DNA of 64,000 nucleotides from Capnocytophaga sputigena. GTDB lineage: Bacteria; Bacteroidota; Bacteroidia; Flavobacteriales; Flavobacteriaceae. Below are positions 1 through 64,000 of this stretch, piece after piece (within the stretch, counting starts at the first letter, position 1; each line of letters starts with the position of its first letter). The notes under the pieces are model-generated. The model did not search any database and was not told where the DNA came from. It worked only from the letters and a program-made list of their open reading frames with translations. Both the position numbers and the translations under genes were made by a program. The stretch lies in the NCBI RefSeq assembly GCF_900446695.1, contig NZ_UAVP01000008.1, positions 1-64,000 on the forward strand, in the 5' to 3' direction.

Positions 1-1122
<1,122 letters not shown>

Positions 1123-1274
1123 TAAAATCTTTAATATCTTTAACCGAATTTTAAGTTATTGACTTCAGGTTTCACTCAATTCTTTAAATCTTCTTTTTGT
1201 GCTGTACAACATTATGTCAATGTACGTGTTGTTTTTCGCTTTCTGAGAGCGGCTGTCCGTCTCATTTGCGGGTG

Positions 1275-1305
1275 CAAAGGTACGGCGTTTTTTTTATCCT
1301 GCAAA
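1275..1305 (-). promoter_or_regulatory. rrn promoter
   Basis: On the minus strand TTTG (1302-1305), a 19-nt spacer and TACCTTTG (1275-1282) match the Bacteroidota primary sigma promoter. It lies about 150 nt upstream of the 16S 5' end, leaving room for an rRNA leader. The stretch 1123-1274 holds no gene. Confidence 0.85.
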
Positions 1306-1377
1306 TTTTTTGAGAGTTTTTTTTAAGATTTTTTTAATTTATTTTTTAAGTGGTTGAAAATCAATTGAGATTTACAA

Positions 1378-1600
1378 GAGAATCTCGGAGGGACTGGGAG
1401 AAACTCCGAGGGATGGGAGCGGTGAGAGTTGTGGGAGCGGTGGGAGCGGTTGGAGGGATTAGGAGAAACTCGGAGGGACTGGGAGAGGTGGGAGGGACTG
1501 GGAGAGGTGGGAGGGATGGGGTGCGAGCCGCACGGGCAAGGATGGGAGTTGTGGGAGGGATGGGAGCGGTGGGAGTGGTGAGAGGGATGGGATAACCCCC
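1378..1600. repeat. G-rich degenerate tandem repeat between rrn and the Ter operon
   Basis: The plus strand here is almost free of C and repeats short units such as GGGAGCGGT, GGGAGAGGTGGGAGGGACT and GGAGAAACTCGGAGGGACT, each with variants. The two open frames across it (Gly/Val/Arg-rich on plus, Ser/His/Pro-rich on minus) are what any such repeat would give, so I do not call a gene. The rest of 1601-1799 continues with weaker G-rich copies (for example near 1692-1715) plus a small inverted repeat CCCCGAAGGGG near 1630; I see no gene there. Transcripts from both flanking minus-strand units would cross or end near this region. Confidence 0.7.
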
Positions 1601-1799
1601 GACTCACTTACTCGACAATTGCCGACAACCCCGAAGGGGGACTAGCCGGAAAAGGGATGTGAGTTGTGCGGGCAGGGCGGAATTTTTGGAGGAGAAACTC
1701 GGAGGGACTAGGGGGGTGAGAGAATTAAGGAAAGAGAGGGTGGTGATAGAGGTTTGGCGGTTGGAAAACAGAGGGTGGTACATTTTTTTTTGGGTGGGA

Positions 1800-3308
1800 T
1801 TAATTTACTAAGGTGATATAAAGTAATCTGCCGCCTTCGTCGTTTGAGAGTATTATCTTTTTCTCATTGGTGAGCTCTACCATTGTACCAATGGGAATGG
1901 GTTTGTTTTCGGTAACGTCTTTCATATCGGGGAGGGATTGATTGACGAGCACCCATCTGTTTTGATAGAAGGTGAAATAACCTACAGGTTTTTTGTCGTC
2001 GTTAGTGAGATTCTCGTTACGGATGAGTTTGCGCGATACGTGCCACTTGAAAAGGAATTGGTTGTGATATACCATCAGGCGATGGTTTTCGGGTTTCCAC
2101 ACATTGTTACCTGCATTGTAATACAAATCGGCGATGGGGAGGCTACCGCGATGAGGGGTACCACAAAATGGACACTTAGGGCGAGCGGTATTATCGAACA
2201 CATACCACTTTTGAGTACAACTTGGGTTACTACAAGGTTGTATCAAATCTACAGTTTTGAGCAATGCTGTTTCCCATTCATTGGCGATAGGGCGCAACAT
2301 TGGGTTGTGCAATCCGTCGATGAAAGCACGGTTGAAAAGTTCGGTGAGGTAGGGACCTGTGATGGTATAAGGCAATTTAGCAGGGTCACCCCAAAAGGCG
2401 TCCCATTTGCGCAACTGGTCGGGTTTTACACGATTGGTGGCATCGGTGGGGTGTTCTATAAAGAGTGCCTTCTCCCCCATCGCTAATAATTCATCCTTTT
2501 CAGCATCTAAATCCCATACTTTGCTACCTTTGAGCGGGTGGCGGCGCAACAGATACATATATATAAGTACTGCCAAAGCGTGCAAATCAGTTTTTTGGTT
2601 AGGCAGTGCACGTTTAGGGTCTTTGATATCTAAATGTTTGGTGCTAAGTACTTCAGGAGCTATAAAATCGGCGGTACCGATAACCTCTGGAGGGAACATT
2701 CCAGGTACAACCAAACCATCTAAGTCGATGATATTTGCCGATTTGGTAACGGGGTCGATGAGGATATTATTGTAAGAGAGGTCGGAATGGGCGAGCCCCA
2801 TTTGGTGCATTTTCTTGATGCCGCGACAGATATTGATAGCGATTTGGAAATAGCTAAGCCAATCGCCTAACTCCGAAGGTGCCAAACAGAGTGGATACTG
2901 AGGATCGCGGAAAGAAGGGGTAGTGAACCACTTACCTTTTTTTTCCTCGCCTTTGAGTCCGTCGTCGGCAACACGTCCTTTGGCAAAGAAGAACTTACGG
3001 TCGTAGATAGGAACAATCACCCCTGTTTTGCCGTCTTTTTCAACAGCATCGTAGGGCCAGCGGAAAATCTCGTTGAGGAAATAATCGGGGGCGTTACCTT
3101 TTTTGATATTCTCCAAATACAGAGAGACGATGCGCTTGATGCGTTCTTTTTGGTTAAAATCTAAGGGGTCGCGGAAGAAAGCTACCACATAACGACGATC
3201 GGGAGAGAAGTACACATCTTTCACTCCTCCACGTTTGGGGTTGCCATCATCTACATATTGGTAGGATTTGGATGTATCTATAATTGATTTTACAGTAATT
3301 GTATTCAT
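1800..3308 (-). CDS. TerY-P-type protein kinase with C-terminal zinc ribbon
   Basis: A 502-residue soluble protein. The kinase fold is marked by the catalytic loop HSDLSYNN (residues 174-181), a metal-binding DLDG (195-198) in place of DFG, and IAPEV (216-220), the APE motif. A treble-cysteine-type ribbon with CSNPSC and CPFC lies around residues 355-385, followed by a beta-rich tail. The usual glycine loop and the VAIK lysine are hard to recognise in the first 60 residues. In the family described as the TerY-P triad, such a kinase works with a PP2C phosphatase and a vWA protein. Here it is the last gene of that operon, 1 nt after the phosphatase. Substrate unknown; role inferred from motifs and context. 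Confidence 0.85.
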   Translation of the reverse strand: MNTITVKSIIDTSKSYQYVDDGNPKRGGVKDVYFSPDRRYVVAFFRDPLDFNQKERIKRIVSLYLENIKKGNAPDYFLNEIFRWPYDAVEKDGKTGVIVPIYDRKFFFAKGRVADDGLKGEEKKGKWFTTPSFRDPQYPLCLAPSELGDWLSYFQIAINICRGIKKMHQMGLAHSDLSYNNILIDPVTKSANIIDLDGLVVPGMFPPEVIGTADFIAPEVLSTKHLDIKDPKRALPNQKTDLHALAVLIYMYLLRRHPLKGSKVWDLDAEKDELLAMGEKALFIEHPTDATNRVKPDQLRKWDAFWGDPAKLPYTITGPYLTELFNRAFIDGLHNPMLRPIANEWETALLKTVDLIQPCSNPSCTQKWYVFDNTARPKCPFCGTPHRGSLPIADLYYNAGNNVWKPENHRLMVYHNQFLFKWHVSRKLIRNENLTNDDKKPVGYFTFYQNRWVLVNQSLPDMKDVTENKPIPIGTMVELTNEKKIILSNDEGGRLLYITLVN

Positions 3309-3309
3309 T

Positions 3310-4686
3310 TTAATAAATAATCGCGAGGGTTCTATCGTCGGAATTGCCTTTGCTCCAGAAGTCGAGCCACTGGAGGAGCTGCTGGTCTATTTGGTTATCG
3401 TTTTGGAAATCGACTTGACAACAATCGTCGTTCTCTCCATTGAGGTCGGCTAAGAAATCATTCCAACGTTCTATTTTAGTAAGATTATTTTCCACTACAA
3501 ACTTAGGGTCGTAGATGCCGTCGGTCATTAGGAATAGTTTGGAAAAATCGTTAAAGCGATGAATACCAAAGCGTTTACCTACGGGTATTTCGGCATCGTT
3601 AGAATAAATCTCGGGCATAGTGATGAAACGCGTACCTCCGCCAAATTCACCTATATCTAATAGATTTAGCAATTGCACTTCGGTTTGAGCTTCATTTAGA
3701 ATACAAATAGGGCAATCGCCCACACCAAAGGTGAGTAGCACGTAGCCAAAATCGTATTTTTTAGCCAAAGCAAAAATAAGTGTTGTATGAAGGTCTTTCA
3801 GCGCAATTTCTTCGGCGTTAGCAAAATCTTCTAAATGACGGAAAAGTTCTCGCAACTTGCGATAAATGGCATTTACAATATTGCTCTTGTGCGTAAGGTC
3901 TTCCGCTGTTGCGAAATAAGCAACTACCTCTTGGTCGATTGTGTTTAGAAAACCGCTATCATTAAAACTATCACAAATAAAACGAGTGGCTATTTCGGAT
4001 CCTTTGCGAGCAAACTTAGCTGAGCCTGCCCCATCGGCGACAGCTATCACTTGCCAATCGTTGGGCAAAGGCAAAGTGTAGAAATCGTCGTCACGAGCAC
4101 CTCCTTGGTGAGCGTGCGACCTACCACGTTTAGAAGCAACTACGAGTTTTTTGTCTAAGAAAGAGGTTTTTAGGGTAGCTTCTTCAGTTTTGTAGAAACG
4201 CGCTTCTTTATGTAAAGGAATATTTTGCCAAAGGTCTTTGGGATCGGGATTGATGATGAAAGGCACTCGTTTTACCCGTTCAATCAAATCGGGGTCGGTG
4301 GTGCAATAGAAGTGAATTTCCAACTCGGTACTCGCTGCCATAGTAGGTTTTCCCTCGATAGTGCGAGTATCGGGGAAGAAAGTAAGCCCAAACTCTTCTA
4401 AATGACTAATGCGAGAGATGTGTATATGTGGAAATTCCTCTAAATTAAAACTGAAATTGTAGTCCTTTTTAGCATTAGCATTGGCAATTGGCAAATGAGC
4501 ATCTTGAAAAGACTCAATTTCGTAGTGTATTTGGTATTTTTCTTTCACTTCTTCTTGTAGTTGATGTGCTAAACTGCTTATTTTTTCGGATTGAGAGAGT
4601 ATAGAGAGTACTTTGGCTGCTACACGCGGATTAGGTTGCGCATTGGGATATTCAGCATTGATGATAGTTTGTATAATTTCGTCCAT
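3310..4686 (-). CDS. PP2C-family protein phosphatase of the TerY-P triad
   Basis: 458 residues. The N-terminal 180 residues are of unrecognised fold; the PP2C domain follows, with the metal-binding VADGAGSAKFARKG block (motif DGxG), a MTDGIYDPKF block and a final NSDDRTLAIIY (the conserved DD/DN metal ligand). Members of this family dephosphorylate Ser/Thr residues with Mn2+/Mg2+. The start codon overlaps the stop of the upstream terY-like gene, and the kinase follows after 1 nt, so the three should be made together. The natural reading is that it reverses phosphorylation by the neighbouring kinase, on a shared substrate or on the vWA partner. Confidence 0.88.
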   Translation of the reverse strand: MDEIIQTIINAEYPNAQPNPRVAAKVLSILSQSEKISSLAHQLQEEVKEKYQIHYEIESFQDAHLPIANANAKKDYNFSFNLEEFPHIHISRISHLEEFGLTFFPDTRTIEGKPTMAASTELEIHFYCTTDPDLIERVKRVPFIINPDPKDLWQNIPLHKEARFYKTEEATLKTSFLDKKLVVASKRGRSHAHQGGARDDDFYTLPLPNDWQVIAVADGAGSAKFARKGSEIATRFICDSFNDSGFLNTIDQEVVAYFATAEDLTHKSNIVNAIYRKLRELFRHLEDFANAEEIALKDLHTTLIFALAKKYDFGYVLLTFGVGDCPICILNEAQTEVQLLNLLDIGEFGGGTRFITMPEIYSNDAEIPVGKRFGIHRFNDFSKLFLMTDGIYDPKFVVENNLTKIERWNDFLADLNGENDDCCQVDFQNDNQIDQQLLQWLDFWSKGNSDDRTLAIIY

Positions 4687-5729
4687 TATCCTAAGGTTCT
4701 ATTGATGTCAAACTCTTCATCGGACATACCGTAGTTAGCCACAGTGCCACACCACGGACAGCTGTTCTCGCCTTCGCCAGAAATGCAGTGTACCCCACCA
4801 CAAGAGCAGGTTGCCAAAGCATAGGCATTGCCACAACAAGGGCAAGAAGGGTTACCCATCAACTCGTCCGATGACACTTTGAGAGCATAGTTCGTTTCAT
4901 TTGAGAATTCTTTATAACTATTCTCGTCTATTTTATAAGCCCCTTGTAGCATATAGATACGGGTTTGCATTCCGTAGATGCCCGAACTGCGAGAGCTTTT
5001 TTGGAATTTGATAAGGTATTGTTTTTGGGTATTAGAACACTTTCCGCGAATGACCACGAAGTTTTCATCGGGGACATCGTGGCGCTTGGTGAGGTCGATG
5101 CTTTCGATGAGGTGATGATCGGGTTTGGCGAGCTTGATAACATCGGTATTGGTGTTGTTCACCTGCTCGCTGGTGGTTTTGATAGAGGCTGTAATCCACT
5201 TAAAAAACTCTTTGTAGGCAGCTGCATTGGTGTTGTTGAACTGCAAGACTTGATCGGTGAGTTGCCCCAAGAGGTTGTAGTTTGTGTTCTCACCTAATGA
5301 AATTGCTACTAAGTTCACTTTACGGCGATAATGAGCATTCCAACGCTCGATAGCTTGAGCGGGGTCATCGGTAGGGATACCATCGGTGAAGAGGAAAACG
5401 AGAGGTTTCCAGTCGCCTTTGCGTTCGAGGGTAGTTTTCACCACCTCACGGTCGATAGCGTTCATCAGTTCGTTGAGCCCACTAGCGAGGGAAGTACCTC
5501 CGCCGATAGGAATCTTGGGTGGATAAAAAGTGATGATATCCTGCAAAGGTGTAATGACCTTGCTTTTGCCCGCAAAGCCAATGATAGAGAGCCAAACAGT
5601 TTCGAGTGCAAATGGATCGGCTTTGAGTTCTTTGATGATTGTAGCCATACCGTCTTGCACGTGTTCTATGGGGTCGCCGACCATTGATTCGGAGACGTCG
5701 AGGAGGAAATAAATGGGGAGTCTACGCAT
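4686..5729 (-). CDS. TerY-like vWA protein with C-terminal zinc ribbon
   Basis: 347 residues. A von Willebrand A domain occupies about residues 1-200 with a complete MIDAS: DVSES (11-15), the GGTSLASG loop and FTDGIPTDD. The C-terminus has a cysteine-rich ribbon (CPCC, then C-x-C, then CPWC, about residues 294-330). This architecture is that of TerY proteins in TerY-P triads. Metal-dependent vWA domains bind partner proteins, so it is probably the scaffold on which kinase, phosphatase and TerD proteins meet. It overlaps the phosphatase gene by one base and lies 21 nt downstream of another vWA gene. Confidence 0.88.
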   Translation of the reverse strand: MRRLPIYFLLDVSESMVGDPIEHVQDGMATIIKELKADPFALETVWLSIIGFAGKSKVITPLQDIITFYPPKIPIGGGTSLASGLNELMNAIDREVVKTTLERKGDWKPLVFLFTDGIPTDDPAQAIERWNAHYRRKVNLVAISLGENTNYNLLGQLTDQVLQFNNTNAAAYKEFFKWITASIKTTSEQVNNTNTDVIKLAKPDHHLIESIDLTKRHDVPDENFVVIRGKCSNTQKQYLIKFQKSSRSSGIYGMQTRIYMLQGAYKIDENSYKEFSNETNYALKVSSDELMGNPSCPCCGNAYALATCSCGGVHCISGEGENSCPWCGTVANYGMSDEEFDINRTLG

Positions 5730-5750
5730 ATTAGTGAAAAGTGAAAAGAA

Positions 5751-6389
5751 TTATACTACTAAATTGAGTTCACGTGGTGGCGGAGGGAGGGTCATTGATT
5801 CACCGGTGCCTTGTGATTTGCCACCCATTTCTATAGATGAACTCACCCATTTGAAAAAGGTAGTAAGCATATTGGCATCGGTGGTGTCGAGTTTTACCAC
5901 ATCGGGGGTGAGTTCTTGGAGGTAGGACACTTCGGCTTTGGGTCCTGCGGCACAACCTACAATCACACCAAAATCTAGGGCTTTTACTTTAGGGATATAT
6001 TCACGATACTTCTGTATATCAGAAGGTTTGCCATCGGTAAAGATAAACAAAAGCGGTTTCCAATCGCCTTTTTGTTGCGCTGAACCTCTGATGAGTTCGG
6101 TTTTTACCAAATCACACACCATTTCAAGAGCTTCACCTGTGTGAGTGGGTCCGCTTTCGGGACATTTGATTTCGATAGGCTGAAAAGAAGCTAAATCTAT
6201 CAGCGGGATGATGTTGCGCACTTCACGGTCGAAAGTAATGACACTCAAATGGAGGGAATCCATCGCCTGAGGGTCGTTGCGTAGCATATTGATGAGCCCA
6301 TAGAAGCCGTTGTTGAGGGCTTGGATAGGTTCACCGCTCATTGAGCCTGAAGTGTCTAAAAGAAAATAAGCTAAGAGTCGTCTGTTCAT
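5751..6389 (-). CDS. vWA domain protein (TerY-like, no zinc ribbon)
   Basis: 212 residues, essentially one vWA domain. MIDAS residues are visible: DTSGS (12-16), the threonine in GPTHTGEA, and FTDGKPSD. It ends in a PPPPREL tail very like that of the next vWA protein upstream (PPPPSEL), so the two are tandem paralogues. It lies 2 nt from its upstream neighbour and 21 nt from the terY-like gene. Inferred to be a cytosolic adaptor of the Ter module. Confidence 0.87.
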   Translation of the reverse strand: MNRRLLAYFLLDTSGSMSGEPIQALNNGFYGLINMLRNDPQAMDSLHLSVITFDREVRNIIPLIDLASFQPIEIKCPESGPTHTGEALEMVCDLVKTELIRGSAQQKGDWKPLLFIFTDGKPSDIQKYREYIPKVKALDFGVIVGCAAGPKAEVSYLQELTPDVVKLDTTDANMLTTFFKWVSSSIEMGGKSQGTGESMTLPPPPRELNLVV

Positions 6390-6391
6390 CG

Positions 6392-7030
6392 TTAGGAAAC
6401 AATTACTAATTCACTTGGTGGAGGAGGGAGTTGGTCTTTTTTGGTAAGGTCGATACCTGTTTCTTCTACTTTGGTAGAGGTAGTAGCAATGGAAGCTGAC
6501 ACCCATTGGAAGAATTTGCCAATGCTATCGGCATCGGTATTGCTAAGGCGCACTACTTGGTCGGATATTTCCTTAAGCACTTTATCATCGGCGTTATTAC
6601 CAGCGGCACATCCTACTATCAATCCTTTTTTCATGGCTTTAAGTTTTTGGAATCCCGCTTGCCAATCGTCGGTAGGGACACCATCGGTCATAATAAAAAC
6701 GATAGGTTTCCAGTCGCCTTTTTGTTCGAGAGTTGTTTTGGTTACTTCATTTTCTAATTTATCGGCGAGGAGGCTCAAGGCAGCTCCAAGGGCTGTTGTG
6801 CCAGCGGCTTTGAGGTCTACCATTTGGAAAGAAGCTAAATCGGTAAGGGGTATAAGTTGTTTGGCTTCAGAATCGAAAGTGATGATGCTCACAAAAGCAG
6901 TTTCGATAGCCTGAGGGTTTTGGCGCAGTGAGTGCACCATCATCTGCACGCCATTTTTCACTGCCTCTATAGGTTCGCCTGTCATTGAGCCAGAAGTATC
7001 TAAGAGGAGGTATACGGGAAGTCGTCTCAT
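6392..7030 (-). CDS. vWA domain protein (TerY-like, no zinc ribbon)
   Basis: 212 residues, the same length as its downstream paralogue. One vWA domain with MIDAS motifs DTSGS (11-15), GTTALG and MTDGVPTDD, ending in a proline-rich PPPPSEL segment. It is the first gene after a terminator-like hairpin at 7049-7082, so the signalling half of the operon (two vWA, TerY, PP2C, kinase) may be expressed at a different level from the TerD half. Confidence 0.87.
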   Translation of the reverse strand: MRRLPVYLLLDTSGSMTGEPIEAVKNGVQMMVHSLRQNPQAIETAFVSIITFDSEAKQLIPLTDLASFQMVDLKAAGTTALGAALSLLADKLENEVTKTTLEQKGDWKPIVFIMTDGVPTDDWQAGFQKLKAMKKGLIVGCAAGNNADDKVLKEISDQVVRLSNTDADSIGKFFQWVSASIATTSTKVEETGIDLTKKDQLPPPPSELVIVS

Positions 7031-7048
7031 AGTGTGATATGTTAAGAA

Positions 7049-7082
7049 AAGAGGCTGCCCTAAAGGGGAGAAACAGCCTCTC
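7049..7082 (-). terminator. Hairpin inside the Ter operon, possible attenuator
   Basis: Perfect 7-bp arms GAGGCTG (7051-7057) and CAGCCTC (7074-7080) flank a 16-nt loop. On the minus strand the hairpin is followed by TTTTCTT, a weak U-tract. It sits in the 56-nt gap between the small membrane protein and the vWA genes, so it could partly terminate transcription or shield the upstream mRNA from decay. Confidence 0.5.
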
Positions 7083-7086
7083 AGTT

Positions 7087-7506
7087 TTATGATATGTTGT
7101 ATGTTGAATTATTGTTATTCAATCCTGCTCCATAGGTTGAAGCATTTTGGCTTAAGCCTTGCCCATACCCAGAAGCTCCATACTCAGGATCGTTCTGGTT
7201 GATAAAGCTCATCACCTCTAAAGTAACATCTTTACCACCAGAAAGCACATTGTATAGGCAACCTATGGTATAGATAGGACCCCAAGGGATACCCCACCAC
7301 CCTAATATAAGGGTAAGGAAAAACCAGCCTAAACCTTGTGTAACTCTTGATTTACCAGGTTTGATAAAGTAGATGCCACTAGAACGTTTAAGAGTAACGA
7401 CTACTAGTGAGATACAGTAAGTATAGATTACAAACTTACCTCCTTGATTTACCAAATCGCGAATTTGGTTTGTAGACAAGCCTTCAACGTTGTTAATATC
7501 ATTCAT
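7087..7506 (-). CDS. Small membrane protein of the Ter operon, unknown family
   Basis: 139 residues. A hydrophilic start (1-25) is followed by a hydrophobic stretch around 26-40, a KRSSGIYFIKPGK segment, then a strongly hydrophobic Gly/Trp-rich stretch (about 56-85, containing GWWGIPWGP). The tail is rich in Gly, Asn and Tyr. I do not recognise a named family; the Gly-Trp-Gly-Ile-Pro-Trp-Gly pattern resembles TM2-like hairpins. It may anchor the TerD/vWA complex at the membrane, but that is inferred only from position. Confidence 0.75.
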   Translation of the reverse strand: MNDINNVEGLSTNQIRDLVNQGGKFVIYTYCISLVVVTLKRSSGIYFIKPGKSRVTQGLGWFFLTLILGWWGIPWGPIYTIGCLYNVLSGGKDVTLEVMSFINQNDPEYGASGYGQGLSQNASTYGAGLNNNNSTYNIS

Positions 7507-7521
7507 AATAATACTTTTGAA

Positions 7522-8181
7522 TTACAAATAGTTTTGAACAATACGGTGAATGGTTTGACCAAGGAAAGAATCGTCTACGGGATCACCGATAGCATCGAAT
7601 TTCCATTCGCCATTTCTCTTGTAGAGTTTTGCCAAAATAAGAGCGCGTTTGCCAGCGTAAGCAGGTTCGGCAGCTACGTTGTAAGAGGCAAATACAGAGT
7701 TTACACGCTGTGGAGTACCTTCGAACATACGAATTTTAGCATAAGGAATTTGTGAAAAGTCTTCTTTACCTACGTTGTTGAGGAAGAAGAAGATTTTAGA
7801 TACATTAGGAGCTACACGATCTAAGTTTACAGTGATAATTTCGTTATCAAGACCGTCGTCACCTCCTTTATCGCCTTGCAAATCGTCACCAGTGTGGTGA
7901 AGAGCGCCGTCATTGGAATCTAATTTTCCTTTAGGAAGACCAAATTGTTGCAAGATTTGGATATTGTACAAAGGAGAATAGAGGTGGTCACACACATTGT
8001 TATTGTCGTCGATAAGCACACAGCTAAGGTCTAAATCCACATCTTGTTTGTTTTTCATCAAACCAAAGAGAGCTTTAGTTTCGATAGCACCCCAGTTCAC
8101 TCCAATACAGAAGTTTTGTAGTTTTTCACCAGATTCTTTGCGTAGGTCGATTTTTTGACCTTTTTGTAAATTGATTGCCAT
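7522..8181 (-). CDS. TerD-family calcium-binding stress protein (divergent)
   Basis: 219 residues from the ATG at 8181; the reading frame extends 8 codons further up, but MAINLQKGQ is identical to the start of the two other TerD proteins here and fixes the start. TerD calcium-site regions are recognisable: DVDLDLS near residue 45 and HHTGDDLQGDKGGDDG near 80-95, but both differ from the canonical FDLDAS and GDDE forms kept by its neighbours. It is therefore the divergent member and may bind metal differently. Cytosolic; part of the Ter operon, 15 nt upstream of the small membrane protein. Confidence 0.9.
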   Translation of the reverse strand: MAINLQKGQKIDLRKESGEKLQNFCIGVNWGAIETKALFGLMKNKQDVDLDLSCVLIDDNNNVCDHLYSPLYNIQILQQFGLPKGKLDSNDGALHHTGDDLQGDKGGDDGLDNEIITVNLDRVAPNVSKIFFFLNNVGKEDFSQIPYAKIRMFEGTPQRVNSVFASYNVAAEPAYAGKRALILAKLYKRNGEWKFDAIGDPVDDSFLGQTIHRIVQNYL

Positions 8182-8198
8182 AAAAATAATTTTTAAAT

Positions 8199-8223
8199 TA
8201 ATCAATTAGCAGAGATTTTGCTA
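8199..8223. repeat. Inverted repeat upstream of divergent terD (copy 3 of 3)
   Basis: CAATTAGCA and TGCTAATTG form perfect 9-bp arms around a short A/T/G loop, located 18-42 nt upstream of the ATG at 8181. Same arms and position as the copies at 8820 and 11590, with a different centre. Confidence 0.6.
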
Positions 8224-8244
8224 ATTGAGAGGTTTATAATTCAG

Positions 8245-8799
8245 TTAATTGTATTTGTTAAGATAGTCTTCCAAGCCACCTTTCATTCCCATACCTACCG
8301 CTTCGAACTTCCATTCGCCATTGCGTTTGTAGATACGACCGAACTCTACAGCTGTTTCGATAGAAAAATCCTCTTCCAATTCGTATTTTAGCATTTCTTG
8401 ATTGGTAACCGAATCGAAAATGCGGATGAATGAATTGCGTACCTGACCGAAATTTTGTCCGCGTTGAGCAGCTTCGTGAATAGTTACCACGATGCAGATT
8501 TCGGCTGCATTAGGTTCTATTTTAGAGAGGTCGACAAGGATTTGCTCATCGTCGCCATCACCTGCTCCTGTGCGGTTGTCGCCGGTGTGGACTACTGCTT
8601 CATTAGGTGATTTGAGATTGTTGTAGAACACAAGGTGGCTATCTGACAACAATTTTTTGTTTTCGCCTAAGATAAATACCGAGGCGTCTAAATCGAAATC
8701 AGTACCTGTAGTAGAGCTGTTCGTATCCCAACCCAAACCTACGGTGAATTTAGGAGCATTGATGCTCTCTCTTTGTCCTTTTTGTAAGTTGATTGCCAT
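8245..8799 (-). CDS. terD: TerD-family calcium-binding stress protein
   Basis: 184 residues, close to the usual TerD length of about 190. It has the N-terminal MAINLQKGQ, the FDLDAS motif (acidic calcium ligands), HTGDNRTGAGDGDDEQI, and the C-terminal FGRIYKRNGEWKFEAVG typical of the family. TerD proteins bind Ca2+ in a beta-sandwich and are linked to tellurite, phage and other stress resistance. It is separated from the divergent TerD by 63 nt that contain an inverted repeat. Confidence 0.95.
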   Translation of the reverse strand: MAINLQKGQRESINAPKFTVGLGWDTNSSTTGTDFDLDASVFILGENKKLLSDSHLVFYNNLKSPNEAVVHTGDNRTGAGDGDDEQILVDLSKIEPNAAEICIVVTIHEAAQRGQNFGQVRNSFIRIFDSVTNQEMLKYELEEDFSIETAVEFGRIYKRNGEWKFEAVGMGMKGGLEDYLNKYN

Positions 8800-8819
8800 A
8801 AAATTAATTTATTAATTAG

Positions 8820-8841
8820 TCAATTAGCAAATTTGCCAATT
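8820..8841. repeat. Inverted repeat upstream of terD (copy 2 of 3)
   Basis: CAATTAGCAAATTTGCCAATTG is a palindrome with one mismatched pair, in the 48-nt gap between the unknown coiled-coil gene and terD. Flanking bases (TTAATTAGT before it, GGGG after it) are shared with the copy at 11590. Confidence 0.6.
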
Positions 8842-8847
8842 GGGGTG

Positions 8848-9804
8848 TTACTTGTTTAGGTTTAAATCGAGCATAGAAGTGAGGATGTTTTTTTCTTCCT
8901 CTATATTCAATTGTTCTTCGGTAAGGTTGTTGTTATCAATGGTTTCACGATATTTTGCCAAGAGTTCTTTTACATCCTCGGGGAAACTGTTGCGTATCTC
9001 TTTGCGTTTTTCTTCTAAGTCTCTTATTTTGCGTTCCAACTCCCCTACTAACGAATGACCATTGCTCACGTTTTTTTCGCGATTCAGTTGGTGCTTGAAG
9101 GCATCTTTTAGCAAATAGAAGCCATTGGTTTGTAGGTTCCAAATAAACTCATCATCGGAGCCGAGAATTCTAAAGAGCTCAAAAATTTGGAAATCTACAT
9201 TGAAACCACACATAAAACGCACTTTGAAGTTTTTGCTCGCCAAACGGGAGAGCAATAGGCGCTCAATATTCAGCCCTTCTAAGGTGTAGAGTTTCGTTCC
9301 TGGCACCACTAATAGGTGTGTGATATCATCGTCGTCGCGAAAATACTCCTCGGCATAGTGATTAGGGAAACTGCGGATTGCTGTGAGGTTGTAGGGCTTG
9401 TAGCTACCTGTGAGCGTACTATAAGCGGCTTGAAACACCGCCGATACCTCAGCCTCGTGATAACGCTGATCGGTTTCAAAACGGTTTTCGGCTTTGCCTT
9501 GGCGTGCCAGCTGAGCGATATAATCCTTATGGGCTGCTATTTCAGTATCAATATTGGTAATTGCAGCTTCCTTTTGCTTTTTGAGTTTGGTGAGTAGCTC
9601 GATAAGGCTATCGGTGTACTGCAAATGGAACAGCTCCAACTTGTTCACATCTAAGGCTTCGGTGTTTTTTTCAAAAAATGAATGGATAATCTCGGTACGT
9701 ACCACTATACCTACCAAGTCGGTTTGTTTGAAAAAGTTCTCTAATATTTTGAGTTTTTGTAACCTCCGTTTGCTATCATTCAGTATTTTTGTTTCTGTTC
9801 CCAA
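8848..9804 (-). CDS. Unknown coiled-coil protein encoded between telA and terD
   Basis: 318 residues, no signal peptide or membrane segment. About residues 1-110 and 255-315 are charged and heptad-like (likely coiled coils). The middle (about 115-250) looks globular with motifs such as HLLVVPGTKLYTLEGLNIE and FKVRFMCGFNVDFQIF. I do not recognise a family. It starts 3 nt after the telA stop codon, so translational coupling with TelA is likely and a physical partnership is the simplest guess. It is the least explained part of this Ter operon. Confidence 0.85.
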   Translation of the reverse strand: MGTETKILNDSKRRLQKLKILENFFKQTDLVGIVVRTEIIHSFFEKNTEALDVNKLELFHLQYTDSLIELLTKLKKQKEAAITNIDTEIAAHKDYIAQLARQGKAENRFETDQRYHEAEVSAVFQAAYSTLTGSYKPYNLTAIRSFPNHYAEEYFRDDDDITHLLVVPGTKLYTLEGLNIERLLLSRLASKNFKVRFMCGFNVDFQIFELFRILGSDDEFIWNLQTNGFYLLKDAFKHQLNREKNVSNGHSLVGELERKIRDLEEKRKEIRNSFPEDVKELLAKYRETIDNNNLTEEQLNIEEEKNILTSMLDLNLNK

Positions 9805-9807
9805 GTG

Positions 9808-10911
9808 TTATGCCTTTCTATTTTGCAATTGGTTTTTAAGAGTGGTTTCTAAGTTCTGCAATTCGTTATCCAACAAGCGGCGACTTTGCTCTCCTTGTTG
9901 TTGGATTTGTTTCACCTCGTTGAGGGTATTGATGAGTGAAGTAGTGGTTTCGCGCAAGGTATCGATAGAGACGATTGTTTGTTCGTTAGCACGAGCGACA
10001 TTCACGGTATTCTGTTGGAGACGCTGAGCGTTTTTGCGCAAAATTTCTTCGGTAGTTTGGGATACGCGTTGTTGTACCTCAATATGCTGTTGCTGGCGGT
10101 GTAAGGCTACAGCCAGCGTAAGTTGGTTTTTCCAAACAGGCAAAGTAGTAGTGAGGATGGTTTGTGCTTTTTCGGCTATAGACACGTTGTTGTTCTGTAT
10201 CAATCGGATTTGAGGTAACGATTGCAACATAATGAAGCGCACGACTTTCAAATCGGCTAAACGGCGGTCTAAGCGGTTGGCAAAGTCGCGTTTATCGGAA
10301 ATTTGATAATCTTGATACGCATCGGGGTTTGCTTCCATCAGAGCGAGTTCTTGCTTGGTTTTCTCGTAGCGCAAACTACCTGCAATGATGTACTCTTCAA
10401 TTTTTTTAATCGCATCAACATTGCTGCTAAAAATAGTTTGCAATACCGCGTTATCTTTAGTAGAATTGATAACTCCTGCATTCACCTTATTGGAAATATC
10501 GGTGATGTTGTTCACTATTTTGTCGTATTTGGCAAAAATATTATCTACCGTAGTTACCATACGCCCCAAGAGCGGTATTTTGCGCAAGAATTTTTTAAAT
10601 CCGTTACCTTCAAGCTCATCTACATCTACATAGTTGAGTTCGACAAGCAGTTTATTGATGAGCTCGCCTACCTCACCAGAGTTAGAGCGGCGTACATTGT
10701 TCAAAAAACTATCACTTTGTGAAGCCAATGTGTTTTGTAACTCAGCACCAAAGTTGATTACTGAATTAGGGTTTGTTTCTTCTATATTGGCAGCGATGAG
10801 TTCGTACTTAGAGGTATCGGCAGGTGTAAGATTTTGAAGGGTTACATTGCCGTTCTTATCGATTACTTGAGCATTTGTATCGAGTACTTGTAGTTCTAAG
10901 GTTTGTTCCAT
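9808..10911 (-). CDS. telA: TelA-family toxic anion resistance protein
   Basis: 367 residues from the ATG at 10911 (MEQTLELQV); an upstream in-frame start at 10953 would add 14 residues without support. The sequence shows the TelA signature: PLLGRMVTTVDNIFAKYDK, then a helical central part with an RRLADLKVVRFIMLQSLPQIRLIQ segment and a long C-terminal coiled coil rich in Gln, Asn and Arg. TelA proteins accompany TerD proteins in stress operons; their molecular activity is not settled. Upstream is terD (82-nt gap); downstream the unknown gene follows after 3 nt. Confidence 0.93.
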   Translation of the reverse strand: MEQTLELQVLDTNAQVIDKNGNVTLQNLTPADTSKYELIAANIEETNPNSVINFGAELQNTLASQSDSFLNNVRRSNSGEVGELINKLLVELNYVDVDELEGNGFKKFLRKIPLLGRMVTTVDNIFAKYDKIVNNITDISNKVNAGVINSTKDNAVLQTIFSSNVDAIKKIEEYIIAGSLRYEKTKQELALMEANPDAYQDYQISDKRDFANRLDRRLADLKVVRFIMLQSLPQIRLIQNNNVSIAEKAQTILTTTLPVWKNQLTLAVALHRQQQHIEVQQRVSQTTEEILRKNAQRLQQNTVNVARANEQTIVSIDTLRETTTSLINTLNEVKQIQQQGEQSRRLLDNELQNLETTLKNQLQNRKA

Positions 10912-10993
10912 AGTGTTTAAAATATTTTGATGTGAGTTATTAAAAACTCGCACTAATTTGACAAATGAATTATTAATTATATTTGTTAGTTAG

Positions 10994-11569
10994 TTATTTA
11001 ATAATTTCGCCTTTGTAGTATTTAGAAAGGAAAAATGCTAAATCTTCTTTGTAGCCAATGCCTGAGGCTTCAAATTTCCATTTGCCATTATGCTTGTAAA
11101 GACGACCAAATTCTACTGCTGTTTCTATAGAAAAATCTTCACCTAATTCGTATTTAGCTACCTCTTCGCCGTTAGCGTTATCGACGATGCGGATGTACGA
11201 ATTACGCACTTGTCCGTAGTTTTGTTTGCGGTTGAGTGCATCGTGAATGGTTACCACGAAAAGAATTTCGGTTACTCGAGGGTCTACTTTCGCGAGATCT
11301 ACTTGTATACTTTCGTCATCGCCATCGGCACTGTTACCTCCTGTAGGGTCGTCGCCAGTGTGGTGGAGAGCGCCATCGGGGGAATCGGTATTGCCGTAGA
11401 ACACAAAGAAAGGTTCAGAAGGGATAAGGCGCTGTGCATCTATCATAAAAGCTGAAGCGTCTAAATCGAAATCGTAGCCAGTACCCTCATTAGGATCCCA
11501 GCCTAATCCTATAGTTAAATTTTGTAGACCAATGTCTATACGTTGTCCTTTTTGTAAGTTGATTGCCAT
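10994..11569 (-). CDS. terD: TerD-family calcium-binding stress protein, first gene of the Ter operon
   Basis: 191 residues with MAINLQKGQ at the start, YDFDLDAS (calcium site), HHTGDDPTGGNSADGDDESI, YGQVRNSYIRI, and FGRLYKHNGKWKFEASG. It is closest to the TerD at 8245-8799 and carries the same features in full. It lies about 70 nt downstream of a consensus promoter, so it should be the most strongly expressed gene of the operon. Confidence 0.95.
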   Translation of the reverse strand: MAINLQKGQRIDIGLQNLTIGLGWDPNEGTGYDFDLDASAFMIDAQRLIPSEPFFVFYGNTDSPDGALHHTGDDPTGGNSADGDDESIQVDLAKVDPRVTEILFVVTIHDALNRKQNYGQVRNSYIRIVDNANGEEVAKYELGEDFSIETAVEFGRLYKHNGKWKFEASGIGYKEDLAFFLSKYYKGEIIK

Positions 11570-11589
11570 AATACTGATTTGTTAATTAG

Positions 11590-11612
11590 TCAATTAGCTA
11601 ATTAGCTAACTG
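11590..11612. repeat. Inverted repeat in the leader of terD (copy 1 of 3)
   Basis: CAATTAGC...GCTAA(C)TG forms a near-palindrome about 20-45 nt upstream of the terD start. Related inverted repeats sit at the same distance before the two other terD genes, at 8199-8223 and 8820-8841. Confidence 0.6.
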
Positions 11613-11643
11613 AGGGGATGTTATTTTATTAATTAATATGGTG

Positions 11644-11674
11644 CAAAGATAATAATAATTAGGAAATTTGCAAA
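11644..11674 (-). promoter_or_regulatory. Ter operon promoter
   Basis: TTTG (11671-11674), a 19-nt spacer and TATCTTTG (11644-11651) on the minus strand match the Bacteroidota promoter consensus exactly. The transcript would begin near 11638 and carry a leader of about 70 nt that includes the CAATTAGC inverted repeat at 11590-11612. Confidence 0.85.
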
Positions 11675-11690
11675 TTTAAAAATTAGCAAA

Positions 11691-13358
11691 TTACGAGAGT
11701 CCTGTGATAACGCCTTCATCATCTATATCCATACCTTCGGCAGCAGGCACACTGGGGAGTCCTGGCATACGCACCGTATCGCCTAATATTGGGATTACAA
11801 AGCCCGCCCCAGAGGCAAATTCAAACTCGCGCACAGTTACCTCAAAATCGGTAGGACGGGCGAGTTTTTTCTCGTCATCGCTGAGCGATTTAGGGGTTTT
11901 CACCATACAAATAGGCATTTTATCAAAGCCTAATTTATTGATTTGCTTTAACTGGTTCACTGCTTTGCCACTGTAGTTCACCTTGCTCGCTCCATAGATT
12001 TTAGTAGCTACTGTAGTGATTTTTTCTTCTATACTCGCCTCATTGTTGTACAAAGGTTTAAAATGGCTCTCACCACTCTCAGCTATAGCAACTACCGCGT
12101 GGGCGAGTTCTTCAGTTCCTTTACCTCCTTCACTAAACCCTTTGCTCACAATCGCTTGCACTCCTTTTTGAGCGCATACTTCTTTTATATAAGCGATTTC
12201 TTCCTCGCTATCGTTAGGGAAATAGTTGATTGCTACCACTGCTTTGAGTCCGAAGAGTTGTACATTCTCAATATGTTTTTCCAAATTGGCAATACCGATT
12301 TTCACTTTTTCCAAGCAAGGGGTGTTATACTCTTCTTTTTTAGCCCCTCCGTGATGGCGCAAGGCGCGGATAGTCGCTACAATCACCACTGCATCGGGGG
12401 CTAAGCCTGCTGAAGTACATTTGATATTGAGGAATTTTTCAGCCCCAAGGTCGGCGCCAAAACCTGCTTCGGTAACTACATAGTCGCCTAATGAGAGTCC
12501 CATTTTGGTAGCCAAAACAGTATTTGTACCTTGGGCAATGCTGGCAAAGGGACCACCGTGCAAGATAGCTGGATTGTTTTCAAGGGTTTGCACGAGGTTA
12601 GGTTTGATAGCTTCTTTGAGCAGTAGTGCCATTGCCCCTACTACGTTCAAATCGCGTGCAAATACGGGAGTACCATCAAACTTTTTGCCTACATAGATGT
12701 TGCCGATGCGTCTTTTTAGGTCGGAAAAACTTTCTGACAAGCACAATATTGCCATAATCTCGGAAGCTGGTGTGATATTAAAACCATCTTCGCGAGGCAC
12801 GCCGTGTGTATGTCCACCTAAACCTACTACTATATGGCGCAGTGCGCGGTCGTTCATATCCATCACGCGTTTCCACACCACTGTGCGCGGGTCGATGCCT
12901 ATAGAGTGGGTTTTGCTCTGGATATTATTATCGATAACCGCTGCCAAGAGGTTGTTAGCCTTCTCAATAGCCGAAAAGTCGCCCGTAAAGTGCAAGTTGA
13001 TATCCTCCATAGGCACCACTTGCGAATAGCCACCACCAGCAGCCCCTCCTTTGATACCAAAAACAGGTCCTAACGACGGTTCACGCAATACCGCAATCGC
13101 TTTTTTGCCTATTTTGTTGAGTCCTTCCGTAAGACCTATGCTCACCGTAGTTTTGCCCTCACCTGCAGGCGTAGGCGTAATAGCCGTAACCAGCACTAAC
13201 TTACTGTGTTTCATCTTCTCGGCATTGATAAAGTGCAACGGCAGTTTAGCCTTGTATTTTCCATAAGGGTCGAGGTCGTCCTCGCTGATGTTCAATTTTT
13301 TAGCTACCTCTCTGATGGGGAGCATCTGTGCCTTTTGGGCGATTTCTAAGTCGGTCAT
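11691..13358 (-). CDS. fhs: Formate--tetrahydrofolate ligase
   Basis: 555 residues, the usual length of this ATP-dependent enzyme that joins formate and tetrahydrofolate to give 10-formyl-THF for purine and fMet synthesis. The P-loop-like TPTPAGEGKTT (about 62-72), LREPSLGPVFGIKGGAAGGGYSQV split over about 92-115, and the C-terminal PGLPSVPAAEGMDID are family hallmarks. No clear promoter is seen in the 28 nt upstream, so it may be read from the promoter of the decayed genes before it or from one hidden inside them. Cytosolic, single enzyme. Confidence 0.97.
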   Translation of the reverse strand: MTDLEIAQKAQMLPIREVAKKLNISEDDLDPYGKYKAKLPLHFINAEKMKHSKLVLVTAITPTPAGEGKTTVSIGLTEGLNKIGKKAIAVLREPSLGPVFGIKGGAAGGGYSQVVPMEDINLHFTGDFSAIEKANNLLAAVIDNNIQSKTHSIGIDPRTVVWKRVMDMNDRALRHIVVGLGGHTHGVPREDGFNITPASEIMAILCLSESFSDLKRRIGNIYVGKKFDGTPVFARDLNVVGAMALLLKEAIKPNLVQTLENNPAILHGGPFASIAQGTNTVLATKMGLSLGDYVVTEAGFGADLGAEKFLNIKCTSAGLAPDAVVIVATIRALRHHGGAKKEEYNTPCLEKVKIGIANLEKHIENVQLFGLKAVVAINYFPNDSEEEIAYIKEVCAQKGVQAIVSKGFSEGGKGTEELAHAVVAIAESGESHFKPLYNNEASIEEKITTVATKIYGASKVNYSGKAVNQLKQINKLGFDKMPICMVKTPKSLSDDEKKLARPTDFEVTVREFEFASGAGFVIPILGDTVRMPGLPSVPAAEGMDIDDEGVITGLS

Positions 13359-13386
13359 AAATAATTGATAATTTTGTGGCGTAGTT

Positions 13387-13876
13387 TTATTTTATTGACA
13401 ATTCTTTGGTAAATTGCAAAAGATGTTGTACTTTTGTACCCGAAGATGAGTTAAAGTCATAGACTCGCTGGGCTAATAACCTAGAAGCGTTATCGGGCGT
13501 GTTGAGTAAGGATTTTAACTCATCTTCTATTATCTTCTCTTCTGATTTAACACTATTATACATACTTTTTAACCGTAATTTATTATTTTTACTACCAAAT
13601 ACTTCAATAATTACAACCGTATTATCTTCATTCTTTTTCAAAAATAAATAAGTTTCAGCTTGATGTTTTTCTATATGTCCTAATGAAATAAGTTTATCAG
13701 GTTTATCCAAAACGTCTACGATAAGAGAAATGTCTGTATCTGTGAGAGGTTTCCCTTGCTGTGGAGCCTTCTCATTTTTACCATATGTCAGATATTGATT
13801 GTAACACCACCATAGCATCTGGTGTAAGTTCTGCAATAAGGTAGTCTTTAGAAATTATCTTGTTTTGTTTTACACT
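13387..13876 (-). pseudogene. Broken phage/toxin nuclease-like C-terminal domain
   Basis: The frame at 13387-13857 encodes a 3' fragment (TTG at 13836 is its only start-like codon) with a pattern close to PBECR/barnase-like phage nuclease domains: IVDVLDKPDKLI, a variable stretch, VVIIEVFGSKN, then LRLKSMYN. Just upstream a second frame (about 13784-13876) reads KDYLIAELTPDAMVVLQS, also protein-like, then hits a stop. The two together suggest one gene with a frameshift near 13785-13800, cut at its 5' side by the IS at 13876. The family assignment is by pattern memory and moderately sure. No immunity gene is adjacent. Confidence 0.5.
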
Positions 13877-14617
13877 AAACGTGTTTAAACTTTTTTTAGG
13901 AACTTGGAGATAAAACCTAATAAAAGCATTCCAATCCAAGTTACATCAAGATACTCGTATCTCATTATCAAAACTTTATATCCGTCAAGCCAACCATTTG
14001 CTTGTCCAATTTTAAACCTATTTTTGTACAATTCTTCATCAAAATAAACATCTGGTTGCTCTCCATTTCGGGGATTAGGTTTAATATTTGCTATAATTTC
14101 TTTGCTTTCTAAAAACTCTCTAAGAGATTTGCTATCAAATCCTGCATCAGCATTGAGAAATAGATCTTTGTGTTCTATTCCTGCTTCTTCTAATAAAGCT
14201 AAGATTTCTTTTAGTACTTCTTCTATTTCATATAAGTCATTGTGATTTCCGGCTTTAGGACTCCCCATTGCTATCATTTACCCTTTATTATCACACAAAA
14301 AAATACTATTTGTAGTTACGGATTTTTTTCTTGCTTGATAGCCTGTAGATTCTCCTTTTTGCCGACAACGTGTATGACTACCATCCAATTGAACGCAAGA
14401 CATATCTAATTTTCTTTTCTTCTTGCTTAATAGATTTAACCATATTCGCTGAAAGCTACCGTCTTTACTTTCCTACACTTAAAAAGGGAATAATCCAATT
14501 ATTTATTGTATTTTTGCACAAAGTTCCTGAATTTTGGTGTTCTTTTTTTCTCAAACACAAAATTACTAATTTTCGGGAACTTTTATTTTATTATAGGAAA
14601 AAGTTTAAACAGCTTCA
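13876..14617 (-). mobile_element. IS remnant, copy 1 (IS5-like)
   Basis: About 742 bp bounded by imperfect inverted repeats. The plus-strand left end is TAAACGTGTTTAAACTTTTT and the right end is its near-complement AAAAAGTTTAAACAGCTTCA; 12 of the outer 15 bases match. Ends were placed by comparing with the second copy at 16109-16543. No target duplication is evident. The right end lies 12 bp from the stop codon of the WG-repeat gene. Confidence 0.75.
13885..14558 (-). pseudogene. IS5-like transposase, interrupted
   Basis: Transposase-type sequence is read in pieces: an N-terminal FEKKRTPKFRNFVQKYNK followed by a stop, then (other frame) SKDGSFQRIWLNLLSKKKRK, CVQLDGSHTRC and TTNSIFLCDNKG (a DDE-type first Asp region). 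A stop codon follows, then the longest piece with LFLNADAGFDS (second Asp), IANIKPNPRN, and IGQANGWLDGYKVLIMRYE to the C-terminus. The stop after DNKG is CAA (Gln) in copy 2, so it is a real mutation. The upstream frame change could instead be a programmed shift, as known in some IS5 subgroups. Copy 1 is unlikely to make active enzyme. Confidence 0.7.
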
Positions 14618-14628
14618 TTTTTTAAAAG

Positions 14629-15912
14629 TTATTTGGCTATGGGGTGGTCGGCAGGGGCATTATTACAGTCTTTCACACATTCTCCTTTTTGGTTTATATA
14701 GAACCATTTGTTATTTAGCTTTACTTGTGCTAATCCTTCTTCTGAAAATCCTTCTGCATAATCATACTTTATAGGAATCACTTCTTTGCCTGTTTTATCT
14801 ATAAAGCCATATTTATCATTCAATTTTACTTTAGCTAATCCTTCTGAAGGACTTTCAGCATCATCATACTTTATAGGAATCACTTCTTTACCTGTTTTAT
14901 CTATAAAACCCCATTTGTTATTTAGACTTACGGCTGCTAATCCTTCTGAAAAATACCAAACATCATCATACTTTATAGGAATCACTTCTTTACCTGTTTT
15001 ATCTATAAAACCATATTTTCCATTCAAACTCACGCTTGCTAATCCTTCTGAAAAACTACTCGCATCATCATACTTTATAGGAGTCACTTCTTTACCTGTT
15101 TTATCTATAAAACCCCATTTGTTATTTAGCAGAACTTTTGCTAATCCTTCTGAAAAAAGCCAAATATAATCATACTTTATAGGAATCACTTCTTTACCTG
15201 TTTTATCTATAAAACCCGATTTGTTATTTAGACTAACCTTTGCTAATCCTTCTGAAAAATCCCAAACATCATAATCATACTTTATAGGAATCACTTCTTT
15301 ACCTGTTTTATCTATAAAACCATAACTATAATTCAAACTCACGCTTGCTAATCCTTCTGAAAAACTGCTCGCATCATCATACTTTATAGGAATCACTTCT
15401 TTACCTGTTTTATCTATAAAACCATATCTATTATTCAATTTTACTAAAGCTAATCCTTCTGAAAAAACCCTAGCATTATCATACTTTATAGGAGTCACTT
15501 CTTTACCTGTTTTATCTATAAAACCATATTTTTTATCTAATATTACTAAAGCTAATCCTTCTGAAAATCTATCTGCATAATTATACTTTATAGGAATCAC
15601 TTCTTTACCTGTTTTATCTATAAAACCCCATTTGTTATTTAGCCTAACGTTTGCTAATCCTTCTGAAAAACCCCAAGCATTATCATACTTTATAGGAATC
15701 ACTTCTTTACCTGTTTTATCTATAAAACCATATTTTTTATCCAATCTTACCATTGCTAATCCTTCATAATATTTACCTTTCCAAGCGTACTTCTTTGTTT
15801 GTTGCACAGGCTGGGCAGACGGCTCTTTTTTTACCTTTTCTTCAGGTAGCAGACCTTGCGCATAGGTTAGGGTAGCAGTTAGTAATAGAGTGTAAAGTAA
15901 TATATTTTTCAT
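14629..15912 (-). CDS. Secreted WG-repeat protein
   Basis: 427 residues. A signal peptide (MKNILLYTLLLTATLTYAQG) precedes a low-complexity linker, then ten near-identical 34-residue WG repeats of the type (K)(Y/W)GFIDKTGKEVIPIKY...FSEGLA.V.LN, and a half repeat with cysteines (KGECVKDCNNAPADHPIAK). The 102-bp DNA units are very alike, so copy number can change by recombination. WG repeats are thought to form beta-propeller-like structures; function unknown. A truncated paralogue with the same Cys/His-Pro-Ile ending lies 21 nt upstream. IS remnants flank both. Confidence 0.9.
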   Translation of the reverse strand: MKNILLYTLLLTATLTYAQGLLPEEKVKKEPSAQPVQQTKKYAWKGKYYEGLAMVRLDKKYGFIDKTGKEVIPIKYDNAWGFSEGLANVRLNNKWGFIDKTGKEVIPIKYNYADRFSEGLALVILDKKYGFIDKTGKEVTPIKYDNARVFSEGLALVKLNNRYGFIDKTGKEVIPIKYDDASSFSEGLASVSLNYSYGFIDKTGKEVIPIKYDYDVWDFSEGLAKVSLNNKSGFIDKTGKEVIPIKYDYIWLFSEGLAKVLLNNKWGFIDKTGKEVTPIKYDDASSFSEGLASVSLNGKYGFIDKTGKEVIPIKYDDVWYFSEGLAAVSLNNKWGFIDKTGKEVIPIKYDDAESPSEGLAKVKLNDKYGFIDKTGKEVIPIKYDYAEGFSEEGLAQVKLNNKWFYINQKGECVKDCNNAPADHPIAK

Positions 15913-15932
15913 GTTTGTAATATTTTTAAAAA

Positions 15933-16114
15933 TTATTTGGTTATGGGGTGTCCTGCTGGGGCTTCATCACAAAACTCTGCACACTCACCTTTCTTGTTTA
16001 TTTCAAACCATCTATCAAGTTTAGTGGGACGAACTAAAGCTACTCCTCCTGAGAAACTTTTTGCATCAAAATATCTTGTAGGAATAACCTCTCTCCCTAT
16101 TTTATCAATAAACG
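15933..16114 (-). pseudogene. 3' part of an IS-interrupted WG-repeat gene
   Basis: From the IS end the frame reads TFIDKIGREVIPTRYFDAKS, then FSGGVALV, and ends with KGECAEFCDEAPAGHPITK, matching the last repeat and tail of the neighbouring WG protein. A computed start within the IS would fuse 18 IS-encoded residues to it, which I regard as accidental. Its 5' part seems to lie beyond the IS at 16544-16596. Confidence 0.65.
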
Positions 16115-16543
16115 TGTTTAAACTTTTTTTAGGAACTTGGAGATAAACCCTAATAAAAGCATTCCAATCCAAGTTACATCAAGATACTCCCCATTGCTAT
16201 CATTTGCCCTTTATTATCACACAAAAAAATGCTATTTGTGGTTACGGATTTTTTTCTTGCTTGATAGCCTGTAGATTCTCCTTTTTGCCGACAACGTGTA
16301 TGACTACCATCCAATTGAACGCAAGACATATCTAATTTTCTTTTCTTCTTGCTTAATAGATTCAACCATACTCGCTGAAAACTACCATCTTTACTTTCCT
16401 ACACTTAAAAAGGGAATAATCCAATTATTTATTGTATCTTTGCCCAAAGTTCCTGAATTTTGGTGTTCTTTTTTTCTCAAACACAAAATTACTAATTTTC
16501 GGGAACTTTTATTTTATTATAGGAAAAAGTTTAAACAGCTTCA
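16109..16543 (-). mobile_element. IS remnant, copy 2 (internally deleted)
   Basis: 435 bp with the same ends as copy 1 (GTGTTTAAAC at 16114-16123 and GTTTAAACAGC at 16529-16539). The inside joins ATAGCAATGGGGAG directly to TATCTTGATGTAACTTGG, so about 300 bp of the transposase, including the second catalytic Asp, are missing. The remaining 5' transposase half has Gln where copy 1 has a stop. It could move only with transposase supplied elsewhere. TTGATA occurs on both sides of the element. Confidence 0.75.
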
Positions 16544-16596
16544 CTATCAAATAAATACATTATAAAGTCTTTGACTTTATCTTTTAAAGATTTCAT
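16544..16596 (-). pseudogene. 5' part of an IS-interrupted gene
   Basis: ATG at 16596 opens MKSLKDKVKDFIMYLFDS, which then runs into the IS and stops at the inverted repeat (GTTTAA). A full promoter sits just upstream (16624-16655). Removing the IS with one copy of the flanking TTGATA joins this start in frame to the WG fragment at 15933 (reading ...YLFDKIGREVIP...). Confidence 0.5.
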
Positions 16597-16623
16597 TTTT
16601 TTGGTTTGTTTAATTTTGTGCGA

Positions 16624-16655
16624 CAAAAGTAGTGTTTTTAGTTGGATTTTCCAAA
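16624..16655 (-). promoter_or_regulatory. Promoter of the IS-interrupted gene
   Basis: TTTG (16652-16655), 20-nt spacer, TACTTTTG (16624-16631) on the minus strand. It overlaps the last codons of the lactonase-fold gene and could now drive the IS remnant and the WG-repeat gene. Confidence 0.65.
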
Positions 16656-17777
16656 CACAATACACGTGGGTTTATCTATCTCAATCTCTTCTGGCGTTTC
16701 AGTGAGTTCGCCAGTTGCTTCATTGCGCTCAAAAACCTGAATTTTATTATCATCTCGGCAAGCTACTAAAAGGTATTTACCATTAGGAGTAATCGCAAAA
16801 TTGCGGGGATGAATACCTGTGTGTTGGTAGCCTATTTTAGTTAAACTACCTTTCTTAGGGTCGATAGCAAAGATTGCAATACCGTCTTTCTTTAATCGGT
16901 GAGAGGTGTACAGAAAACGCCCATCGGGACTGATATGTATATCGGCACTACCACGCCCGCCACCTTCATCAGCCATTATGCGCTGTATCTCTTTCAGTTT
17001 GCCTTTGCGATAGCTGAGCACCACACATTCACCTCCTAATTCGTTGATAAGATAAGCAAAACGACCGTCTTTGCTAAATGTAAGATGACGAGGTCCTTGT
17101 ATAGTATCACTAATGCGATAAGCAACTTTCATATCACTGAGTACTTTAACACCTTTTAAGGCTTTCCGTGCTTTGTAACGAAAGCGATACACACAATTTT
17201 TCCCTAAGTTAGTAACCAACACATAGCGCTTCTCAGGGGTAGGAATGATACAATGGATATGAGATGCACTGCCGTGCAAAGCCTCTACAAAGGATATGTA
17301 TTGTACTTCAGTTTGCAATCTCCCTGTAGCATCTAATGAGAAAACACTGATATCGCCTCCCGTATAGTTAGCTGTGATAACGTATTTGCTGTAGGCTACG
17401 ATATGGCAAGGGTCGGCTCCTGCTCGTGGCAAGACTTTTTTAGGAGCCGTAGGTAGGAATACAGGATTGCTTAGCTGTACTTTATCTTCACTCACATCAA
17501 AAGAATACGCTCCTTGTCGCCCGTCGTTATACTCGCTTACGGCATATAGATGTTTTCCATCGGGCGATAAGGTTACAAAAGAAGGATTGGCAGCGGTGGC
17601 ACTGCTCAGTAGTTCAAAAATACCGTTCTCCTGATTGAAATGATAGGTGTAAATTCCTTTAGAATTACCCCCTTCGGTATAGGTGCCTATATACATCATC
17701 AAGTTTTTATCTTGGGCAAAGGTGATGAATGTTAATGGTGCAAAGACTATGGTTAAAAACGTTCGTAATTTCTTCAT
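16638..17777 (-). CDS. Lactonase-family (YbhE-like) seven-bladed beta-propeller protein, exported
   Basis: 379 residues with a signal peptide (residues 1-21, ending TFAQ). Repeated motifs of the 6-phosphogluconolactonase/YbhE propeller are clear: MYIGTYTEGGNSKGIYTY, PSFVTLSPDGKHLYAVSEY, PCHIVAYSKYVITANYTGG, GPRHLTFSKDGRFAYLINE, ISPDGRFLYTSHR and HPRNFAITPNGKYLLVACR. Cytosolic relatives hydrolyse 6-phosphogluconolactone; an exported version may act on another lactone or just bind. Last gene of a tight minus-strand series (lnt, membrane protein, ammonia-lyase homologue, this), 5 nt from its upstream neighbour. Confidence 0.88.
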   Translation of the reverse strand: MKKLRTFLTIVFAPLTFITFAQDKNLMMYIGTYTEGGNSKGIYTYHFNQENGIFELLSSATAANPSFVTLSPDGKHLYAVSEYNDGRQGAYSFDVSEDKVQLSNPVFLPTAPKKVLPRAGADPCHIVAYSKYVITANYTGGDISVFSLDATGRLQTEVQYISFVEALHGSASHIHCIIPTPEKRYVLVTNLGKNCVYRFRYKARKALKGVKVLSDMKVAYRISDTIQGPRHLTFSKDGRFAYLINELGGECVVLSYRKGKLKEIQRIMADEGGGRGSADIHISPDGRFLYTSHRLKKDGIAIFAIDPKKGSLTKIGYQHTGIHPRNFAITPNGKYLLVACRDDNKIQVFERNEATGELTETPEEIEIDKPTCIVFGKSN

Positions 17778-17782
17778 AAGTT

Positions 17783-19171
17783 CTAATTTTGTGCGCTATT
17801 AAAAAAATGTATGGTGTGCTCTATTTGCTTCTTGAGGGTCGTTACTTCCTCATCTGCCATAAAGCTAAGGTATTCTTTAAACAAATCAGAATGATAGTCG
17901 AATTGTTTCTTTTTCCACTGCGAAGTAGCCAAAATCAATTCAATAGCTAATATTTCTTCTATATTCTTCACTACTTGTTCACATTTGATAGCCGAACTAC
18001 CTCCCATTCCTTTTATATCTATCGTTTTTTCAAACAAAATAGGACTTTCGATGCTTGCAGGGGTAGAAAGACGACGGTTTTCATTCAATATTCCTTCTAT
18101 GATACGCTGGAATATAGGGTAATCTATTTCCGTTTCTATCTCTTTACCGATATTTGAAAGCAAGTAGAACACTCGCCGTTCACTGATATTGCCCAAGCTG
18201 GTGAGGGTAATCGCCAAAAAGTCCATTGCCAAGGTGAGGGGCAGGGTATGCGAGTTACCTCCAAAGATAATTTCTTGGCTCTCAGGGAAGAGAATAGGGT
18301 TGTCGGTAACCGAGTTCATCTCGGTTTTTATCACTTTGCGAATGGCTGCAATCGACTCGCGCACAGCTCCGTGTATTTGAGGGATAGAGCAAAAGGCTTC
18401 GGGCATAGACGAGAAGGCTTGCGCTTGTGTAGCGAGGGTGCTGTCTTTTAGCAGGGTGCGCAAATGCTCAGCTGTTTCTACTAAGCCTCGGTGGGGTCGC
18501 ACTATTTGCATAGCTTCCGAAAATGCTGAGAGGTTCCCTCCAAAGGCTTGGGTAGAAACTGAGGCTACAAAGTCTGCCCACTGAATGATTTGCAACGATT
18601 TGCTGAGGTTGTAAATACCATAAGCGGTGGTAAGCTGAGTGCCGTTGAGCAGGGCATCGGCTTCGCGCATTTCCAAGGACAAAGGTTGCCAACCGTATTT
18701 ATCTTCCAACTCTTGCGCTGAATAGATTTTGTTGTGTATACACACTTCGCCTTCACCAAAGAGGGGTAGAGCGAGGTGTGCCAGAGCAATGCGCTCATCA
18801 GGGATGTCTTTAGAATACACCACTGGCAATACTCCTTTGTTATAAAAATCGATGAGGCGTTGTACCAAAGCCAATCGCACCCCACTATAGCCATAGGAGA
18901 ACGATTGTATTTTCAGGAAGAGCATCAGTTTGACAATCTCATTGGGGATACGCTCGCCTATACCACAAGCATAGTGGCGCAACAGGGCTAACGAGCCCAC
19001 CGAGAGTTGATTTAGAAAATTAGGCTCTTTCTGGATATAATCACTGAGAAAGCGGTGGCACGTTTCGATATTTATCACCGCCTCTTCTGAGAGTTTTAGT
19101 TGTGTGTCGCCTTCTACAATTGCTATAAGCTGTTCCAAAAGAAGGACTTCGTTAGAAATATAGTGTTCCAT
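17783..19171 (-). CDS. Aromatic amino acid ammonia-lyase homologue lacking the MIO motif (probable pseudoenzyme)
   Basis: 462 residues, somewhat short of the usual 500-510 of HutH. Homology is plain: HYACGIGERIP (67-77), SGVRLALVQRL, LPVV followed by LAHLALPLFGEGEV (129-143), LLNGTQL (174-180), IPQIHGAVRES (263-273), EMNSVTDNPILF (284-295) and FGGNSHTLPL. The Ala-Ser-Gly triad that forms the MIO cofactor should lie between LPVV and LAHL, but that stretch is about 3-4 residues short and reads YSKDIPDERIA. The N-terminal YGxNTGFG loop with the catalytic Tyr is also missing, and the Tyr in QDxYSLRC is Phe (EAFCSIPQ, 258-265). The reading frame is intact, so the loss looks evolved rather than decayed. 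Ammonia-lyase activity is not expected. Confidence 0.85.
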   Translation of the reverse strand: MEHYISNEVLLLEQLIAIVEGDTQLKLSEEAVINIETCHRFLSDYIQKEPNFLNQLSVGSLALLRHYACGIGERIPNEIVKLMLFLKIQSFSYGYSGVRLALVQRLIDFYNKGVLPVVYSKDIPDERIALAHLALPLFGEGEVCIHNKIYSAQELEDKYGWQPLSLEMREADALLNGTQLTTAYGIYNLSKSLQIIQWADFVASVSTQAFGGNLSAFSEAMQIVRPHRGLVETAEHLRTLLKDSTLATQAQAFSSMPEAFCSIPQIHGAVRESIAAIRKVIKTEMNSVTDNPILFPESQEIIFGGNSHTLPLTLAMDFLAITLTSLGNISERRVFYLLSNIGKEIETEIDYPIFQRIIEGILNENRRLSTPASIESPILFEKTIDIKGMGGSSAIKCEQVVKNIEEILAIELILATSQWKKKQFDYHSDLFKEYLSFMADEEVTTLKKQIEHTIHFFNSAQN

Positions 19172-19205
19172 ATTAGGAGATAGGGGGTTAGGGGTTAGAA
19201 ATTAG

Positions 19206-20480
19206 CTACTTCACCATATACAATTGTCCTGTTATAGATAACAATTGATATTGTAGCAGTTGGTTGCTATACAGATCTACTTTTTCAAACTTTTCGAGTT
19301 CTTCATTGCCTTTGGTAAGGTAATAAGTAGGAGTTTTTAGAGCGACAGCTTCAGATGTCCACATATAAGTATTAGCTTTAAAGGAGATAGAAGCATTGTT
19401 TAAACGCAGTTGCATAAATAGCTTTCCTTCTCCCCCTTCATCAAGAGTTCCTTCTACTAGAAAGTACTGAGGTAATATCTTACGGCGTGTGTATGTGCTT
19501 TGAAAATCACTATAATAAAAATCATCATTACCCAATTTCATAAAAAGAGGAAATACGGGGGTGCGCTCAAAAAAAGTATCTTTAAAAGAGGAAATGTAAT
19601 GAGTAGAACAAATATAATGAGGCTTCTCGTCTTGTATAAACACTACGATACTCTCATTATCAAAAGTAGTATAGTACTTTTGATTATCGGGGCGCCATTC
19701 TATTTTTCTAACTCCTATTTTATAACAAGTGGGTGTGGGTAGATGGTTTTTGGCTATATAAGTCTTCACATCGTCTTCTTTCCAAAAATCAGTACCCTCA
19801 ACGGCTTTCATCGGACGAAATTCGGGGTTGCCATCTATAGCCCAAGTACTGTAAGAAAGTGTATAAGTATCAATGATATATTTATCTTTGATATAAAACT
19901 CTCGTTTCTGTTCTTCAGCTATATTGAGAGACAAACTGTCAATTATTTTTCCTGAAGTATCGAATTTTAGGAAATATGGTGGAAAATCAGGATTATCACC
20001 GATATAATAATCTTCTTCTCCTTTAGGCTTCACATAGTATGCAAGCAAACAATGTTGTTTATTGAAGAACTTTTCCTTAAGCGAATACTCTCCTCTTTCG
20101 TAAAGCGGGGTAATTGTCTTTTTTCCTTCTGTAAGCTCTTTTCTTGAAAGTTCAGGATAGTGTTTGAGATTTTTAGGAAGGGACATCCGTGATTGCCACA
20201 CTATATAAGTTTCTTCTATTTTGTCTTTGTGATAAGTATAAAGCATTGTTAATACTGTAAGACAAACACTTACCCAAAATATTTTTTTGACAATCTTATA
20301 ATAGAAACTATAATAACAAAGCAACCCTAAAACAAAAATTACAGGTGTAAATAATAGAAATACATCAATAATTCTTAAGGATAAGGAAGACTCTAAGGAT
20401 AAGCCTAACCAGCAAATAGTATACAACACTATAAAGCCGAAGCCCGTTAAAATCGCTAAAAATATATTAGGTTTCTTCAT
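19206..20480 (-). CDS. Membrane-anchored protein of unknown function
   Basis: 424 residues. Three hydrophobic segments lie in the first 95 residues (about 7-28, 36-58, 66-83); the remaining 330 residues are hydrophilic and probably face the periplasm. There are pairs of YY/FDT-type beta-strand motifs, but I recognise no family. It lies 13 nt downstream of lnt and 34 nt upstream of the ammonia-lyase homologue, suggesting joint transcription. Confidence 0.8.
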   Translation of the reverse strand: MKKPNIFLAILTGFGFIVLYTICWLGLSLESSLSLRIIDVFLLFTPVIFVLGLLCYYSFYYKIVKKIFWVSVCLTVLTMLYTYHKDKIEETYIVWQSRMSLPKNLKHYPELSRKELTEGKKTITPLYERGEYSLKEKFFNKQHCLLAYYVKPKGEEDYYIGDNPDFPPYFLKFDTSGKIIDSLSLNIAEEQKREFYIKDKYIIDTYTLSYSTWAIDGNPEFRPMKAVEGTDFWKEDDVKTYIAKNHLPTPTCYKIGVRKIEWRPDNQKYYTTFDNESIVVFIQDEKPHYICSTHYISSFKDTFFERTPVFPLFMKLGNDDFYYSDFQSTYTRRKILPQYFLVEGTLDEGGEGKLFMQLRLNNASISFKANTYMWTSEAVALKTPTYYLTKGNEELEKFEKVDLYSNQLLQYQLLSITGQLYMVK

Positions 20481-20493
20481 TTGTCGTTAGTTT

Positions 20494-22089
20494 TTAGATG
20501 GTTTCACGTTTCCTTAACACTGCATACAAAAACACAAAAAACGCCAAGAAATACGCAATACGGGCAATGTAATCACCCATTTGCACATAGAAAGTTATTT
20601 CATCATTTAAGGCAATAGTGCCTTTCAAACTGCCTTGAGTGCCATAAGGTAGTGTTTTGAGCACCTCTCCCCTACCGTTGATAAACGCCGAAATCCCCGT
20701 ATTAGCACTGCGGGCTACACTCCGGCGGGTTTCAATAGCTCGCAAACGGGTATAACTGAGGAGTTGCTTGTGCCCTTGTGTGTTACACCACCACGCATCG
20801 TTGGTAAGAATTGCCAAAAAGTTAGCCCCTTTCTTGATATAGCCCGTTACAAACTCACCGTAAATCGTTTCATAACAGATGATAGGTGCTGCCTTGCCCT
20901 CGGTGTCTACCCCTGCAAAAGCGGTGCGATCAGGCTGGGTGGTTTTCAGCGCTACCGTACCGCCTAAATTGATAAGGGTTTCGCCCAATATAGGTTTTAG
21001 AATATTTTGATACGGGAAATTCTCTACGGCTACTACCAATTTACTCTTGTGATACAGTGGTATTTCGGGATTGCGATTGAGCAAGAAAGCCGAATTGTAA
21101 TCGTTGTACCAAATACCATAAGTAGAGAGGTAGTTGCTTTGGGAAGTGGTATGTGCTTCATCTCTCACAAACTCAATCATTGCGGTGCCTCCTACCCAAT
21201 TGAGCTTAGGATAGCGCGCTACGCTAGTGCGCAACCTATCTATCTCTGGTGCATAAGGCAATTCGTTCAGTTTGATATTCTCGGCAAAGACCGTTTCGGG
21301 AGTGAGGACGAAATTTACTTTATCGTCCAACTTATCAGCGACAAGTTGCAACAACAAATTGCTTACTTCTTGATTAGAAAGTGAATATTTCTCGGCATAA
21401 GGGTCGATATTAGGTTGCAAGACTATCACATCAACTGTTTTCTTGCCTGCTTCGCTATAATTGATGTATTGAAAATACGAAATCACTACAGGAACAGCAA
21501 AAAAGAGCATTGCCACCCCTACTTTTTGAGCAAGAACCTTGCGGTTTTTAGTCGTAAGATAGTTTTCAACAGCCAAAAATAAGATGATATTCACGATCCA
21601 CACCCATAGTGTGCCTCCAAAAGTCCCCGTATATTCGTACCATTGTATCCACGTAATTTGCTCAGAGAAAACGTTGCCTAAATTGAGCCAGGGCCAAGAA
21701 ACATCCCAAGTGAGGTGAAATTTCTCAAACGAAAGCCATATCGCTACTAAGAAGATGAGCGACACCTTGCGGTTCATTCGTTTGGCTACAATATGATAGA
21801 GGAAGAAAGTAAGGGTCATCAGTAGCGTATTTGCCAAAATAGCAAAAACTGCCCCTATTTGAGTAGAATACCATATCCACCAAGTAGTGGGGATATTCCA
21901 AGTGAGGAACGCCAGATAAGAGAGTGCAAACACCTTGCGTTTGGTATGGCGATAATCGCGACGGATGCGCGCTTCCATTAGCAAGAGAGGAATTAAAGCG
22001 ATGAATATCAAAGCTGTAAATCCGTAGGTTACCCACGCACTTGCGAGTAAAGCCCCTGAGAGCAGGGCAAGAAGTATATTTTTCTTCAT
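20494..22089 (-). CDS. lnt: Apolipoprotein N-acyltransferase
   Basis: 531 residues from ATG 22089 (MKKNILLALLSGALL); the frame extends further up but the promoter at 22111-22142 makes the shorter start certain. About 240 residues of membrane segments precede a nitrilase-type domain with the Glu-Lys-Cys triad: LTPETVF, YHKSKLVV and PIICYETIYGE. Lnt transfers a third acyl chain to lipoproteins at the outer face of the inner membrane, needed for export by Lol. Several lipoproteins encoded in this window are its likely substrates. Confidence 0.95.
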   Translation of the reverse strand: MKKNILLALLSGALLASAWVTYGFTALIFIALIPLLLMEARIRRDYRHTKRKVFALSYLAFLTWNIPTTWWIWYSTQIGAVFAILANTLLMTLTFFLYHIVAKRMNRKVSLIFLVAIWLSFEKFHLTWDVSWPWLNLGNVFSEQITWIQWYEYTGTFGGTLWVWIVNIILFLAVENYLTTKNRKVLAQKVGVAMLFFAVPVVISYFQYINYSEAGKKTVDVIVLQPNIDPYAEKYSLSNQEVSNLLLQLVADKLDDKVNFVLTPETVFAENIKLNELPYAPEIDRLRTSVARYPKLNWVGGTAMIEFVRDEAHTTSQSNYLSTYGIWYNDYNSAFLLNRNPEIPLYHKSKLVVAVENFPYQNILKPILGETLINLGGTVALKTTQPDRTAFAGVDTEGKAAPIICYETIYGEFVTGYIKKGANFLAILTNDAWWCNTQGHKQLLSYTRLRAIETRRSVARSANTGISAFINGRGEVLKTLPYGTQGSLKGTIALNDEITFYVQMGDYIARIAYFLAFFVFLYAVLRKRETI

Positions 22090-22110
22090 ATATATATTAA
22101 AAAAACGTGC

Positions 22111-22142
22111 CAAAAATAGTAAATAATTACGGAATAAGCAAA
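22111..22142 (-). promoter_or_regulatory. lnt promoter
   Basis: TTTG (22139-22142), 20-nt spacer, TATTTTTG (22111-22118) on the minus strand, ending 22 nt before the lnt ATG, so the leader is very short. The region 22143-22284 between this and the divergent promoter holds nothing else I can identify. Confidence 0.75.
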
Positions 22143-22284
22143 AAAACAAAGACTATTATTTTGATATTAGAACTGTCTCTGCTATAATTCTTACAGTTGT
22201 CGCACTTTAGATAAACTAAAAAATTTCATTCCTTTTTCACTCTAAAACTAAACTCAGTGTACAATCTCTCACTAAGTTGCTAAT

Positions 22285-22315
22285 TTTGCTAATTTACAAA
22301 TTATTTGTACCTTTG
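22285..22315 (+). promoter_or_regulatory. Promoter of the small membrane protein genes
   Basis: TTTG (22285-22288), 19-nt spacer with CTAATTTACAAATTATTTG, and TACCTTTG (22308-22315). The ATG at 22339 follows after 23 nt. Confidence 0.85.
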
Positions 22316-22338
22316 CCTTATTATTAAAATTGAGCAAA

Positions 22339-22752
22339 ATGAATGAATTTAACCAACAGTTTTTTCACAAGAAAAATCAAACTGTTATAGTTTTTGAGGT
22401 TTTATCCTTAGTGTTAGCCATTATCAACCTTGGGATAGCATTCATACCTTGTGTAGGTATCTTAGCGATTCCTATAGGAATCATATCTATCACAATTTCG
22501 GCAATAGGATTATATATAGCTCATAAAGCTAGCGCCCAAAAGGGACTACTCATCGCTGCATTAGCGATAGGATTGGTAGGCACTGCTATTTCAGTTGGGC
22601 AGATTGTCCTTATAAAAGTCTTAGGAGAATCTTCTCAAAAAGAATCTCGTTCAGATGCTATCTACCAAAATGACTCTATCTATGATAACGACTCTATTAA
22701 CGAAAGCGATTCTCTCTCTAATGGCACCTATCGTTATAACAATGAAAATTAA
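22339..22752 (+). CDS. Small membrane protein, DUF4190-like
   Basis: 137 residues from ATG 22339 (MNEFNQQFFHKK); a TTG 9 nt earlier is possible. Two Gly/Ile-rich hydrophobic segments (about 20-55 and 65-95), separated by HKASAQKGLL, are like the small DUF4190-type proteins with an internal alpha-helical hairpin. The tail is a Ser/Asp/Asn-rich repeat (NDSIYDNDSINESDS). It resembles the protein at 23196-23570 in length, topology and the phrase GLLIAALAIGLVGTAISV versus ALLIAALSLSIAGTAISV, so they are paralogues. Confidence 0.8.
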   Translation: MNEFNQQFFHKKNQTVIVFEVLSLVLAIINLGIAFIPCVGILAIPIGIISITISAIGLYIAHKASAQKGLLIAALAIGLVGTAISVGQIVLIKVLGESSQKESRSDAIYQNDSIYDNDSINESDSLSNGTYRYNNEN

Positions 22753-22754
22753 CC

Positions 22755-23123
22755 TTGAAAAATAGATCTTTACATAAATATCTGTTAGTAAATAGCCTAT
22801 TAATAGCATTGTATTTTGTTGGGATATTATATTTAAAATATTCTCCTACCAAAATACAATGCTATTACAAAACTCATTATGGGTTTGAATGCCCTACTTG
22901 TGGGCTTACACGTGATTTTTCACAATTTCTCTCCTTAGATTTTCACTCTCCTCTCAACCCTGCCTCTTACTATTACTTTACAGCTTTTACATTAATTTTC
23001 ATCACTCGCATTCTTCACAGTTTAATTGTATATCGCAAGCCCCACCAGCTCAAAAGTTTTATTTTTTTAGATGGTGTGGTGTTTATATTTTCTATTTTTT
23101 TAATAGTTTTAGGATTTTGGTAG
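22755..23123 (+). CDS. DUF2752 membrane protein
   Basis: 122 residues starting at TTG 22755, 2 nt after the previous stop; no ATG fits. It contains the DUF2752 hallmark CPTCGLTRDFSQFLSLDF (about 40-57), flanked by hydrophobic segments near 8-27, 73-93 and 101-121. The CPxCG(L/M)TR motif is invariant in this family; function unknown, but a metal site or redox pair is possible. Cotranscribed with the upstream small membrane protein. Confidence 0.85.
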   Translation: MKNRSLHKYLLVNSLLIALYFVGILYLKYSPTKIQCYYKTHYGFECPTCGLTRDFSQFLSLDFHSPLNPASYYYFTAFTLIFITRILHSLIVYRKPHQLKSFIFLDGVVFIFSIFLIVLGFW

Positions 23124-23144
23124 TATTCACAATGAATTGTATAA

Positions 23145-23175
23145 TTTGCTAATTAACAAATTATTCTTATTTTTG
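23145..23175 (+). promoter_or_regulatory. Promoter of second small membrane protein
   Basis: TTTG (23145-23148), 19-nt spacer CTAATTAACAAATTATTCT, TATTTTTG (23168-23175); ATG follows at 23196. The spacer is almost the same as in the promoter at 22285. Confidence 0.8.
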
Positions 23176-23195
23176 TCGCCAAAATTATTATTAGA

Positions 23196-23570
23196 ATGGA
23201 TACATTTCAGAAAAACAACTCTTTTGGAGCTCCCCGCTCTCAAAGTGTTAAAAAAACTATTATCAACCTCTTAGGAGTGATTACCCTCGTTTTGGCAATT
23301 TTTGTACTTATTGCTTCATTTATTCCTATGATTGGTGAAATTGCTTTTATAGGAGGGGCAGTGGTTATTCTGTTGGCTGCTATTGGCTTGTACTTTGCTG
23401 CTATATACGGCATAGGCAAAGCTTTACTAATTGCTGCACTATCGCTTTCGATAGCTGGCACGGCTATTTCAGTGAAAAAGTTTATTGATTATAACGAGGC
23501 ACACGCTTCCGAAATACATTCAGGCGGTTCAAGTGGTGGTCACCACCACAGTTGGGGCGATGATGATTAG
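23196..23570 (+). CDS. Small membrane protein, paralogue of 22339-22752
   Basis: 124 residues. Two hydrophobic segments (about 20-47 and 50-92), a short loop, and a histidine/glycine/aspartate-rich tail (GGSSGGHHHSWGDDD) that could bind metal. The second half of the membrane part matches the protein at 22339. It has its own promoter and precedes the P-type ATPase, which also has its own promoter. Function unknown. Confidence 0.8.
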   Translation: MDTFQKNNSFGAPRSQSVKKTIINLLGVITLVLAIFVLIASFIPMIGEIAFIGGAVVILLAAIGLYFAAIYGIGKALLIAALSLSIAGTAISVKKFIDYNEAHASEIHSGGSSGGHHHSWGDDD

Positions 23571-23583
23571 TTAATCTCTCAAA

Positions 23584-23614
23584 TTCGCTAATTCGCTAAT
23601 TATATCTATCTTTG
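23584..23614 (+). promoter_or_regulatory. P-type ATPase promoter
   Basis: TTCG (23584-23587), 19-nt spacer, TATCTTTG (23607-23614). The -33 element has C for T at its third position. ATG follows at 23638. Confidence 0.75.
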
Positions 23615-23637
23615 CACTTTAATCATTTTAAATAACT

Positions 23638-26346
23638 ATGGCAGAAAAACACCATTACAAAGGACTTACCGATGCGCAAGTTCTTGAAAGTCGTGCCAAA
23701 CACGGCGAAAACTCACTCTCATCAGTAGAGGGAGAGCCTCTATGGAAGCAATTCTTAGAGAAATTTACTGACCCTATTATCATCATTTTGTTGGTAGCCC
23801 TCGTCTTCTCATTTGGGGTATCTACCTATGAATTTACGGTACACAACGGAGGTATTCACGTATTTTTAGAGCCTGTAGGTATCCTCTTTGCCGTACTTTT
23901 GGCTACTGGAGTGGCTTTTTATTTTGAACAGAAAGCTAACAAACAGTTTGAAATCCTCAATCAAGTAAACGATGATATCTACTATAAAGTTATTCGCAAT
24001 GAGCGTATTACCCAAGTACTCAAAAAAGATATCGTTGTAGGTGATGTGGTTATCTTAGAAACAGGAGAGGAAATACCTGCCGATGGAGAACTCCTTGAAG
24101 CGGTATCGTTACACGTGAACGAATCCACACTTACTGGAGAGCCTATGGTACACAAAACTACCAATCCTGCCGATTTTGAAGCCGAAGCTACTTACCCTTC
24201 TAACTACATCTGTCGCGGGACTTCTGTATCCGATGGACACTGTATTTTTGAGGTGAAAAAAGTGGGGGACGCTACCGAATACGGTAAAGTGTTTGAAGGT
24301 GTACAGATAGACAATAGCGTAAAAACACCACTCAACGAGCAGTTAGACCATTTGGCAGGAATGATTACTAAAATTAGTTATGCAATAGCTGCTTTGGTGA
24401 TTGTAGGTCGCCTTATTGTATATTTCACCAATCCTGCAAATAGTTTAGACGCTATTGACTGGGTATCCTTTGGTGGTTACCTACTCAACACCGTGATGAT
24501 TGCCATTACCGTAGTAGTAGTTGCCGTGCCCGAAGGCTTGCCAATGAGTGTTACCCTCAGTTTGGCATATAGTATGCGCAGTATGATGGCTACTAATAAC
24601 CTCGTGCGCAAGATGCACGCTTGCGAAACAATGGGGGCTACTACCGTGATTTGTACTGACAAAACGGGTACGCTCACCCAAAACCAAATGACCATCTACG
24701 AGACTTTCTTCAACGCGGGAACCGACGAGAAACTCATAGCCGAATCTATGGCTGTGAACTCTACCGCTTATCTTGATTTCACCGATAAAGATAAACCCAG
24801 CGTATTGGGTAACCCTACCGAAGGAGCTCTCCTTTTGTGGCTCTATGGCAAAGGTATCAACTACTTGCCGATACGCGAAGAAAGCGAAGTATTACAGCAA
24901 CTCACTTTCTCTACCGAACGCAAATATATGGCTACTTTGGTACAATCGCCTACACTTGGCAAACCTGTGTTGTACGTAAAAGGAGCGCCTGAAATAGTAA
25001 TGACTTTCTGCCACGAAGGCGGTAAATTCCTTTCAGATATTTCACAAGCCGATTTCGAGGCTAAACTCTTGCAATACCAAAACCAAGCGATGCGTACTAT
25101 CGGTTTTGCGTATAAAGTGATTGACGACCCTAAAGCAATTATCTCAGAAAACGGCAAGCTCGTAGTAAACGGCTTGCACTTTATAGGTATCACTGCTATT
25201 TCTGACCCTGTACGCCCTGATGTACCTGCTTCTATTGAAGAGTGTATGCACGCAGGCATTCAGGTGAAGATTGTAACCGGAGATACCCCTGGTACCGCAA
25301 GAGAAATTGCTCGCCAAATACATTTGTGGGACGACAGTTGCACCGACCGCAACCAGATTACCGGTGTAGAGTTTGCCGCAATGAGCGATGCCGAACTTTT
25401 AGACCGCATAGGCGACCTACGTGTGATTTCACGCGCACGTCCGCTTGACAAAGCTCGCTTAGTAAACTTACTCCAACAAAAAGGAGAAGTAGTAGCCGTA
25501 ACAGGTGATGGTACTAACGATGCACCAGCCCTCAAAGCTGCCCAAGTAGGTCTTTCAATGGGTGATGGTACTTCGGTAGCTAAAGAAGCCTCAGATATCA
25601 CCATTTTGGACAACTCATTCAGCAGTATTGGTAAAGCCGTAATGTGGGGACGTTCGCTTTATTTGAACATTCAGCGTTTTATCCTCTTCCAGATGACCAT
25701 CAACGTAGCAGCGTGTATCATCGTGCTTATTGGGGCTTTCTTAGGGGTAGAATCACCGCTTACTGTAACCCAAATGCTTTGGGTGAACCTCATTATGGAC
25801 ACCTTTGCTGCTTTGGCGTTAGCATCATTGCCACCAAGCAACCGCGTGATGAACGACAAACCACGTGCGCGTGGCACTAATATCATCAGCTCTCCAATGG
25901 CAAAAGGCATCTTTGGGGTAGGAGGATTCTTTGTATTATTGCTCTTTGGTTTCATTCAGTATTTTAAGAATGAAGACATCACAAGTCTCACCGAGTTCTC
26001 TATCAGCGATTATGCAAGACATTTCTTCCATTTTGGAGCTCCCGAAGGCAGTTTATCAGCTTATGAACTTTCCTTATTCTTCTCAATATTCGTATTCTTG
26101 CAATTCTGGAATATGTTCAATGCCAAAGCCTACCGCACTGGCAAGAGCGCATTCAACAACCTCGGTAAGAGTCAAGGATTTATGCTCATCGCCTTAGCCA
26201 TTGTATTAGGACAGGTGTTCATCACTACTTTCGGTGGACAGATGTTCAATGTAACGCCTCTCAAATTGGTAGATTGGGCAATTATCATTGGTGCTACCAG
26301 TGCAGTACTCTGGGTAGGAGAAATCCTTAGAGCAGTTAAGAGATAA
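23638..26346 (+). CDS. Calcium-translocating P-type ATPase (P2B/PMCA-like)
   Basis: 902 residues. Order of motifs: cytosolic N-terminus, TM1-2 (about 45-110), actuator TGE (STLTGEP, about 165), PEGLP in TM4 (VAVPEGLPM, about 299-306), phosphorylated Asp341 in DKTGT, KGAPE in the nucleotide domain, TGD (VKIVTGDTPGTA), hinge TGDGTNDAPALK, then TM5-10. PEGLP rather than CPC argues against a heavy-metal pump and for the Ca2+-ATPase group; length and lack of a long autoinhibitory tail fit bacterial members. It probably exports Ca2+ across the inner membrane. Ends at a strong terminator. Confidence 0.93.
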   Translation: MAEKHHYKGLTDAQVLESRAKHGENSLSSVEGEPLWKQFLEKFTDPIIIILLVALVFSFGVSTYEFTVHNGGIHVFLEPVGILFAVLLATGVAFYFEQKANKQFEILNQVNDDIYYKVIRNERITQVLKKDIVVGDVVILETGEEIPADGELLEAVSLHVNESTLTGEPMVHKTTNPADFEAEATYPSNYICRGTSVSDGHCIFEVKKVGDATEYGKVFEGVQIDNSVKTPLNEQLDHLAGMITKISYAIAALVIVGRLIVYFTNPANSLDAIDWVSFGGYLLNTVMIAITVVVVAVPEGLPMSVTLSLAYSMRSMMATNNLVRKMHACETMGATTVICTDKTGTLTQNQMTIYETFFNAGTDEKLIAESMAVNSTAYLDFTDKDKPSVLGNPTEGALLLWLYGKGINYLPIREESEVLQQLTFSTERKYMATLVQSPTLGKPVLYVKGAPEIVMTFCHEGGKFLSDISQADFEAKLLQYQNQAMRTIGFAYKVIDDPKAIISENGKLVVNGLHFIGITAISDPVRPDVPASIEECMHAGIQVKIVTGDTPGTAREIARQIHLWDDSCTDRNQITGVEFAAMSDAELLDRIGDLRVISRARPLDKARLVNLLQQKGEVVAVTGDGTNDAPALKAAQVGLSMGDGTSVAKEASDITILDNSFSSIGKAVMWGRSLYLNIQRFILFQMTINVAACIIVLIGAFLGVESPLTVTQMLWVNLIMDTFAALALASLPPSNRVMNDKPRARGTNIISSPMAKGIFGVGGFFVLLLFGFIQYFKNEDITSLTEFSISDYARHFFHFGAPEGSLSAYELSLFFSIFVFLQFWNMFNAKAYRTGKSAFNNLGKSQGFMLIALAIVLGQVFITTFGGQMFNVTPLKLVDWAIIIGATSAVLWVGEILRAVKR

Positions 26347-26368
26347 GAGTTAAAAGACAATAAATTTT

Positions 26369-26409
26369 AAAAGCACAATAGCTAATCATTTTAGTTATTG
26401 TGCTTTTTT
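26369..26409 (+). terminator. Terminator of the P-type ATPase gene
   Basis: AAGCACAATA(G)CTAA pairs with TTAGTTATTGTGCTT and is followed by a T-run (26404-26409), with an A-run on the other side. Confidence 0.85.
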
Positions 26410-26495
26410 GTTTTCCAAAGTTTGCTAATTAAAATAATAGCATTATCTTTGTGAAGTTCTTTTAATCATAAAAATGAACAAGAACCCTCAAAACT

Positions 26496-26978
26496 ATGGA
26501 ACACTTCACTAAAAACTTAGAAACCTTACAAAAACTCCTTACAGAAAGTAATGGCGCTTTTATGCATTTTGGCAATGAACAATATCGTTTTACCCAACAA
26601 GCAACTGTTACCCCTGAAGAAATAGCTGATTTTGAAGCTCAGCACCACATCAAGCTGCCCGAAACTTTCAAAACTTTCCTCATTACCTTGGGAGCTTGCA
26701 CCCTTTTTGAAGACGAACTAGGTTTTGCCTATCAGTTTTTTCCTCCTAATCAATGGGAAGCCTTTTCAGCTGAAGTATTTGAAGGAACTGGTGAATATCT
26801 CTTCCCAAAAGTTTTATTAGTGTGTTACCCTAATGTCGGTCATCAAGCGGGATTTATCACTACCCAACCCGATGCTTTTGGCACATTTTATTCGGATATT
26901 CCTCTTGAATACTGGGAAGAAGACACTGAATTACTGCCTTTTGCCGATTGGCTAAACGAAGAAATGGCTACACTATGA
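26496..26978 (+). CDS. SUKH-family (SMI1/KNR4) protein
   Basis: 160 residues. The SUKH core is recognisable: VTPEEIADFEAQHHIKLPETFKTFL (about 40-64; split motif xxIxxxExxxxxxLPxxyxxFL), followed by an acidic beta-rich second half and a final W-x-x-x-x-x region. Bacterial SUKH proteins often serve as immunity proteins against polymorphic toxins. No toxin gene is adjacent, so it is either an orphan immunity gene or a housekeeping SUKH. Its stop overlaps the next start (ATGA). Confidence 0.85.
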   Translation: MEHFTKNLETLQKLLTESNGAFMHFGNEQYRFTQQATVTPEEIADFEAQHHIKLPETFKTFLITLGACTLFEDELGFAYQFFPPNQWEAFSAEVFEGTGEYLFPKVLLVCYPNVGHQAGFITTQPDAFGTFYSDIPLEYWEEDTELLPFADWLNEEMATL

Positions 26979-27709
26979 GAAAAGAAGTCATCACTATTGT
27001 TGCTATCATTTTGCTTCTTTTAGCGGGAGCAGGATTACTATTTGTTAAATATGCCCAACAGAAAACAGCTGTTTATTACGCTGAAAAAGAAAGCAGACTC
27101 TACCGCTACTACTACGATTATTACTACGCTCATAACAAACGTTTTTCGGCTACTGAATTTTTAAAAGTTCTATCACACAAAGACCCTGAACTATACGAAT
27201 TGCTGAAAAACGGCAAAATCGTATATTACCCCAAAAAAGAAGGTTTTGCCTACCAAAGATACACATCGTCACAAAATTTTGTAGATTTTGAAGATTTTAC
27301 CTTTGCTAAATTCCTATTCTCTGATGCCAATATAGCCATAGAACCGATAATGTCTTTTAGCAAAATAGACTATGAAACTGATGTGATATATCAGTACAAA
27401 AACGATAGTTTTATAGAAAAAGAGGTATTCAACAAACGGTTACTGATAGATAAATACACTCAGCTATTGCATTGTAAAAAACCTTTTTTAGAAGAAGATT
27501 GCCTCTCCTACAACTACAATTTATGCAAAGAGGCAACCACGGTGATTTTCCCCAAAGAAGTCGTTTTTGTAAAATCGAGTTTTGAACCTGAAAGTGAAGC
27601 GATTATCAAGCAAGTTTTGCAAACACACTACACTAATACTAACGATACACTTATGGTAGTGGTAAATTTCCCCAACCTCAGTGAAGCAAAATGCTTGAAT
27701 ATCAATTAA
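26975..27709 (+). CDS. Membrane-anchored protein of unknown function
   Basis: 244 residues from ATG 26975, which overlaps the SUKH stop codon (ATGA); a longer frame start inside the SUKH gene is unlikely. One N-terminal membrane segment (about 5-24, IVAIILLLLAGAGLLFV) is followed by a Tyr/Lys/Phe-rich hydrophilic domain. No family recognised. Translational coupling suggests the SUKH protein and this protein act together. Confidence 0.8.
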   Translation: MRKEVITIVAIILLLLAGAGLLFVKYAQQKTAVYYAEKESRLYRYYYDYYYAHNKRFSATEFLKVLSHKDPELYELLKNGKIVYYPKKEGFAYQRYTSSQNFVDFEDFTFAKFLFSDANIAIEPIMSFSKIDYETDVIYQYKNDSFIEKEVFNKRLLIDKYTQLLHCKKPFLEEDCLSYNYNLCKEATTVIFPKEVVFVKSSFEPESEAIIKQVLQTHYTNTNDTLMVVVNFPNLSEAKCLNIN

Positions 27710-27719
27710 CAATTGATAA

Positions 27720-27750
27720 TTGGTTAATTGACAAATTATTACTATCTTTG
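27720..27750 (+). promoter_or_regulatory. lemA promoter
   Basis: TTGG (27720-27723), 19-nt spacer, TATCTTTG (27743-27750); ATG follows at 27784. Confidence 0.75.
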
Positions 27751-27783
27751 CCCCAATATTAATTTTTTAAGTTAAAAAAAAGA

Positions 27784-28365
27784 ATGAAAAAATCAACTCT
27801 TATCCTTATTGGAGCTGTAGTGCTCATAGGAATATTTGCTGTTTCAGCCTATAATGGCTTGGTAAACAAACAAGAACAATTGCACAGTGAGTGGGCGCAA
27901 GTAGAAACTCAATACCAACGCCGTTCCGACCTTATTCCTAACCTTGTGGCAACTGTTCAAGGTTATACCAAACACGAAAGCACTACCTTAAAAGAGGTTG
28001 TTGAGGCACGCAGCAAAGCGACACAAATCAACATCAACCCCGAGAAGTTAGATGCCGAATCATTAGCCCAATACAATAAAGCACAAGGAGAACTCTCTCA
28101 AGCCCTCGGTCGTTTGCTAATGGTTACTGAATCCTACCCTGACCTAAAAGCAAGTGAACAATTTACAGCCTTACAAGCAGAATTATCAGGTTGTGAAAAC
28201 CGCATTGCTGTAGCTCGTAAAAACTACAACAGCGCAGCAAAAGACTATAACACCTCTCGCCGCCGTTTTCCTAACAACCTCTTCGCTTCAGCTTTTGGAT
28301 TTAATGAATCTGCTTATTTTAAAGCCGATGAAGGTAGTGAAAAAGCTCCTAAAGTAAGTTTCTAA
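27784..28365 (+). CDS. lemA: LemA family protein
   Basis: 193 residues, the standard LemA length. A single N-terminal membrane helix (about 5-25) is followed by YNGLVNKQEQLHSEWAQVETQYQRRSDLIPNLV (the LemA signature, split over 24-56), and near the C-terminus NYNSAAKDYNTSRRRFPNN and AFGF. LemA is an inner-membrane protein of helical bundles with unclear role. It is paired 5 nt upstream of a TPM-domain protein, a common partner, so they probably act in the envelope together. Confidence 0.95.
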   Translation: MKKSTLILIGAVVLIGIFAVSAYNGLVNKQEQLHSEWAQVETQYQRRSDLIPNLVATVQGYTKHESTTLKEVVEARSKATQININPEKLDAESLAQYNKAQGELSQALGRLLMVTESYPDLKASEQFTALQAELSGCENRIAVARKNYNSAAKDYNTSRRRFPNNLFASAFGFNESAYFKADEGSEKAPKVSF

Positions 28366-28370
28366 AAAAA

Positions 28371-29498
28371 ATGAATAACAAGCTGTTACCTCTACTATTT
28401 TCGTTTCTCATTGGCATAGGGCTCACCTCTGCCCAAAAGGCTTATACGGTAAAGACAGTCCCTAATGTACAATTGCAGGACAGTCAGCAGTATACTACCG
28501 ACCCTCAGCACTTGCTCACAGCTGCCGAGACTGAAAGTCTTAATGCTATCTGTAGGAATTTGCGCGCTGAAAAAGGAGTGGAAATGGCAGTGGTAGTCTT
28601 GCCTCGCATTACCGACGATTATGCCGATATACGCGATTTTGGTTATGAACTTTTTACTGAATGGGGATTAGGGCGAAAAGACCAAGACAACGGCTTACTA
28701 ATGCTTTTGATCACCGAACCCGAGCAGCGAGCTATCACTATAGAAGTGGGGTATGGCTTAGAAGGGACTCTACCAGACGGCTTGTGCAAACTCATACAAA
28801 CGCGCACAATGATCCCTCTGATGAAGAAAGGACAATATGGTGCTGGACTCATTGCAGGGGCTGAAGAAATACAAAAAGTCATCTCAGGTGATTCCGACCT
28901 ACCACAACTACTGGAAGCACAAGAAAACTCAAGTTGGTGGGAAGAAATAAAAGAAATGTTTTCTGGAATATTCTATAGTGCCATAGCTTTTTTCTTTTTT
29001 ATTCTTATGATTTTTGGAAAGACTAGAAAAGAAATAAAAGAGCAAATGGCTAATCCTGCTATATCGCCTTATGTGAAGTATTTGACTATAGAAAATGTAA
29101 GCATTTCAAAAAAATACATCCCTCTACTGATAATCTTTTTCCCTATATTACCTTTTGCTATCTACTGGCATTACCATTGCAAGCGACTTAAAAAGCAATT
29201 GCTCGCCGAGATGATTTGTGAAGAATGTGAGCGTACAGGCACCACCGTTGCCGAAAAAGTAACCCGAGACACAATAGGTGATTACATAAAAATTACAGTG
29301 CAATTCCGTTGCAAAAATTGCAACCACCTGCATACAGAAGAAAAGAGCTTCAAGATTGAACACAACCGTAATTACCGACGAGGCATAGGCTTTGGCGGAG
29401 GTAGTTCGTTTGGAGGTGGCAGTTTTGGAGGCGGTAGCTTTGGTGGTTCGTTTGGAGGAGGGCGCTCTGGAGGTGGTGGCGCCTCTACAAGATTTTAA
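28371..29498 (+). CDS. TPM-domain (YgcG-like) membrane protein with glycine-rich tail
   Basis: 375 residues. Signal peptide (1-21), TPM domain about 40-175 (LTAAETESLNAICRNLRAEKGVEMAVV split; then TEWGLGRKDQDNGLLMLL and EVGYGLEGTLPDG, all family hallmarks). Membrane segments lie near 200-220 and 247-268. The cytosolic part carries CEEC and CKNC, a possible zinc ribbon, and the end is a Gly/Ser/Phe repeat (GGGSFGG units) with terminal TRF. The tail is typical of YgcG-type proteins. Operon partner of lemA. Confidence 0.93.
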   Translation: MNNKLLPLLFSFLIGIGLTSAQKAYTVKTVPNVQLQDSQQYTTDPQHLLTAAETESLNAICRNLRAEKGVEMAVVVLPRITDDYADIRDFGYELFTEWGLGRKDQDNGLLMLLITEPEQRAITIEVGYGLEGTLPDGLCKLIQTRTMIPLMKKGQYGAGLIAGAEEIQKVISGDSDLPQLLEAQENSSWWEEIKEMFSGIFYSAIAFFFFILMIFGKTRKEIKEQMANPAISPYVKYLTIENVSISKKYIPLLIIFFPILPFAIYWHYHCKRLKKQLLAEMICEECERTGTTVAEKVTRDTIGDYIKITVQFRCKNCNHLHTEEKSFKIEHNRNYRRGIGFGGGSSFGGGSFGGGSFGGSFGGGRSGGGGASTRF

Positions 29499-29518
29499 AA
29501 CAATTGATAATAAGCAAA

Positions 29519-29555
29519 AAAGCTGTCTAACATTTCTTTGTTAGACAGCTTTTTG
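29519..29555. terminator. Bidirectional terminator
   Basis: AAAAAGCTGTCTAAC and GTTAGACAGCTTTTT form a perfect hairpin with A-run and T-run, ending the lemA unit (plus) and the gene at 29574 (minus). Confidence 0.9.
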
Positions 29556-29573
29556 TATTTCATTTTTTGTCAA

Positions 29574-30911
29574 TTAAAAAAAGTATTCTTTAAAGGTCTT
29601 TATATCGAGATAGCCTCGCTTACCACCTTCTTCTATCTCATAGAAATGAAAAGTACATTTTTTAACCTCATTGTAAGAAGGCTCTTTTTGCTGAGGATAG
29701 AATCCTTTTTTGTTGTCTTTCTCAAAAAAGAACTGATTATTGCTTTCATAATACAATTTATCATATACTATTGGTAGCAATTCTTCTTCTGTAAATTTTT
29801 CTTCTGGAGTAAGTTTACAAAGAAGCAATCCTTTATAACCGTTCTTTTCAACTCTTAAATAATACAAGTTTTTATCGCGATGTATCTCGGTTATTGTTTC
29901 ACCCATTTCTTTTACAACAGAACGTTTTTTACTGAGATACTCACCCCATAGCTCACCTATATGCAATTGCGTGTTAGAGATAACATAACAGTCATCTCCC
30001 TTATTAAGATTAGGAAGCTCTGTTACTTTTTTGCCATAAGCATCGTAGTAAGCCGCTCCACTTTCCTTGAGTACCTCTATCCCCATATCATAGAGATAAA
30101 ACGCTTTTATATCACCTATATCCATCTTATCCTGATGCAGATTATAAACTTCTATCTTCCCATTATTTTCTGTAACAAATATACTCTCAGAATAGTAAAT
30201 ATTGTCATATTCATCAGGTAATACCTTAGCTCCCAATATGTTTACCAACTCGTATTTATCTGCTTTAGGCTTTTTGAAATACAAGTCTTTATGTCCCATA
30301 GCATCAGCTATATAGCCTTTATCAAGCTGAATAGGTTCCAACTCCCCACTGATGTTATATCCCACTAACTCATCTCTATCTTTAAAAGGAAGCAAGGCGT
30401 TGTATATACGATTCCAGCTATACCCTTTCCCTAATAGATAAATACACTTATCCTTAGATAGTTGGATTACAATAGGTACGAACGACAATGAAGTAGATTT
30501 GTACGCTTCCAAGTACTGTTCAACTATATACGATGTATTGACAAAACTGAGTATTACCCCTCCGCCTAAAGACCATTTTTTCTTATTAAAATCAGCATAC
30601 GTTGTACTGCGAAGATCTTTGGTATAGAAAACTCCCTTTTCCTCTAATTCCTTTTTAATTTTTCGTTTTTTAATCGTAGCTACTTCTTTTAGAGAAAGAT
30701 TATACATTTTGTTATTCTGTATATCTCTTTCCTCTTTGCATTCCAATTGATATGCAATATAATCACCCTTCTCTTTTATGTAATAAAAAGTAAAGCCTAC
30801 CCGTTCATCAACAGCTATAATGTCAATTTCTTTAGGAGTGGAGAGCGTATATTGTGCTTCCACTGATAAACTACAAAAGAATAGAAAAAGAATTGTTATG
30901 AGGTGTTTCAT
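29574..30911 (-). CDS. Exported protein of unknown function, WG-repeat-like
   Basis: 445 residues with a signal peptide (1-19, ending VEAQ). The body is beta-rich with repeats of the kind (Y/F)xLVN(I)LGAKVLPDEYDNIYYS, GIEVLKESGAAYYDAYGKKV, and KGFYPQQ, reminiscent of degenerate WG or KELCH-like propeller units. I cannot assign a family. It lies 12 nt downstream of a SpoU methyltransferase gene and may be cotranscribed. Confidence 0.75.
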   Translation of the reverse strand: MKHLITILFLFFCSLSVEAQYTLSTPKEIDIIAVDERVGFTFYYIKEKGDYIAYQLECKEERDIQNNKMYNLSLKEVATIKKRKIKKELEEKGVFYTKDLRSTTYADFNKKKWSLGGGVILSFVNTSYIVEQYLEAYKSTSLSFVPIVIQLSKDKCIYLLGKGYSWNRIYNALLPFKDRDELVGYNISGELEPIQLDKGYIADAMGHKDLYFKKPKADKYELVNILGAKVLPDEYDNIYYSESIFVTENNGKIEVYNLHQDKMDIGDIKAFYLYDMGIEVLKESGAAYYDAYGKKVTELPNLNKGDDCYVISNTQLHIGELWGEYLSKKRSVVKEMGETITEIHRDKNLYYLRVEKNGYKGLLLCKLTPEEKFTEEELLPIVYDKLYYESNNQFFFEKDNKKGFYPQQKEPSYNEVKKCTFHFYEIEEGGKRGYLDIKTFKEYFF

Positions 30912-30923
30912 ATTCGTAATTCG

Positions 30924-31733
30924 TTATTCGTAGTTTGTCATTACCCTTTGGCGTTTTGCCTCAAAGATGAGTACAGCAGCAGCTACTGATACATTCATAG
31001 AATCGATTACACCTTCCATTGGGATGATGATATTCTGGGTACTATGAGTAAGCCATTCATCAGTAAGACCTTGGTCTTCAGTGCCTACTACTATGGCTGA
31101 GGCTTCACTAAACGACACTTCGTAGTAAGGCTTAGATGCCGTGAGAGCCGCACAATAACTGCTGATGTTTTTAGCTTTCAGAAAATCAATAACCTCAGCA
31201 GTAGTACCAGTGGCGATAGGCACCGTGAACACACAGCCCACACTTGAGCGGATGATATTCGGGTTATAGAGGTCGGTTTTAGGGTTGGCGATAATCACAG
31301 CATCTATATGGGCAGCATCGGCAGTGCGGAGGAGAGCCCCTATATTCCCCGGTTTTTCGGGAGCTTCGGCTACCAATAGCAAAGGTTTTTTAGTGCTGAA
31401 TGCCAAAGTGTCTAAACCGTGTTTTTTTACCTCTACCAAAGCTATCACCCCCTCAGTAGAACTGCGATAGCTAATCTTCTCATAGACTTCTTTGCTGATA
31501 GCAATAGGCGTGAGTTTTTGGGTAGTATAACTGAGCAATTCATTAAGTTGTCGCTCACTGAAGATATCCGGCTGATATAGAAGATTTTCAAGGCTATAGC
31601 CTCCTTGCAAAGCCAAACGTATTTCGCGCGCGCCTTCTACTACGCATAAACCTTGCTTCTTGCGTTCGCGCGATTTCTCACTCAAAAGAGCTATTTTCTT
31701 TATTAAAGGATTTTGAGTACTCGTGATGTTCAT
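30924..31733 (-). CDS. SpoU/TrmH-family RNA 2'-O-methyltransferase
   Basis: 269 residues. N-terminal substrate-binding domain (about 1-95, with ARE.RLAL and LLYQPDI), then SPOUT trefoil-knot domain with motif 1 APEKPGNIGALLRTADA (126-142), motif 2 IVVGTEDQGLTDEW (about 209-222) and motif 3 IPMEGVIDSMNVSVAAAV (235-252). These enzymes methylate ribose 2'-OH groups of rRNA or tRNA using S-adenosylmethionine. The two-domain layout favours rRNA (RlmB/TsnR-like) but the target is open. A second such enzyme is at 57687. Confidence 0.93.
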   Translation of the reverse strand: MNITSTQNPLIKKIALLSEKSRERKKQGLCVVEGAREIRLALQGGYSLENLLYQPDIFSERQLNELLSYTTQKLTPIAISKEVYEKISYRSSTEGVIALVEVKKHGLDTLAFSTKKPLLLVAEAPEKPGNIGALLRTADAAHIDAVIIANPKTDLYNPNIIRSSVGCVFTVPIATGTTAEVIDFLKAKNISSYCAALTASKPYYEVSFSEASAIVVGTEDQGLTDEWLTHSTQNIIIPMEGVIDSMNVSVAAAVLIFEAKRQRVMTNYE

Positions 31734-31756
31734 TTTTAGATAATAGGTAAGAGATA

Positions 31757-31786
31757 AGAAAAAGCTACCTACTTACGTAGGCAGCT
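31757..31786 (-). terminator. Terminator of the small gene at 31793
   Basis: On the minus strand GCTGCCTAC and GTAGGTAGC form a hairpin followed by TTTTTC; only 7 nt from the stop codon of the 65-residue gene. Confidence 0.8.
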
Positions 31787-31792
31787 TTATTA

Positions 31793-31990
31793 TTATTTAT
31801 CCATAAGCACCTTGCAGTGGGATAGTTCGGGCTTATTTTTAGTGTAGGCATCGAGCCAAACTTTTAGTTCTTCTACTTCATAGGGCAATAGTCTATCTAT
31901 TGCTTTTTTGAGTTCTTTGTAAAATAAGTTTGGATCGAAACTTACCTTTGATAAAATCATTTTTGTGTACTCAAACATTGCACGTTTCAT
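31793..31990 (-). CDS. Small conserved-looking protein, 65 residues
   Basis: 65 residues, basic at the start and helical (FYKELKKAIDRLLPYEVEELKVWLDAY). Its own promoter (32019-32050) and terminator (31757-31786) support it as a real gene. No family recognised. It may bind nucleic acid or protein; nothing in the sequence decides. Confidence 0.8.
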   Translation of the reverse strand: MKRAMFEYTKMILSKVSFDPNLFYKELKKAIDRLLPYEVEELKVWLDAYTKNKPELSHCKVLMDK

Positions 31991-32018
31991 AATAGATAGG
32001 TTTTAATGTTTTATTGTA

Positions 32019-32050
32019 CAAATGTAGCTAATAAAAATGATATGAACAAG
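32019..32050 (-). promoter_or_regulatory. Promoter of the 65-residue gene
   Basis: CTTG (32047-32050), 20-nt spacer, TACATTTG (32019-32026) on the minus strand, about 29 nt before the ATG. Confidence 0.65.
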
Positions 32051-32084
32051 TTTTAGGATGTTAATTTTGTGTTAAAGTCCATAA

Positions 32085-33857
32085 CTATTTCAGTTTCACA
32101 TCATATTCTAAACGGGCTTGTACCCCGCGTTGTTGGGCGATGCGTTTTATCTGCTGATATACTTCATAAGCTTCTACCCCCATTTCGTCACGCAGGTTAT
32201 TTCCTCTTAACTGAGCACCAAAACGGCGGAACATTGTTTTGAAATCCATCTCGAATACAGGATAAGAAATCGTACGATATTCTTTAAGTCCGTTATCTTT
32301 AGCGGCGTAGGCAATAGCATCGTTGAGAGAACCGAGTTCATCTACCAAACCATTAGCAAGGGCTTCTTTACCACTCCACACTCTTCCTTGTGCGATAGAG
32401 TCTATTTGAGCTACTGTTTTGCCACGTCCTTGGGCTACACGGTCTAAAAATACAGTATACACTTGTTCAATAGATTCGGTCATTTCTTTTCTGAATTGTT
32501 CAGTAGGCTTTTGATAAAGGCTATACCATTGAGCATTAGGGTGAGTGCTTACCGTTTCGGCAGTTATACCCCAATTAGTAGCTAAAGCATTTACGTTAGG
32601 AATCACGCCAAATACCCCGATAGATCCTGTAATGGTACCTTCTTCAGCAAAAATGCGATTGGCATTACAAGCTATATAATAACCACCTGAAGCAGCGTAA
32701 TTACCCATAGACACATATACCTTTTTCTTCTTTTTAGTTATCTCTATTTCTCGATGCATCAACTCTGAAGCTAAGGCATCACCGCCAGGGGAATTGATGC
32801 GGAGGACAATTGCTTTTACTTCTTTTTTATCGGCGGCTTTGCGCAAAGCACGGATAATGGTTTCGTTACCCACTACTTCGGCACGACCTTCGCCTTGCAT
32901 AATCTCGCCATCGGCATAGATAACCGCGATTTTATCTTTAGTTTTATGCTCTGTGGCTTTACCCACCACTGCTTCAGCGTAATCTTCTATATTGATAAAA
33001 TCTACTTTATCAATACTCTTGCTACCGGTTTTGTCGCAGATAATTTTCTCAAACTCATCACGGTAGAGGATATCGTCTACTAATCCGTTGTTTTTAGCAA
33101 GTTGGGCATTACGTCCGTTTACATTTGTAGCAATTTCGTTAAGCTTTTCGACAGAGATGTTGCGGCTTTGAGAGATATCGGCAGCAATCACACCCCACAT
33201 TGCATTGAGCAATTGTGAGATTTGCAATCGGTTGTTATCGCTCATCTTATTGTCTAAGAAAGGTTCTACAGCACTTTTGTATTTACCGTGGCGAATGACT
33301 TCCATTTGCACCCCTGTTTTCTCTTGCAAACCTTTGAAGAAAAGCACTTCGGAAGAAAGTCCCCGCAAAGCAACACTTCCCAGCTGACTTATATAAATTT
33401 TATCGGCAACACTTTGAAGATAATAGTCGAGTTGAGAAATTTCATCGTTATAAGCTAAGACGAATTTTCCAGAAGTTTTGAAATCTATTAGGGCTTTGCG
33501 CAGTTCTTGAGCAAACGCCAAACCGCCAATATTACCCGTACTTTTGAGGTAAATACCCTTGATACGTTTATCGATTTTGGCATTTTGAATAGCTTTAAGG
33601 GTAGTGTTCAGTCCGTTGTAAGACTGAGAGGTATAGTCGAAATCCTTAAAACTAACACGCTCACCATAGTCGGTAAGAGGCTCGTTGAAAGCGAGTTCTA
33701 ATACTGAATTGTCTTTCACGGTTATTTCTTCACCTGAGGAGCTTCCTACTACTGAACCTATCATCACAGAAATGAAGACAAGGAAAAGGAGGAGACATAT
33801 CCCCATAGAGATAAAGAATCCTAAAATTGTAGCTAAGAGGGTTTTGAAAAAAGTCAT
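32085..33857 (-). CDS. sppA: Signal peptide peptidase SppA, 67K type
   Basis: 590 residues, the long form with two tandem S49 domains. One N-terminal membrane helix (about 5-35). The first domain carries the lysine-bearing region (YKSAVEPFL..., about residue 200); the second holds the catalytic serine in MGNYAASGGYYIACNA (about 388-402) and RINSPGGDALASE. These serine-lysine proteases clear leftover signal peptides in the inner membrane. It ends a minus-strand series with the DtxR regulator, DUF3298 protein and cysH, 17 nt after cysH. Confidence 0.95.
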   Translation of the reverse strand: MTFFKTLLATILGFFISMGICLLLFLVFISVMIGSVVGSSSGEEITVKDNSVLELAFNEPLTDYGERVSFKDFDYTSQSYNGLNTTLKAIQNAKIDKRIKGIYLKSTGNIGGLAFAQELRKALIDFKTSGKFVLAYNDEISQLDYYLQSVADKIYISQLGSVALRGLSSEVLFFKGLQEKTGVQMEVIRHGKYKSAVEPFLDNKMSDNNRLQISQLLNAMWGVIAADISQSRNISVEKLNEIATNVNGRNAQLAKNNGLVDDILYRDEFEKIICDKTGSKSIDKVDFINIEDYAEAVVGKATEHKTKDKIAVIYADGEIMQGEGRAEVVGNETIIRALRKAADKKEVKAIVLRINSPGGDALASELMHREIEITKKKKKVYVSMGNYAASGGYYIACNANRIFAEEGTITGSIGVFGVIPNVNALATNWGITAETVSTHPNAQWYSLYQKPTEQFRKEMTESIEQVYTVFLDRVAQGRGKTVAQIDSIAQGRVWSGKEALANGLVDELGSLNDAIAYAAKDNGLKEYRTISYPVFEMDFKTMFRRFGAQLRGNNLRDEMGVEAYEVYQQIKRIAQQRGVQARLEYDVKLK

Positions 33858-33874
33858 ATTATCAATTTGTCAAT

Positions 33875-34579
33875 TTATTTATGTTCGTGGAGACCGCATT
33901 CCTTTTTGCTATTGCTTTCCCACCACCAACGACCGGCACGAAAATCTTCACCTTCTTTGATAGCGCGGGTACAAGGAGCGCAACCTATGCTCACAAAACC
34001 TTTGTCGTGCAATACGTTGTACGGAATGTTATGCGCTTTAATAAAGGCTTTGGTATCTTCGAAAGTCCAGTGGAGTATAGGGTTATACTTAAAGAGCTGA
34101 AAGGTATCGTCCCACTCGAGTATAGGGAGGTCTTTGCGGGCTGTACTTTGGTCGGCACGGAGTCCTGTGACCCATACCTTTTTACCTTTGAGCGCTCTGC
34201 CAAGAGGTTCTACCTTGCGGATATGGCAGCACTCTTTGCGGAGTTCTACTGAACGGTAGAATGATAGAGGTCCATTTTTATGTACATACTCTTCTATATC
34301 AGTTGTTTTAGGATAATAGGGCAAGATGTGTGTGTTGTAACGTTCATCAGTACTTTCCCAAACTGAATAAGTTTCGTTGAACAAGCGCCCTGTATCTAAA
34401 GTAAAAATACTGATAGGGATTTGGTTCGCCAAAATGAGATGTGTAACAGCTTGGTCTTCCAATCCAAAGCTAGTAGAGAAGACAATTTCATTAGGAAATT
34501 GTTCAGCTAAAAAAGCGAGACCTTCTATTTCAGTTTTTTGTAAGAGAGCGTTATGGAGTGTTGCTAATTGTTCTTTCAT
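33875..34579 (-). CDS. cysH: Adenylyl-sulfate (APS) reductase, CysH family
   Basis: 234 residues. The PAPS-reductase fold is marked by FSTSFGLEDQAVTH (about 34-47), FTLDTGRLFNETY, KGKKVWVTGLRADQS, and the catalytic KKECGLH at the C-terminus. A CC (residues about 120-121) and a CxxC (in GCAPCTR) bind the 4Fe-4S cluster, which indicates an APS reductase rather than a PAPS reductase. It reduces activated sulfate to sulfite for cysteine synthesis. Other sulfate genes are not in this window. Confidence 0.93.
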   Translation of the reverse strand: MKEQLATLHNALLQKTEIEGLAFLAEQFPNEIVFSTSFGLEDQAVTHLILANQIPISIFTLDTGRLFNETYSVWESTDERYNTHILPYYPKTTDIEEYVHKNGPLSFYRSVELRKECCHIRKVEPLGRALKGKKVWVTGLRADQSTARKDLPILEWDDTFQLFKYNPILHWTFEDTKAFIKAHNIPYNVLHDKGFVSIGCAPCTRAIKEGEDFRAGRWWWESNSKKECGLHEHK

Positions 34580-34583
34580 TATA

Positions 34584-35363
34584 TTATTTATGATCGGCGA
34601 AAGTGAGGTAAGGCATAATCTCTTTGATAGGCACTTTCACTTCAAAAGGTTTATCTAAATAAGGTGCAATTTCAAAAGGATCGTAGTACAAGATGAGAGC
34701 ATCGGCAGCAATTCCCATTTTGTTAGGAAGGCAAAATACTCCATCTTCAAAATCTATTTTTTTATCGGCTAATTGATTTTCAGGAGCGTTCTCTTTTGCT
34801 TTTTTGAAATAGCGTTCGGCAATTTGAGTTACTTTTTGGTCATCAGTAAAAAGATTTTCATTAGTAATTACCTCACCGTTATCGAGTGCAAAGTGAGTGA
34901 ACACTTTAGTTTGTATAGGTTGCGCTTCACCAGTAGCAGCATAGCGTTTAGAGACTAAAGATAACATTTTGCTATTCTGCCACATAATGCTATCGGTAAC
35001 AATAAACTCGAAAGCTGGGAGATCGGGGAAATGACCGTGAAGTTTGTAGTAGTCATTGCTCAAACTATCTAAGGCTTTTTCAATACTGATACCTTCCACT
35101 TGCAAAGTATCCTCATTAGAAAGGAGGAAGTTAGAGATTTGCATTTCTATTTCTTTATTGAAATTCTGTGCGAACTCGCTATTGCCTTTGCAGTGCAAAT
35201 AATTCAAGCTCACTGAGAAGCAATCGTCTTCGCAATTTTCGTCGCTGCGTTCTATTGTTTTCTCTTCAAAACGGAGTTTGCTAAAATAATTATAGGTGCA
35301 ATAAGCTCCAGCTATTATTACAGCAATTAGGGCTATAATGAGGGTTAGTTTTTTCTTATTCAT
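34584..35363 (-). CDS. DUF3298-domain membrane-anchored protein
   Basis: 259 residues. N-terminal membrane helix (about 6-25). The C-terminal part has the DUF3298 style: TKVFTHFALDNGEVITNENLFTDD, then a QIAERYFKKA helix, and FCLPNKMGIAADALILYYDPFEIAPYLDKPFEVKVPIKEI split over about 205-250. Such domains occur in RsiV-like anti-sigma factors and in lysozyme-binding proteins, but the cytosolic anti-sigma part is absent. Overlaps the regulator gene by 4 nt. Confidence 0.85.
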   Translation of the reverse strand: MNKKKLTLIIALIAVIIAGAYCTYNYFSKLRFEEKTIERSDENCEDDCFSVSLNYLHCKGNSEFAQNFNKEIEMQISNFLLSNEDTLQVEGISIEKALDSLSNDYYKLHGHFPDLPAFEFIVTDSIMWQNSKMLSLVSKRYAATGEAQPIQTKVFTHFALDNGEVITNENLFTDDQKVTQIAERYFKKAKENAPENQLADKKIDFEDGVFCLPNKMGIAADALILYYDPFEIAPYLDKPFEVKVPIKEIMPYLTFADHK

Positions 35364-36025
35364 TTTTCTTTAATATTTCCATTGACATATATATTTCTGC
35401 AAACCATTGCAGATAGATTGATATGTTTATCATTTACTAATAGGAACATAGAGTCGTCAAAAGGTTCTTTACTGAGTACTTCTATCTCGTCGCCCAAAGC
35501 AATATTCATTTTATTGAGATATACCAAAAACTCCTTAGAGGTGTTCTTTACTGCTACACACACTCCCTTATCGCCTTGCTTGAGTTCGCTTAAAAGGGTT
35601 TGGATAGTGGTAGTGAAAACGCCCTCTTTATTAGGAATTGGGTCGCCGTGAGGGTCTTTTTGAGGAAAGCCTAAGAAAGCATCGAGGCGTTCTATCAATT
35701 TTTCGGACTGGATATGTTCTAACTCTTCGGCTATTTCGTGCACTTCGTCCCAAGAAAAGTTGAGTTTTTCTACCAAAAACACTTCCCACAAGCGGTGTTT
35801 GCGAATGATGCTGATGGCTTTTTGAGTACCTTTTTTGGTAAGGGTAACCCCTTGGTATTTCACGTAGTTGATGAGTTGTTTATCGGCTAATTTTTTGAGC
35901 ATATCGGTTACCGATGAAGCTTTGTTATTCATCACTTCGGCAATAGCATTGGTGCTGACAGCTTCTTTAGTATCGGCATAGAGATGAAAGATAGCTTTCA
36001 AGTGATTTTCTTCTGATAAGGTCAT
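35360..36025 (-). CDS. DtxR/MntR-family metal-dependent transcriptional regulator
   Basis: 221 residues in three parts: winged helix (1-65; SEENHLKAIFHL, TNAIAEVMNNKASSVTDMLKKL), metal-binding dimerisation domain (65-140; RKHRLWEVFLVEKLNFSWDEVHEIAEELEH split, with His, Glu and Cys-free ligands), and a C-terminal FeoA/SH3-like part (150-221). The family represses metal transport or storage genes when Mn2+ or Fe2+ is bound. First gene of the dtxR-DUF3298-cysH-sppA series, which suggests metal control of sulfate reduction, but its usual targets are metal transporters elsewhere. Confidence 0.92.
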   Translation of the reverse strand: MTLSEENHLKAIFHLYADTKEAVSTNAIAEVMNNKASSVTDMLKKLADKQLINYVKYQGVTLTKKGTQKAISIIRKHRLWEVFLVEKLNFSWDEVHEIAEELEHIQSEKLIERLDAFLGFPQKDPHGDPIPNKEGVFTTTIQTLLSELKQGDKGVCVAVKNTSKEFLVYLNKMNIALGDEIEVLSKEPFDDSMFLLVNDKHINLSAMVCRNIYVNGNIKEK

Positions 36026-36044
36026 TTTTTCTTTATTTTTAAGA

Positions 36045-36072
36045 CAAAAAACCGCCTTTTACATTGGCGGTT
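36045..36072 (-). terminator. Terminator of the HU/SPOR-thioesterase unit
   Basis: On the minus strand GAACCGCC and GGCGGTT pair, followed by TTTTTTG. It closes the unit that starts at the tRNA-Arg promoter. Confidence 0.85.
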
Positions 36073-36083
36073 CTACTATTACA

Positions 36084-36611
36084 TCAACTATTTTCTAACT
36101 CGGTGAATAGGGCTTTTAGCTCGGTAGCATCGTGAGGAGAGAGTTTGCCGGCAATCACCAAACTGAGCTGGCGACGTTGCAGAGCGCCTTTATATCGCTC
36201 TTTTTCGAGCTCGGTTTCGGGTTCTAAGTCGGGTACTTTTACGGGGCGACCATTTTCGTCTACCGCTACGAACGAGTAGATAGCCTCGGTAGCTTTGGTG
36301 CGTTCACCATAAGTATTTTCCATCCACACATCTATATACACCTCCATAGAAGAGGAGAAAGCGCGAGAAATAGCAGCTTCTACGGTTACTATACTCCCTA
36401 CGCGTATGCTATGGGTGAAGGCTACGTGATTTACCGATACAGTAACTGTAGCACGCCCAGAATGGCGCTGAGAGGCAATACTTGCGGCTCTATCCATACG
36501 AGCGAGGAGCTCGCCCCCAAACATAGCGTTTAGGTGATTGGTTTCGCCAGGTAGTACGAGGTCGGTGAGTATGGTACGTGAATCAGAAGGGGTTTTCTTG
36601 TATGGTATCAT
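36084..36611 (-). CDS. Hot-dog acyl-CoA thioesterase
   Basis: 175 residues from ATG 36611 (MIPYKKTPSDS), 4 nt after the upstream stop; the longer frame would lie inside the upstream gene. The YciA/BFIT-type hot-dog motif LPGETNHLNAMFGGELLARMDRAASIA is clear near residues 18-45, and VAFTHSIRVGSIV follows. These cytosolic enzymes hydrolyse acyl-CoAs. The C-terminal 40 residues are a helical extension. Cotranscribed with the HU/SPOR gene. Confidence 0.9.
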   Translation of the reverse strand: MIPYKKTPSDSRTILTDLVLPGETNHLNAMFGGELLARMDRAASIASQRHSGRATVTVSVNHVAFTHSIRVGSIVTVEAAISRAFSSSMEVYIDVWMENTYGERTKATEAIYSFVAVDENGRPVKVPDLEPETELEKERYKGALQRRQLSLVIAGKLSPHDATELKALFTELENS

Positions 36612-36615
36612 TTTT

Positions 36616-38040
36616 TTAGGGTTGAGTGAGTATCCATCCACCATCGAGTTTTTTCTCTTGTTTGGATGCTTGTACTTCGCGTTGTTGTAGTCTTGCTTCA
36701 TCGGGAGAATCGAAACCACCATAGCTTACTTGGTATAAACCTTTAGCATTTACGCCTAACACAAAAGCATTAGGGTATCCTATCTTTCTAAGTTGTTGTA
36801 CACGAGCTTGTGCATTTTTCTCGGAACTAAAAGCCCCTGCAATCACTTGGTATTTTTTGTTAGCCAAAGGAGATGGTTTACTAGGGCTGCTTGGAGCACT
36901 TGTGTTAGCAGGTTTGGCACTTGTTGTAGCTTGTGTAGGTTTAGTACCCGCTGTAGCTTGCGTAGGCTTAGTACCTGCTGTGGCTTGCGTAGGTTTAGTA
37001 CCTGCTGTAGCTTGTGTAGGTTTAGTACCCGCTGTAGCTTGTGTAGGTTTAGTACCTGCGGTAGCTTGTGCAGGTTTAGTACCTGCTGTAGCTTGTGTAG
37101 GTTTAGCGGCTGCAGTAGCTTGTGTTGGGGCAGACTCTGGTTTTGTAGGTTTAGGTGATTCGGCAACTGTATTATTAGTTTTAGGCTTTGCCTTACCTTT
37201 TTCTGGAGTGAGTGTAATTACCGGCATAGTGATAGGAGGGGTAAACACCGCTGCTTCACTAAGTTGCTGATTCAAACGCTCTTGCACCAAGCTATCAGTA
37301 ATTACATATTGCTGTTCATCGGAATTACCATTAGCAAGTTTTTCACTAAACAACGCATAAGCTCCATAAGCCAAAATTGCCAATCCTAACATTGCCACGG
37401 CAGTATATTTGATATAAGGGCGCAGTTTGAATTGCTTTTTGTTTTTATTAGGCTGAGGAGGAGTTACATTTTGCACCTCGGGCTGTGAAACAGGTTCTAT
37501 AGGAGGAGCTGGTTGTGAAACAGGACTCTCTATAGCTGCGAGCGATTTTTCTTCAGGAGGAAGAATTGATTGAGGGTCTATTGTAGGTTTTATTTGATTT
37601 TCAGCGATTTGAAGGTCGGAAGTAGTAACTTCGTGAGGCACAAAGGGTCCCATACCGAAAGAGTCGGTAAGATAATTCACATCATTAGCAGGTTCAAAAG
37701 AAACGCGTCCTTCACGTGTTTGGCGCAAAGTACCTATTCTTTCTAACTCTAAAGGTTGTTCCTGCTGCAAGATGCGTTTCCATCCTTCTACGGCAAGATT
37801 TATATAATCTTCTACGAGTTTGTAGTCGATACCAGATTGTTCTGATACATATTTCATCAACAAGCCATCGTTAGAATTGAGGCTTGCGTTGAAACTAAGC
37901 TCGCGCTTAGGGGGATCGAAAGTCTTATCGTCAGCCATTTTAGCTGATTTTCTATTAGAGATAAATGCTCCGAATTTAGGGATAATCACACATTGGTGTT
38001 TGTAGAGCAACTCTTCGATGTATACATTTAAATCTTTCAT
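36616..38040 (-). CDS. HU-CCDC81 and SPOR domain protein (peptidoglycan-binding, cell division associated)
   Basis: 474 residues. Residues 1-135 form two HU-like winged modules of the HU-CCDC81 type seen in Bacteroidota (HQCVIIPKFGAFI, KRELSFNASLNSNDGLL). A proline-rich linker and one membrane helix (about 212-231) follow, then a periplasmic linker with eight 9-residue QATAGTKPT repeats (about 305-376). The SPOR domain (about 400-474, YQVIAGAFSSEKNAQARVQQL) binds denuded glycan at division sites. The cytosolic part may contact DNA or FtsZ-related proteins. It starts 22 nt after the 3' end of tRNA-Arg, with no promoter between. Confidence 0.92.
   Translation of the reverse strand: MKDLNVYIEELLYKHQCVIIPKFGAFISNRKSAKMADDKTFDPPKRELSFNASLNSNDGLLMKYVSEQSGIDYKLVEDYINLAVEGWKRILQQEQPLELERIGTLRQTREGRVSFEPANDVNYLTDSFGMGPFVPHEVTTSDLQIAENQIKPTIDPQSILPPEEKSLAAIESPVSQPAPPIEPVSQPEVQNVTPPQPNKNKKQFKLRPYIKYTAVAMLGLAILAYGAYALFSEKLANGNSDEQQYVITDSLVQERLNQQLSEAAVFTPPITMPVITLTPEKGKAKPKTNNTVAESPKPTKPESAPTQATAAAKPTQATAGTKPAQATAGTKPTQATAGTKPTQATAGTKPTQATAGTKPTQATAGTKPTQATTSAKPANTSAPSSPSKPSPLANKKYQVIAGAFSSEKNAQARVQQLRKIGYPNAFVLGVNAKGLYQVSYGGFDSPDEARLQQREVQASKQEKKLDGGWILTQP
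36912..37127 (-). repeat. 27-bp coding tandem repeat, eight copies
   Basis: Unit on the plus strand GTAGCTTGTGTAGGTTTAGT plus 7 bases; it encodes QATAGTKPT on the minus strand. The five central copies differ by only a few bases. Copy number would be expected to vary between strains and to change the length of the periplasmic linker. Confidence 0.9.
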
Positions 38041-38062
38041 AATCTTTACTGATTAAAACAAG

Positions 38063-38134
38063 TGGTCCTGCCAAGAATCGAACTTGGATCAAAAGTTTAG
38101 GAAACTTCTATTCTATCCGTTGAACTACAAGACC
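38063..38134 (-). tRNA. tRNA-Arg (anticodon CCU)
   Basis: 72-nt cloverleaf on the minus strand: acceptor GGTCTTG (38128-38134) pairs with CAGGACC (38064-38070); anticodon stem GAAGT/ACTTT with loop TTCCTAA gives CCU; T-arm contains GTTCGATTC. The 3' CCA is not encoded, so it must be added by CCA-adding enzyme. Confidence 0.95.
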
Positions 38135-38150
38135 CACTCAGTAATTTTTG

Positions 38151-38181
38151 CAAAGGTAATACTTTTTTTTGAAATAGCAAA
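38151..38181 (-). promoter_or_regulatory. tRNA-Arg (and HU/SPOR) promoter
   Basis: TTTG (38178-38181), 19-nt spacer, TACCTTTG (38151-38158), 16 nt before the tRNA 5' end. Confidence 0.85.
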
Positions 38182-38194
38182 TTTTCAATAGTAA

Positions 38195-38280
38195 GACACT
38201 GAGTTCGAGGGGATGGGAGTTCTCTGAGTATCAGAGCTCTTGGAGATCTCAGTACTCTCAGAGTTATCAGAGTTTATTTA
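38195..38280. repeat. Low-complexity CTCAGAG-type repeats between tRNA and prmC
   Basis: Short words GAG, CTCAGAG and CTCTGAG recur in both orientations (ATCAGAGCTCTTGGAGATCT, CTCTCAGAGTTATCAGAG). The style resembles the G-rich repeat at 1378-1600, but shorter. No gene is seen in 38182-38392. Confidence 0.5.
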
Positions 38281-38392
38281 ACGTAAGTTCAAGGTAAGTA
38301 ATTTCACGAATTTTCACCTGACAGTGAATTATTTTTGTAAATATATTGTGTTATACTACTGTAAATCAATTTTTTGTTATATTGAACTGATG

Positions 38393-39256
38393 TTATTTAA
38401 CTTTGGTAAAGGTGTGAGCGCAAAGCATACGATCATTACCAGAAAGATCTTGGCGGAGTATGATTTCGGCAAAGTTTTTTTGGGTTAACATCGCTTGCAT
38501 TTCGGCTGCTAAATACTGATTGATTTCAAAAAACAAACTGCCTTCAGGCTTTAGATATCGTTGAGCGAGAGAGGCTATTTGTTCATAGAATAACAGTGGG
38601 CGCTCGTTGGGAACAAAAAGGGCTAAATGAGGTTCGTAACTAAGCACATTGCTATGCATTTCAGTCTTTTCTAATTCACGTACATAAGGAGGATTAGAAA
38701 TGATCACATCATACTTTTGTGGAAGTGTTTTGGTTTGTAAAATATCACATTGCAAAAACTGAATTTTTACTCCATTGCGGTCGGCATTGCGCTGTGCCAC
38801 GGTTATAGCTTTAGGCGAAACGTCTATAGCTGTCACCACAGACTTGGGCAAGGCTTTCGCTAATGAAATCGGAATACAACCACTGCCAGTGCCTATATCT
38901 AAAATGTGCAATGGATAGTTTTTATCAGGATAAGTTTGCAATACCCAATCGACTAATTCTTCGGTTTCGGGTCGGGGTATGAGGACGTTTTCATCTACAA
39001 AAAAACGATTAGAGAAGAACTCAGTTTCGCCCAAAATGTATTGTATGGGTTTGGCTGTTTGTAATTCTGTAATCGCTTGTTGTATAGATTGTTTTATATC
39101 ATCTGTAAGGAGTGTATCAGCATTGGCTAATACATCGGCTGTAGTATAGTTAACATAGTGCTCCAAGAGAATAAAATAAAAAGAATTGATTTCACTCTTA
39201 GGATACAAAGGTTGTAAGCAGTTGTGAATATGGGCTTTTAACTCGGCAAAAGTCAT
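38393..39256 (-). CDS. prmC: Peptide chain release factor N5-glutamine methyltransferase
   Basis: 287 residues. N-terminal helical domain (1-90), then methyltransferase with LDIGTGSGCIPISLAKALP (about 117-135) and catalytic NPPY in IISNPPYV. It methylates the Gln of the GGQ motif in release factors RF1 and RF2, using SAM. Overlaps the next upstream gene by one base. Confidence 0.96.
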   Translation of the reverse strand: MTFAELKAHIHNCLQPLYPKSEINSFYFILLEHYVNYTTADVLANADTLLTDDIKQSIQQAITELQTAKPIQYILGETEFFSNRFFVDENVLIPRPETEELVDWVLQTYPDKNYPLHILDIGTGSGCIPISLAKALPKSVVTAIDVSPKAITVAQRNADRNGVKIQFLQCDILQTKTLPQKYDVIISNPPYVRELEKTEMHSNVLSYEPHLALFVPNERPLLFYEQIASLAQRYLKPEGSLFFEINQYLAAEMQAMLTQKNFAEIILRQDLSGNDRMLCAHTFTKVK

Positions 39257-40371
39257 TAGTTTACACGAATTTGTTGCCCCACTTTTAGATTACTGCTGGC
39301 TACATCATCAAAATTGTTGAGTTTCATCAGTTGTTGTACAGGCACTTGCTGCTCACGTGCTATTTTATACAAAGTATCGCCTGTTTGCACTTGATAAAAC
39401 ACTTGAGCAATTGCCTCTTTTTTGACAGGACTCTCTTTAGCAGGTGCTGAAGCAGGTTTAGCTACAGGAGCTTTAGGTGTTTCGGCTTTAGCTATAACTT
39501 TAGGTGTTTCTTTGACTACCGATTTTGGTGTTTCTTTGACTACTGGTTTAGCTATTTCCTTAACTACTGGCTGCGCTGCTGGTTGTGTAGTTTCTTTTGC
39601 TGCAATTTTAGGTGTAGGTGTTGAAATGACATCGGTATTAGGCATTTTGAGTTCTGCGCCCTTCATTGCAATTACCTGATTGTCGTACAGATGCAAGTTG
39701 AATTTCTTGATAAGAGCAATCAATTTTTTAGCATAGGCAGGATCGGTAGCGTAGCCCGCTTTTTTGAGTCCGTGAGCCCACGATTCGTAATCGGTAGGGT
39801 CTAACTCAAACAAAGAGCTATATCTACCGCGTTTTACCAAGAATTGAGAGTGATCTTCAAAGGATTCGTAAGCATATTTATAACGGCGGAAGCACTCGCT
39901 TTTCTCGTCGTCGTCGTGGGTAATAGTTTTGCCATTCCAAGTAGCGTGACATTTGATACCGAAATGGTTATTGCCATAACGAGCCAAGCGACCTTGCCCT
40001 GAACCACTTTCTAAGATACCTTGTGCCAAGGTGATACTTGCAGGAATGTTATAGCGTTGCATTTCCACCATAGCAATATCCTTGTAATCCTCTATATACT
40101 TTTGAGTAACCGCCCCTGTTACTTGTAAAGCAGGAGGTACTTCGTGGAAATCGTCTTCCACGAAATCTTTGCGGTTGAGTTTTGAATCCGCGAGGGCTTT
40201 GTTCCTTTGTGCAAGCTCAGAATGGGTAGGTTTTTTCACCTCGACACGGGGTGTAGGTCGTTGCCCACGATAAATTACAGAATTAGAATTTTTTCCATTT
40301 TTATAATTCTGTTCAGAGCAAGATGATATTATAAAGAGAAATAGTAATAGCAAACTAAATCTTTTCATCAT
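39256..40371 (-). CDS. Lipoprotein GH73 glucosaminidase with LysM domain
   Basis: 371 residues; the second Met (40368) is the likelier start of the lipoprotein signal (SLLLLFLFIISSC, lipobox C at about 18). The GH73 domain (about 95-220) has ITLAQGILESGSGQGRLAR with the catalytic Glu, NNHFGIKC and DYESWAHGLKKAGYATDPAYA. A Pro/Lys/Ala/Thr-rich linker with VVKETPK repeats precedes a C-terminal LysM domain (about 325-370). It should cut the glycan chain of peptidoglycan from the outer membrane or periplasm. Confidence 0.93.
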   Translation of the reverse strand: MMKRFSLLLLFLFIISSCSEQNYKNGKNSNSVIYRGQRPTPRVEVKKPTHSELAQRNKALADSKLNRKDFVEDDFHEVPPALQVTGAVTQKYIEDYKDIAMVEMQRYNIPASITLAQGILESGSGQGRLARYGNNHFGIKCHATWNGKTITHDDDEKSECFRRYKYAYESFEDHSQFLVKRGRYSSLFELDPTDYESWAHGLKKAGYATDPAYAKKLIALIKKFNLHLYDNQVIAMKGAELKMPNTDVISTPTPKIAAKETTQPAAQPVVKEIAKPVVKETPKSVVKETPKVIAKAETPKAPVAKPASAPAKESPVKKEAIAQVFYQVQTGDTLYKIAREQQVPVQQLMKLNNFDDVASSNLKVGQQIRVN

Positions 40372-41296
40372 AATTCAATATACTTTTATGTTTTTTAATT
40401 CGTTCGTTGTTAAAGCCCTTAATTCCTTGTAAACCACCAGTATGGATGGCTAAAATGCGGGTATTGGGCGCAAAATACCCTTGCTTTGAGAGGGCAAAGA
40501 TAGCAAAAATCATTTTACCTACATATATAGGGTCCAATAAAATTTTTGTTTGACTGTTAAAATCATTTAAAAAATCTACCAATTCATCGTTCACTTTTGC
40601 ATAACCACCGAAGTGATAATCGTGTATCAACTCCCAATTTGTTTTGGTAGTATATTGCTTGATTACCTCGCTAAGAAACTCGCCTTTGAGAGCAGGAAAC
40701 CCTATGACTTTCTGATGATTAGCACTTGCATTAATAAGCCCAGAGATGGTACCACCAGTACCCACAGCACTACATATTACATCAAAAACACTATCTTCGG
40801 GGGTAAGAATTTCCTCACATCCCCTCACTGCCAGCGCATTAGTACCACCTTCGGGGGCTATATAAACATTATTACCATAGCGTTTCAGGAGATTCTCCAA
40901 GAATTCGGGTGTATGTTTTTGTCGGTAATCTTCACGACTCACAAATAGAAAATCCATTCCACAAGATTTAGCAAACTTTAACGTCGTATTAACATCTACT
41001 TTAGATTTTAATTCGTCCCCGCGGATCACACCAATAGTTTTCAAACCTACAATTTGCCCTGCAGCGGCTGTAGCAGCAATGTGATTAGAATAAGCCCCTC
41101 CAAAAGTGAGGATGGTATCCTTGCCTTCCTCTTGTGCTTTGGCAATGTTATACTTGAGTTTGCGAAGCTTGTTACCCGACACAAAAGGGTGGTTCTTGTC
41201 TTCACGTTTTATAGTGAGGGTAATACCACTGGGCAATGGAATATTTACGGGTTCATTTTCTATATGGAGGTTATTGAACATAAGAGGTATATTCAT
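40355..41296 (-). CDS. PLP-dependent deaminase, D-cysteine desulfhydrase/ACC deaminase family
   Basis: 313 residues from ATG 41296 (MNIPLMFNN); the frame extends further up but would overlap the neighbour. The PLP Lys is in SGNKLRKLKY (about 40), with TFGGAYSNHIAATAAAG (about 60-76) and VGTGGTISGL (glycine loop). The family acts on D-cysteine or 1-aminocyclopropane-1-carboxylate, giving a 2-oxo acid and ammonia. D-cysteine desulfhydrase is likelier in a bacterium; substrate not fixed by the sequence. Overlaps the GH73 gene by 17 nt. Confidence 0.9.
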   Translation of the reverse strand: MNIPLMFNNLHIENEPVNIPLPSGITLTIKREDKNHPFVSGNKLRKLKYNIAKAQEEGKDTILTFGGAYSNHIAATAAAGQIVGLKTIGVIRGDELKSKVDVNTTLKFAKSCGMDFLFVSREDYRQKHTPEFLENLLKRYGNNVYIAPEGGTNALAVRGCEEILTPEDSVFDVICSAVGTGGTISGLINASANHQKVIGFPALKGEFLSEVIKQYTTKTNWELIHDYHFGGYAKVNDELVDFLNDFNSQTKILLDPIYVGKMIFAIFALSKQGYFAPNTRILAIHTGGLQGIKGFNNERIKKHKSILNYDEKI

Positions 41297-41297
41297 A

Positions 41298-42269
41298 TTA
41301 ATACACTTTAAATTCTGTTTCGCCTTTAGGAATATGTAATAAGTAGTCCAATTCAGCACCTACCCATTTTCCTTCTCTTTTAAACTTACACAACAATGCA
41401 GAAGCTCCTCGAAAACCTTTGTCTTTCTTTTTGCTTTTTAAGCCCACTAATCTACCCTCTCCATAAAAAACTAACTCATAATTTTCTAATGGAAAGAATT
41501 CTAAATTATCAGCACCTGCAATGGAAATAAGTTCTTCCCATCCCTCTTGCACTTCTTCTTCATCAAAATATTGGGCAATGGCTTGGTCTTTCATTTTATT
41601 ATATGAGAATTGAGCTATTTTGTCTAAATCACGCTCTTTAAATGATTTTTGAATCATTTGATAAGCTTGTAATACTTTTTGCTCCAAGAGCTTCTTATCA
41701 AAATTTCTTAAATCTTGACTATCTTTCCAACCTTCTATTTTATAAGGCACATCAGGAAGCGTAAAGGTTACTGTTTGTTCAAAGTATTTTTTCCCTGCAA
41801 ATTTAAAAAAGCCATTTTCGTCTTCTGGAGTATGATAGGTAAATATTTTGTCTTGTTGTTTTTCAATAGAAAAACGATTTTGATTATCATAACTACCTAT
41901 TTCTAATACAACAGTTGAATTGTTCAAAAATTCTCCAAATTCTTCTGTAGCATACATCCTTAGCTTTATCGTTTGATTTGAAAAATTCAAAAGATATGGA
42001 TTTATTGTAAAACTACTAGACCCTCCTTCTCCGTAGTTTTTATAGGCTAAGATATCATTTATATACAATTCAATGTAACAATGACCAAATTTAAAATCTA
42101 CTTGATAGATAGGTTCATAATTATAGTGTTTAACTTGTTTTGCAATCTCTTCAACGAGATTATCAGCGGTGATGTTTGGATTTTGATTTACGGGGGTGGG
42201 TTGTGAACAGCTTTGGAAAGTTAGCAAAGCTACGCAAGCTAAAACGATGTTATGTACTATTTTATTCAT
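41298..42269 (-). CDS. Lipoprotein of unknown function
   Basis: 323 residues with lipobox ALLTFQSC (Cys about 21). First half is beta-rich with FGHCYIELYINDILAYKNYGEGGSSSFTINPYL, the second half a helix-rich DUF with KERDLDKIAQFSYNKMKDQAIAQYFDEEEVQEGW, reminiscent of SnoaL-like/NTF2-like folds. No family claimed. It overlaps the permease gene by 8 nt and may assist it or be its cargo. Confidence 0.8.
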   Translation of the reverse strand: MNKIVHNIVLACVALLTFQSCSQPTPVNQNPNITADNLVEEIAKQVKHYNYEPIYQVDFKFGHCYIELYINDILAYKNYGEGGSSSFTINPYLLNFSNQTIKLRMYATEEFGEFLNNSTVVLEIGSYDNQNRFSIEKQQDKIFTYHTPEDENGFFKFAGKKYFEQTVTFTLPDVPYKIEGWKDSQDLRNFDKKLLEQKVLQAYQMIQKSFKERDLDKIAQFSYNKMKDQAIAQYFDEEEVQEGWEELISIAGADNLEFFPLENYELVFYGEGRLVGLKSKKKDKGFRGASALLCKFKREGKWVGAELDYLLHIPKGETEFKVY

Positions 42270-43503
42270 ATCTCAATGCTTCAACGGGGTCTAATTTTGA
42301 GGCTTTCATCGCGGGGTACAAGCCAGAAATTACAGATACTACTACTGCAATAATAATGGCTATTGCTATCACGCCCCAAGGAATAGTAAATTGAAATTTT
42401 ACGGCTTTGGCTATCACAAATCCTAAACTGATACCTAATATAATACCAGCAATAGCTCCCATTTGTGCAATAAGCAAAGTTTCGGTAAAGAACTGCAAGG
42501 TTATGGATTTGCGTTTTGCTCCTAATGCTTTGCGAATGCCTATTTCCTTGGTGCGTTCGGTTACTGAAACGAGCATAATATTCAGTAAGGCTATGGAGGA
42601 ACCTAAAATGGTGATGAGCCCAATTACAAAACCTGCAATGGTGAGTGTACCTGTGATATTACCTATACGTTGCAAAAGGTCATCACTACGTTCTATGCCA
42701 AAATTATTCTCTTGTAAAGGCGCTAACTGACGAAGGTTGCGCATCACGACGATAGCATCATCTACCAATCCGTCGAGTTGATCTTTACTTTGGGCGCTTA
42801 TTTTTAATTGGAAGTTGGGATTATCTACAGGAAAAGCAGAACGTGCAATACCTAAGGGGATGAGCACTTGAAAATTTTCGTAGTTACCAAAAGAAGAACT
42901 CTGCTCTTTGAGCACCCCTATTACTTTGAATTTATACCCACGTATAGAAATAGTTTTTCCGATAGGATTTATATCTTTGAAGAGAGTTTTCTTAAAATCG
43001 GGACCTATGACACATACTTTGCTGTTGTTTTGGATATCAAAATCACTAAAATCACGTCCTTCCTCTATTTCTAATCCTGAATTACTGATATAGTACTCAT
43101 CTACTCCTATTACTACCGCTAACGGGTCGGTTTTTTTGTTTTCGTACTTCACTTCGGCTGCTGAAGCGACATTTATAGAAATGCTTGTTTTGGCAAACGG
43201 ACTATTGAACTGTTCTTTGAAAGCAGTTGCCTCTTGATAAGTGATATAAGGATGAGGTTTTTGGGTAGTTCCGCTACCTTCAGCACGCTGAGTATACTGA
43301 TAACGAGTTATAGAGAAGGTGTTTGCTCCCATAGAAGAGAAGTTACCTTCGAGGGTATTGCGCAAAGCGGTAATCACACTGAGGATACCCACCAATGCAG
43401 TAATACCAATAGCGATAATGAGCACGGTGAGAATAGTGCGCAATAGCTGTCCGCGAATGCTATCGAGAGCTATTTTTATATTTTCACGAATTACGATCCA
43501 CAC
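42262..43503 (-). CDS. MacB/FtsX-type ABC transporter permease
   Basis: 413 residues. MacB-PCD domain: TM1 near 18-40 (RTILTVLIIAIGITALVGILSVI), periplasmic part about 45-270, then three TM segments (about 290-315, 335-365, 375-398) with the FtsX pattern ERTKEIGIRKALGAKRKSI. The C-terminus LDPVEALRYE is typical. Usually paired with an ATPase and a membrane-fusion protein; neither is next to it here. Function could be lipoprotein or peptide export. Confidence 0.9.
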   Translation of the reverse strand: MWIVIRENIKIALDSIRGQLLRTILTVLIIAIGITALVGILSVITALRNTLEGNFSSMGANTFSITRYQYTQRAEGSGTTQKPHPYITYQEATAFKEQFNSPFAKTSISINVASAAEVKYENKKTDPLAVVIGVDEYYISNSGLEIEEGRDFSDFDIQNNSKVCVIGPDFKKTLFKDINPIGKTISIRGYKFKVIGVLKEQSSSFGNYENFQVLIPLGIARSAFPVDNPNFQLKISAQSKDQLDGLVDDAIVVMRNLRQLAPLQENNFGIERSDDLLQRIGNITGTLTIAGFVIGLITILGSSIALLNIMLVSVTERTKEIGIRKALGAKRKSITLQFFTETLLIAQMGAIAGIILGISLGFVIAKAVKFQFTIPWGVIAIAIIIAVVVSVISGLYPAMKASKLDPVEALRYE

Positions 43504-43552
43504 AGTATAATTAGCAAATTAGGGGATTATCAAATTAGAAAATGGTTAAAAA

Positions 43553-43610
43553 CAAAAAAAGGCAATCAATAACCTATCAACTTGTAATTGTTACGTGTTA
43601 TCTATTGCCT
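43553..43610 (-). terminator. tmRNA terminator
   Basis: On the minus strand GGCAAT..ATAAC and GTTAT..ATTGCC arms form a long hairpin followed by TTTTTTTG (43553-43560). Confidence 0.8.
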
Positions 43611-43623
43611 GTTACTTGTTTAG

Positions 43624-44023
43624 TGGAGTCGGAGAGAATCGAACTCTCGTCCAAATAAGTCATCAAAGAGCTTTCTACATACTTAGTACTCGTTTGATTT
43701 TCGTCGTAAAACTGACCGAGCACCGCCCATTTTACGCTTAGCTTCCTAAAATTAAGAACCCTTAGCAGAAGCGTACCGCAGGTTCAATGTTGACTTTTAT
43801 GGTGCCTCTGTACGAAACGCCGTCAACAAGGGCTTTTCAGAGACATCTCGCTTCCCTACCTTGTAGGGACTTAGCCAGCAATCTTACTAAACTTCAGATT
43901 AGGCAGCAAGAGCGTAGTTATTCTCGCCATTTAAAATTTTGAAATAGAGATTAACGAGCATTCATTTCACAGCTCGGTATGCTTACTGTTCAATGTCACT
44001 TACTGTCAAAACCGGTCGACCCC
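43624..44023 (-). ncRNA. ssrA: tmRNA
   Basis: 400 nt on the minus strand. 5' GGGGTCG (44017-44023) pairs with 3' CGACTCC next to A at 43624. The 3' end has a T-arm-like GAGTTCGATTCTC. The tag-coding stretch reads GGC GAG AAT AAC TAC GCT CTT GCT GCC TAA, i.e. GENNYALAA, with AAT before it as possible Asn. The ALAA end is a typical protease tag. Pseudoknots were not checked. Confidence 0.95.
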
Positions 44024-44048
44024 AAGTGTTCATTTATGTAATTCGGGG

Positions 44049-44079
44049 CAAAGGTACAAATAATTTACAAATTAGCAAA
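44049..44079 (-). promoter_or_regulatory. tmRNA promoter
   Basis: TTTG (44076-44079), 19-nt spacer CTAATTTGTAAATTATTTG, TACCTTTG (44049-44056) on the minus strand, 26 nt before the mature 5' end. Confidence 0.85.
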
Positions 44080-44105
44080 TTTGCCGATTGGTAAATTTGT
44101 AGACA

Positions 44106-44160
44106 CAAAAAAAACTTTGCCAAAGGTGCAAGCTACATAAGCAGGAAACTTTGGCAAAGT
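44106..44160 (-). terminator. Terminator of the universal stress protein gene
   Basis: 12-bp perfect arms ACTTTGCCAAAG (44114-44125) and CTTTGGCAAAGT (44149-44160); on the minus strand followed by a run of Ts. 18 nt from the stop codon. Confidence 0.9.
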
Positions 44161-44177
44161 CCATACTACAAAAACTA

Positions 44178-45011
44178 CTATTTCTCTTTCTCTACCCTAA
44201 TAGTAAGTACCGGAGTATTAGAGTGATTTACGAGGTCGCTACTAATACTGCCGTTGAAGAAATGAGCGATACCTTTGCGTCCGTTAGGGAACATACAAAT
44301 AAGGTCTATTTTATTATCTTTCACGTAGTTGAGAATACCTGTTTCTACACGAATATCGTTGTATACGTGAGTTTCGTAATGCTGACGCACGTGCTCAGCT
44401 TCTTTGAGAAACTCTTCCATACGGTGGTTGATTTCGTGAGTAGTAAGGAACTGATAAGGCGTATTCACATATACCAAATCTACTTTAGCGCCAAAGAGTT
44501 TGGCTAATTTCAACGCTTTTTCAAAAGGTTTTAAAAATCGTTTAGAGAAGTCGCAACCAAACATTATGTGTTTGATTTTGAGTTTTTCGTGTGGATTTTT
44601 AATTACTAATACAGGTACAGAGGCAGAGCGAATCACTTTTTCGGCATTAGAACCGATAAAGAGTTCTTTTGCTCCTGAAGCACCGTTGGAACCCATAAAC
44701 ACAAGGTCGATATGGTATTTTTTCACTACATTTTCCACAGCTTCAGGCAAAGGCGAAGTTTCTACCAAATCAAGAATTTCTACATCGGTATTGAGAGTTT
44801 TGTGGAGATCGTTAAAGCGCTGTTTGGTGAGGTTGAGAAAATACATAGCCTCAGGCACAGACACTTGACTCTCGGTCATTAAGCGCACTGGCAATTCTAT
44901 CGCGTGAAGCAAATAGATTTTAGCTTTGTGTTTCTTAGCCAATTCAATTGCTACGTGAAGAGAAGCGATAGACTTCTCAGAAAAATCGGTGGTTACTAAG
45001 ATGTTTTTCAT
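44178..45011 (-). CDS. Universal stress protein with two Usp domains
   Basis: 277 residues. Domain 1 (about 1-145) has KNILVTTDFSEKS and GSNGASGAKELFIGSNAEKVIRSASVPVLVI (split), the ATP-binding G-2x-G-9x-G(S/T) motif in its GSNGASGAKELFIGSN form. Domain 2 (about 150-277) starts HIMFGCDFSKRF and has FPNGRKGIAHFFNGSISSDLV, where the second ATP motif is degenerate. Cytosolic; role in stress tolerance as known for the family. Own terminator downstream. Confidence 0.92.
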   Translation of the reverse strand: MKNILVTTDFSEKSIASLHVAIELAKKHKAKIYLLHAIELPVRLMTESQVSVPEAMYFLNLTKQRFNDLHKTLNTDVEILDLVETSPLPEAVENVVKKYHIDLVFMGSNGASGAKELFIGSNAEKVIRSASVPVLVIKNPHEKLKIKHIMFGCDFSKRFLKPFEKALKLAKLFGAKVDLVYVNTPYQFLTTHEINHRMEEFLKEAEHVRQHYETHVYNDIRVETGILNYVKDNKIDLICMFPNGRKGIAHFFNGSISSDLVNHSNTPVLTIRVEKEK

Positions 45012-45043
45012 AAGACTCTATTTTTTTAGTTATTAATTAAATT

Positions 45044-45901
45044 TTATGTGTTAGGAATAATTTTATCATTCTCGAATTTCAGACTATATGTTTTTTTATT
45101 ACCTTCATTATCTTCAAAGAAAATCTCGAATTTTTCGCGAGCTTCTATTATAGGCACTACATCTTCATCGCTGAAAGGAAGTATATAGGTATACTTAGCT
45201 ATAACCTGCTTATTGTTCATTCTAAAAAGGGTAAGAGTGTTCTTGTTTTTTATAGCATAGAACGTATCATTTTCCCAATAATTACTTTGCCCCCACCCTG
45301 CTACTTTACCTAATAGCTGCCACTCTTTATTGTAAGCCAATCGCGGTCTATCGGTTCTAGAATAAATTTGAACAAAGAAACCTAAGTCTCCTTCTTTACT
45401 AATACCATATAGTTTTTCAAGAGATACTTCATAGATTTTATCATTGGAAAAGACAAATTTTTTGTGATAATATCTATCTTTATCTTCTCTAAATCCTTGT
45501 GGTTCTACCAAAGGTTGTTGTGCAACTATACGACCTACTCGCACCTCATTATCTCTATAGAAATTTAGTTTTAGTTCCTCGGTATTGAAGTTACGTCCAT
45601 CTATAATCACTTTTTCAGGAAGTGTTTCTTGATGTTGCGCTATAATCTTCTTGTTTCTAATCAAATAAAAATAGAAAGTATTTTTATATTTACCTATAGT
45701 ATAAGTATTTTCAGGATCGGGATAACCTGATTCTTGACCTTGTATTTCTACCTCTTGAGGAATACCTAATTCTTTTTTAAATTCTTGAAAGGGGTCATTT
45801 TTATCAGTTATTTCTTCCTTAGGTTTGGAGGGTTCTTCCTCTTTTAGATGACAAGCTATAAAGGGGAATAGAAATATAGTGTATATTAGTATTTTTCTCA
45901 T
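45044..45901 (-). CDS. Lipoprotein of a four-gene tandem family (fourth copy)
   Basis: 285 residues, signal FPFIAC with lipobox Cys about 17. It has a charged linker with KEELGIPQEVEI (weakened), then beta-rich repeats including KYKNTFYFYLIRNKKIIAQHQETLPEKVIIDGRNF (split), and RMNNKQVIAKYTYILPFSDED. It shares this plan with the three genes upstream. No known family recognised. Confidence 0.8.
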   Translation of the reverse strand: MRKILIYTIFLFPFIACHLKEEEPSKPKEEITDKNDPFQEFKKELGIPQEVEIQGQESGYPDPENTYTIGKYKNTFYFYLIRNKKIIAQHQETLPEKVIIDGRNFNTEELKLNFYRDNEVRVGRIVAQQPLVEPQGFREDKDRYYHKKFVFSNDKIYEVSLEKLYGISKEGDLGFFVQIYSRTDRPRLAYNKEWQLLGKVAGWGQSNYWENDTFYAIKNKNTLTLFRMNNKQVIAKYTYILPFSDEDVVPIIEAREKFEIFFEDNEGNKKTYSLKFENDKIIPNT

Positions 45902-45909
45902 TGTTTCAA

Positions 45910-46728
45910 TTATTTTTTTTCTACAAGTTGTTCATTTTTGAGCACTAATATATAATTTTTCAGATGTCCATCCTTATCTCTAAAAATGATTGTTTTATTA
46001 GTGTTAGAAAACTCGGGGATAATTTCTTCTTTAGGAGAAAATGGTAGTTTTTTAGTATATTTAGCTATCACCCGCTGTCCTTCAACTCTAAAAAGTACTA
46101 CTTCATTCTGTATATCAACTACAAAGTAATCCCAACCGTTTCTACTATCATTTTCAATTTGTGTATATGGATAGAAGAGACCTACATACGACCATTGAGG
46201 ATCGTAGTAACGATATGGATCACTAGTAAGTCCAGGTGAACTTACAAGGTATCCCATTCCTTCATAAGCCTTAATAGTATTGATATTATCCACTTCTATA
46301 GCTGATATCTTATCACTTCCCATTACAAGATGCTCTTTGTAACAAGCCGGTTCAGAAATTCTAAATCCAGGTGACTCCACTTTAGGATAGTCTACTTTTA
46401 AAGATGCTAGCACTACACTACCACAATGGCTTACTACTATTTTTGCTTCATTGAAATCAAACCATTTTTCTCGTATTTTCAGTTTCTGGGGCATCGTTTT
46501 TTCTCCTTGTGCGATGATTTTCCCTTTTTTAACAGTATAACAACAGAGAGTAGTTTTTCCTTTTACTCCAGCAACATACGTCATATAAGGATGGTAATAA
46601 TCAGTATATTCAGCTTTTATCACCATATTTTGTTGCTTGGAGTTATTTTTCTCTACCTTAGAAGTAGCCTCTTCTTTTGTACAAGCTATCATTACTATTA
46701 AAACCAAATAGGTTACAAGTATTCTCAT
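45910..46728 (-). CDS. Lipoprotein of a four-gene tandem family (third copy)
   Basis: 272 residues with lipobox VMIAC (Cys about 16). It lacks the LGIP segment of its siblings. The core reads TLCCYTVKKGKIIAQGEKTMPQKLKIR and RVEGQRVIAKYTKKLPFSPKEEI; the latter is nearly the sibling pattern, so it is a diverged copy. Located 8 nt upstream of the next copy. Confidence 0.8.
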   Translation of the reverse strand: MRILVTYLVLIVMIACTKEEATSKVEKNNSKQQNMVIKAEYTDYYHPYMTYVAGVKGKTTLCCYTVKKGKIIAQGEKTMPQKLKIREKWFDFNEAKIVVSHCGSVVLASLKVDYPKVESPGFRISEPACYKEHLVMGSDKISAIEVDNINTIKAYEGMGYLVSSPGLTSDPYRYYDPQWSYVGLFYPYTQIENDSRNGWDYFVVDIQNEVVLFRVEGQRVIAKYTKKLPFSPKEEIIPEFSNTNKTIIFRDKDGHLKNYILVLKNEQLVEKK

Positions 46729-46732
46729 AGTA

Positions 46733-47617
46733 TTATATATTAACCAAAATTAATTCTTTCCCTGTGAATTTGAAATAGTAATTCTTTTGATGACTAATAT
46801 TGTCTTCTTTATAGAAATATATTTGGACAATATCTTTTTCTACTTTTAAGCTAGGATAATAACCTGTTATTAGTTCGGGGAGAACTCCTACGTATTTCTT
46901 TACAAAAGCATTACCTTGATATTCCAAGAGAAGTATCTCATGTTCATTTTTTAGGACAGCATATTTTTTATTAATATGATAACAATCATAGGTATAGATT
47001 TGCATAGGTATTTCACCCCAGAAATCCCAATTAGCATCATACAGCAATTGTTTATCCCTATTTCCTTCTATAGTTACAAAATACCCTAAGCCTTCTTGGT
47101 ATTTTATGGAGGCTACTTTATAAGGGATATCTACTACTTTTACATTTTCGTCGTTTAAGATAACCTTTTTGTTGTATAGTTCATATTCAAAATCGCCGTC
47201 ATCTTCGAACTGTACCTTTATAGTTACTACGCTCACATATCCATTGACATACACAAAAGTGGGTTGCAAGCGTTTTGTATCCATTTGGGCTACTTTTTCA
47301 CCTCTAAACGTTAAACTATCGGGAAGAATTTCTATGTGTTTAGAAAGCACTTTATAGGTTTGAGAATCATATTTATAAAAATAAAACGTATTATTGTGTT
47401 TCGCAAGCACATCGGAAGGAAAACCTATTCGAGGAATTGTTTGCTCTATTATTTCAGCTTCTATAGGAATATTAAGTTTTTCCTTTAACAATTCATCTTT
47501 TGTCTTTTCTTTTTTAGGTTCTTCTTTTTCTCCAATAATATCATTATTGTCCTTGGTGTTACACCCTGAGAGTGCCAATATAGAAAATCCTACAATAAGT
47601 ATATATATTTTTTTCAT
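46733..47617 (-). CDS. Lipoprotein of a four-gene tandem family (second copy)
   Basis: 294 residues, lipobox ILALSGC (Cys about 19). Motifs: LKEKLNIPIEAEII, HNNTFYFYKYDS, KVLSKHIEILPDSLTFRGEKVAQ, and KNYYFKFTGKELILVNI at the C-terminus, matching the copy upstream closely. 4 nt from both neighbours, clearly one operon. Confidence 0.85.
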   Translation of the reverse strand: MKKIYILIVGFSILALSGCNTKDNNDIIGEKEEPKKEKTKDELLKEKLNIPIEAEIIEQTIPRIGFPSDVLAKHNNTFYFYKYDSQTYKVLSKHIEILPDSLTFRGEKVAQMDTKRLQPTFVYVNGYVSVVTIKVQFEDDGDFEYELYNKKVILNDENVKVVDIPYKVASIKYQEGLGYFVTIEGNRDKQLLYDANWDFWGEIPMQIYTYDCYHINKKYAVLKNEHEILLLEYQGNAFVKKYVGVLPELITGYYPSLKVEKDIVQIYFYKEDNISHQKNYYFKFTGKELILVNI

Positions 47618-47621
47618 AGCA

Positions 47622-48494
47622 TTATGTATTGACTAACATTAGTTCCTCTCCAGTAAATTTGAAATAGTAATTCTTTTTATTACCATTTTTATAAAGATAG
47701 ATTAAAATTTCGTTCTTTTCAAATTTTATTTCAGCAATACAATCAGTTTTCTCAGGAAGTGCTGCAGTGTATTTTTTTACTAATTTATTATTTTTAAATT
47801 CAAAGAAAATTACTTCCTTATCATTATTCAATACAGCAAATGATTTTTTACCAGAATAGGGATTTTTATGAAAATACAAGGGCACTTTTCCCCACAAATT
47901 CCAATTGGTATCGTATAATAGTCGCCATTGATAATTATCTGCCATAGCAATAAAACAACCTATTCCTTCCATATATTCTATTTCTTGTATTTCATAAGGA
48001 ATATCTACTACTTTTACAGCTTCATCACTTAAAACAAACTTTTTTGAATAATATTCATACTGAAAGCTGGTATAAGAAGGATTTTCTACAATAGCAAATG
48101 ATACTCTAATGCCTCCGATTGCAATGTTATTTTTTTGAAATAGAATAGGTTCTATACGTTGTGTATTTATCTGACCTACTTTTTCACCTCTAAATTCTAT
48201 ATCTTCAGGAAGTGTTTCAATATGTTTAGCAAGAACTTTGTAATCACCATCATATTTATAGAAGTAAAAAGTTTTTTTATTTTTAGCAAGTAGATAAGAT
48301 GGATAGCCCACTACGCCAAAAGCTTCATACGTTATTTGAGCTTCAGCAGGAATACCAAGTTTTTCTTTTATAAACTCTTCTCTGGTTTTTTCTTTTTTAG
48401 GGTCTTCGTGAGGATTAGCAGGTTCTTCTTTAGCATTGCATCCCAAAAGAACTAACATAAAAACTCCTATCACTATGTTAAGTATATATTTCAT
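47622..48494 (-). CDS. Lipoprotein of a four-gene tandem family (first copy)
   Basis: 290 residues, lipobox VLLGC (Cys about 19). Motifs: IKEKLGIPAEAQI, KNKKTFYFYKYDGDYKV, KHIETLPEDIEFRGEKVGQIN, KNYYFKFTGEELMLVNT. First gene downstream of a promoter at 48524-48555. Outer-membrane or periplasmic; function unknown. Confidence 0.85.
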   Translation of the reverse strand: MKYILNIVIGVFMLVLLGCNAKEEPANPHEDPKKEKTREEFIKEKLGIPAEAQITYEAFGVVGYPSYLLAKNKKTFYFYKYDGDYKVLAKHIETLPEDIEFRGEKVGQINTQRIEPILFQKNNIAIGGIRVSFAIVENPSYTSFQYEYYSKKFVLSDEAVKVVDIPYEIQEIEYMEGIGCFIAMADNYQWRLLYDTNWNLWGKVPLYFHKNPYSGKKSFAVLNNDKEVIFFEFKNNKLVKKYTAALPEKTDCIAEIKFEKNEILIYLYKNGNKKNYYFKFTGEELMLVNT

Positions 48495-48523
48495 TTTTAT
48501 ATATTTTATTCATTTTGATGAGG

Positions 48524-48555
48524 CAAATGTACGACTTTTATTTTTTATTTACAAG
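48524..48555 (-). promoter_or_regulatory. Lipoprotein operon promoter
   Basis: CTTG (48552-48555), 20-nt spacer, TACATTTG (48524-48531) on the minus strand; ATG 30 nt downstream at 48494. Confidence 0.65.
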
Positions 48556-48631
48556 AAAAAAGTTTCTTTTCTTTTCATTTTATTGATAAATTCTTGTGAA
48601 ATCGGTCTTTTATTACGTTAATTCCTAAAGT

Positions 48632-48961
48632 TTATTTTGTTACATTACTCAAAATATAATACATAAAGCTATAAAAAACTACATTCAACAATAAAAAGAA
48701 ATAGGTAACCTTTACAATTCTAAAAACTTTATAATGAGATTTTTGCATTAACCTTAACACTGTTTGATAAATAAGAAATATAGGCGACACTATAAAAGCA
48801 GTAAAAAATATAGTCCCCCCTATTATTTCAACCGCATTATTATACCTAAAATCATCACTCGTATGCAAAAAATTATTAAACAACATCTCCCAAAATACAA
48901 GAGGGTTGATCATCACACAAATCAAACACCAAATACCTAACAATAAAGTTACATTTCTCAT
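48632..48961 (-). CDS. Small membrane protein, three predicted helices
   Basis: 109 residues; hydrophobic segments around 5-25, 50-70 and 82-104. No family recognised. It follows the gene at 48965 by 3 nt, so they form a two-gene unit separate from the lipoprotein operon. Confidence 0.7.
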   Translation of the reverse strand: MRNVTLLLGIWCLICVMINPLVFWEMLFNNFLHTSDDFRYNNAVEIIGGTIFFTAFIVSPIFLIYQTVLRLMQKSHYKVFRIVKVTYFFLLLNVVFYSFMYYILSNVTK

Positions 48962-48964
48962 TTC

Positions 48965-49411
48965 TTATTCATTCTTGATAGCACATTCTATCCATATAAA
49001 ATAAAAGTTATTATCCTTTTTTTCAAACCAATAAATCCTCAAAAGATCATCATCCTTACCTTCATATTCCTTAAAAACAAGACCATAAAGTTTATGCTCT
49101 GTTTCTGGTGTAGTATTATAATCCATAGCTGGATAATAGAACAACTTAAAATCTTTTTCTTTGAGTTTTCTCTCGAAAAACTCATCAAAAATAGCACTAA
49201 ACGCCTTCTTTACTTTTGCCCTGCTATAGGTAGTAGAGTGATGCATATCTATGGAAGGAATGCAATCAACTGTTACTCTTTTGTCTATCTTAAAACTTTT
49301 ATCTTTAAGCTGACTGAGCAACATAATAGAATCTTGCTGAGAAAAGCTATTTTCTTGCGCCAAAACAAGAGTACTAATGAATAATGATAATATCAAAAAA
49401 TATACTTTCAT
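48965..49411 (-). CDS. Exported small protein of unknown function
   Basis: 148 residues with signal peptide (1-18, TLVLAQ). Body is mixed helix/strand with RVTVDCIPSIDMHHSTTYSRAKVKKAF and LYGLVFKEYEGKDDDLLRIYWFE. No family recognised. Translated just ahead of a small membrane protein gene. Confidence 0.7.
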   Translation of the reverse strand: MKVYFLILSLFISTLVLAQENSFSQQDSIMLLSQLKDKSFKIDKRVTVDCIPSIDMHHSTTYSRAKVKKAFSAIFDEFFERKLKEKDFKLFYYPAMDYNTTPETEHKLYGLVFKEYEGKDDDLLRIYWFEKKDNNFYFIWIECAIKNE

Positions 49412-49558
49412 ACTTTTAATTTCATTATTCTACTTTTAGCTAAAAAGTAGTGATTTCTCCTTAAAAAAACTTAAATTGGAACAGCCCGAGAGATTAAAAT
49501 AACAGCCCCAAAACTACCACCTATTTATCTAATTTCCAAAACTTTTTTTACTTTTTTT

Positions 49559-49589
49559 CTTGTTATTTAGAAAAATCGTTGTATCTTTG
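49559..49589 (+). promoter_or_regulatory. rimP-nusA-infB promoter
   Basis: CTTG (49559-49562), 19-nt spacer, TATCTTTG (49582-49589). The predicted transcript starts near 49595, just before an intrinsic-terminator-like hairpin. Confidence 0.75.
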
Positions 49590-49607
49590 CCCCGAAAAAC
49601 AACATCA

Positions 49608-49634
49608 GAGGGGACATTTAAGTCCCCTCTTTTT
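49608..49634 (+). terminator. Attenuator-like hairpin in the rimP leader
   Basis: GAGGGGAC (49608-49615) and GTCCCCTC (49622-49629) form a perfect 8-bp, GC-rich stem with a 6-nt loop and are followed by TTTTT. It lies between promoter and rimP ATG (49642), so read-through must be needed for expression of the whole operon. Confidence 0.75.
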
Positions 49635-49641
49635 ATAGAAA

Positions 49642-50109
49642 ATGAATTTTAAAGACCAAGTTAAAGAGTTAGTAGACAAAGCTTTAAGCAATCACCCCGA
49701 ACTCTTCCTCACCGATTTAACCGTGGGGACTGATAATACTATCCGCATCACTATCGATGGCGATAAAGGTGTATGTATAGATGATTGTATAGAACTCAGC
49801 CGTGCTGTAGAAGGTGCTTTAGATCGTGAAACTGTGGATTTCGCTTTAGAAGTAACCTCTTTTGGCGCTACCGAACCCTTTGTAATGGAACGCCAATACA
49901 CTAAAAACGCTGGCAGAACTGTGCAAATCACTACCCTCGACGGCAAAACTCACGAGGGGGTACTCAAAGGATTGCAAGAAGGCAAAGCCGTTCTCGAAAC
50001 GGAAACCCGCGAACCTAAACCCGTAGGCAAGGGAAAAATCACTGTAAAAAAAGAGCAGCTTTTTGCGCTCACCGATATAAAAGAAACTAAAGTAATCATT
50101 AAATTTTAA
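49642..50109 (+). CDS. rimP: Ribosome maturation factor RimP
   Basis: 155 residues, usual length. Two domains: N-terminal alpha/beta (VDKALSNHPELFLTDLTV, then ITIDGDKGVCIDDCIELSR with the RimP signature) and C-terminal SH3-like (about 85-155). Assists 30S subunit maturation. First gene of rimP-nusA-infB. Confidence 0.96.
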   Translation: MNFKDQVKELVDKALSNHPELFLTDLTVGTDNTIRITIDGDKGVCIDDCIELSRAVEGALDRETVDFALEVTSFGATEPFVMERQYTKNAGRTVQITTLDGKTHEGVLKGLQEGKAVLETETREPKPVGKGKITVKKEQLFALTDIKETKVIIKF

Positions 50110-50119
50110 TTGAACGTAT

Positions 50120-51352
50120 ATGAATAGTCTTGAATTAATCGAATCATTCTCGGAGTTTAAAGATGATAAACTCATCAACCGCGAAACCTTGATGGCTATT
50201 TTGGAAGAAGTTTTCCGCAATACCCTTAAAAAGAAATACGGCTCTGACGATAATTTCGATATCATTATCAACCCCGATAAAGGCGACCTACAAATTTTCC
50301 GCAACCGCGTGGTAGTGGAAGACGATGCGGTTACTAACGACAACCAGCAAATCGCCCTTTCGGCAGCTCGCAAAATCGAACCCGACTTTGAAGTAGGGGA
50401 AGACGTTTCTGAAGAAATTAAAATTAATGACTTAGGTCGCCGTGCTATCTTGGCTTTGCGCCAAAACCTCATCTCTAAAATTCACGAATACGATAGTATG
50501 ACTATCTATCAGCGTTTCAAAGACTTGATAGGTCAGCTATACGTAGCCGAAATTCACCATATCCGCCACAAAGCCATCATCTTGCTTGACGACGAAGGTA
50601 ACGAAATTATCCTTCCTAAGGAAAAACAAATCCCTTCCGACTTTTTTAAGAAAGGCGAACACGTGCGCGGTATCATCGAATCGGTAGAACTAAAAAGCAC
50701 CAAGCCTACCATCATTATGTCGCGTACCTCTCCGGTGTTCTTAGAGCGCTTGTTTGAACAAGAAATTCCAGAGATTGCCGATGGTCTCATCACCATTAGC
50801 AAAGTAGTGCGTATCCCTGGTGAAAAAGCCAAAGTAGCGGTAGATTCATTTGATGAGCGCATCGATGCTGTAGGGGCTTGCGTAGGAGTACGTGGTGCTC
50901 GTATCCACGGCATTGTACGTGAGTTAGGCAACGAGAATATAGATGTATTGCCATTCACTAACAACCCACAGCTACTTATCACCCGTGCCTTAGCACCTGC
51001 ACGCGTATCTTCAGTAATTATCAACGAAGAAGAAAAACGTGCCGATGTATATTTGGCTAACGAAGAAGTCTCTAAAGCTATTGGTAAATCAGGGTACAAC
51101 ATCCGTTTAGCAAGTCAGCTTTCAGGTTATGAAATCGATGTATATCGCGAAGGAGTAACCGAAGAAGATATTGAACTTACCGAGTTCAACGATGAAATTG
51201 AACAATGGGTAATTGAAGAGCTCCAAAAAGCAGGTCTTGATACCGCTAAAAGCGTACTTGAACTTTCAGCTGAAGAGCTAATGCAACGCACCGACCTTGA
51301 GGAAGAAACCGTAAACGAGGTGCTACAAGTACTTGCTGCCGAATTTGAGTAG
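50120..51352 (+). CDS. nusA: Transcription termination/antitermination factor NusA
   Basis: 410 residues: N-terminal RNA-polymerase-binding domain (1-125), S1 domain (about 130-200), tandem KH domains (about 205-345; GACVGVRGARIHGIVRELGNENIDV split, IGKSGYNIRLASQLSGYEIDV), and a short C-terminal helical tail (about 350-410) instead of the long tail of E. coli. It controls pausing, termination and antitermination. 10 nt after rimP. Confidence 0.97.
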   Translation: MNSLELIESFSEFKDDKLINRETLMAILEEVFRNTLKKKYGSDDNFDIIINPDKGDLQIFRNRVVVEDDAVTNDNQQIALSAARKIEPDFEVGEDVSEEIKINDLGRRAILALRQNLISKIHEYDSMTIYQRFKDLIGQLYVAEIHHIRHKAIILLDDEGNEIILPKEKQIPSDFFKKGEHVRGIIESVELKSTKPTIIMSRTSPVFLERLFEQEIPEIADGLITISKVVRIPGEKAKVAVDSFDERIDAVGACVGVRGARIHGIVRELGNENIDVLPFTNNPQLLITRALAPARVSSVIINEEEKRADVYLANEEVSKAIGKSGYNIRLASQLSGYEIDVYREGVTEEDIELTEFNDEIEQWVIEELQKAGLDTAKSVLELSAEELMQRTDLEEETVNEVLQVLAAEFE

Positions 51353-51438
51353 CAGGTAATTTAGGTAAGAGGTAACAAAAAAGGGGAATTGACAATTATG
51401 TAATTGTCGATTGCTAATTGATAACTAAAAACATATAT

Positions 51439-54291
51439 ATGAGCGAGGGAAAAACAATAAGAATTAACAAAGTTTTAAAGGATTTAAATATCTCTTTGGC
51501 GACTGCAGTGGAAGAACTCAAAAAACACAAAAACATTGAAATTGAGGAGAGTTTGAACACTAAAATTACCGAAGAGGCTTTTGAGTTCCTTTCTAACAAA
51601 TTTAAAGCCGACAAAAATAAGCGTGCGGTTTCTAAAGAAATTGTAGAAGATAAGCGCAAAGAGCGTGAAGCTATCCGTATGGAACAAGAGAAGGAAAACC
51701 AAGAAAAACGCAAGCAACAAGAACAGGAAGTAATTCGTGCCAAAGCTCAATTGGCAGGACTCAAACCTGTGGGCAAAATAGACCTTGATGGGGCTAAAAA
51801 AGAGGAAAAAACAGTTCCTGCCGAAGCTCCTAAAACCGAGGTAGCAAGCACCCCTCCTACTCCTGTAGAGCCCGTAGTAGCAAAAGAAGTAGAAGTAACT
51901 CCTGCTGCCGAAGTTGTTAAAAACAACGAAAATAAAAATCATAACCACAAAGACCACAAAGAGATCAAAAAGAAAGAATCCCCCAAACCCGACGCTCAAA
52001 AAAATAAAACTGTTTATCAAAACCCTTTGATGCAAGCCATTACCCCGCCTAAGAAAAAGGAACAACACACTAAACACAAGGAAGAACCTACTCCTGAGAT
52101 TTCTATTGGTGTGATTGAAACCCAATACCAAAAACTCACTGGGCCTAAAGTGGTAGGTGAGAAAATTGACCTTAGCCAATTCGAGAAAAAGAAGAAAAAA
52201 CGCAAACGCAACCGTCATAAAGACAAAGAAAAAGAGGCTCAAACTACTAATAGTACTATTGGGGCTACTGCCGACAGCGAAAAACGCAAACGCAAACGCA
52301 TTCGCAAAGATGAAGTGAATGTAACCAAAGGTGGCGACACTGCGAAAAAAGAAAAGAAAAACAAGATTATTACCAAAATAGAACCTACTGAAGAAGAGGT
52401 ACAAAAACAAGTGCGCGAAACCCTCGAACGCTTGCAAGGAAAAGGTACCAAATCTAAAGGGGCTAAATACCGCAAAGAAAAACGCGAAACTCACCGCCAA
52501 AAAGCGGAACAAGAACTCGCAGAACAAGAACAACAAGAAAAAATCTTAAAAGTAACCGAGTTCGTTACCGTAAACGAATTAGCTACAATGATGGATGTGC
52601 CTATCAACAAGGTTATTGGTGCTTGTATGTCACTCGGCATTATGGTTACTATGAACCAGCGTCTTGATGCTGAAACCCTCTCTATCGTAGCCGATGAATT
52701 TGGTTATGAAGTGGAATTTGCAACTGCCAACATTGAGGAGGCTATCCATACTGAAGAAGATCAACCTGAAGATTTAGTGCCTCGTGCGCCTATCGTAACC
52801 GTAATGGGTCACGTAGACCACGGTAAAACATCACTTCTCGACTACATTCGTAAAGAAAATGTGATTGCAGGTGAAAGTGGTGGTATTACTCAGCACATTG
52901 GAGCTTACGGGGTGAAACTCGAAAGCGGTGAGCGCATTACATTCCTCGATACCCCTGGTCACGAAGCCTTTACCGCTATGCGTGCTCGTGGTACTAAAGT
53001 AACTGACATCGCTATCATTGTGGTAGCTGCCGATGACGATGTGATGCCACAAACTAAAGAGGCAATCAGTCACGCTCAAGCAGCTGGAGTGCCTATCATC
53101 TTTGCTATCAACAAGATTGACAAACCTAATGCTAACCCCGATAAAATTAAAGAACGCTTGGCAGGTATGAACCTACTTGTGGAAGAATGGGGTGGTAAAA
53201 TACAATCACAGGACATCTCAGCTAAACAAGGTATTGGTGTTCCTGAACTATTGGAAAAAGTACTCTTAGAAGCTGAAATCCTTGAACTAAAAGCAAACCC
53301 TAACAAACCTGCTGTAGGTACTGTAGTAGAAGCTGCTCTCGACAAAGGTCGTGGTTATGTATCTACTGTACTCGTAGAATCAGGAACTTTGCGCGTAGGT
53401 GATTATGTACTTGCAGGTACTAACTCGGGTAAAATACGCGCTATGCACGATGAGCGCGGTAGAAAGGTGAAAGAAGCAGGTCCTTCTACTCCTATCTCTA
53501 TCTTAGGTCTCGACGGAGCCCCTCAAGCAGGTGATAAGTTCTATGTATTTGAAGACGAGAAAGAAGCTAAACAAATAGTAGCCAAACGCGCTCAGTTACA
53601 ACGCGAACAATCGGTGCGTACACAGCGTCACATCACCCTCGACGAGATTGGACGACGCATTGCCCTCGGCGATTTCAAACAGTTGAATATCATCCTCAAA
53701 GGAGACGTAGACGGCTCGGTAGAAGCACTTACCGATTCATTCCAAAAACTCTCTACCGAAGAGATTCAAGTGTCTATCATCCACAAAGGTGTGGGTGCTA
53801 TCACCGAATCGGATGTATTGTTGGCTTCAGCCTCTGATGCGATTATCATTGGTTTCAACGTTCGCCCAATGACTAATGCACGTGCTTTGGCAGAAAAAGA
53901 ATCTATTGATATCCGTACCTACTCTATCATCTACGATGCTATCAACGATTTGAAAGACGCGATGGAAGGTATGCTTTCACCAGTGTTCAAAGAAGAGGTA
54001 ACTGGTACAGTAGAGATACGCGAACTCTTCAAGATTTCTAAAGTAGGAACTATTGCGGGCTGTATGGTAACTGATGGTAAAATCTATCGCAACTCTAAGA
54101 TACGCCTATTGCGCGAGAATGTGGTGATTTATACCGGCGAACTTTCTTCACTCAAGCGTTTCAAAGACGACGTAAAAGAAGTGAGCAAAGGTTACGATTG
54201 CGGTTTGCAAATCAAAAACTACAACGATATTCACGAAGGTGATGTAATAGAAGCCTTCCAAGAAGTTGCCGTTAAAAAGACTCTTAAATAA
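51439..54291 (+). CDS. infB: Translation initiation factor IF-2
   Basis: 950 residues from ATG 51439 ([19 protein letters not shown]), 86 nt after nusA; the computed frame begins 7 codons earlier at a TTG. Long Lys/Glu-rich N-terminal part (about 60-380) includes a second IF2-N segment, then G-domain (about 448-615) with [20 protein letters not shown] and NKID, followed by domains II, III and IV. Binds fMet-tRNA and GTP for 30S initiation. Confidence 0.97.
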
Positions 54292-54324
54292 TAAGTAAGA
54301 GGTAACAGGTAACAAGTAATAGAT

Positions 54325-54360
54325 AAAAAGCTGTTTAAACGATGTTTAAACAGCTTTTTT
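54325..54360. terminator. Bidirectional terminator between infB and the LytTR gene
   Basis: AAAAGCTGTTTAAAC and GTTTAAACAGCTTTT form a perfect 15-bp hairpin with A- and T-runs on its sides. The stem contains GTTTAAAC, also found at the IS ends near 13882 and 16115; the rest differs, so I take it as chance. Confidence 0.9.
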
Positions 54361-55063
54361 ATAACTTAATCTTCTCGAAAAACGCCTCTTTGCAGTGTTC
54401 GGCAATGGTGATGCGCTGTTTGCCAAATACTACTTGATTGCGCTCTACCACTTCCACTTTATCTAAGGCTACAATAAACGAGCGATGTACGCGCATAAAT
54501 TGTTCAGGAGGTAAATCTTCTTCTAATTTCTTTAAACTCATCAGGGTGGTAATAGGGGCTGTATCGCCGATGAGGTATATTCTCACATAATCTTTTAGGC
54601 TTTCTATATAAAGAATATCGCTGTAGAGCACCTTCACTTGTTTGTAATCAGTTTTTACGAACATATAATCAGGTACTTCGGTAATTTGAGGGGCAGTAGT
54701 TCCAGCGATAAGCAAGGCTTTTTCTACTGTTTCCAAAAACTCGGAGTAATCAAAAGGTTTCAGTAAATAGCCTATCGCATTTACTTTATACCCTTCTAAG
54801 GCATACTGATCAAAAGCTGTAGTAAAGACTATTTTTGAAGCCGTGGGAAGCTTTTTGGAGAGTTGCAAACCGTTGAGTTCAGGCATCTGTATATCCATAT
54901 AGATAAGCTCGGGGGCGGGGTTGCTATGCAGAAATTGCAATACTTCTATGGCATTGCTAAACTTCCCCACAAGTTGCAAGGAAGGAGTTTTCTTCACATA
55001 ACTCTCTAAAAGACAGAGCGCCATAGGCTCATCATCTACTATAATACACGTAAGCGGTTGCAT
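54359..55063 (-). CDS. LytTR-family response regulator
   Basis: 234 residues. Receiver domain (1-120): DDE (11-13), phosphorylatable Asp in IYMDIQMPELNG (about 55), TTA (Thr/Ser) and KPFDYSEF (Lys 104 region). LytTR DNA-binding domain (about 135-234) with MFVKTDYKQVKVLYSDILYIESLKDYVRIYL split, and MRVHRSFIVALDKV. No sensor kinase is next to it. Stop codon lies in the terminator region; it starts 6 nt after tamL, so cotranscribed with it. Confidence 0.93.
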   Translation of the reverse strand: MQPLTCIIVDDEPMALCLLESYVKKTPSLQLVGKFSNAIEVLQFLHSNPAPELIYMDIQMPELNGLQLSKKLPTASKIVFTTAFDQYALEGYKVNAIGYLLKPFDYSEFLETVEKALLIAGTTAPQITEVPDYMFVKTDYKQVKVLYSDILYIESLKDYVRIYLIGDTAPITTLMSLKKLEEDLPPEQFMRVHRSFIVALDKVEVVERNQVVFGKQRITIAEHCKEAFFEKIKL

Positions 55064-55069
55064 ATTGAT

Positions 55070-57646
55070 TTAGAAAGGATAGTTGATACCAAAGTTAAAC
55101 ACCGTTTCTTTTATTCTGAATTTCTTTATCCAGCGATCACCTATAGGTTCAGCAGGATCATAGGTAGGGATCCCCATATCGAGGCGAATGACAAAGAAAT
55201 TGAAATCATAACGCAAACCTAAACCTGTACTCAAACCTACATCTTTTAGTGATGAAAGATCTTTGAATTTATACTTATCAAATCGAGTATCATCGGCTAC
55301 ATTCCAAATATTTCCTACATCGGTAAAGAGAGCTCCTTTGAGAGCTCCTAAGATAGGAAAACGATATTCCAAATTGAGTGTAATCTTCATATTGGCTTCG
55401 TTGTAATCCAAAATTGAACCACTTGCCCCAGGACCTAAGCGGTAGGCTTTCCACCCGCGGTTATCGGTAGTACCTCCCGCAAAATAACTCTGTGAAAAGG
55501 GTATATTATCGGAATTACCATACGGAATTGCGACTCCTAAGAAAGAACGAAACGCCAAATAACTCTGTTTGCTAACAGGGAAGTGCTTGATAAAATCGAC
55601 CTCAGCTTTGGCATATTGGGCGTATTCCACCCCAAAGAGTTTATTTTTAGTACTCCCATCACTATTCACTACCTTGTAGGTCGCTGCAATGGCATTGAGC
55701 AAACTGCCTGCTCCTTCTATTTTGAAGCGGAGTTGAGAGAAATTGCGGTCAAAAAACTGTGATTTGCTATTGATGATATACGTAAAACTACTCGCCACGA
55801 TAAAGTCGTTGTTAGTAATACGGCGATAGCGTTCAGCAACTCCAAAAAGAGGCAAAATATCCTCATCCTGAATAGTTAAAGTCCCTTCAAATATATCATT
55901 CATAAAGTTAAAGGTACCTTCGGAGGGGGTAAGATTCCCTCGGCTATCCACATATCGACTGCCTAAGCTATACTTACGAGCAATATCATTGAGCCTTTCA
56001 TACGTGCTTTGGTAGATATTAAAAAAGTTACCAGGGTTGATATTGTTCACGTACTGTACATTTATCAAATCGAAAATCACCTTATTCTTTTGGTTGCGCG
56101 GATTCCACACATAGCGCAATAAGCCCGAAGTAGTGCGTTTATCAAGCCCTATATTAGTTTGGTAACTCATCCCTCCTTGCAAAATAGTTTGAGGGGTCAT
56201 ATAGTACGGAATGAGCTTGCGAGTATTCAGTGGAAAAACGATAGAGGGGAAAATGAGGCGGATATCACCACTCCCTTCCGAGGTATTGAAAAATCGCGTA
56301 TCCTTAAGTGTAGGCTGTGAGGCAAAAGTCCCTTGGAAGTTCAGTTCTAAAGTTTCAGCCCCTCTAAACAAGTTGCGCGCTGCAAACGAAGTACCTATCC
56401 CAAAACCAATGGCTTCAATTTCCGATCGCTTAATCTCATTGGTAAGACGCAATGAAAATTTATCCATAGACGATAGGTAGATATTCGCATCGAGTTTGTT
56501 TTGCAAGGTATCGTTGGCGGCGTATTTAAACTCCATATTGGGGTAGCGAAACACGCGTAAGTTATTGAACTGACGATAAGTATTACCGCGCTCCATATCG
56601 GAGTAGACCGCCCCTTTTCGCAGCCCCGTAGCGTGGTACAGCACTCGCGGACGATAGCGGAGTTTATCCTTGTAGTAAATAAGCATATCGCGATACTGTA
56701 TAGAGTCCAAAGTACTCTTATCTACTTTGTTGTCGTAATCGGTGTAGAGGCGTATTTTATTGATGTGGTGTACTTTGTATTTTTTGGTAGTAATCACATC
56801 GCCATCGCGTTCTATAAGGTCGCCTATATCGGTGGTTACCTGTAGTTTAGTGTCCTTTTGGGCAGCAACTGTATCGCGTACAATTTGGAAGTTGATAGAA
56901 CTCTGCTGAAAAGTGTAAAAACCATTGTTGCGGAAGAGTTCGTATAGGCGTGAACGCTCGTTGCTAAAATCGCTAAGCTGATAGGGCGCCCCCGATTTGA
57001 GGAAAGTTTTTGATTTGTGCAATTGGTAAACCGAATCAATTTCGGGAGAAGTGATTTTCGTTTTGAGGCTATCCAAATAGTAACGCTCGCCCGTGGTGAT
57101 GTAGTAGCCTACTTTAGCTTGTTGTTTTTCTTCTTTAGGAAGAGGGAAAATGCTATCGGTTACTTTGTTGTTGAAATAGCCTATACTGCGGAAGTACGCT
57201 CCCAATTGTTTGGTAGATTTATGTACGCGGGCTGTATCAAGCACGGCAGGAGCTTCGCCTATGCGTTGCAATTGGTGGTCGATACCCGATACTAAAAACG
57301 ATTTCTGGAGTCTGCCCACCTGTTTTTCAGACAAGAGTCCTTTGAGAAAACGATGCCAACCTGGGTGTGTGTCAATCCATTGAGCAAAGTCTTTTTCGGC
57401 ATTAGGATTGCCCAAATTGTAGATATACAAACTGATGGGCATTCCTAAAATATACGAATTAGGCTTTTGTAACACAAAATTGTTTATCTTTGCATCGTCG
57501 GTTTTAGTGCCATTCACGTACACGAGATTTTCTCTGAGCAAATGGCGGTCTTTAGGCACACGCTTGGTAGCATCACACGCGCTGAGTGCAATGGTCAAGA
57601 CGAGTAGTATACCGATAAGGCTTAGTGGGGAACGCGTATTTCTCAC
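55070..57646 (-). CDS. tamL: TamL, lipoprotein-type Omp85 (TamA-like) outer-membrane protein
   Basis: 858 residues. Lipobox TIALSAC (Cys about 24) is followed by DATKRVPKDRHLLRENLVYVNG (split), typical of the Bacteroidota TamL type. POTRA-like part about 60-380, then Omp85 barrel (about 400-858) with FGIGTSFAARNLFRGAETLELN, the Omp85 loop-6 motif region GGTTDNRGWKAYRLGPG and GLRYDFNFFVIRLDMGIPTYDP. It probably inserts or assembles outer-membrane proteins with a TamB partner located elsewhere. Its own promoter is divergent from the next gene. Confidence 0.93.
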   Translation of the reverse strand: MRNTRSPLSLIGILLVLTIALSACDATKRVPKDRHLLRENLVYVNGTKTDDAKINNFVLQKPNSYILGMPISLYIYNLGNPNAEKDFAQWIDTHPGWHRFLKGLLSEKQVGRLQKSFLVSGIDHQLQRIGEAPAVLDTARVHKSTKQLGAYFRSIGYFNNKVTDSIFPLPKEEKQQAKVGYYITTGERYYLDSLKTKITSPEIDSVYQLHKSKTFLKSGAPYQLSDFSNERSRLYELFRNNGFYTFQQSSINFQIVRDTVAAQKDTKLQVTTDIGDLIERDGDVITTKKYKVHHINKIRLYTDYDNKVDKSTLDSIQYRDMLIYYKDKLRYRPRVLYHATGLRKGAVYSDMERGNTYRQFNNLRVFRYPNMEFKYAANDTLQNKLDANIYLSSMDKFSLRLTNEIKRSEIEAIGFGIGTSFAARNLFRGAETLELNFQGTFASQPTLKDTRFFNTSEGSGDIRLIFPSIVFPLNTRKLIPYYMTPQTILQGGMSYQTNIGLDKRTTSGLLRYVWNPRNQKNKVIFDLINVQYVNNINPGNFFNIYQSTYERLNDIARKYSLGSRYVDSRGNLTPSEGTFNFMNDIFEGTLTIQDEDILPLFGVAERYRRITNNDFIVASSFTYIINSKSQFFDRNFSQLRFKIEGAGSLLNAIAATYKVVNSDGSTKNKLFGVEYAQYAKAEVDFIKHFPVSKQSYLAFRSFLGVAIPYGNSDNIPFSQSYFAGGTTDNRGWKAYRLGPGASGSILDYNEANMKITLNLEYRFPILGALKGALFTDVGNIWNVADDTRFDKYKFKDLSSLKDVGLSTGLGLRYDFNFFVIRLDMGIPTYDPAEPIGDRWIKKFRIKETVFNFGINYPF

Positions 57647-57666
57647 AAGTTTTTGTTTTTAGGGCT

Positions 57667-57698
57667 CAAAAATACACAATTATTTTATGCTTAGCAAA
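57667..57698 (-). promoter_or_regulatory. tamL promoter
   Basis: TTTG (57695-57698), 20-nt spacer, TATTTTTG (57667-57674) on the minus strand. The -33 box lies inside the first codons of the divergent methyltransferase gene, so the two transcripts interfere or are balanced. Confidence 0.7.
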
Positions 57699-58415
57699 AA
57701 TCAACTCAAATTAATTCAGAAACTACAACAGAAAAAATACCGCAACGAGCTGAATCTCTTTATAGTAGAGGGAAAAAAGAGCATCGTGGAATTTCTGCAA
57801 GCAGGCTACCGATTAGAACTGCTCATCGCCACCGAAGTGTTTGCCGAAGTTCTTAGCCATCACCCTATCACGCTGGTGAGCAAAGAGGAATTGAGGAAAG
57901 TGAGTGCCCTCAAAAACCCTGATGAGGGCTTGGCAATTTTTCACCAACGCAAGCACAAGGGCATACTGCAAGAGGGGATAATTCTCGCTTTGGACAACGT
58001 GCAAGACCCTGGCAATTTAGGCACCCTGATACGCCTCTGCGACTGGTTTGGCATCGAAACTTTGCTCTGTAACACCCAAACCGTAGATTGCTATAACCCT
58101 AAAGTAGTGCAAGCCACAATGGGCTCACTTACCCGTGTAGCAGTGCATTATGTAGATTTAGCGGGATTTTTGGCTACTTGTAGTCTGCCAGTATATGTAA
58201 TGGATTTGGAAGGTGAAAACCTCTATACTACTGAATTTCCCGAAGATTGCGTACTCATCTTAGGCAATGAAGCCAATGGGATAACCCCCGAAGTGCGTTC
58301 CTTAGCGAATAAGGCAATCACTATTCCGCGTTTTAGCAAACACCAACAGACAGAAAGCCTGAATGTGGCAATGGCAGGAGCGATTGTTTTAAGTAAGGTA
58401 AGAGGCAAGAATTAA
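57687..58415 (+). CDS. SpoU/TrmH-family RNA 2'-O-methyltransferase
   Basis: 242 residues. Substrate-binding domain (1-90; RNELNLFIVEGKKSIVEFLQAGY split) and SPOUT domain with LDNVQDPGNLGTLIRLCDW (about 103-121), LILGNEANGI (about 191-200) and IPRFSKHQQTESLNVAMAGAIVLS split (about 212-235). Target not given by sequence; RlmB-like rRNA Gm methylation or tRNA are options. Distinct from the enzyme at 30924 (about a quarter identity by eye). Confidence 0.93.
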   Translation: MLSKNQLKLIQKLQQKKYRNELNLFIVEGKKSIVEFLQAGYRLELLIATEVFAEVLSHHPITLVSKEELRKVSALKNPDEGLAIFHQRKHKGILQEGIILALDNVQDPGNLGTLIRLCDWFGIETLLCNTQTVDCYNPKVVQATMGSLTRVAVHYVDLAGFLATCSLPVYVMDLEGENLYTTEFPEDCVLILGNEANGITPEVRSLANKAITIPRFSKHQQTESLNVAMAGAIVLSKVRGKN

Positions 58416-58448
58416 GAGATAAGAGGTAATAATTAACAAGTAAGAGTT

Positions 58449-59504
58449 ATGATTTTATTATTGCCAATTTTAATATTAGTAGGTTTATGTTGCTACGGAC
58501 TTATGAAGCAACAAGTTCCTTTGGCACAAAGTTTAACGATTTTGTGTTATATCTTCTTGTTTTTTCTCTTCCTCATAGGGGTAGCTATCGATGTACATCC
58601 TTATGATAAAGCTATTGACCCTATTGACAATGGTTATGAGTTCATCGCTAAACAATACAGCCTTATATATTTAGTATTTTTCTTACTATATCACATTGCT
58701 TTAGTGCTTCTTTGGTTTCGCAAATCAGCTTTGCCACCACTTATTTTAGCATTGGGATTGTGCGTGCTCTATATAGGGTTGTTTTTTAACGGGGTACTCA
58801 TCTTGCAACTTTTAGGCTCACAAGAAGGTGCTGAAATCTTAGCTTGCTTTCCTGTTTTCAGTCTGTTATTAGGTTTGGGTATCATCATTCGCACGCTCAT
58901 CGATTTGCCTAAAAACCTATCTTTTAGTCCTTCTAAACACCAATGGCTCAACCAGCTAAACGAAAAACTCTCTACAAAAAGTGCGCTGTTTTGCTCCTCG
59001 GTAATAGCTATATTGCCTGTGTTTGTGCTCATTACCTTAGTACTGATGCTCTTTGGAGAAGATTACGATGCTGTGAGCAAAGCTCTGACAGAGACTACAA
59101 CTTGGGGGTTCTCACAACACGACCACCCGCCGCATTTACCCCACCAAGGGCATTATCTTTGCACGGTAGCTGCCTGTGGGAGTCCGCAATTAGTAAAACC
59201 TTTGCGCTGGGGGATACGAGGCAAACAGCGCATTATCGTAAACCGACAGTTGCAGATTGCTAACGCCTTTGAAGAACTTATCGCCGACCTCTCTCCTACC
59301 CTACACCGCTTTATACGCAAGAACTACGACCGCTATGGCTACAACCTCTCTAAAAAAATCAAAACCCGCTGGGCTTCCAACCTCACTTATATACTGATGA
59401 AGCCTTTAGAATGGGGATTCCTACTTTGTCTATACACCTTCTGTTTACGACCAGAGGAGAAGATTAGGAGGCAGTATTCTTTACAATTAACAATTAATAA
59501 TTAA
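58449..59504 (+). CDS. DUF6688 membrane protein
   Basis: 351 residues. Five or six hydrophobic segments in the first 205 residues (starts near 2, 27, 70, 99, 125 and 185). The C-terminal soluble part has GHYLCTVAACGSPQLVKPLRWG and IIVNRQLQIANAFEELI, then MKPLEWGFLLCLYTFCLRPEEKI. This CTVAACGxxxLVKPLR and IVNRQLxIANAFE pattern is that of DUF6688; function unknown. It follows the methyltransferase gene by 33 nt with an intervening repeat of GGTAA-like words. Confidence 0.85.
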   Translation: MILLLPILILVGLCCYGLMKQQVPLAQSLTILCYIFLFFLFLIGVAIDVHPYDKAIDPIDNGYEFIAKQYSLIYLVFFLLYHIALVLLWFRKSALPPLILALGLCVLYIGLFFNGVLILQLLGSQEGAEILACFPVFSLLLGLGIIIRTLIDLPKNLSFSPSKHQWLNQLNEKLSTKSALFCSSVIAILPVFVLITLVLMLFGEDYDAVSKALTETTTWGFSQHDHPPHLPHQGHYLCTVAACGSPQLVKPLRWGIRGKQRIIVNRQLQIANAFEELIADLSPTLHRFIRKNYDRYGYNLSKKIKTRWASNLTYILMKPLEWGFLLCLYTFCLRPEEKIRRQYSLQLTINN

Positions 59505-59612
59505 CAACGGACAGATAACAATGAAAAGGTTAGAGGATAGAGTATAAATATTTAATTATCAATTATTAAGTATAGTTGATAGAAATATTGCAAATAAAGA
59601 ACAGCTAAAAAA

Positions 59613-59644
59613 TTTGCGTATGTATTAAAAAAGTAGTATCTTTG
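59613..59644 (+). promoter_or_regulatory. Promoter of a candidate non-coding RNA
   Basis: TTTG (59613-59616), 20-nt spacer, TATCTTTG (59637-59644). No open frame of note follows until 59973, so the transcript is probably non-coding. Confidence 0.75.
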
Positions 59645-59649
59645 CAACG

Positions 59650-59780
59650 CAAAACAGATTAAATTCGTTTTGAATGGTGCGGGACGAGACTTTGGGTCTC
59701 TATACGCCTTCACCCCTCCGGGAGGCAAATTGATGAAGAGTCAGTTTGCCTCCTTGTTATTTTAGCCTATCTGTTTTATT
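59650..59780 (+). ncRNA. Structured RNA candidate, possibly 6S-like
   Basis: Transcript expected to start near 59650. AAAACAGAT (59651-59659) pairs with ATCTGTTTT (59769-59777) to close the RNA. Inside are GGTG/CACC with a GAGAC-TTTGG-GTCTC hairpin and a hairpin GGAGGCAAA.TGA with TCAGTTTGCCTCC. A 5'-3' closing stem and short length suggest a 6S RNA (a 6S family is known in Flavobacteria), but two separate hairpins rather than a long bulged rod are visible, so other RNA classes remain open. No coding frame. Confidence 0.45.
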
Positions 59781-59829
59781 AGTAATTGACAATTCGCCAA
59801 TTTGCTCATTAGGAAAGTTAAGGCAATAA

Positions 59830-59866
59830 AGAACCACCGCTGAGCGAGTAAATGCACAGCGGTGGT
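59830..59866 (+). terminator. Terminator downstream of the structured RNA
   Basis: ACCACCGCTG (59833-59842) pairs with CAGCGGTGGT (59857-59866), followed by TTTTG. It lies about 50 nt beyond the closing stem of the RNA candidate, so it could terminate its primary transcript. 59867-59972 holds nothing else I can identify. Confidence 0.7.
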
Positions 59867-59972
59867 TTTTGTTTGATTATCTCTTCTTTAGACACTCAAT
59901 ATTGCTACTGCGATAAAAAAGAGTTTTTTCATTGAGATAAAATAGTTATTTGAGTGTTGATAATTATCTAAT

Positions 59973-60278
59973 TTGTATTTTGAAAAGTTTTTTATAAGCT
60001 TCTACACTACCAGTAGGGACAATTTGGTGCTCCAGGTGATGCAGAGGTTAAGATTACAAGATTTATATAAATCCTATTACTTTTTTAGATTGGTATGCGC
60101 TTTTGTAAAAAGAGCCCTGTCTCAGATTTATGGTACTTTTGAATTTAAATTACCAGGTGGAGTTACGTTGAACTATTCCACTTTTACTGATAGTGCTAAT
60201 GATGATATCCAAGAGGTAAAAGAATGGGCTGAGAATAATAGAAGTATAAATTTCTTTTATAATACTAATACTATTTAA
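59973..60278 (+). pseudogene. Decayed gene or fragment
   Basis: The only open frame (101 codons, TTG/ATG near 59973) has a coding-looking second half: IYGTFEFKLPGGVTLNYSTF, then DIQEVKEWAENN. Its first half is not protein-like. A different frame at about 60020-60066 reads FGAPGDAEVKITRFI and then stops, suggesting an original gene broken by frameshift. Phage or secretion-system structural origin is possible but unproven. Confidence 0.35.
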
Positions 60279-60294
60279 AAAAATAAAACAAAAT

Positions 60295-60356
60295 AAAAAA
60301 ATATCCATTAAGTTTATCTTTTCGAATAACCTAATGGATATTTTTATTTTATTATT
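60295..60356. terminator. Bidirectional terminator
   Basis: ATATCCATTA (60301-60310) pairs with TAATGGATAT (60342-60351) with A- and T-runs outside. It serves the fragment on the plus strand and the lipoprotein gene at 60376 on the minus strand. Confidence 0.75.
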
Positions 60357-60375
60357 GTTATATAAATACCTATCA

Positions 60376-60930
60376 TTAATATTCTATTTTTTCTACTTTT
60401 TTATTGGTGTCAATTTTTAGGAAAGCTTCAATTATTTTTTTAGCCCATTTTTCATTAGGATCATTAATATTAATTATTCTTTTATTTATATATTCTTTTT
60501 CTATATATTTAGTGCGGTATGCATATATTATATCTTTTTGATCTATATTAGAAGGATTAATGTCTAATAAATAATTCGAGCTGGTGGATTCTACAAAGCC
60601 ATCTTTTTTATTATAAACGAAAGTAAGCACTTCCCGAGAATCATGAGCCACGTAAATAGTATGTTCATCTCCTATAATAGCATCAATTTCTTTTATTTTA
60701 TTTATTAATAATTGTTTTTCAGATGCAGGGGACTGGTTATTATTATTACCATTGTTTGGATTACCAGGTTTGATATTATCTGAATCCTCATTAGATGAAC
60801 CATCATATTCAACTTTATTAGGCTTCTTTAACTCATCCTGCTTATCAGAATCCTTTTGGCAAGATGTGAAAGTTAAACCGAAAACTACTAAAACTACAAC
60901 TAAAACTGATTTTTTTAAGATTGATTTCAT
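60376..60930 (-). CDS. Lipoprotein of unknown function
   Basis: 184 residues. Lipobox GLTFTSC (Cys about 24), an Asn/Pro/Gly/Asp-rich linker (about 45-68), then a small domain with INKIKEIDAIIGDEHTIYVAHDSREVLTFVYNKKDGF split. No family recognised. The long low-complexity linker fits a surface-exposed or periplasm-spanning anchor. Confidence 0.75.
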   Translation of the reverse strand: MKSILKKSVLVVVLVVFGLTFTSCQKDSDKQDELKKPNKVEYDGSSNEDSDNIKPGNPNNGNNNNQSPASEKQLLINKIKEIDAIIGDEHTIYVAHDSREVLTFVYNKKDGFVESTSSNYLLDINPSNIDQKDIIYAYRTKYIEKEYINKRIININDPNEKWAKKIIEAFLKIDTNKKVEKIEY

Positions 60931-61014
60931 TACTTTTGACTTTTATTTAATTGTTAATAAATTGATTTTGTTTTTACGATAGGATAGTTGTTATTAATTG
61001 CTAAACTACAAATA

Positions 61015-62154
61015 TTAGAGTTTGTATTTAGCATTAGATTGTTGTATTATTTGCAAAAGTTGTTGCAACTCAGCAAGGGTAAGAGGGAGACCATTCATAT
61101 CATCATCTTGCCAAAGACCACTTGCTTTAACATTGGGATTAGACGAGTGCTTACCTAACCAATTATTTGATGATTTTATAATTCCATTTTTACCGGCTTG
61201 ACCAAGGGTGGATATGAGTTTATTTTCCCAGAATTCCCGCTCGTTTTGAGTTTCTACTTCAAAAACGACAAACGAAAAATTCTCTTTCATATAATTAGAA
61301 ACTTCTTTTTCTATATCTGTGATAGAATGTTTAGCTTTGTTTTGCAGGCTATTCCCTACATATTTTCTAAAACTACTTGCTTTCATATTCCCTCTAAAAT
61401 GCTGATCTAAACGGCTAAATAGCTTATTACCTCTTTGAGAATCTTTATCACTATCTTTTGTGTGAATTCCCACTCTCACAATTCTATCTTGTGAATAGCC
61501 TTGTGGATTTGTGTATATTTCTCCTTTTTCAAAGAAGACATAGATACCATTACGAGGTACAATCCATTTTTTACCTCTTTTCTTTTGGTAAGGGTAAGAA
61601 AAACGTCTTAGGGTATTAAAGAAATCGTGTAGCGCAGAAAGGAAAGTTTCGCTTGCTACAGTAGTGGAGTTGAGGGCAGCAATTCTTTTGCTTATTTTCT
61701 GTAATTCAGCGCCCATTAGTTTTTGCTCTGCTACCCATTGTTTTTCTTCTTCTTCATTGAGTATTTGGAGCATTTCGCCATTTCCTTTTACACCTTCAAA
61801 AGGAAGTTCAACATTTTTTAAACTACCTTTGAGAGACTTTACATAGTCCTTGCCAGCCAAGATGATAAACTTATCATTTTGCAGGTCGGCTACTTTTTTG
61901 AGGTGCTCAATTACTTTAGCACCCCACGCTTTATTTTCAGCTTTTTTGTTGCTTACTCTTTGATTGTAAGGTTCTATTACCTTATCTAAAGGCAGTAGGT
62001 AATGCTTTGCTGAAAGAATGTAGATAGCATCAGGATTTAGTTTTTTAGCGTGTGCTAAATTTTTCTTAAACAGAGGGCTTGTATACAATTGTTCAGCAGT
62101 TGTTGCTGCATTTGCTTTTTTAGAAGCACACGAAATAAGTACAATTGTTCTCAT
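61015..62154 (-). CDS. DUF6884-GIY-YIG fusion protein (probable nuclease)
   Basis: 379 residues from ATG 62154; the frame extends 43 codons further but the promoter at 62178-62185 lies inside that part, so the shorter start is right. DUF6884 (1-130): LISCASKKANA, LYTSPLFKKNLAHA and IYILSAKHYLLP. GIY-YIG-like domain (200-345): NGIYVFF (202-208), RVGIHT (227-232), SRLDQH (247-252) and SFRKYVG, EREFWENKL with Glu (305-313), and NNW (330-332), i.e. the GIY, YIG, Arg, Glu and Asn positions of the family are all present. Predicted DNA cleavage; N-domain role unknown. Divergent from a regulator gene. Confidence 0.85.
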   Translation of the reverse strand: MRTIVLISCASKKANAATTAEQLYTSPLFKKNLAHAKKLNPDAIYILSAKHYLLPLDKVIEPYNQRVSNKKAENKAWGAKVIEHLKKVADLQNDKFIILAGKDYVKSLKGSLKNVELPFEGVKGNGEMLQILNEEEEKQWVAEQKLMGAELQKISKRIAALNSTTVASETFLSALHDFFNTLRRFSYPYQKKRGKKWIVPRNGIYVFFEKGEIYTNPQGYSQDRIVRVGIHTKDSDKDSQRGNKLFSRLDQHFRGNMKASSFRKYVGNSLQNKAKHSITDIEKEVSNYMKENFSFVVFEVETQNEREFWENKLISTLGQAGKNGIIKSSNNWLGKHSSNPNVKASGLWQDDDMNGLPLTLAELQQLLQIIQQSNAKYKL

Positions 62155-62177
62155 TTTACAATTCATTTTTTCAGCGG

Positions 62178-62200
62178 CAAAAGTATAATCGCTCCAAAAA
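62178..62200 (-). promoter_or_regulatory. Promoter of the DUF6884-GIY-YIG gene
   Basis: TACTTTTG (62178-62185) on the minus strand with a weak -33 (TTCG, 62204-62207 region, 18-20 nt upstream). TSS would fall near 62171 and give a leader of about 17 nt. Confidence 0.55.
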
Positions 62201-62218
62201 ATACGAAAGTCCAATTTT

Positions 62219-62280
62219 GTACAATTGTGTATAAATTTTCTGTACAATTTTGTACAGCTTAGTGTTTTTGTGTATATTTG
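62219..62280 (+). promoter_or_regulatory. Divergent promoter with repeated TGTACA sites
   Basis: TTTG (62249-62252), 20-nt spacer, TATATTTG (62273-62280) on the plus strand. TGTACAATT occurs at 62219-62227 and 62241-62249, and TGTACA again at 62251-62256, forming TGTACAATTTTGTACA over the -33 box. This spacing looks like operator sites for a dimeric regulator, plausibly the product of the gene at 62311. Confidence 0.6.
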
Positions 62281-62310
62281 CACCCCAATTATAAATACTT
62301 GACGTGGAAA

Positions 62311-63561
62311 ATGACAAATGATTTAGCTACTGATAACGCTTATAAACAACACATTAACCGCTTACAAAACGAAGTAAACCGCTCCTTTGGAAAAACAGTT
62401 TTCTCAACCACTGACTTTGAAAAATTATCAGAAGAAACACGTCTATCTACCCAAACCTTGCGCCGCTTTTTTGGGAAAATTGACAAGGAGAAACAACTAA
62501 GTATTACAAGTTTAAACCTGTTGTGTAACTACATTGGTTTTGTTGACTGGCAGAGCTTTTGCAACAACACAACCCCTGCTACCCCTACACAACTGCGCGA
62601 GGTTATCAACTCTTTCTACGACACTATTGCTTTCTCGGGCGCGAGTTTTTTCGACGTTAAACTGCGTGACACTCACGAGGCTTACGCTCCTATCATTTTG
62701 AACGATTTACCTTATGCTTATTCGTTCTTGGAACGCTATAAGAACACCCCAAAAATCACTCAGTCGCTTTACCCTTGGTTTCCATACTACGACTATATGG
62801 CACAAGCAAGCTATGTACATCTCATCGAAACCTATCTCGCTACTCAGCCTTTGGAACACTTGAGAGTGTGTCAGAATTCTTTTCTTGCTTATGGTGTGTT
62901 TTGCAGTACAAAATGGGGGGAAGGTGGAGCAGGTCTTGTAGAAAAATATACTAAAGAAGCTGATAAATACATTGAATCGGTATGGCGAGATTATCCTGAT
63001 AGTTTCTTTCATTATCCTGAAACGCGTTATACCATAGCCAAAGTAGTATTGGCTTACTTAAACAACAACGAACAAGAAGCGATTCGCGTGGCTGAAGCTG
63101 CTTTACATCGCAACCTACGCGCTAAACCCTTACACGTGTTTGATGAGGAATTTAACACTCCTGATATCCTCATTTCTAAACTGTGTAATGCACTTATATG
63201 GATGGGAAAAGTGGATTTTGCAATAGAGATTTATAGTACTTTTAGCGAAGAACTTTTTCTAACGAAAGATCCTGTAGAAAATATGTCGCAGCGTTTTGTA
63301 TATGAGCGCGACACTCAATTTGCTGCCCAAACGGTGGATATGTTGCGTTTGTTTGATCCTTCAATTCCTGAGCTTGTTTCTAAACGTCAGCCGCATTGGA
63401 AAACGAGGGTATATGAAGAAATTCAGCAACTTCTCATCGATTTGAAGCGCTGTAAAAAAGGAGAGTTGAGCAAGCGTTTGACCTTAAAAGAGCGCTTGCG
63501 CACCCTTGCTAAGCAAACCAACTTCGGGGTCATAGAAAATTTGATACAACTATTCCAATAA
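62311..63561 (+). CDS. Regulator-like protein with N-terminal helix-turn-helix-like region
   Basis: 416 residues from ATG 62311; the computed frame starts earlier but the promoter at 62249-62280 excludes it. The N-terminus (about 1-95) contains VFSTTDFEKLSEETRLSTQTLRRFFGKIDKEKQLS split, helix-turn-helix-like, with NLLCNYIGFVDWQSF. The remaining 300 residues are helical with tetratricopeptide-like repeats (for example ARYTIAKVVLAYLNNNEQEAIRVAEAAL). Such proteins occur in Bacteroidota, function not established. Divergent neighbour suggests control of the DUF6884-GIY-YIG gene. Confidence 0.8.
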   Translation: MTNDLATDNAYKQHINRLQNEVNRSFGKTVFSTTDFEKLSEETRLSTQTLRRFFGKIDKEKQLSITSLNLLCNYIGFVDWQSFCNNTTPATPTQLREVINSFYDTIAFSGASFFDVKLRDTHEAYAPIILNDLPYAYSFLERYKNTPKITQSLYPWFPYYDYMAQASYVHLIETYLATQPLEHLRVCQNSFLAYGVFCSTKWGEGGAGLVEKYTKEADKYIESVWRDYPDSFFHYPETRYTIAKVVLAYLNNNEQEAIRVAEAALHRNLRAKPLHVFDEEFNTPDILISKLCNALIWMGKVDFAIEIYSTFSEELFLTKDPVENMSQRFVYERDTQFAAQTVDMLRLFDPSIPELVSKRQPHWKTRVYEEIQQLLIDLKRCKKGELSKRLTLKERLRTLAKQTNFGVIENLIQLFQ

Positions 63562-63595
63562 AAAAATGCTCAGGGATTTACCTGAGCATTTTTCT
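63562..63595. terminator. Bidirectional terminator
   Basis: AATGCTCAGG and CCTGAGCATT form a hairpin with A- and T-runs, ending the regulator gene (plus) and purB (minus). Confidence 0.9.
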
Positions 63596-63617
63596 TACTT
63601 CTTATCTCTTACCTAAA

Positions 63618-64000
63618 CTAAACTCCTGTGTAGTTCTCGGGGGTGATGACTTTTAGTTCAGCCTTTACATCTTCACTTACTTCCAAGGTATCGATAAAAC
63701 TGCTGATAGTCTCGGCTGTGATAGCGGTATTGGTGCGCGTGAGAGCTTTGAGGGCTTCATACGGATTAGGATAGCCTTCACGACGCAAAATCGTTTGGAT
63801 AGCCTCGGCTACTACTGCCCAATGGTCTTGTAAATCTTGGCGGATTTTATCTTCGTTTAAAAGGAGTTTGTTGAGTCCTTTGAGGGTAGATTGCAGGGCG
63901 ATGAGTATATGACCAAAAGGCACCCCTACATTGCGCAATACTGTACTATCGGTGAGGTCGCGCTGCAGGCGGGAAATAGGCAATTTCGCCGATAAATGCT
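63618..64000 (-). CDS. purB: Adenylosuccinate lyase, C-terminal part (5' end outside window)
   Basis: Frame is open to the window edge; about 127 residues are visible. KLPISRLQRDLTDSTVLRN split, then GLNKLLLNEDKIRQDL and a helical C-terminal domain ending in PENYTGV match PurB of the E. coli type. The enzyme splits SAICAR and adenylosuccinate in purine synthesis. Incomplete because the window ends. Confidence 0.92.
   Translation of the reverse strand, partial: HLSAKLPISRLQRDLTDSTVLRNVGVPFGHILIALQSTLKGLNKLLLNEDKIRQDLQDHWAVVAEAIQTILRREGYPNPYEALKALTRTNTAITAETISSFIDTLEVSEDVKAELKVITPENYTGV

Follow-up and report, generated by a model that had tools for sequence, protein, structure and literature searches.

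Does the run of eleven genes near the start of contig C9 of Capnocytophaga sputigena form a single, complete Ter-type stress operon, as an earlier note on this DNA proposed, or is part of the system encoded elsewhere? The window analysed here, the whole stretch of 64,000 nucleotides, carries the eleven genes as they had been described: all eleven ORFs lie on the minus strand, co-oriented between 1800 and 11569 (Table 1). With starts as listed, the ten intergenic gaps measure -1, 1, 2, 3, 15, 21, 39, 40, 48 and 56 bases, so that the phrase "overlapping or a few bases apart" is strictly accurate at four of ten junctions. A Bacteroidota-type promoter, TTTG-N19-TATCTTTG, lies 75 bases upstream of the first ATG of the operon. 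It is the sole minus-strand match to TTTG-N17-21-TANNTTTG between 1305 and 16655, which bears out the claim of one promoter; the same pattern has 17 matches on both strands of the window, where first-order Markov sequence yields 3.15 on average. An E. coli-type promoter scan was uninformative (23 observed, 33.1 expected), and a terminator scan showed no excess.

Table 1. Coordinates of the Ter locus, its rRNA neighbour and the relocated gene pair (contig C9 unless marked C10)
Feature	Coordinates	Strand	Basis or remark
16S rRNA, 5' part (neighbour outside the system)	1..1122	-	Rfam RF00177
Kinase, predicted C-terminal zinc ribbon and 115-aa tail	1800..3308	-	Pfam and alignment
PP2C phosphatase	3310..4686	-	PP2C_2, E 9.6e-30
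vWA with TerY_C metal-binding domain	4686..5729	-	Pfam TerY_C, E 1e-40
vWA protein, TerY-like	5751..6389	-	Pfam; MIDAS residues retained
vWA protein, TerY-like	6392..7030	-	Pfam; MIDAS residues retained
Predicted membrane protein, 139 aa	7087..7506	-	best Pfam E 0.19, no family
Divergent TerD	7522..8205	-	Pfam TerD, 109.5 bits
TerD, 184 aa	8245..8799	-	Pfam TerD, 246 bits
Gene 9, 318 aa, family-less	8848..9804	-	core of module B
TelA (module B)	9808..10953	-	Pfam TelA, E 3.1e-87
TerD, 191 aa, first gene of operon	10994..11569	-	Pfam TerD, 224 bits
Bacteroidota-type promoter	11644..11674	-	sequence and motif scan
HAD and PRTase	C10:171039-172491		profile matches; separate contig from operon

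The rRNA operon that had been placed beside these genes is present in the window as a 16S fragment corresponding to model positions 1-1130 of 1533, which is partial because contig C9 and the window start at the same base; the adjoining full rRNA operon is presumed from this fragment. Among relatives, no clean form of an operon-free site was found. What follows formate-tetrahydrofolate ligase on its 3' side varies between them: G010 and G009 have a gene for 857-858 aa there, and its counterpart here lies near C9:57.6 kb. The region has therefore been rearranged.

In kind the operon is familiar: a Ter system that includes the TerY-P triad. TerD-family proteins and TelA, by which such systems are recognized, are both encoded, and the Pfam families of the products (kinase, PP2C_2, VWA with TerY_C, two further VWA, three TerD and TelA) together with an intact triad uphold the earlier view that the set is of Ter type and contains the TerY-P phospho-switch. 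The vWA/TerY_C, PP2C and kinase genes are adjacent, and their motifs are intact: HSD and DxDG in the kinase, the PP2C acidic motifs (invariant in 9/9 rows) and MIDAS in 3/3 vWA proteins. TerY_C, PP2C and kinase follow in this order in 11 of the 13 TerY_C-bearing genomes examined; the other two loci end at contig ends, G664 inside PP2C and G016 without a PP2C in its last 935 bases. By its predicted C-terminal zinc ribbon, in which C359, C364, C379 and C382 are invariant in 10/10 rows, the kinase is of the Ter/CoCoNuT-associated type. An FHA fold was considered for the 115-aa tail and rejected, with no PDB match at E 5 and no credible Pfam match; the AlphaFold model of the kinase has a mean pLDDT of 33.2. 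The three TerD genes of the operon are the only three in the genome. The 184-aa product matches PDB 2kxt at E 2.8e-53, and the divergent one, judged from its homologues, likely starts at the ATG at 8181.

Excerpts of PMC7699616, PMC11090510 and PMC10889362 describe the TerY-P anti-phage triad, the Gao 2020 type, as vWA, PP2C and kinase, the same triad found here. In Capnocytophaga, unlike stand-alone TerY-P, it is embedded with TerD and TelA, and the kinase ends in a zinc ribbon rather than an OB fold. The PADLOC family STK_OB matches the kinase at only E 0.048 over 38 residues, which does not place the locus among stand-alone systems, and PADLOC families matched none of nine other operon products (TerD 8245-8799 left out). 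Nor is the operon a CoCoNuT of Type II/III-A, as no product is a McrB-like GTPase or coiled-coil nuclease. Relatives of the kinase were absent from viral contigs.

The ter plasmids offer a closer comparison. In an Enterobacter plasmid typed IncHI1A and in Polaromonas pPNAP04, genes for vWA, TerD, vWA, TerY_C, PP2C and kinase are consecutive; the vWA-TerY_C-PP2C-kinase series recurs in Capnocytophaga, whose kinase is 50.8% identical over its length to the plasmid kinases, whereas TerD, placed between the two vWA genes on the plasmids, lies ahead of them here. The plasmid loci carry additional ATP-grasp, HpcH/HpaI-type and StiP genes, of which there are none in the Capnocytophaga operon and none noticed beside the partly annotated C10 pair. 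Neither TelA nor gene 9 had a match in the two plasmid loci, and the plasmid PRTase and HAD genes are unmatched by the PRTase_3 and HAD profiles used here at E 1e-3. We take the ter cluster of IncHI-type plasmids to be the terY/terX/terW region plus terZABCDEF.

Judged by gene content and order across Bacteroidota, the operon is two separable modules fused in this genome. Module A comprises TerD, the vWA genes, TerY_C, PP2C and the zinc-ribbon kinase; module B comprises HAD, PRTase_3, TerD, TelA, gene 9 and TerC. Six of the 395 phylum genomes have module B and no TerY_C match, and all six of these gene 9 genomes show HAD-PRTase-TelA-gene 9-TerC with two TerD genes. Three genomes (G676, G611, G664) have A and B as separate operons, and G709 has A while lacking gene 9 and PRTase_3 genome-wide. 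Such separations favor a reading in which two independent stress systems, joined by transfer, share one promoter without cross-signalling, B acting on toxic oxyanions and A as TerY-P phage defence; TerY-P alone is indeed reported as protective against phage in excerpts of PMC10889362 and PMC7699616. We nonetheless consider this reading rather unlikely, since, of the ten genomes with TerY_C in the sample of 395, nine carry gene 9 as well, and in seven genomes (G000, G011, G145, G573, G721, G740 and G728) A and B are interleaved in one gene run and share TerD genes. Whether the genes are conserved together elsewhere had been named as the point on which the original proposal could fail; they are conserved together in other genomes.

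Two products of the operon had been described as unnamed partners. Neither has a Pfam family, but they are not equal in standing. The 139-aa membrane protein has a homologue at 5 of 13 TerY_C loci, its own counted, and is an optional partner. Gene 9 is the core of module B, because it lies directly downstream of TelA in 17/17 genomes (gap 3-36 bases) and because gene 9 and PRTase_3 share exactly one set of 15 genomes out of the 395 of the phylum, representing seven genera in four families. The association is strong by Fisher's test (1.9e-27; 1.3e-12 by genus), though both values ignore phylogeny, and joint transfer in the past, instead of joint function, might account for it. TelA is conserved in 17 genomes, and its homologues suggest that it begins 14-18 codons or so past the listed GTG; no relative of solved structure was found for it at E 0.01. 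Trees of gene 9, TelA and PRTase each place Capnocytophaga beside G728.

Candidate affiliations for gene 9 were judged to be chance: FlgN in Pfam (8, then 16 members queried; best E 0.0041, 2/16 members), one member at E 0.0014 in NCBIfam (16 members), and, against PDB profiles, nothing at E 1 in one search and one de novo design at 0.25 in another. Relationship to TelA (hhalign probability 0.4%) or to XpaC (0.1%, with an XpaC profile of two sequences) was rejected. A single-sequence search of 397 family genomes matched G000, G145 and G150, the last of which (E 5.9e-4) was dismissed because the ORF is a Phenol_MetA_deg protein. Gene 9 was absent from viral contigs in a pattern-limited search and from 72,556 plasmids at E 1e-2; its AlphaFold model has a mean pLDDT of 43.8. 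A link to phages was considered and rejected: TelA-like genes occur in 108 of 50,697 phage records, and in the one opened (Lak-C1, 25 kb) TelA was the sole match among eight profiles. The TelA-XpaC pairs of Bacillota likewise give TelA a dedicated neighbor (2/2 loci opened); XpaC lies upstream of TelA, gene 9 downstream, and the two have no detectable kinship. Module B might be a self-contained, unnamed bacterial signalling system: PRTase_3 and HAD would produce an alarm compound of nucleotide type, and a TelA-gene 9 assembly at the membrane would sense it. Gene 9 would then be a new family and the obligate receptor or regulator of TelA in Bacteroidota. We give this proposal a rather low probability.

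The operon is not complete, as had been claimed, because HAD and PRTase, which travel with TelA elsewhere, are on another contig and there is no TerC at the locus. The putative Ter nucleoside-type biosynthesis genes are thus present in the genome, as predicted by profile matches, and unlinked to the operon. HAD and PRTase were found in only 3 of 20 genus genomes (G000, G011, G016), and the same three have TelA and gene 9 at the TerY_C locus, a comparison that in G013 falls short of a genome-wide search for TelA or gene 9. In G016 HAD adjoins a TerD gene and PRTase is on a different contig, indicating that the two are not strictly a pair; the HAD tree, unlike the others, does not place Capnocytophaga beside G728. 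The neighbours of the C10 pair are unrelated to it, with the gene of a MauG-type cytochrome c peroxidase on the upstream side and a DUF4130 gene downstream, as would be expected had it acquired another role outside the system in Capnocytophaga. That explanation appears very improbable, as, among 20 genus genomes, HAD and PRTase are retained solely in the three whose Ter locus has TelA and gene 9 and, by eye, their motifs appear intact. In six of seven relatives read (G010 differs) one and the same gene lies upstream of the DUF4130 gene, with a 153-aa ORF between the two in G013, and HAD or PRTase was found in none of the seven DUF4130 stretches.

TerC is absent from the locus, as had been noted, and none of the eleven products is TerB. 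The genome's one TerC, at C9:66873-67478, 2.9 kb past the window end, is not specific to the operon because 18 of 20 genomes of the genus have it. The absence that had been taken to mark a variant set is therefore better described as loss of the operon TerC from a fuller layout. Another reading takes the operon to serve plain homeostasis of metals or oxyanions (Ca, Mn, Zn, tellurite), its phospho-switch regulating metal handling, not defence. In its favor, the TerD and TerY_C families are linked to metals, the gene of a P-type cation ATPase begins 29 bases past the kinase in G013, and, in the excerpt of PMC12054061, Klebsiella terC affects Zn, Mn and tellurite resistance. We regard this as improbable: the operon is without its own membrane transporter TerC, metal transport alone leaves the PRTase/HAD tie unexplained, and the same excerpt records a phage effect as well.

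The interpretation that we somewhat favor, built on gene content and order, motif conservation, the separate occurrence of B, co-occurrence and relocation, is a chromosomal, co-transcribed, two-module Ter-type stress or defence system. Module A (TerD, vWA, TerY_C, PP2C and kinase) would act as a metal-dependent phosphorylation switch, and module B (TelA, gene 9 and the relocated HAD phosphatase and PRTase) as the effector arm. PRTase and HAD may make or process a nucleoside-type compound, the putative signal, to which a helical TelA-gene 9 assembly would respond through direct contacts. Calcium-binding TerD proteins would connect the modules near the membrane, perhaps by touching the vWA proteins. 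The single complex that had been proposed for these products is a conjecture. This direction of signalling, and an output against stress or phage, are what we infer. In the Capnocytophaga lineage HAD and PRTase have left the operon and the operon TerC has been lost. The Ter system of Anantharaman, Iyer and Aravind (2012) reportedly unites TerD, TelA, PRTase and HAD biosynthesis and a TerY-P switch; relative to it, Capnocytophaga shows a modular split and relocation.

Ter operons are common and their role is unsettled. The split reveals the units in which these genes occur, TelA, gene 9, PRTase_3 and HAD (usually with TerC) versus TerY-P, and allows the question to be put to each module in turn by experiment. 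It marks gene 9 as a core component worth study, and it implies that a search limited to the operon would, in Capnocytophaga, miss half of the machinery.

The operon at the start of the contig is a Ter system carrying a TerY-P triad, and it is built of two modules. The genome is 3.05 Mb in size, and the window represents bases 1-64000 of its contig C9. Eleven open reading frames run on the minus strand from 11569 down to 1800, with intergenic gaps of -1 to 56 bases. Pfam assigns families to nine of the eleven products; no Pfam family was found for a 318-aa product encoded directly after TelA, here called gene 9, or for a 139-aa membrane protein. Terminator-like sites showed no overall excess in the window (15 vs 14.5).

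Features of the operon, its surroundings and the compared loci
Feature	Location	Strand	Remark
Promoter, Bacteroidota form	11674-11644	minus	single same-strand match between 1305 and 16655 (pattern scan)
Gene 9	8848-9804	minus	318 aa
TerD gene	8245-8799	minus
Hairpin	8228-8202		between two TerD genes; 10 pairs, only 3 of them G-C
Membrane gene	7087-7506	minus	139 aa
Kinase gene	1800-3308	minus
Tandem repeats	1378-1592		between kinase gene and 16S rRNA promoter; G-rich, degenerate, periods 9-20
Promoter match	1305		precedes 16S rRNA (5' end at 1122)
Transposase-like fragment	13885-14277		adjoins WG-repeat protein gene
WG-repeat protein gene	14629-15912		10 stretches, PF14903
TerC gene	C9:66873-67478		single copy in the genome
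HAD and PRTase genes	C10:171039-172491		another contig of the same genome
P-type cation ATPase gene	L022 4275-7016	minus	genome G013
Two secreted-looking genes	L021 4164-7059	minus	C. periodontitidis, G011
TelA gene	L112 11908-13029	plus	Prevotella megaphage Lak-C1

Enterobacterial plasmids encode kinases that share 50.8% identity with the operon kinase across its entire length. Kinase matches occur in 2343 of 72,556 plasmid records, 2194 of them covering at least 80% of the query. In two plasmid loci that we opened, genes for vWA, TerD, vWA, TerY_C, PP2C and kinase are consecutive; in a third, from Hymenobacter, annotated vWA and PP2C genes lie beside an unannotated, broken-up kinase match. 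The vWA, PP2C and kinase products retain the motifs typical of their families at catalytic and metal sites. MIDAS residues are kept in all three vWA proteins of the operon, the acidic PP2C motifs are in place in the phosphatase, and the kinase has its HSD and DxDG motifs and four zinc-ribbon cysteines. The tabulated TerD matches PDB 2kxt (E 2.8e-53) and shares with it the runs DFDLDAS and HTGDN-TG-GDGDDE, which we take to bind calcium. Within residues 24-50 of the kinase, the usual VAxK place has no lysine (rows read VAFF, VAIF or VAFY), and all 10 of 10 rows keep K30, which directly follows the glycine loop (GGVKDVYF); this lysine placement resembles that of WNK kinases.

This kind of system is already known. 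What is new is that the system splits into modules across Bacteroidota, that genes of it have relocated in Capnocytophaga, and that gene 9 belongs to its core. Gene 9 may already appear in a 2012 comparative study of Ter systems; none of the titles listed in the literature searches concerned a Capnocytophaga Ter operon.

TerY_C loci were read in 13 genomes, 4 of 20 in the genus and 10 of 395 in the phylum sample, with the genome of the window (G000) counted in both. In G728 and in four genomes from a single genus (g127), the genes form one continuous run: HAD, PRTase_3, TerD, TelA, gene 9, TerD, vWA, TerY_C, PP2C, kinase and TerC, the TerC of G573, G721 and G740 being assigned by N-terminal resemblance. 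G676, G611 and G664 have module B as an operon of its own (HAD-PRTase-TerD-TelA-gene 9-TerD-TerC) and module A as a separate operon (TerD-TerD-vWA-TerY_C-PP2C-kinase), the latter cut by a contig end in G664. Module A is also present in G709, where neither gene 9 nor PRTase_3 was found genome-wide, and in G013, where PRTase_3 and HAD were not found genome-wide and no TelA or gene 9 occurred within the 20 kb read at the TerY_C locus; there, a P-type cation ATPase gene begins 29 bases after the TerY-P kinase. Two secreted-looking genes without clear family lie between vWA and TerY_C in G011, and different small genes occupy this junction in several g127 genomes, so the junction resembles a site of variable cargo. 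Of the 13 loci, 5 (G000, G145, G573, G721 and G728) contain the 139-aa membrane gene, which had no match among plasmids and is therefore an optional partner.

Module B also occurs alone. The gene 9 profile matches 15 of 395 phylum genomes, spanning 7 genera and 4 families, and PRTase_3 exceeds the cut-off in the same 15 (three further genomes have weak matches below it). With phylogeny ignored, the two-by-two table for gene 9 and PRTase_3 is 15/0/0/380 (p 1.9e-27; by genus 1.3e-12), and that for TerY_C and gene 9 is 9/1/6/379 (p 8.4e-14). TerY_C is not matched in six of these fifteen genomes, and all six have a single operon made up of HAD, PRTase_3, TelA, gene 9, TerC and two genes for TerD. 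When G011 and G016 are added, gene 9 directly follows TelA in 17 of 17 genomes (gaps of 3-36 bases), while PRTase lies 2.2-3.7 kb from gene 9, and TerC within the run, in 14; the three exceptions to both are the Capnocytophaga genomes. Sixteen aligned distinct members of gene 9 are 28-71% identical to the window copy, with 38 invariant columns, and a pattern scan of named genomes found one relative, in Capnocytophaga periodontitidis (97% identical). Gene 9 had no match among the families, solved structures, plasmids or viral contigs searched; a low-confidence model hints that it may be mostly helical. A TelA (E 1.2e-95) is present in megaphage Lak-C1, where the 25 kb read held no match to gene 9, PRTase, HAD, TerD or TerY-P.

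Among the 20 genus genomes, PRTase_3 and HAD occur only in G000, G011 and G016, which also carry TelA and gene 9, with one additional weak HAD match in G011. The pair lies on a different contig from the operon in G000 and G011, flanked by genes for a MauG-type peroxidase and a DUF4130 protein; in G016 the two are apart, with HAD next to a TerD gene in the vicinity of the Ter locus and PRTase on a third contig, of 3.7 kb. In trees (without support values) of gene 9, TelA and PRTase, Capnocytophaga groups with G728, which belongs to another family, and not with the g127 genomes, which share its family; it does not group with G728 in the HAD tree, likewise without support values. The operon kinase is 80% identical to that of G728 vs 68% to a g127 kinase. 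The only TerC of the genome, a form that occurs in 18 of the 20 genus genomes, is no more than a distant relative of the operon forms: at E 1e-3 the long form gave no match, and the short form shares 21-37% identity with it over short stretches. The fused operon probably entered from outside the family, and HAD, PRTase and TerC would later have been lost from it by relocation or deletion.

Published work describes protection against phage by TerY-P in Pseudomonas (PMC10889362), effects of Klebsiella terC on tellurite, Zn, Mn and phage (PMC12054061), and, for the Ter system, a model that combines nucleotide biosynthesis, sensing by TerB/TerD and sub-membrane structures of TelA (PMC7824862). Gene content, fusion, split, co-occurrence and intact motifs are direct observations of this analysis. 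In the working that we propose, the vWA and TerD proteins would carry metal ions and assemble the kinase with the phosphatase, and the balance between these two enzymes would switch an effector arm. PRTase and HAD may produce or trim a nucleoside-type compound, to which TelA and gene 9, as a putative helical effector at the membrane, would respond. The final output would be tolerance of phage or toxic ions.
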